Shown here: positions 1 to 15,993 of the stretch, piece after piece | Layout: each line of letters opens with the position of its first letter | Numbering within the stretch: position 1 is the stretch's first letter | Assembly (NCBI GenBank): GCA_013331535.1 | Contig: DUGF01000056.1 | Span: forward strand, 1 to 15,993 | Direction: 5' to 3' | Source of the DNA: Microcaldota archaeon | GTDB lineage: Archaea; Micrarchaeota; Micrarchaeia; Anstonellales; Bilamarchaeaceae | Length of the DNA: 15,993 nucleotides | Translations under genes and position numbers: made by a program | The notes under the pieces: generated by a model | What the model was told of the DNA's origin: nothing | Database searches by the model: none | What the model saw: only the letters and a program-made list of their open reading frames with translations

Positions 1-1
1 C

Positions 2-862
2 GAACTTTGTTCGCTGGATTTTCGAATAGAAAAATCTGATGTCAGTCTGAAGGTGGCTGCGTCAAAGTTAGTCCCAAATCAACCTGAAAAAACTGACAAA
101 AGTCCAATAGAAAAAGCGTTTTCCCAGACAACTGGGATTCTATTTGGAACGCAACTTGAACATATAGATAATTACTCAGAATGGCTTTCAAATGCATCCA
201 GTATTCGTCTTGATCCTGAAAAATCATGCGCGTCTGGAAAGAACCTTCTTTTGCCTGATTTTGCCGGGTTTATTGATTTTCCCAGAAACAGGCTGCTTAT
301 GCAGGATGAGGCTTATTTCTTTGGCGAAAATCTTTCACTTACCGAAGATGAGACAACCGAACTAACACTTGAAAATGCGGCAAAAGTGATTTCAAAAATA
401 GCTTATTTCTGCCCTTTTTGGCTTGCAGGGAAGCTGCAAAACAACATAAACTGCCCGTTGGTCATTGATGCCTCGGATTGTTATCTCGGTATCCAGAATA
501 TGTGGTCTCGTTTGTGCGCTTTTTGTTTTTGCCCAAGGAATTCAGAATATTGTTTTGGATGCAGAGAGGTTCGCTACGCTCAGTTTTCTGTTAATTCTCA
601 TTTCTCAACTAAAATAACCCGCTGTTTTGAGGTTGATCATTCCAACAATTGCGCAGACTGCTTTTTTTGCCATAATTGCGAGAATGTGCATGAATCCATG
701 TTTTGCTTTAACACGCGGAATAAAAGGTATGCAATAGGCAATATGGAAATTGGAAAAGCGAGGTATATGGAATTGAAGAAGATGCTGCATGCGTGGATTT
801 TAGTTGGTCTGAAAAAAGAGAAAAAACTCAGAGCGAATATCTTCAACTTTGCCAAGTTATGA
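2..862 (+). CDS. Cysteine-rich protein of unknown function, 5' end outside window
   Basis: The frame is open to the left window edge, so the GTG at 53 is probably internal and the gene is truncated on its 5' side. At least 287 residues are visible. The C-terminal half is very rich in Cys and aromatic residues, with closely spaced CxxC and CxC pairs (CAFCFC, YCFGC, CADCFFCHNC) followed by a basic, Tyr-containing helical tail (RNKRYAIGN...YMELKKML). Tandem Cys/Asn/aromatic motifs leading into an 'NKxY...Y.ELK' tail recall uncharacterised proteins common in CPR bacteria and DPANN archaea, sometimes misannotated as CaiB/BaiF. That resemblance is from memory and unverified. The cysteines suggest structural metal binding. 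No signal peptide or membrane segment is visible in the part present. It converges on rpiA with only seven bases between the stop codons. Function not recognised. Confidence 0.72.
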   Translation, partial: ELCSLDFRIEKSDVSLKVAASKLVPNQPEKTDKSPIEKAFSQTTGILFGTQLEHIDNYSEWLSNASSIRLDPEKSCASGKNLLLPDFAGFIDFPRNRLLMQDEAYFFGENLSLTEDETTELTLENAAKVISKIAYFCPFWLAGKLQNNINCPLVIDASDCYLGIQNMWSRLCAFCFCPRNSEYCFGCREVRYAQFSVNSHFSTKITRCFEVDHSNNCADCFFCHNCENVHESMFCFNTRNKRYAIGNMEIGKARYMELKKMLHAWILVGLKKEKKLRANIFNFAKL

Positions 863-869
863 ATCAAAC

Positions 870-1541
870 CTAGAGTGTCCGATACCCGTTATCCGTTCCA
901 ATTATAATCTTTGAAAATTTGGTGAATATTCCGTTTTCAACTACCCCCGGAATCGTGTTAAGTTCGGTTTCAATTTTTCTTGCATCCTTTTCCGATATGT
1001 CCATTTCGCAATCTATGATGAATCCGCCATTGTCGGTTACAACTGGCCCGAGTTTTTCGCTCGACATCCGTAATTTCGGATTTTTACAATATTTTTTGAG
1101 CGCCGGAACAATAAACGGGACCGCAAATGGAAGAACCTCTACAACTACTTCACCGGAGAGCGATTCCTTTACCTTGCTCTCATCTGCGATGACTACAAAC
1201 TCCGTCGCAGCGTAATCTATTATTTTTTCCCGCGTAAGTGCGGCTCCCCCGCCTTTTAGAAGTGCAGTTTTTGTTACAACATCTGCGCCGTCAATCGCAA
1301 GGTCCATCTTTGCAATTGCATCTGGTTCTGACACCCATATTCCATTTTCAATCGCGAGCATTCTGGTATCATAAGAAGTACAAACCACACAAACTCCAAG
1401 TTTTTCCTTTTTTACCCGTTGCCCAAGAAGAGTTATGAATTCCTTTACGGTTGTCCCACTGCCCAACCCAATACACATGCCATTTTTTACAAGGTCTAGT
1501 GCGCCTTTTGCCGCATTTATCTTTTGAGCCTGTTGAGACAT
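870..1541 (-). CDS. rpiA: Ribose-5-phosphate isomerase A
   Basis: This enzyme interconverts ribose 5-phosphate and ribulose 5-phosphate, in the cytosol, supplying ribose for nucleotides. The 223-residue product has the usual RpiA length and its signature segments: GLGSGTT (25-31) for phosphate binding, DGADVV (84-89), and KGGGAALTREK (96-106), whose Glu105 matches the catalytic glutamate of the family. VTDNGGFIIDC and PGVVENGIF follow near the C terminus. The start is set at the ATG at 1541 because AGGTG (1552-1548) lies six bases upstream. A GTG three codons earlier (1550) overlaps that site and is less likely. No close operon partner: the next gene upstream on this strand begins 120 bp away. 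Assignment is firm. Confidence 0.96.
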   Translation of the reverse strand: MSQQAQKINAAKGALDLVKNGMCIGLGSGTTVKEFITLLGQRVKKEKLGVCVVCTSYDTRMLAIENGIWVSEPDAIAKMDLAIDGADVVTKTALLKGGGAALTREKIIDYAATEFVVIADESKVKESLSGEVVVEVLPFAVPFIVPALKKYCKNPKLRMSSEKLGPVVTDNGGFIIDCEMDISEKDARKIETELNTIPGVVENGIFTKFSKIIIGTDNGYRTL

Positions 1542-1552
1542 AATAAGCACCT
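1542..1552 (-). promoter_or_regulatory. Shine-Dalgarno site deciding the rpiA start
   Basis: On the minus strand AGGTG (1552-1548) is followed by six bases and then the ATG at 1541. It matches the archaeal anti-SD core and favours this ATG over the GTG at 1550, which lies inside the site. Confidence 0.65.
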
Positions 1553-1575
1553 GATTATTCTCTTATCGTGATGTT

Positions 1576-1602
1576 CCGCGCGAACCCGAAGGGTGAAGCG
1601 CA
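1576..1602. repeat. GC-rich intergenic hairpin, possible repeat copy 1
   Basis: An intergenic stretch upstream of rpiA with nested complementarity: GCGC (1578-1581) with GCGC (1598-1601) and ACCC (1584-1587) with GGGT (1591-1594) around a three-base loop. It shares CCGCGCGA at one end and GAAGCGCA at the other with an inverted copy near 2303-2326. Could be a small palindromic repeat family or a local RNA structure in the rpiA leader. The rest of 1553-1662 shows nothing else I can support. Confidence 0.4.
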
Positions 1603-1662
1603 CAAAGGGCGTAAATATGTGCTTCTTAGGCTAGCCCGGCAGGCGCTCCTTGTAATCCATTA

Positions 1663-1848
1663 TTAAGCCGCTTTTTTCTTTTTCGGCTTTGTTATCGTTA
1701 CCTTGCTTCCTTCCTGTTTGAAATATTCAATCGTCTTTCCTTTTCCATCTGTAAGCAGCACATCTGTTCCTTTATCCCCGACCCGAATCGTAAGAACGCG
1801 CGGCTCTCCTTTCAGGGTTATTTTCATGGAGTAAATATGGTCTGGCAT
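1663..1848 (-). CDS. Small basic-tailed protein of unknown function
   Basis: A 61-residue ORF. The body has alternating hydrophobic residues typical of beta strands (KITLKGEPRVLTIRVGD, TDVLLTD, KVTITK) and ends in a lysine-rich tail (KPKKKKAA), which could suit nucleic acid or ribosome binding, but that is inference. The start at 1848 is chosen because a weak AT-rich TATA-like stretch (TTTACAAT) lies about 30 bp upstream; an internal ATG at 1827 would give 54 residues and also fits. It sits alone between rpiA and an 81-residue gene. No family recognised. The strand-like pattern and isolation from larger overlapping ORFs support it being real. Confidence 0.55.
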   Translation of the reverse strand: MPDHIYSMKITLKGEPRVLTIRVGDKGTDVLLTDGKGKTIEYFKQEGSKVTITKPKKKKAA

Positions 1849-1909
1849 AATAACACGCTCTTGTCATCAGATTGTAAATTCTATCAAATTTCCAATTCTG
1901 AAAAATTTT

Positions 1910-2155
1910 TCATCCCATCGCGATTTGAACATCTGCAATATTCTTCGGTCGTTGCGCTGCCTTGAGACCCTCCATTATTTCCGGGCAGTATTTTGCGTAT
2001 GGTCCAAGCATTTTTTCGGTTGCCGCAGCCACCACGGTTGCCTGTACGGTGGTTTCTCTTATTTCTGCCCTGACTTTTCCTGAGTTTACCGGTTTCGAAA
2101 CTACTGCTAACTTCGTTTCTTCAGTTTCCATTTCCTTGAATGCAGGTCCTACCAT
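1910..2155 (-). CDS. Small protein of unknown function, probably leaderless
   Basis: I favour an 81-residue product starting at the ATG at 2155 (MVGPAFKEMETEETK...). The frame stays open upstream to a TTG at 2362, but that extension is Arg-rich, overlaps the acylphosphatase end and covers an inverted repeat. A TATA-like ATATATATT (2186-2178) is centred about 27 bp before 2155, which fits leaderless transcription from that ATG. The product is mixed alpha/beta with an acidic N terminus and a segment rich in Val/Ala/Thr (VQATVVAAATEKM). Family not recognised. If the 150-residue version is right, the TATA-like stretch would lie inside the gene. Confidence 0.5.
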   Translation of the reverse strand: MVGPAFKEMETEETKLAVVSKPVNSGKVRAEIRETTVQATVVAAATEKMLGPYAKYCPEIMEGLKAAQRPKNIADVQIAMG

Positions 2156-2345
2156 AATTAGCTTGCTTCCTTTAACCAATATATATCTTTCGGAGAAGGT
2201 GTTTCGAGTAAAACGGGTTCTATCAGGGGCGCGAATGCTCGCAATTTGCTCACCATTCGCTTTAACTTTGTGGAGTAAACAAATGTGTGACAAGAACAAG
2301 TTTGCGCTTCGCATTCGCTCGCGCGGATCAAACGACTCGTTTATC
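2156..2345. other. 190-bp gap with TATA-like box and an inverted repeat
   Basis: Between the acylphosphatase stop and the favoured start of the next gene. On the minus strand GCGAATGC pairs with GCATTCGC about 85 bases downstream, near the TATA-like stretch at 2186-2178. The plus-strand segment 2303-2326 resembles the GC-rich hairpin at 1576-1602 in inverted orientation. A box C/D guide RNA was considered but only poor C-box and D-box matches exist. No RNA gene supported. Confidence 0.35.
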
Positions 2346-2639
2346 TTACTTCTCAATCTCAAATTCAGAATAATTCTTTACCGGAAGATGAAATCCGGGT
2401 TTGCCTTCCATGCAGATTTCCATTGATTCGACGAATGCACCATCCATATTTTTCACATTTATTCCGCGTGCAAAACGGGCTATTGCATTCTCATCATTCC
2501 CCTCTGCGAAGATTTCAACATCTCCATTATCGAGATTTTTTGCATATCCGCGCACGTTCATTCTTTCCGCTATCGAACGCACAAATGCGCGGAAGTACAC
2601 ACCCTGAACAGTTCCTTTAACGATTATGTTGCATTTCAT
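2346..2639 (-). CDS. acyP: Acylphosphatase
   Basis: Small enzyme hydrolysing the carboxyl-phosphate bond of acyl phosphates. The 97-residue product has normal family length and both signatures: GTVQGVYFR near the N terminus, containing the phosphate-binding loop and catalytic Arg, and GYAKNLDNGDVEIFAEG, containing the catalytic Asn. The frame extends upstream to 2879, but that part is the tRNA-Asp gene, so the ATG at 2639 is the true start. It lies 41 bp after the tRNA 3' end; a TTTATATT stretch (about 2673-2664) 25-34 bp upstream could be its own promoter. A GGCGA motif sits just before the ATG. Confident assignment. Confidence 0.93.
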   Translation of the reverse strand: MKCNIIVKGTVQGVYFRAFVRSIAERMNVRGYAKNLDNGDVEIFAEGNDENAIARFARGINVKNMDGAFVESMEICMEGKPGFHLPVKNYSEFEIEK

Positions 2640-2674
2640 TTCGGTCGCCCCTTTCTTTCTTCCAATATAAAAAT

Positions 2675-2680
2675 AAAAAA
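2675..2680 (-). terminator. Oligo-T terminator after tRNA-Asp
   Basis: Six T residues directly follow discriminator G73 on the minus strand, with a second five-T run a base or two later. Typical of archaeal intrinsic termination, which needs only a T run. Confidence 0.65.
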
Positions 2681-2694
2681 CGCCCCCACCGGGA

Positions 2695-2722
2695 AATTCG
2701 CCGTTTCCCGAAAGGAAACTGT
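2695..2722 (-). other. tRNA-Asp intron 3 (T-loop, 59/60)
   Basis: A 28-base intron, near minimal size. BHB: helix TTCG with CGAA, bulges AAA and TTT, then an intron stem CAGTTTCC with GGAAACGG (one mismatch) capped by a short loop. Splicing joins TTCGAA to T CCCGG and makes a consensus T arm. Non-canonical position. Confidence 0.9.
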
Positions 2723-2743
2723 TTCGAACCCGGGTCGCGAGAG

Positions 2744-2829
2744 AACCACAATCCATTTGACTAGTAAAGATTCGGGGCTTTTCCGTTGAAACGCCTTTGC
2801 CCTGAATAATCCCTGTGTCAAAAGGATTC
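2744..2829 (-). other. tRNA-Asp intron 2 (anticodon loop, 37/38)
   Basis: An 86-base intron at the canonical archaeal position. BHB: bulge CAG after CTGT, bulge TTC after GTGG, intron helix AATCC with GGATT. The central four-base helix CTGT/GTGG is mostly wobble pairs, weaker than at the other two sites. Splicing joins CTGTCA to C TCTCG and makes a perfect five-pair anticodon stem. No ORF of note inside. Confidence 0.88.
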
Positions 2830-2852
2830 TGACAGTCTCGTATGCTAGACCA

Positions 2853-2904
2853 GTATGCGCAATCCGTACCAGGACCCAAGACGTTGGACCGAAGACTGAT
2901 TACT
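2853..2904 (-). other. tRNA-Asp intron 1 (D-loop, after position 15)
   Basis: A 52-base intron. BHB motif: four-base helix GTGT (2910-2907) with GCAT (2858-2855, wobble end pairs), bulges AGA on the 5' side and ACT on the 3' side, and a six-base intron helix GTAATC with GATTGC. Cutting after the second base of each bulge joins ...GTGTAG to TGGTCTA..., restoring a normal D loop. The D-loop position is non-canonical. Confidence 0.88.
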
Positions 2905-2948
2905 CTACACTATAGAGGCGTGAATATTTGTAATTCTCAGGCGAAGTG

Positions 2949-2956
2949 TTTTTATA
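2949..2956 (-). promoter_or_regulatory. TATA box of tRNA-Asp
   Basis: TATAAAAA on the minus strand, ending 30 bp before the mature 5' end. With the usual spacing transcription would begin near 2926, leaving a short 5' leader for RNase P to remove. Confidence 0.7.
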
Positions 2957-2981
2957 TTATGGGGATTCTTCCTACCGAAGC

Positions 2982-4751
2982 TTAATCCTCAGCAAAAACC
3001 TGCAGATGCACGGTTGCCTCGGCAATACCGTTGTTTAATATGACTATCCCACCTTTTTGATTTATCGTGCAGGTCTGATTGTAGAACTTATTGCTTATCG
3101 CCCCGCATGCTCCGTATTCGTCATATGTGCCACCTGCGAGAAGTCCGTTGTAATCTGCCTGAGATGGCACCATCTTTATGTCCACAGGTTCGTCGGTGCT
3201 TATCACATACCTATATTTCACAAAACGCGATTCTGTTTCAGAATCCCCGCCATAATAATATGCAAATCCTTTTTTGATTGAAATTGTTTCGTCACGCATT
3301 TTTCCAGAAATGCAGGAATCTCCCATTCGTATGCTTCCATCAGGACATCCACAGGTAAGTGCCTTATCCACAAATTCGTTTCCAATACACATCTTTGGTT
3401 TCTGTGATGAGCATTGCCCAATTTGGGTTCCGTCATCGCAGCTTGTCTTTAGCTGGCAGGCACTAACTGCCGACGGGAAGGGTTTTACTCTCGTACGATA
3501 TTTGTTGATTGCGACAATGAAAAAATCCTTTGAAAATTGTTCTTGTTCAAATTCCTTTTTACCTTCATTCACAGCCTCTTCAAATGTCGCCTCTTCAACT
3601 ATTGTCGTTTCAATAAACATGAACTGGCCGCTTCCTGGATAACTTTCCACACCAACCCACGTATGATCGGATATAAATGCAATAATCGTATTCATTCCAA
3701 GTGCTTCAAATGCGGATGCAAACAACACCGAACCATCAACGCAATTCCCTGATTTTTGCATAAGGGATTCTGAGGGAAGTTTCACTTGTTGGCCTGATGA
3801 AATAAAACTTACCGGCGTATTCACATATGAGATTCCCTGCCCTTTTATAGCATCGTAAATCGCCTTTGATTGTGCGAGCGTATTATCTTCTTTTTCCTGT
3901 TTACTCAGTCCATCGTATCCTGCGTATCCGCCTAATGTTTTTTTAGGATGGAGTTCTTTTGCAATGGAAATAAGGGATTTTATGCACGGATCGTGAGGTG
4001 TCACCCACGCGACTACAGAATATGAAAGGTCAAGCTGTTTTCCATTGGCATTGTAATACCATACGATGTTGTCTTTTGGTGCTATTTTTATGTTCCTTGA
4101 CTCCTTGGACAAGGGTGTGCCTGCGCTTTCAATTGCAAATAACACGGTGGCATCTGCCAGTTCATTGTTCGAATAAAATTTATCTTTATAAGTGAGCGAA
4201 ATATTCACATTCTGGCTTTGGTTGGGTGCCACAAATAAGGTCTTTGAAAACTGGTTGCTCCAGTCTGGTATCTCTGCTGTTAATATCGCTTCGATTGGTT
4301 TTTCTCCCTTGTTTATTACCGTGCATGAAATAAAGCTTTTGTCGAGTTCGTTTTCCAGTTTCAGAAGAATTGGTACAAACGTACCTTCGGTGCCGCATTT
4401 TAATTCAACACTGCTTTTGCAATCCTGCTGGCATGAAACCGTATCCTCGTTATATTCACATTTTGCGTTTCCGCAACAGTTTGAAACATTTTTTGTTAAG
4501 CAGGTTCCGCTGTCACATGCCATAACTGCGCATGGTGCTCCTGTAACCGACCCAGAGCATGCAGGCTGGCTTCCGCTTAAGGGTTTATTGACGCAATTAT
4601 AATCTGTATCTGCACCGCAATAATCATCAGTACATACATTTCCGTCATTGCAGCTGGATGGACATTCACTTTTTAGTATGTTAGTGCAGCCTGCAAGAAT
4701 GAGTAGTGCTGTCGCTATGCCTACAAACAAGAATATTTTCTTGTTATCCAT
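2982..4751 (-). CDS. Cys-rich lipoprotein with transglutaminase-like domain
   Basis: The 589-residue product starts MDNKKIFLFVG with a hydrophobic signal segment and a lipobox (LAGC, Cys22), so it is probably lipid-anchored outside the membrane. Next come Cys-rich repeats: CNDGNVCTDDYC, and CGNAKCEYNEDTVSCQQDC, the CGNxxCE...C...DC motif seen in many archaeal surface proteins. A middle domain has the transglutaminase-like layout: GNCVDG with candidate nucleophile Cys337, then DHTWVGV with His363. The usual third residue (Asp) appears as Glu381 in FIETT, so activity is uncertain; a structural or peptidase role is also possible. A second Cys-rich linker and a C-terminal strand-rich domain follow. 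The start at 4751 overlaps the PAC2 gene by eight bases (ATGGATAA); an in-frame ATG at 4769 would put charged residues before the signal. Translational coupling with PAC2 is likely. Confidence 0.8.
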   Translation of the reverse strand: MDNKKIFLFVGIATALLILAGCTNILKSECPSSCNDGNVCTDDYCGADTDYNCVNKPLSGSQPACSGSVTGAPCAVMACDSGTCLTKNVSNCCGNAKCEYNEDTVSCQQDCKSSVELKCGTEGTFVPILLKLENELDKSFISCTVINKGEKPIEAILTAEIPDWSNQFSKTLFVAPNQSQNVNISLTYKDKFYSNNELADATVLFAIESAGTPLSKESRNIKIAPKDNIVWYYNANGKQLDLSYSVVAWVTPHDPCIKSLISIAKELHPKKTLGGYAGYDGLSKQEKEDNTLAQSKAIYDAIKGQGISYVNTPVSFISSGQQVKLPSESLMQKSGNCVDGSVLFASAFEALGMNTIIAFISDHTWVGVESYPGSGQFMFIETTIVEEATFEEAVNEGKKEFEQEQFSKDFFIVAINKYRTRVKPFPSAVSACQLKTSCDDGTQIGQCSSQKPKMCIGNEFVDKALTCGCPDGSIRMGDSCISGKMRDETISIKKGFAYYYGGDSETESRFVKYRYVISTDEPVDIKMVPSQADYNGLLAGGTYDEYGACGAISNKFYNQTCTINQKGGIVILNNGIAEATVHLQVFAED

Positions 4752-5484
4752 ACATGGATCCGCCCTCATCCTTTATGTTTGAAATCTTTTTTACCGGAAC
4801 CTTTGATTGGAGTACATTCTCCTTTATCACTTTTGAAAGTTCGCCAGCTTCTTTTTCCAGTTGAACCGTGCTTATGTTTACTCCTGTAAGTAATGAGAAT
4901 GCTCCTAATGCATTTGCAGCTGCATGCGGATCAAGATAATCTGCGGAAGCCTCTGCGAGAATAGATATGACTGGGAATTTTTCAAGAGCGCTTTTTGCAA
5001 GAAGCACACCACTTACTCCAGTTGTTGCCCCTTCTTTTATTTGTTTTATTCCGCGTTTTCCGATCACTGATTGCGAAAGCTTTGCATCGCTTGAGATGAC
5101 GTAGACTGCATTTTCATCCTCGTTCATTGATATCCCACCAAGAGACACCACGTATTTTGCCTTGACTGCTTTTGCAAATTCCAGGATTTTGTCCGCCAGT
5201 TCCTGGGAGGATGCGACTGGAATCGTCATTTCTGAAAGTATTACTACCATATTGTGTTTTTCCGAATAATGGATTCGTGCTGCAGGCATAGGGACATAGT
5301 TATGTATCGCTGCGAGCGGTGCAAACTGGTCGCTTGAAATATATCCGCCAAACGAAAATCCGAGGGTTTCTGTAAGGTGTGATGCAGATACGCTTCCAAC
5401 AAGTCCGGTTCCCGGCAGGCCGACTACGACTATTGGGTTCTTCAGTTTAAAATCCGCGGTTTTATGAAATTCGATGGAGTTCAT
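4744..5484 (-). CDS. PAC2-family protein (proteasome assembly chaperone-like)
   Basis: The 246-residue product belongs to the PAC2 family (COG1938-like), archaeal relatives of eukaryotic proteasome assembly chaperone 2. Seen: the N-terminal strand and glycine loop VVVGLPGTGLVG (about 19-30), then GGYISSDQFAPLAAIHNYVPMPAARI, YVVSLGGI, GVSGVLLAKSALEKFPVISILAEA, and a C-terminal helical part, all in family order. Archaeal members have been linked to proteasome assembly or ATPase-independent proteasome activation; no proteasome gene is in this window. GGAGTG precedes the ATG at 5484, and an AATAAAAA TATA-like box (about 5505-5512) lies about 25 bp upstream, so it probably has its own promoter. 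It overlaps the downstream lipoprotein gene. Confidence 0.88.
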   Translation of the reverse strand: MNSIEFHKTADFKLKNPIVVVGLPGTGLVGSVSASHLTETLGFSFGGYISSDQFAPLAAIHNYVPMPAARIHYSEKHNMVVILSEMTIPVASSQELADKILEFAKAVKAKYVVSLGGISMNEDENAVYVISSDAKLSQSVIGKRGIKQIKEGATTGVSGVLLAKSALEKFPVISILAEASADYLDPHAAANALGAFSLLTGVNISTVQLEKEAGELSKVIKENVLQSKVPVKKISNIKDEGGSMYG

Positions 5485-5555
5485 ACCTTACACTCCAAGA
5501 GAACCTTTTTATTCTATCGCCAAGTCTGCAAGAGTACCCTACTTTTTGAAAAATT

Positions 5556-6728
5556 CTATTTAGTTCCGCTATTACCAATACAGGATTTGTATAATTCAAC
5601 TAGTTTCTCAGTGTTTTTTCGTATATCGTACTCTTGTGCAGTTTCTATGGCATTCTTTCCAAGGGTTTGCTTATTTTTCATTGCAAATACTATTTTGTCG
5701 TGAAAGTCAAAATGATCCGAGAATACGCAACCATTTTTTCCATCAACTATGAATTCTGATGCAGCCCCACCTGCCTTTACAACTGCCGGTGTTCCGCATG
5801 CCATTGCCTCTAGTACTACGAGCCCCTGGGTCTCAAATGCCGATGGAAATGCAAATACGTCTGCAGTTGAGTAAAGAAGAGGAAGTTTCTCATTTGCAAC
5901 ATAGCCCGTGAATATGAAATGTTGTGAAAGTCCCTTTCTTTCCACCAGATTCTTGTAATGTGCTTCAGCAGGGCCCTTTCCCACTATCACGAATTTTGTT
6001 TGTGGGACCAGATTGATGATACTTGATGCGGCTTCTATAAGCATTTCTATGTTCTTTTCCATTGCGATTCTACTAACGTGAAGAACAACATTTGCGGATT
6101 TTGGAATTCCAAATTCCTTTCTTATCGCAGCGGAGTTTTCACTTCGTGCAGTTCCCAGAGCACTTGCAAATCTTTCCAGTTCTATTCCTGCCGGATGGAC
6201 AATGACATTTTTAATTCCCCAACCTTCCAGAACCTTTTTCGCGAATATGCTTGGTGCGATTACTTTTTTGTACCCTGAGTAATACCAGCTCAGATACTTT
6301 GTTGCAATCCCCTGAAGTATATTTTGTACATTTCGGTTGCTGGAAATATAATGGACTGCTTCTGGAAGGAATGTGTGGAAACTAGCTACTGCAGGTATTC
6401 CCAGTTTTTGGGAGGATTGAATTGCGGCAAGTCCTGTTGTTGCAACGCCGTGTGAATGAATTATGTCAAACCCAAGCTCCTTTACAAGTTTTACCGGAGA
6501 AAAAAAGTTGAATATCGCTATACGGTAGTCTGGGTATGGCTTAAATGTCGTGGATGTGAAATAATATATCCGCTCGTCCTTGTTTTCGTCCTTTTGCGTT
6601 TTGGTGCCAGGGGAGAAGATATATACCTCATGTCCAAGTCGTTCAAGTTCCCGCCTGTAATTGCAGATTGTGGTTACCACTCCATCTACATTTGGGAGGT
6701 ATGAATCCGTAAAGAATGCGATGCGCAT
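5556..6728 (-). CDS. GT4-family glycosyltransferase
   Basis: A 390-residue retaining glycosyltransferase of the GT-B fold. The N-terminal half begins MRIAFFTDSYLPNVDGVVTT, the typical acceptor-binding start of this family, and contains HSHG (91-94) and SFHTFLPE. The C-terminal half carries the donor-site features: HVSR..MEKN, FIFTGYV, and the E-x7-E motif FETQGLVVLEAMACG (Glu299, Glu307). The best match from memory is to mannosyl- or glucosyltransferases acting on diacylglycerol, phosphoinositol or glycan acceptors (MgtA/PimB-like); donor and acceptor cannot be told from sequence. It probably works at the cytosolic face of the membrane in glycolipid or surface-glycan synthesis. Transcribed from the divergent region shared with tfe; no close gene downstream except PAC2 71 bp away. 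Confidence 0.92.
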   Translation of the reverse strand: MRIAFFTDSYLPNVDGVVTTICNYRRELERLGHEVYIFSPGTKTQKDENKDERIYYFTSTTFKPYPDYRIAIFNFFSPVKLVKELGFDIIHSHGVATTGLAAIQSSQKLGIPAVASFHTFLPEAVHYISSNRNVQNILQGIATKYLSWYYSGYKKVIAPSIFAKKVLEGWGIKNVIVHPAGIELERFASALGTARSENSAAIRKEFGIPKSANVVLHVSRIAMEKNIEMLIEAASSIINLVPQTKFVIVGKGPAEAHYKNLVERKGLSQHFIFTGYVANEKLPLLYSTADVFAFPSAFETQGLVVLEAMACGTPAVVKAGGAASEFIVDGKNGCVFSDHFDFHDKIVFAMKNKQTLGKNAIETAQEYDIRKNTEKLVELYKSCIGNSGTK

Positions 6729-6836
6729 ACGTTTTTACCATATGATTTAAGGTTAATATAGTTTGCCGTTTTTTCACCCCAAACCGAAAGCTTTAAATAT
6801 AAAAAATGCGCTAATTTAGATGCCCTGATTTAGAAA
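6729..6836. promoter_or_regulatory. Divergent promoter region (glycosyltransferase / tfe)
   Basis: A 108-bp AT-rich gap between divergent starts. Plus strand: CGAAAGC (BRE-like) followed by TTTAAATATA (6792-6801), giving a transcription start near 6822-6826 and a short leader before tfe; a two-codon ATG-CCC-TGA lies at 6820-6828. Minus strand: a TATATTAA element about 32 bp before the glycosyltransferase ATG. Neither start has a convincing Shine-Dalgarno site. Confidence 0.6.
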
Positions 6837-7631
6837 ATGGGCATAGGTGGTATTTTGTCTTCAAAACATAACAAGTCAGTTAAATCCTTCAAAAAAGGCG
6901 TTAAACGAGGTCAAACCCAGAGTCAAACCAAGGGTAAGAAAAAGAACGCTACCCCCAATATAAAGAATGCCAATCCCCATATAAAGAAAAAGTACCCTCA
7001 TCCTCCAAAGCCCGGCCTAAAAGCCGTAAATGTAAAAAAACAAAAAATGAGTGCCCGGGACCTTAGGAAAAAGGCAGCTCTCGAAGCTGAAACTCTACGC
7101 CTGGCTGAACAAAAACTCATTGACGCAGAACTGGAAAAAACCCGGCTCGTGCAGCTTTCATCCCTATTAACAAGTGCATATGCGCGCCAATTGATAATTG
7201 ATCTGGCTGGAGAGAATTCTCTGGAAATGGTTCGTCATTTCAGGGGTGGAATGAGTGACGAGGAAATATCCCGTGATCTCAAATTGAAAATAAGCGACGT
7301 GAGCGCGGCTCTGAATCGGTTGCATAATGAAGGAATCGTGTTCTATTGCAGGGAAAAAGACAACGAAACTGGCTGGTATTCTTATACCTGGCGTTTGAAT
7401 CAGGAACGTCTTGAAAAATGGGTAAACACAAAAATGCTCGAATGCCGTGTCAAAGTTGGTCAGGAAGGCATTGACGAATATTTTTGCGATTCCTGTGGAA
7501 TTGCAAGCATTGTTGGTTTTGAGGTTGCATCCGAACGTTCTTTCAAATGCGTTCAATGCAGTGGAAAATTGGACTTTTTAGATGAAGATGCAAAAGAGGA
7601 CCTATTCTCGGTTAATAAACGAAGGTTGTAG
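6837..7631 (+). CDS. tfe: Transcription initiation factor TFE alpha with basic N-terminal extension
   Basis: TFE assists promoter opening by archaeal RNA polymerase with TBP and TFB. The conserved part runs from about residue 110: a winged helix (SDEEISRDLKLKISDVSAALNRLHNEGIVFYCREKD, then WYSYTWRLN) and a zinc ribbon with Cys217, Cys220, Cys238 and Cys241, closing with an acidic segment (LDFLDEDAKEDLF). Family members are usually about 170-200 residues; this one has 264 because of about 70 Lys/Gln/Asn/Pro-rich residues (KKGVKRGQTQSQTKGKKKN...) and then a charged helix (71-108). The extension could bind nucleic acid. ATG 71 would give a conventional-length protein, but the TATA box at 6792-6801 fits the start at 6837. 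It overlaps the Nudix gene by one base. Confidence 0.9.
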   Translation: MGIGGILSSKHNKSVKSFKKGVKRGQTQSQTKGKKKNATPNIKNANPHIKKKYPHPPKPGLKAVNVKKQKMSARDLRKKAALEAETLRLAEQKLIDAELEKTRLVQLSSLLTSAYARQLIIDLAGENSLEMVRHFRGGMSDEEISRDLKLKISDVSAALNRLHNEGIVFYCREKDNETGWYSYTWRLNQERLEKWVNTKMLECRVKVGQEGIDEYFCDSCGIASIVGFEVASERSFKCVQCSGKLDFLDEDAKEDLFSVNKRRL

Positions 7632-8035
7632 TGATTTTTTTGGCACAGATTCAGGAATTGAATGTTTACATGATTCCGGAATTCGAAGGCAAATTACTAG
7701 TTCTCAAGCGCAAGAATGGGCTATGGGAATTCCCAGGCGGAGGGGTAGACTGGGGAGAAAAGCCAGAGCAGTCCGCAAGTCGTGAACTTCGGGAGGAAAC
7801 CGGCCTATCCGCGATAGAGCCAAAGTTTATTTGTGTTTCATCCGCAACATACAAAACCCCTGGCGGGGATGGCAAACATTCTGTTTATCTTGTTTACAAA
7901 TGCACGGTGAGCGGTTCAAACGTCATTCTGTGCGAGGAGCACGATGAATTCAGGTGGATGTTCCCACGGGAGATAAAGTACCTAAAACTCGGTTTGAATG
8001 CTGAAGAAGCGATGGAACTTCTGGAAGAAAAATGA
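7631..8035 (+). CDS. Nudix hydrolase
   Basis: A 134-residue Nudix-fold protein that would hydrolyse a nucleoside diphosphate linked to another moiety. The Nudix box is complete: G37-x5-E43-x7-R51-E52-L53-x-E55-E56-x-G58-L59, the metal-binding catalytic helix. Strands before it (ELNVYMIPEFEGKLLVLKR, GLWEFPGGGV) and after it are as in MutT-type enzymes. Substrate cannot be predicted. The proposed start is the GTG at 7631 overlapping the tfe stop (TAGTG), implying coupled translation; TTG at 7640 and ATG at 7670 are alternatives, but the latter would lose part of the first strand. The densely paired element follows directly. Confidence 0.92.
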   Translation: MIFLAQIQELNVYMIPEFEGKLLVLKRKNGLWEFPGGGVDWGEKPEQSASRELREETGLSAIEPKFICVSSATYKTPGGDGKHSVYLVYKCTVSGSNVILCEEHDEFRWMFPREIKYLKLGLNAEEAMELLEEK

Positions 8036-8045
8036 TTTGAAAAAT

Positions 8046-8279
8046 GCCAACCCTGCAAACTCCTTCCTTTAGGTTGGAGCAAAGGGCGTTTTTCAAATAT
8101 TTGACCGCCCGATTGAACGGCGATCCGTTCAATGGGCATCATGAACGTATCGACGTTCATGCATGTCGGCCTACAAACCACGAGTCGCCAGCAGGCGACC
8201 AAAATGCCGAAGGCATTTTGCCTTTAGGTCGTGGTGGCCGACTGGTCAAATGATAGATATCATCTATCGCGACCTAAAG
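8046..8279. other. Compact multi-hairpin element (candidate structured RNA or palindromic mobile element)
   Basis: Stems read directly: CCAACC 8047-8052 with GGTTGG 8072-8077; P1 ATTTGACC 8099-8106 with GGTCAAAT 8244-8251; hairpin A GCCC+ATTGAACGG (8107-8120, one bulged G) with CCGTTCAAT+GGGC (8125-8137), loop CGAT; hairpin B CATGAACGT 8140-8148 with ACGTTCATG 8153-8161, loop ATCG; stem C GTCGGCC 8165-8171 with GGCCGAC 8236-8242, continuing as ACCACGA 8177-8183 with TCGTGGT 8229-8235; inside it hairpin D GTCGCC 8184-8189 with GGCGAC 8194-8199, loop AGCA, and hairpin E CAAAATGCC 8200-8208 with GGCATTTTG 8212-8220, loop GAA. A last hairpin is GATAGAT 8252-8258 with ATCTATC 8262-8268. From 8099 to 8251 about 118 of 153 bases pair, almost without mismatch. 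CTTTAGGT 8067-8074 and ACCTAAAG 8272-8279 form inverted ends. Strand unknown; no matching RNA family recognised. Confidence 0.75.
8067..8279. repeat. Three copies of CTTTAGGT (two direct, one inverted)
   Basis: CTTTAGGT occurs at 8067-8074 and 8222-8229, and its complement ACCTAAAG at 8272-8279. The outer pair could bracket the whole element as short terminal inverted repeats. The middle copy extends to a ten-base complement (CTTTAGGTCG 8222-8231 with CGACCTAAAG 8270-8279) that would compete with stem C. Confidence 0.6.
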
Positions 8280-8829
8280 ATAATCTTACTTCCAGCAACC
8301 GGCTTTCTGTTTGGTCAATGCGCGTATTCCAGCTATCTAGACTCCTTCCAGCTTCATAGCGAATACGTTCACTGACTTTATGAGGACAACTATGATTACC
8401 ACCTATTCTACTTGCATACACGTTCCATGTATTCATATCCTTCATTCTATCATCCAATTGAACTGGAATAATTGTTTCCACATCTACGTAAAGACAATCC
8501 CTCGGACTGTCATCTAAGCGATGTTCTATCAATAAATTTGCGGCTTGGAGCATAAAACCGCTTCTAGAAGTGAGTGTATCTGCAATTGCGGTTAGTTCAT
8601 CCTTTGAGCTAAATTCCCCGCTGCCGGTTATTTCCAAGCGACGAATCTGCTCGCGCAGCTTTTCAGGGGGAAGTCGCCCACAATCTATCTCTATCGCACG
8701 TCTTATTAATTCCCCAGCAGTTTGGTGTTCAATTCTTCCACTGGTGATTAAAGGTTCTTTTGCACAAAATAGTCTCATTCTGCCGACAGTATCTACGTGT
8801 CGTTCAACAGTTATATTCACGTATGCCAT
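8260..8829 (-). CDS. Orphan protein of unknown function
   Basis: A 189-residue product starting at the ATG at 8829; TTTATAAA (8859-8852) is centred 26 bp upstream, as for a leaderless archaeal mRNA, so the TTG at 8847 is rejected. It is soluble and probably mostly helical, with charged segments (LPPEKLREQIRRLEIT, DELTAIADTLTSRSG), a strand-like DCLYVDVETIIPVQL, and HSCPHKVSERIRYEAGRSLDSW near the end. No catalytic or zinc motif is certain; only three Cys. The last codons (GRDR-stop) lie in the outer arm of the multi-hairpin element, so element and gene 3' end have become joined. It lies between two unrelated transcription units. No family recognised. Confidence 0.68.
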   Translation of the reverse strand: MAYVNITVERHVDTVGRMRLFCAKEPLITSGRIEHQTAGELIRRAIEIDCGRLPPEKLREQIRRLEITGSGEFSSKDELTAIADTLTSRSGFMLQAANLLIEHRLDDSPRDCLYVDVETIIPVQLDDRMKDMNTWNVYASRIGGNHSCPHKVSERIRYEAGRSLDSWNTRIDQTESRLLEVRLSLGRDR

Positions 8830-8851
8830 GTTATTACTGTGTGTCAAACAA

Positions 8852-8859
8852 TTTATAAA
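8852..8859 (-). promoter_or_regulatory. TATA box for leaderless 189-residue gene
   Basis: TTTATAAA centred 26 bp upstream of the ATG at 8829, placing the transcription start at or next to the A of the start codon. Confidence 0.65.
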
Positions 8860-8864
8860 CCCAT

Positions 8865-8909
8865 CTATTCACTCTTTCTACCCCTCATCTCAAGAATCAT
8901 CTTCTCAAA
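8865..8909 (-). pseudogene. Duplicated C-terminal tail remnant of the 868-residue protein family
   Basis: The minus-strand frame reads FEKMILEMRG followed by RKSE-stop. The 868-residue protein ends FERMVLEMKG-stop, so ten residues match in every position except conservative K/R and I/V changes. At DNA level 23 of 30 bases agree by my count. No start codon exists; the frame is closed just upstream by TGA. The remnant lies about 100 bp past the end of the intact gene on the same strand. Seen: the match. Inferred: remnant of a tandem paralogue or a duplication made when the 189-residue gene segment was inserted. Confidence 0.55.
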
Positions 8910-8984
8910 GAGCCCTTCAGGGGGAGCGTCCCCTAACGGTCTTCATCCCATTCAACCCCCCATAATTGGTTACGTATTTTGGTT

Positions 8985-11591
8985 TTATCCTTTCATTTCA
9001 AGAACCATCCTCTCGAATTCGTCTATTGTCAGAAGAAGAACGGATTTTGCATCAACTTCAAGCTTTAGGGTTATTGGTCCTGCGGATGAAGAGGACAGAA
9101 TATCCTGGAACTCGCGTTTGCCGTCTTCGTTTTTGAATATTACCATGGAGATTCCCTTCTGCGCTGTTTTCAGAGCATTGCTTATAAGAGATTCCATTCT
9201 TTTTTCGTCCCCATCTTTATCAAAAATATGAACGCGCATTTCCTGTCCGATCATATCCATTTTTGTATCGCATTCTGTTTCTTCTCCAAATTGTGTGAAT
9301 GGGATAGCATTATTCACGAAGATGTCTCTTAGTTTTCTGAAAATGCAAAGATACCCTGAACTTCTCTTACTTTCTTCTTCCCATACTGAGGGACAATAAT
9401 AGCCTATTGATTCCCTGACCACGTCTTTTTTCACCAGATTGCCGAGTATATACTCTACGTTGTAATCGGATATATACACGGTTCGTCCTTCTTTCATAAT
9501 TTTTCTGAATCCGTTCTTTACTTCGGTAGTGTTGAGTGGGGTATACTTCCACCTATAATCTGTATTGACCTGGCTGAAAATAGAAATAAATTCAGGTGTT
9601 GTTATTGAAATCTTTGTTTTGGTTATTGGCGGGAAATCCGGGACATCCAGTTGGTACATCACTTCTTCTTTTCTTGCAAAATATACTCCTACCCCAAGGA
9701 TAAGAATACTCATTACTCCTATTACGATGAAAACCGGGTCCTCGAAAATAGTAGCAGCCCTGGCATATGAAACCGGAACGTCCTTTTCTATTTCGCCCAT
9801 TTTGAATTTGAAGGTATAATCCCCGAATGGTAATTTATCCGAGCCAGGCACACTTTTGCTTACATCTACTGATATTTGGGATACGTCGCTGAATTCGTAT
9901 TTTCCGTAACTATCTCCCTTCTTTGATTTTACTGTGACTTCAACATTTCTTATGACTACCGGGGTTCCTTCCTTTTCAAATGCGAATCGTATTATCTGTC
10001 GTTCCTCTTTATCATAGAGTTTTTTAACATCTACAAAAACCACATGAAGGAATGTTTGGGCATATCTATTCCCCGCCTCATCTTCTATACTTGCAATATA
10101 ATCCCCACTATCCAGGTTTATCGGAAGATAATCTGTTAGTTCGGTCTGAATGTTTATTGGCACTGTTTTGAGCAGTTTTCTCTCTCCAACCAGCTCACCA
10201 TTTTTTGTTATAGCTACGTAAAGGTACTTTTCTACACCTGTTTTTTCATTTAGGGTTAGTATTATCGGAACTTCTTCATTTGTTATTTCAGTTGGTGCTA
10301 CTGTGAACCCGCCGCTGATATACCATGAACCAGCCGCTTCCTTCTTTATTTCTGCTATCCTTAGTTCTCCAACGTCGTCTCCATTTACATCCTTCCCGGT
10401 AAGGTCTATCTTTACGTATCTTGTTTTCCCCTTGAAAATATTTGTGAAGAAATCCTCGATGTGGGTTTCATTGTCAAGGGATTTTTTGTTATATGTTATT
10501 CCCTCTGGGTTATCTGGGGTTGCCCATGCAGTTTGAATAAGCAGTTTCGCAACATCCTTTGCAGCAGCTTCCGGATCTCGTTTCCATCCCCCATCAAGCG
10601 TTTGCGGGATAAAAATCAACATTCCATTTTTTCTTCGGATAGCACTTACCGAACCATATATTATAGAATTGGAGTCTCCAGACGTTCCTTTTGCAACATA
10701 CAACGGCTGGTAAAGGTTTAGTCCATTTGTGAGTAAATCTTCTTTTTCATCAAACGAAACGCCAGCATTCTTTAAGGCATTTTCCGGAGTTGAAACCAAT
10801 AGCCCATTTTTCAGGATCATCTTGTCAAACTGAAGGCCAAGATACACTATGTTCACTCCTTTTTCTGTCAGTTTGTTCATGTCGATTGAGCTTTCAATTC
10901 CAAATAATTCCTGTGGCATCCTTCCATGTGGTATCAATAGAAACGCGCCTTTCGGAATTGTTTCAAGTTGTTCAAGGTCAAGTTCGTTTACGCTTATTCT
11001 TTTCTTTGCCATTTCCTTTTTCAATATCGCTCTGAAATCCGCATATTTTGTCGTCTGAGCTTTATCCATCGGACTGGATAGAATAAATACCTCCGAAGGA
11101 ATTCCCATCTCATAAGTCTTGAAGTTCATGGTGAAATTTTGAACACCATCTGTGTTGTATCGCAGTCTGATATACCCTATACTCGTATTATCTTTTTTGT
11201 CTCCCGCAGTGATTACTCCACCATCCTCTATTGTAGTGTTGAGTTGAGGCGACAGCACGAGTCTTGAAGTGAAATACATCTGCCCTGCCTTTGCGCTCTG
11301 GGCATAAAAATATAATCCTCCGACGAGAAGTAGCATAAGTACCATAGCAATAGTTGCCGCCATTATCCAGGTGTTTTTCTTTGGTTCTACTCCATCAGAA
11401 GGCCTGCCTATTGTCTGACTTTTGGATGCAGCAACTTTATCGAGAGGTTTTGAGAATATTTTTGAAATCTGCTTGCGAATCTGTTCTATCGGGCTTTTTT
11501 GTTTAACCCTGAATCTGGAGATATGCTGGTATCTTTTTCTTACCTCGAAACGGTAAATTTTTTTTATAATTTTTATCTTTTTAAGTTCCAT
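8985..11591 (-). CDS. Large two-TM membrane protein of the VirB4-like operon
   Basis: An 868-residue protein, last gene of the operon. Residues 1-74 are a basic, probably cytosolic segment. TM1 is about 75-97 (WIMAATIAMVLMLLLVGGLYFYA). Residues about 98-615 would face outside: strand-rich, with a segment (GAFLLIPHGRMPQELFG...KGVNIVYLGLQFD) resembling a Rossmann/amidotransferase-like fold, then beta-sandwich-like stretches (YVAITKNGELVGERKLLKTVPI, SGDYIASIEDEAGNRYA). TM2 is about 616-639 (FIVIGVMSILILGVGVYFA). The C-terminal ~229 residues are cytosolic and contain a winged-helix-like stretch (YISDYNVEYILGNLVKKDVV) and an alpha/beta domain (MRVHIFDKDGDEKRMESLISNALKTAQKGISMVIFKNEDG). Function not known; the topology suits an envelope-spanning scaffold or receptor coupled to the ATPase. 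It begins 60 bp after the preceding gene. Confidence 0.85.
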   Translation of the reverse strand: MELKKIKIIKKIYRFEVRKRYQHISRFRVKQKSPIEQIRKQISKIFSKPLDKVAASKSQTIGRPSDGVEPKKNTWIMAATIAMVLMLLLVGGLYFYAQSAKAGQMYFTSRLVLSPQLNTTIEDGGVITAGDKKDNTSIGYIRLRYNTDGVQNFTMNFKTYEMGIPSEVFILSSPMDKAQTTKYADFRAILKKEMAKKRISVNELDLEQLETIPKGAFLLIPHGRMPQELFGIESSIDMNKLTEKGVNIVYLGLQFDKMILKNGLLVSTPENALKNAGVSFDEKEDLLTNGLNLYQPLYVAKGTSGDSNSIIYGSVSAIRRKNGMLIFIPQTLDGGWKRDPEAAAKDVAKLLIQTAWATPDNPEGITYNKKSLDNETHIEDFFTNIFKGKTRYVKIDLTGKDVNGDDVGELRIAEIKKEAAGSWYISGGFTVAPTEITNEEVPIILTLNEKTGVEKYLYVAITKNGELVGERKLLKTVPINIQTELTDYLPINLDSGDYIASIEDEAGNRYAQTFLHVVFVDVKKLYDKEERQIIRFAFEKEGTPVVIRNVEVTVKSKKGDSYGKYEFSDVSQISVDVSKSVPGSDKLPFGDYTFKFKMGEIEKDVPVSYARAATIFEDPVFIVIGVMSILILGVGVYFARKEEVMYQLDVPDFPPITKTKISITTPEFISIFSQVNTDYRWKYTPLNTTEVKNGFRKIMKEGRTVYISDYNVEYILGNLVKKDVVRESIGYYCPSVWEEESKRSSGYLCIFRKLRDIFVNNAIPFTQFGEETECDTKMDMIGQEMRVHIFDKDGDEKRMESLISNALKTAQKGISMVIFKNEDGKREFQDILSSSSAGPITLKLEVDAKSVLLLTIDEFERMVLEMKG

Positions 11592-11651
11592 ATACTGGCC
11601 GCACCGCCATATTCTTGTTTCGCGTTTTGAGTTATGCGTTTTGTCCTGAAC

Positions 11652-12449
11652 TTATTGTACGGATTCAATATACCCTTCAGTTACGAGCTGGTTAAGCACT
11701 TCTTCAACACGAACCTCGTTAACATTGTTTACCTTAGAAAATTCCACTATGTTTATTTCTCCGTTGTGCTCAACAATCCATTCCTGTACCTTTGCCCGCA
11801 GTACGTCATCTGTAAGGTTTTCGAGTTTTCCAAGTCTTAGCATAAGTTCATCGTTTCTTCCCTTAACATCATAATTTTCCCTTCGCAATGCGTTGTTATC
11901 ATCTTCAAGACGTTTTAATTTTCTTTTAACGTCGTCAAGTTCTTTTTTCATGGTATCATATTCTGTATAAAGTTTTGAATATTCCGTGCCGACCGAGTCT
12001 GTTGCATCCTTCACAACATTTTCCATTATCTGCAGGATTACCTTTGTGTCAATCGTATAATGTGTACTAAGAAGAGTTACCAGATTCATAAAATATCTGA
12101 CCATATCCAGGCGTCTCTTTTTTGGGGATATGCCACTTGGTATAGTGTATTCAAGTTCTATCGAATCATCTGTTAACCTGAGAATCGAAAAGAGATATGG
12201 GATACGATTTATGTCCCTGCTTTCAACGTATGCTGCACTCGCACCATCTTTTTCCTGCGCAACTTCCAGGAAAGATATTGAACGCAATGCTGTTGAAACA
12301 TCCTTTATGCTGGTTTTAAGTTTTGCGGATATTTTAAATCCATCAACCAGCGGTGTTCTCGAAGATGATGTTCCTGGTTGTCCTGTTTTTGCACTCTGCT
12401 GCGCTGATGCAGTGGCACCTTTTTGTTGTGGTGTTGGGATTAACGGCAT
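11652..12449 (-). CDS. Coiled-coil protein with C-terminal winged helix
   Basis: A 265-residue soluble protein. Residues 1-33 are low-complexity (Q, S, T, P, A). Residues about 34-150 form an alpha/beta domain (FKISAKLKTSIKDVSTALRSISFLEV, SILRLTDDSIELEYTIP). Residues about 152-215 form a coiled coil with heptad-like spacing (YDTMKKELDDVKRKLKRLEDDNNALRREN...). Residues about 218-265 look like a winged helix (LRAKVQEWIVEHNGEINIVEFSKVNNVNEVRVEEVLNQLVTEGYIESV). The Shine-Dalgarno GAGGTGA (12460-12454) contains the stop codon of the upstream gene, so the two are tightly coupled. It could link the membrane complex to a cytosolic partner or substrate; that is inference. No named family. Confidence 0.83.
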   Translation of the reverse strand: MPLIPTPQQKGATASAQQSAKTGQPGTSSSRTPLVDGFKISAKLKTSIKDVSTALRSISFLEVAQEKDGASAAYVESRDINRIPYLFSILRLTDDSIELEYTIPSGISPKKRRLDMVRYFMNLVTLLSTHYTIDTKVILQIMENVVKDATDSVGTEYSKLYTEYDTMKKELDDVKRKLKRLEDDNNALRRENYDVKGRNDELMLRLGKLENLTDDVLRAKVQEWIVEHNGEINIVEFSKVNNVNEVRVEEVLNQLVTEGYIESVQ

Positions 12450-12453
12450 ATTT

Positions 12454-12849
12454 TCACCTCTTCTTTATTTTCTCTTCCTTACGAACCTCAGAACCGATAA
12501 CCTCGATCGAAGGAGAATACCTAAATATTAACGTGAAGAGAACGATTATCGCTATAAATATTATTGAAACTATGATAGTTCGGAAGTCAAATCTTCCAAG
12601 AAAGACTGGCAACACTACCAACACCAGCACTACGAACATTATTACAATCCCAGATATCATTGCTGCTTTTTCGAACTTCTTGCGTTTTTCCACCTGATCT
12701 TTCACATGCTCCCCGCATAGAGAAACATTGTTGTTTAGTGGCTTGTTGAGAAGTTTCTTTATTCTTCTGGCAGCATCCACAACAAAATCATTTTTTACTC
12801 TTATACCTTTTATCCCGTTAGTTCCATTGCAAATCGCGCAGTTAGCCAT
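12454..12849 (-). CDS. Small Zn-finger, two-TM membrane protein
   Basis: A 131-residue product starting MANCAICNG. The start at 12849 is set by GGTGA (12861-12857) seven bases upstream; a GTG five codons earlier overlaps that site. A CxxC (Cys4, Cys7) and a later CGEH (Cys45, His48) could bind one zinc. Two TM helices follow at about 62-84 and 90-110, joined by a short turn, so both termini should be cytosolic; the tail is basic (EVRKEEKIKKR). Two TM helices in a small protein of a VirB4-type locus recall CedA1 or PrgI/VirB3 partners, but no sequence match is claimed. Confidence 0.82.
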   Translation of the reverse strand: MANCAICNGTNGIKGIRVKNDFVVDAARRIKKLLNKPLNNNVSLCGEHVKDQVEKRKKFEKAAMISGIVIMFVVLVLVVLPVFLGRFDFRTIIVSIIFIAIIVLFTLIFRYSPSIEVIGSEVRKEEKIKKR

Positions 12850-12905
12850 GCACTCATCACCCACAACCGTAATAACTCTTAACTCTTCTAATCCTATACA
12901 TCTAG

Positions 12906-14486
12906 TTAATCCTCTAGTATTACCTGGGTTATGTCCCTTCCACCAAGCTCGTTTTTCTTTATATCTACTTTCCCGAATATGTTTATTATTGTTATATCGT
13001 CTATTCCGGCATCCTTTAGAAAGTCGCTTATATTTCTTCGCACTAGTCCGTATCTTTCCATGAGAATGACGAACGAAACAACATCTATGTGTCTATTACT
13101 TTTTTCGAACAGTTTGGATATTTCCTCTATTTTCTCATCACTGAGTCCATACTGTCTTACGCGTCTTCTGAATTCCTCTTTTACAAAAGCAACTGATTTT
13201 GCCATAGCAATATCCCTCCGTTGTGCAGTGCTAAGAACCTTGTCCAGATCAAGGAAGAATTCCATGGACGGTTCTTCCCCCTCTATTTTATCCAAAAGGA
13301 ACGTTGGTGGGTAAGGGGTTGATGAATGGAATGCCATATTTATTGCGCATTGTCCAACCCCTAGTTTTGCTATCTCATTTCTCATATAATGACTGAAATT
13401 AAGCGTTCCCTGCAGATAATCCAGGAATCTCTCGAATTTTACCTTGAGTATAAACGTAGTGCCTACGTTGCTGAAAATAGCCTCGCTAATATCTGTAGGA
13501 TTTTGGCTTGCCACTATTAATCCGAAATTGTATTTTCTTCCTTCCCTTACTATCATCACTGCATCACTATTTTCTTCTTTTGCAATTTTCCATGCTTCGT
13601 CTATGACAACTATGAGTCTTAGTCCTTTTTGTTTTGCCCATCCGGATGCTCTCATCTTTTCCTTTACAAATTGAAGAACCGTAAGTGCGCCAAGAGCTCG
13701 AAATGTTTCATCCGGCAGTCCGGAAAGATCCAAGTCAACAAGTCCCGAGGTTACTAAAGCATCAAGACTTACTGTGCTTTGCTGCGCAAAGAAATCTTCT
13801 CCGCTTTTTGTGAATTGTTTGAGCCTGTATATCGCATTTTCAAGCTCTGCCGGGATTTCATATGTGCCGAGTTTTGATTGCTCCTCCAGTATGCGGACCA
13901 CGTCCTTTAGCGTTGGCGGACTAAGCGGCTTTCCTAATTCATCTTTGTGATCAAGGGAATCCATCTTGTATTTGTTTTCCATATATGACTTTTCAATTGC
14001 CTGTTCTGTGAGTCTCCTTTGTTCTGGATAATTCGCAATATCTGTAAGCAGCTCGAGCGTTCTGACAACCTGTTTTATCCGGTCATACGGTTTCATTCCT
14101 CCCAAATCCAACAGGTTGAGATAAGATCCTTTACCGAGTGAAATTACTTTCCCATTCGTTTGTTTTACCCAATCCTTGTATTCTCCTGCCCAGTCAAATA
14201 CCAGTGCATTCGAATCCCATACAAAAGACGCGCGCAATAGGAATGTTTTAATAAAATAGCTTTTTCCGCTTCCGCTTATCCCTACGATGGAGATGTGTGG
14301 GTTCGGCACATGTTCGTATGACCAGTAAAACGGAACGTGAAAGACTCTGGTCCTTCCCACATATATTGAATTTGCCGGATCTGCGAATATTATCTCCGCC
14401 GGAGGCTCGGGAGGGTGAACAAGAAGATTTCTTTTGGAAATTTCTTTGTTCGATATTTTACTGATTTTTATTTTTCCGCCAAGCAT
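12906..14486 (-). CDS. VirB4/HerA-like ATPase
   Basis: A 526-residue motor of the FtsK/HerA/VirB4 P-loop superfamily. Seen: an N-terminal beta-rich part (1-60), Walker A GISGSGKS (69-76), FDWAGEY (97-103) at the position where HerA proteins have DPHGEY, an all-helical insertion, Walker B LIVVIDEAW (291-299, Asp296-Glu297), REGRKYNFGLIVASQNPTDIS (314-334) with the conserved sensor Gln328, and LGVGQCAI (375-382). About 120 further residues at the C terminus form a charged helical region not usual in short HerA proteins. It lacks the large N-terminal VirB4 domain, which seems to be supplied by the upstream gene. GGTGAT (14500-14495) lies eight bases before the ATG. Expected to form a hexameric ring at the membrane and drive protein or DNA transport; the substrate is unknown. 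DNA pumping in repair (HerA-NurA) is less likely, since no nurA is nearby. Confidence 0.92.
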   Translation of the reverse strand: MLGGKIKISKISNKEISKRNLLVHPPEPPAEIIFADPANSIYVGRTRVFHVPFYWSYEHVPNPHISIVGISGSGKSYFIKTFLLRASFVWDSNALVFDWAGEYKDWVKQTNGKVISLGKGSYLNLLDLGGMKPYDRIKQVVRTLELLTDIANYPEQRRLTEQAIEKSYMENKYKMDSLDHKDELGKPLSPPTLKDVVRILEEQSKLGTYEIPAELENAIYRLKQFTKSGEDFFAQQSTVSLDALVTSGLVDLDLSGLPDETFRALGALTVLQFVKEKMRASGWAKQKGLRLIVVIDEAWKIAKEENSDAVMIVREGRKYNFGLIVASQNPTDISEAIFSNVGTTFILKVKFERFLDYLQGTLNFSHYMRNEIAKLGVGQCAINMAFHSSTPYPPTFLLDKIEGEEPSMEFFLDLDKVLSTAQRRDIAMAKSVAFVKEEFRRRVRQYGLSDEKIEEISKLFEKSNRHIDVVSFVILMERYGLVRRNISDFLKDAGIDDITIINIFGKVDIKKNELGGRDITQVILED

Positions 14487-14545
14487 TTTTATCCATCACC
14501 TGTTATTCGCAATGTGTCCTATTTGTTAGCTATATTCTCCTGAAT

Positions 14546-15355
14546 CTACACCATGCTTTCCTCAAGTTCCTGTGGGCTTGTAGGCAGTATCCTCTCCCAT
14601 TCAAAGCATTTGAGCATCTCGTCTGCTGTAAGCCATTCAATCTCTACGTTCAGGGAGTTTGCAAGAATTGATTTGAGTTCATTTGCCTGCACCTTCACAC
14701 CTGCAATCGCACCTTCCTTACTCACACCTGTTGCGGTTGTCATCGCATATGCGATTACTCCCATTGGTTTTATTCCCTTTACAAGTTTGTTCAGCTGAAG
14801 GTCCCACAGAGCAACCTCACGCTCGTATTTGTCAATCCTGAGAACATCCGGCTCTGGTTTTTCACGCTCTCGTGCAAGCCTTAACTGTGCCTCTGCCCTT
14901 TTTGCCTCTATGGTCTTTCTCTTTTCTCCGATATCCTCCACGTAAAGCAGGTATGCGATCTTTGTTACGTTTCTAAGGTTGGATATCGCGCGTTCAAACG
15001 ATTCGTTGTATAATACGTTTTCCTCGCTGCTTTTTTCGCTTGCGGATTCGAATATCTTTATTCCAAGGAAAGCTGAGGCATAATATATTCCCTGAGATTC
15101 TTTTACTATAACATCCTGGGAAGGCGGTATTTCATATCCAGTGTCTGTAATCATTATGGTCTTGGTTCCCTTTGTGATAAGTGGTATCATGATGTATCCA
15201 TAGCGGCTGAATAATATGCCTAACAGTCCGCCTATACCTGCGGCTATTCCTCCTATCATTGAGAATATTCCGCCGCCACCTATCATTGCAAAAAGTGCAC
15301 CTAAAAATGCAAGTCCTATTGACACATACATTAGGAGTTTGTTCTGACTGACCAT
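14546..15355 (-). CDS. Two-TM protein resembling VirB3 plus the VirB4 N-terminal domain
   Basis: A 269-residue product, first gene of the operon. The ATG at 15355 is preferred over the GTG at 15364, which forms part of a GTGAT ribosome site. Two Gly-rich TM helices (about 8-27 and 30-52) are followed by a soluble domain: a beta part (IMIPLITKGTKTIMITDTGYEIP), then SFERAISNLRNVTKIAYLLYVEDI, a long charged helix (143-190), GVIAYAMTTATG, and ANELKSILANSLNVEIEWLTADEMLKCFE. The last pattern (helix, 'L..LNVE.EWLTADE.L') resembles the N-terminal domain of VirB4/TrbE-type ATPases, where it precedes the motor domain. I infer a split VirB4, with this gene as the membrane-anchored part. A PrgI/VirB3-like role for the TM pair is also inferred. 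Confidence 0.83.
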   Translation of the reverse strand: MVSQNKLLMYVSIGLAFLGALFAMIGGGGIFSMIGGIAAGIGGLLGILFSRYGYIMIPLITKGTKTIMITDTGYEIPPSQDVIVKESQGIYYASAFLGIKIFESASEKSSEENVLYNESFERAISNLRNVTKIAYLLYVEDIGEKRKTIEAKRAEAQLRLAREREKPEPDVLRIDKYEREVALWDLQLNKLVKGIKPMGVIAYAMTTATGVSKEGAIAGVKVQANELKSILANSLNVEIEWLTADEMLKCFEWERILPTSPQELEESMV

Positions 15356-15405
15356 GTGTATCACTTTACCGAGGTTAAACAGCTGAAAGTGATTCTTAGA
15401 GGAGG

Positions 15406-15413
15406 ATTATAAA
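15406..15413 (-). promoter_or_regulatory. TATA box of the VirB4-like operon
   Basis: TTTATAAT on the minus strand, preceded by CC. Transcription would begin near 15383, leaving a leader of about 28 nt with a ribosome binding site before the ATG at 15355. Gaps inside the operon are 59, 56, 4 and 60 bp, and no other convincing promoter is seen in them. Confidence 0.6.
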
Positions 15414-15447
15414 GGTTAGCTTATGACTACTGGCTTTTGGAAACCGA

Positions 15448-15993
15448 CTAAAGAGACGGGCTAATGACGCACGGTTTTTCAGTCAAATAATCTTGAGGTA
15501 AGTAGTTCGAATAAAACGTCAACGCGGCGTCGTTTGCTGCTCTCATCGCCTTTATCAATATATCCCGACCTGTCAGGGATTGACCGAATATAGCGTTATC
15601 AATATACGCTCTAGCAATAGACCTCGAATGTTCGTCCTCACCTGCGCAAGTTAATGTGTAGCCGCTTCTATATCTCCTCTTCAACCTTTTAGCATCTTGC
15701 AATGTTTTATCTACGGCATCTACGTAATTCTCTACAGTATCATGAAACTCAGTTAATGTTATTCTCGGAACCGCTTCCTTGGTGACTGCATGCATCTCAT
15801 CCACCTCGCGATTCCTTATACTCTTCACCACAACATCCGGATCTTCACTCTTGGCAAATTCCAGGAGATAATTTACTTTTCCCATATCATGTTTCTCCAA
15901 ATCTCCATTACGTAGTCTCATAAACGCGATCCACACATAACTAACTTCTTTGATGATTAATTCACATAATTCAGAATTCGCATCTTTCGTTTT
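15448..15993 (-). CDS. Unknown helical protein, 5' end outside window
   Basis: The frame is open to the right window edge; the GTG at 15936 lies inside it, and the upstream residues (ANSELCELIIKEVSYVWIAFM) look like protein, so the gene probably begins outside. About 181 residues are visible, predicted mostly helical and soluble, with charged stretches (DKTLQDAKRLKRRYRSG) and an Ala-rich helix (LIKAMRAANDAALTFYSNYL). No motif or family recognised. It is followed by the operon promoter (15413-15406), so it is a separate transcription unit. Confidence 0.6.
   Translation of the reverse strand, partial: KTKDANSELCELIIKEVSYVWIAFMRLRNGDLEKHDMGKVNYLLEFAKSEDPDVVVKSIRNREVDEMHAVTKEAVPRITLTEFHDTVENYVDAVDKTLQDAKRLKRRYRSGYTLTCAGEDEHSRSIARAYIDNAIFGQSLTGRDILIKAMRAANDAALTFYSNYLPQDYLTEKPCVISPSL

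Follow-up and report, generated by a model that had tools for sequence, protein, structure and literature searches.

A tRNA-Asp(GUC) gene with three bulge-helix-bulge introns in a Micrarchaeota genome, and the predicted structured RNA family of its middle intron

Multi-intron tRNA genes and mobile introns in Archaea

tRNA genes with three introns are known from the Thermoproteales, where they include the tRNA-Glu(UUC) and tRNA-Pro(UGG) of Pyrobaculum (PMC4390854, PMC4033280). Transposition of tRNA introns is also known in the Thermoproteales, by a mechanism that PMC4090602 gives as still unknown. The archaea ARMAN-1 and ARMAN-2 have multi-intron tRNAs together with an epsilon2 splicing endonuclease and relaxed bulge-helix-bulge (BHB) substrates (PMC12397907, PMC6379350, PMC4033280). 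Introns with BHB junctions occur in the 16S rRNA of Thermoproteales, some as short hairpins and many encoding homing endonucleases (PMC4496867), group I introns are present in the rRNA of Micrarchaeota (PMC6125680), and intron gain in Caldiarchaeum has been modelled via an integrating element (PMC3293823).

The locus studied here lies in a window of 15,993 nt (the whole stretch of DNA that was analysed). As a tRNA-Asp gene with three introns it is a known sort of gene; the variation lies in its middle intron. It differs from the multi-intron tRNAs of Thermoproteales in phylum and in endonuclease type, and in that one of its introns belongs to a covarying family. The data do not place the genome in the Thermoproteales: its endonuclease is ARMAN-2-like, and the relatives confirmed by the covariance model R2 (described below) carry Micrarchaeota-like titles. 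The likeness to the transposing introns of Thermoproteales is that similar introns recur in several tRNAs within one lineage, both at the canonical site and elsewhere; unlike those, the present introns belong to Micrarchaeota, have a common fold with a near-fixed A-rich loop, and are found in 16S rRNA too. With ARMAN-1 and ARMAN-2 the genome has in common the endonuclease architecture, predicted relaxed BHB substrates and the multi-intron tRNAs, whereas a search of 301 phylum genomes, which may not include ARMAN-1 or ARMAN-2, detected the intron family in its own taxonomic family alone. A BHB in 16S rRNA is likewise found in the Thermoproteales 16S introns, but the 84-nt element in the 16S rRNA of genome G022 has its homologues among the tRNA introns of its own lineage.

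A search of the open-licence literature found no description of a covarying BHB family, without a homing endonuclease, that is common to tRNA and 16S rRNA. How archaeal BHB introns move without homing endonucleases is an open question according to PMC4090602, and the computable fold, the 126 matches in 24 genomes and the filled and empty sites in relatives make such movement directly testable. Standard tRNA finders can also miss most tRNAs here, the tRNA model giving between 1 and 44 matches per genome across 37 genomes of this Micrarchaeota family.

The tRNA-Asp(GUC) gene and its junctions

A sequence-only reading of the window had proposed a tRNA-Asp(GUC) gene interrupted in the D-, anticodon and T-loops, with exons of 15, 23, 21 and 14 nt. 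The 73-nt product obtained by splicing these exons was identified by ARAGORN as tRNA-Asp(gtc), with a full cloverleaf, every stem formed and G73, which confirms the proposed exons, anticodon and discriminator base. The unspliced 239 nt gave no tRNA by ARAGORN, and the raw window gave no tRNA by Rfam and no Rfam match of any kind at E<=1, so that detection of the tRNA-Asp rests on splicing. The features of the locus are as follows.

2681..2919, minus strand: tRNA-Asp(GUC) gene with three introns (splicing, BHB solver and shuffles; the unspliced window gives no match)
2905..2919, minus strand: exon 1, tRNA positions 1-15, 15 nt (ARAGORN on the spliced product)
2853..2904, minus strand: intron 1, 52 nt, in the D-loop at 15/16, with degenerate 7-nt repeats (GTCTTGG-like); BHB 4/4, intron-side helix (h') of 8 pairs
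2830..2852, minus strand: exon 2, positions 16-37, 23 nt, including the anticodon GUC (ARAGORN on the spliced product)
2744..2829, minus strand: intron 2, 86 nt, at the canonical 37/38 site; BHB 4/4 (mostly G.U), h' of 11 pairs, exon stem of 5 pairs
2750..2828, minus strand: structured core of intron 2, 79 nt, predicted member of a repeated family (models R1 and R2; R2 match)
2723..2743, minus strand: exon 3, positions 38-59, 21 nt (ARAGORN on the spliced product)
2695..2722, minus strand: intron 3, 28 nt, in the T-loop at 59/60; BHB 4/4 Watson-Crick, with a 19-nt intron at this site in G028
2681..2694, minus strand: exon 4, positions 60-73, 14 nt, with G73 (ARAGORN on the spliced product)
2950..2959, minus strand: TATA-like box TAATATAAAA upstream of the tRNA (read from the sequence; resemblance only)
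2669..2680, minus strand: T-rich terminator-like run (T6-A-T5) directly 3' of the tRNA (read from the sequence; resemblance only)
2346..2639, minus strand: acylphosphatase gene, with its ATG near 2639 (PF00708 match)

The junctions were analyzed with a solver that scores 3-4-3 BHB junctions jointly with the cloverleaf. The proposed structure was ranked first with a score of 64.5, and the runner-up, at 64.0, was the same structure with the D-loop cut shifted by one base. A 3-4-3 BHB was returned at all three junctions (15/16, 37/38 and 59/60), each having four of four pairs in the central helix, which at the anticodon site consists of one C-G and three wobble pairs, while the intron-side helices of introns 1, 2 and 3 have 8, 11 and 8 pairs. 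Any solution at all was obtained for 445 of 1000 dinucleotide shuffles, with a maximum of 52.25, and none of the 1000 reached 64.5; the BHB geometry claimed for each junction is thus borne out.

Natural controls were provided by the tRNA-Asp orthologues of relatives. The orthologue in G018 has no intron, that in G003 has a D-loop intron only, and those in G028 and G039 have a T-loop intron only, the one in G028 being 19 nt long and located at the same site as intron 3. In two further genomes the solver answers were implausible and the genes were assigned by reading, giving a T-loop intron only in G012 and D- and T-loop introns in G004. Orthologues that lack individual introns at the proposed places confirm the junctions, with which the intron-free gene also agrees. 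A split or permuted tRNA was rejected, all exons lying in order inside 239 nt. At the level of sequence, the locus is confirmed as a complete predicted archaeal tRNA-Asp(GUC) gene with BHB introns. The acylphosphatase gene begins about 40 nt downstream of it, and the frame said to run from acylphosphatase into the tRNA is present as a long ORF (2346-2879, minus) that extends through the tRNA sequence, with PF00708 confined to residues 84-156.

The earlier reading had named a second intact tRNA-Asp(GUC), together with no expression of the present gene, as a finding that would speak against it. No second tRNA-Asp was found by spliced-sequence search of the genome, whose assembly is estimated to be 84% complete, such that another copy could lie in the ~16% that is missing; the gene described here is probably the only one. 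The same search also matched a tRNA-Gly on contig C56 and, where a contig ends, the 3' half of a different tRNA.

Other tRNAs of the genome were found to be similarly interrupted. With the tRNA model, five tRNAs scored over the cut-off and 17 places were returned at E<=10, among which the tRNA-Asp and two intron-bearing tRNA-Ala genes were absent. The solver, run with a position bonus, resolved 11 of 23 tRNA loci with no intron outside positions D15, 37 and 59; ten of these genes have 19 introns between them and one is intron-free. For the other 12 loci there was no solution, the positions were odd or markers were missing, and most of them carry introns by reading; a solver run without the position bonus covered 20 loci. 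Almost all tRNAs inspected in this genome bear introns by reading, and the tRNA-Asp(GUC) gene is not exceptional there. Triple-intron tRNAs had been described as known but rare, mainly in Thermoproteales; within this genome they are not rare, the tRNA-Glu(UUC) on contig C12 having introns at the same three positions as the tRNA-Asp.

Each of the three introns seems to have an origin of its own, namely heptad repeats, a structured family and a minimal hairpin, given that intron 1 is heptad-periodic and that its heptads occur genome-wide. Intron 1 has 23 matches at a 7-nt lag, a value as high being seen in none of 20000 mononucleotide shuffles, and the heptad GTYYYGN has 50 matches in the genome (overlaps counted apart) against 10 for the reversed control. 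GTYYYGN heptads occur both in tRNA introns and intergenically in this genome (G000).

The structured family of intron 2

BLAST placed copies of intron 2 elsewhere in the genome, in the D-loops of two tRNA-Ala genes, with identities of 86% and 83%. Two covariance models were built, R1 from four copies and R2 from 48 copies with the window copy left out. R1 recovered held-out copies in the genome of origin and matched 13 places there at E<=0.1, of which 12 are in tRNA context by reading and one (C3:4200-4277) is not. At the same threshold it matched 18 of 59 genomes, 17 of them from the same family and one (G029; weak, E=0.008) from outside it. R2 matched the core of intron 2 in the window with 69.1 bits (E=5.2e-13, and 3.1e-14 in a second search). 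No Rfam family matches the element. A group I intron was rejected, as Rfam gave nothing at E<=1 for the window and nothing for the element. The introns of the family are 59-89 nt long, as taken from automatic junctions that are the best of many registers and were used for lengths only, which is too short to hold the gene of a homing-endonuclease rRNA intron.

The fold was examined in a structure alignment of 54 matches at E<=2e-4 from 51 sources (51 sense and 3 antisense), drawn from part of the R1 matches. Across the 54 rows, both partners vary in 20 of the 21 pairs. Pairing cells amount to 87.9%, compared with 72.4% in shuffles and 18-48% in slid versions, and the covariation score is 0.440 against 0.188 in shuffles, with none of 500 shuffles as high; the alignment was fitted to the structure and its copies were found by the model, which favours the columns that the model holds. 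The seven unpaired A residues of GGCAAAA...AAAAGCC are A at a frequency of 0.96-1.00 in the 51 sense copies, and the two U columns of CCUUUUGAC are at 0.98-1.00. Two columns of the apical loop follow at 0.95 and 0.97. Conservation in the remaining unpaired columns lies between 0.38 and 0.84, and the mean for paired columns is 0.72. The loop conservation holds equally in the 32 weakest copies. Judged by this covariation, intron 2 is a predicted member of a structured RNA family, and the A-rich loop suggests a role in binding or tertiary contact.

All 51 sense copies were found, by a lenient rule and by eye, to be flanked by tRNA sequence, approximately 27 being in D-loops, 17 in anticodon loops and 7 in T-loops (L091 by its T-arm only). 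The lenient rule alone passes 47 of the 51 copies, but also 22.6% of 20000 random places, and an ARAGORN removal test, in which 99 registers were tried per locus, was therefore added. When only the element was removed, ARAGORN called a tRNA spanning the junction for 30 of the 51 sense copies, compared with 2 of 300 random places. Among the 21 copies without a tRNA call, several bear further introns; the window copy is one of the 21, its host gene having two other introns. The host calls over 78 rows, in which some loci are named twice, comprised 32 D-loop, 28 anticodon, 5 T-loop and 13 unclear cases. Known errors among them are L091, a T-loop copy called as D-loop, L150, L154, L156 and L159, which were given the wrong orientation, and again L156, a 16S copy miscalled as D-loop.

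Members were also detected outside the three usual loops. Locus L156 (G022:C76) is an 84-nt element in 16S rRNA with a 4/4 BHB at the junction between GGGATTAGAT and ACCCC, restoring GGGATTAGATACCCC. A copy at a different 16S site (L072, G013:C30) has flanks that directly adjoin each other in a 16S lacking the element; note, however, that in G013 the 16S match, element included, spans only 1180 nt, and the gene may be incomplete or misassembled. A further copy (L180) occupies a variable-arm site. For L093 (C3:4200-4277), L157, L158/L181 and L258, which are copies or weak copies, no tRNA or rRNA flanks were recognised.

The range of the family was explored across the phylum. Searched against 301 phylum genomes at E<=0.001, R2 gave 126 matches spread over 24 genomes, all of them among the 43 of its own family (by listing order) and with 1-14 matches each. 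The other 19 family genomes and all 258 remaining phylum genomes were blank in this search, which scored 15 candidates per genome under stricter filters, such that the absences are weak. A pattern scan of genome contigs returned 100 stretches, 37 archaeal (Micrarchaeota, 'archaeon' or 'ainarchaeum') and 63 bacterial. R2 at E<=0.01 confirmed 35 of the archaeal stretches, with 38 sense matches and one antisense, leaving L174 and L204 unconfirmed, and confirmed none of the bacterial ones; none of six pattern matches from a viral scan was confirmed at this threshold. Similar introns occur at different tRNAs and different positions of one genome, and 23 of the 51 copies have their nearest copy within their own genome, against a mean of 5.0 and a maximum of 17 in label shuffles. 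The number of family matches correlates negatively with that of detectable tRNAs (rho -0.59, 37 genomes), a value that ignores relatedness and is partly circular, because introns hide tRNAs.

The splicing endonuclease and the spread of the family

The non-canonical sites had been taken to demand a splicing endonuclease of broad specificity, and a candidate epsilon-type gene was found on contig C56. The 393-aa ORF matches PF01974 in two units and aligns over its full length with the ARMAN-2 epsilon EndA (4fz2/9w2k; E=1.7e-136, residues 3-393 against 4-387). In the alignment the catalytic Tyr, His and Lys and the Tyr-Lys of the ARMAN loop are retained, the residue roles being those given in PMC12397907 and PMC6379350. 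The broad specificity of the epsilon type is plausibly present in this genome. A search of 59 genomes gave PF01974 in 58, intron-poor ones among them, and in 51 of these the open frame is 382 aa or longer. As intron-poor relatives have it too, the enzyme permits the intron burst rather than causing it, and alone is no explanation of the spread.

Contig C22 of G000 (L007:1459-1989, minus) encodes a further, standalone protein of the endonuclease fold. Such a protein, with an open frame of about 113-213 aa, is listed for 35 of 37 family genomes, and in 12 aligned examples the catalytic His is replaced and the Lys mostly retained, as expected of a structural partner.

Given the tRNA-Asp junctions and the endonuclease gene, excision and ligation are proposed. 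One precursor transcript would carry all three BHB introns, which the predicted epsilon-type endonuclease would excise in the cell. After excision, a ligase would join the exons. We consider it highly probable that the locus is a working tRNA-Asp(GUC) gene with BHB introns cut by the epsilon endonuclease, and that intron 2 came from a spreading structured family.

That the family has spread is suggested by homologous introns at non-homologous sites and by nearest copies lying within one genome. The excised intron, or a DNA copy of it, may have been inserted at new places. The 3' end of the intron must pair with each new exon, and so a permissive enzyme would help imperfect insertions and might let fresh ones splice at once. 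The A-rich loop could be kept by a bound factor or a tertiary contact needed for spread. On one interpretation of these data, intron 2 would be one copy of a new kind of mobile RNA element that is not autonomous: a BHB intron family, marked by its common fold and a near-invariant A-rich internal loop recognised in trans, that inserts into loops of tRNA and 16S rRNA and has no homing endonuclease of its own. Its insertions would be nearly harmless owing to the permissive epsilon enzyme, and in some genomes it would have contributed to a burst after which hardly any tRNA gene can be detected with the standard model. This composite interpretation is tentative, and we place it a little below even confidence.

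Alternatively, recombination or gene conversion among tRNA genes, or integrating elements that carry a tRNA with its intron, could account for all of the spread, with the core reflecting recent ancestry and the need for a stable hairpin. Conversion would also produce the greatest likeness among copies within a genome, tRNA genes do have short identical stretches in common, and an integrating element has the Caldiarchaeum precedent (PMC3293823). Yet the same core is found at D-loop, anticodon-loop, T-loop, variable-arm and two 16S sites with unrelated exon flanks, and the near-invariant unpaired loop bases are unneeded for a hairpin. This explanation is considered unlikely.

Conservation of fold and loop would also suit a small RNA of the host that resides in introns, serves as a guide or regulator after excision, and is copied as a useful gene and not a selfish one; excised archaeal introns can persist as stable circles. 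A useful RNA of this kind fits poorly with a family that went undetected in 19 of the 43 family genomes and had 1-14 matches in the other 24 (under the stricter filters), and no Rfam family was matched; we regard this possibility as distinctly improbable. A decaying pseudogene, with the real tRNA-Asp in the estimated ~16% of the genome that is missing, was rejected as very improbable indeed, since the stems are all intact, promoter- and terminator-like signals are present, the junctions agree with intron-free orthologues, and other tRNAs of the genome are disrupted alike.

Some further features were noted in the window and the genome. Two window ORFs (8985-11591 and 14546-15364) have no Pfam match, and a VirB4/HerA-like ATPase is encoded at 12906-14486 (minus), under the CedB/CedD model cut-offs. 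The palindromic repeat GAACGAYRRNTCGTTC has 28 matches in G000, with none for the control, and is found intergenically and, by reading, inside tRNA introns (L001, L055, L057 and L088). Finally, locus L049 (G000:C3:126-192, minus) is tRNA-His-like with 5' and 3' acceptor strands that are unpaired as read; the gene may be split, interrupted by several introns, or misassembled.
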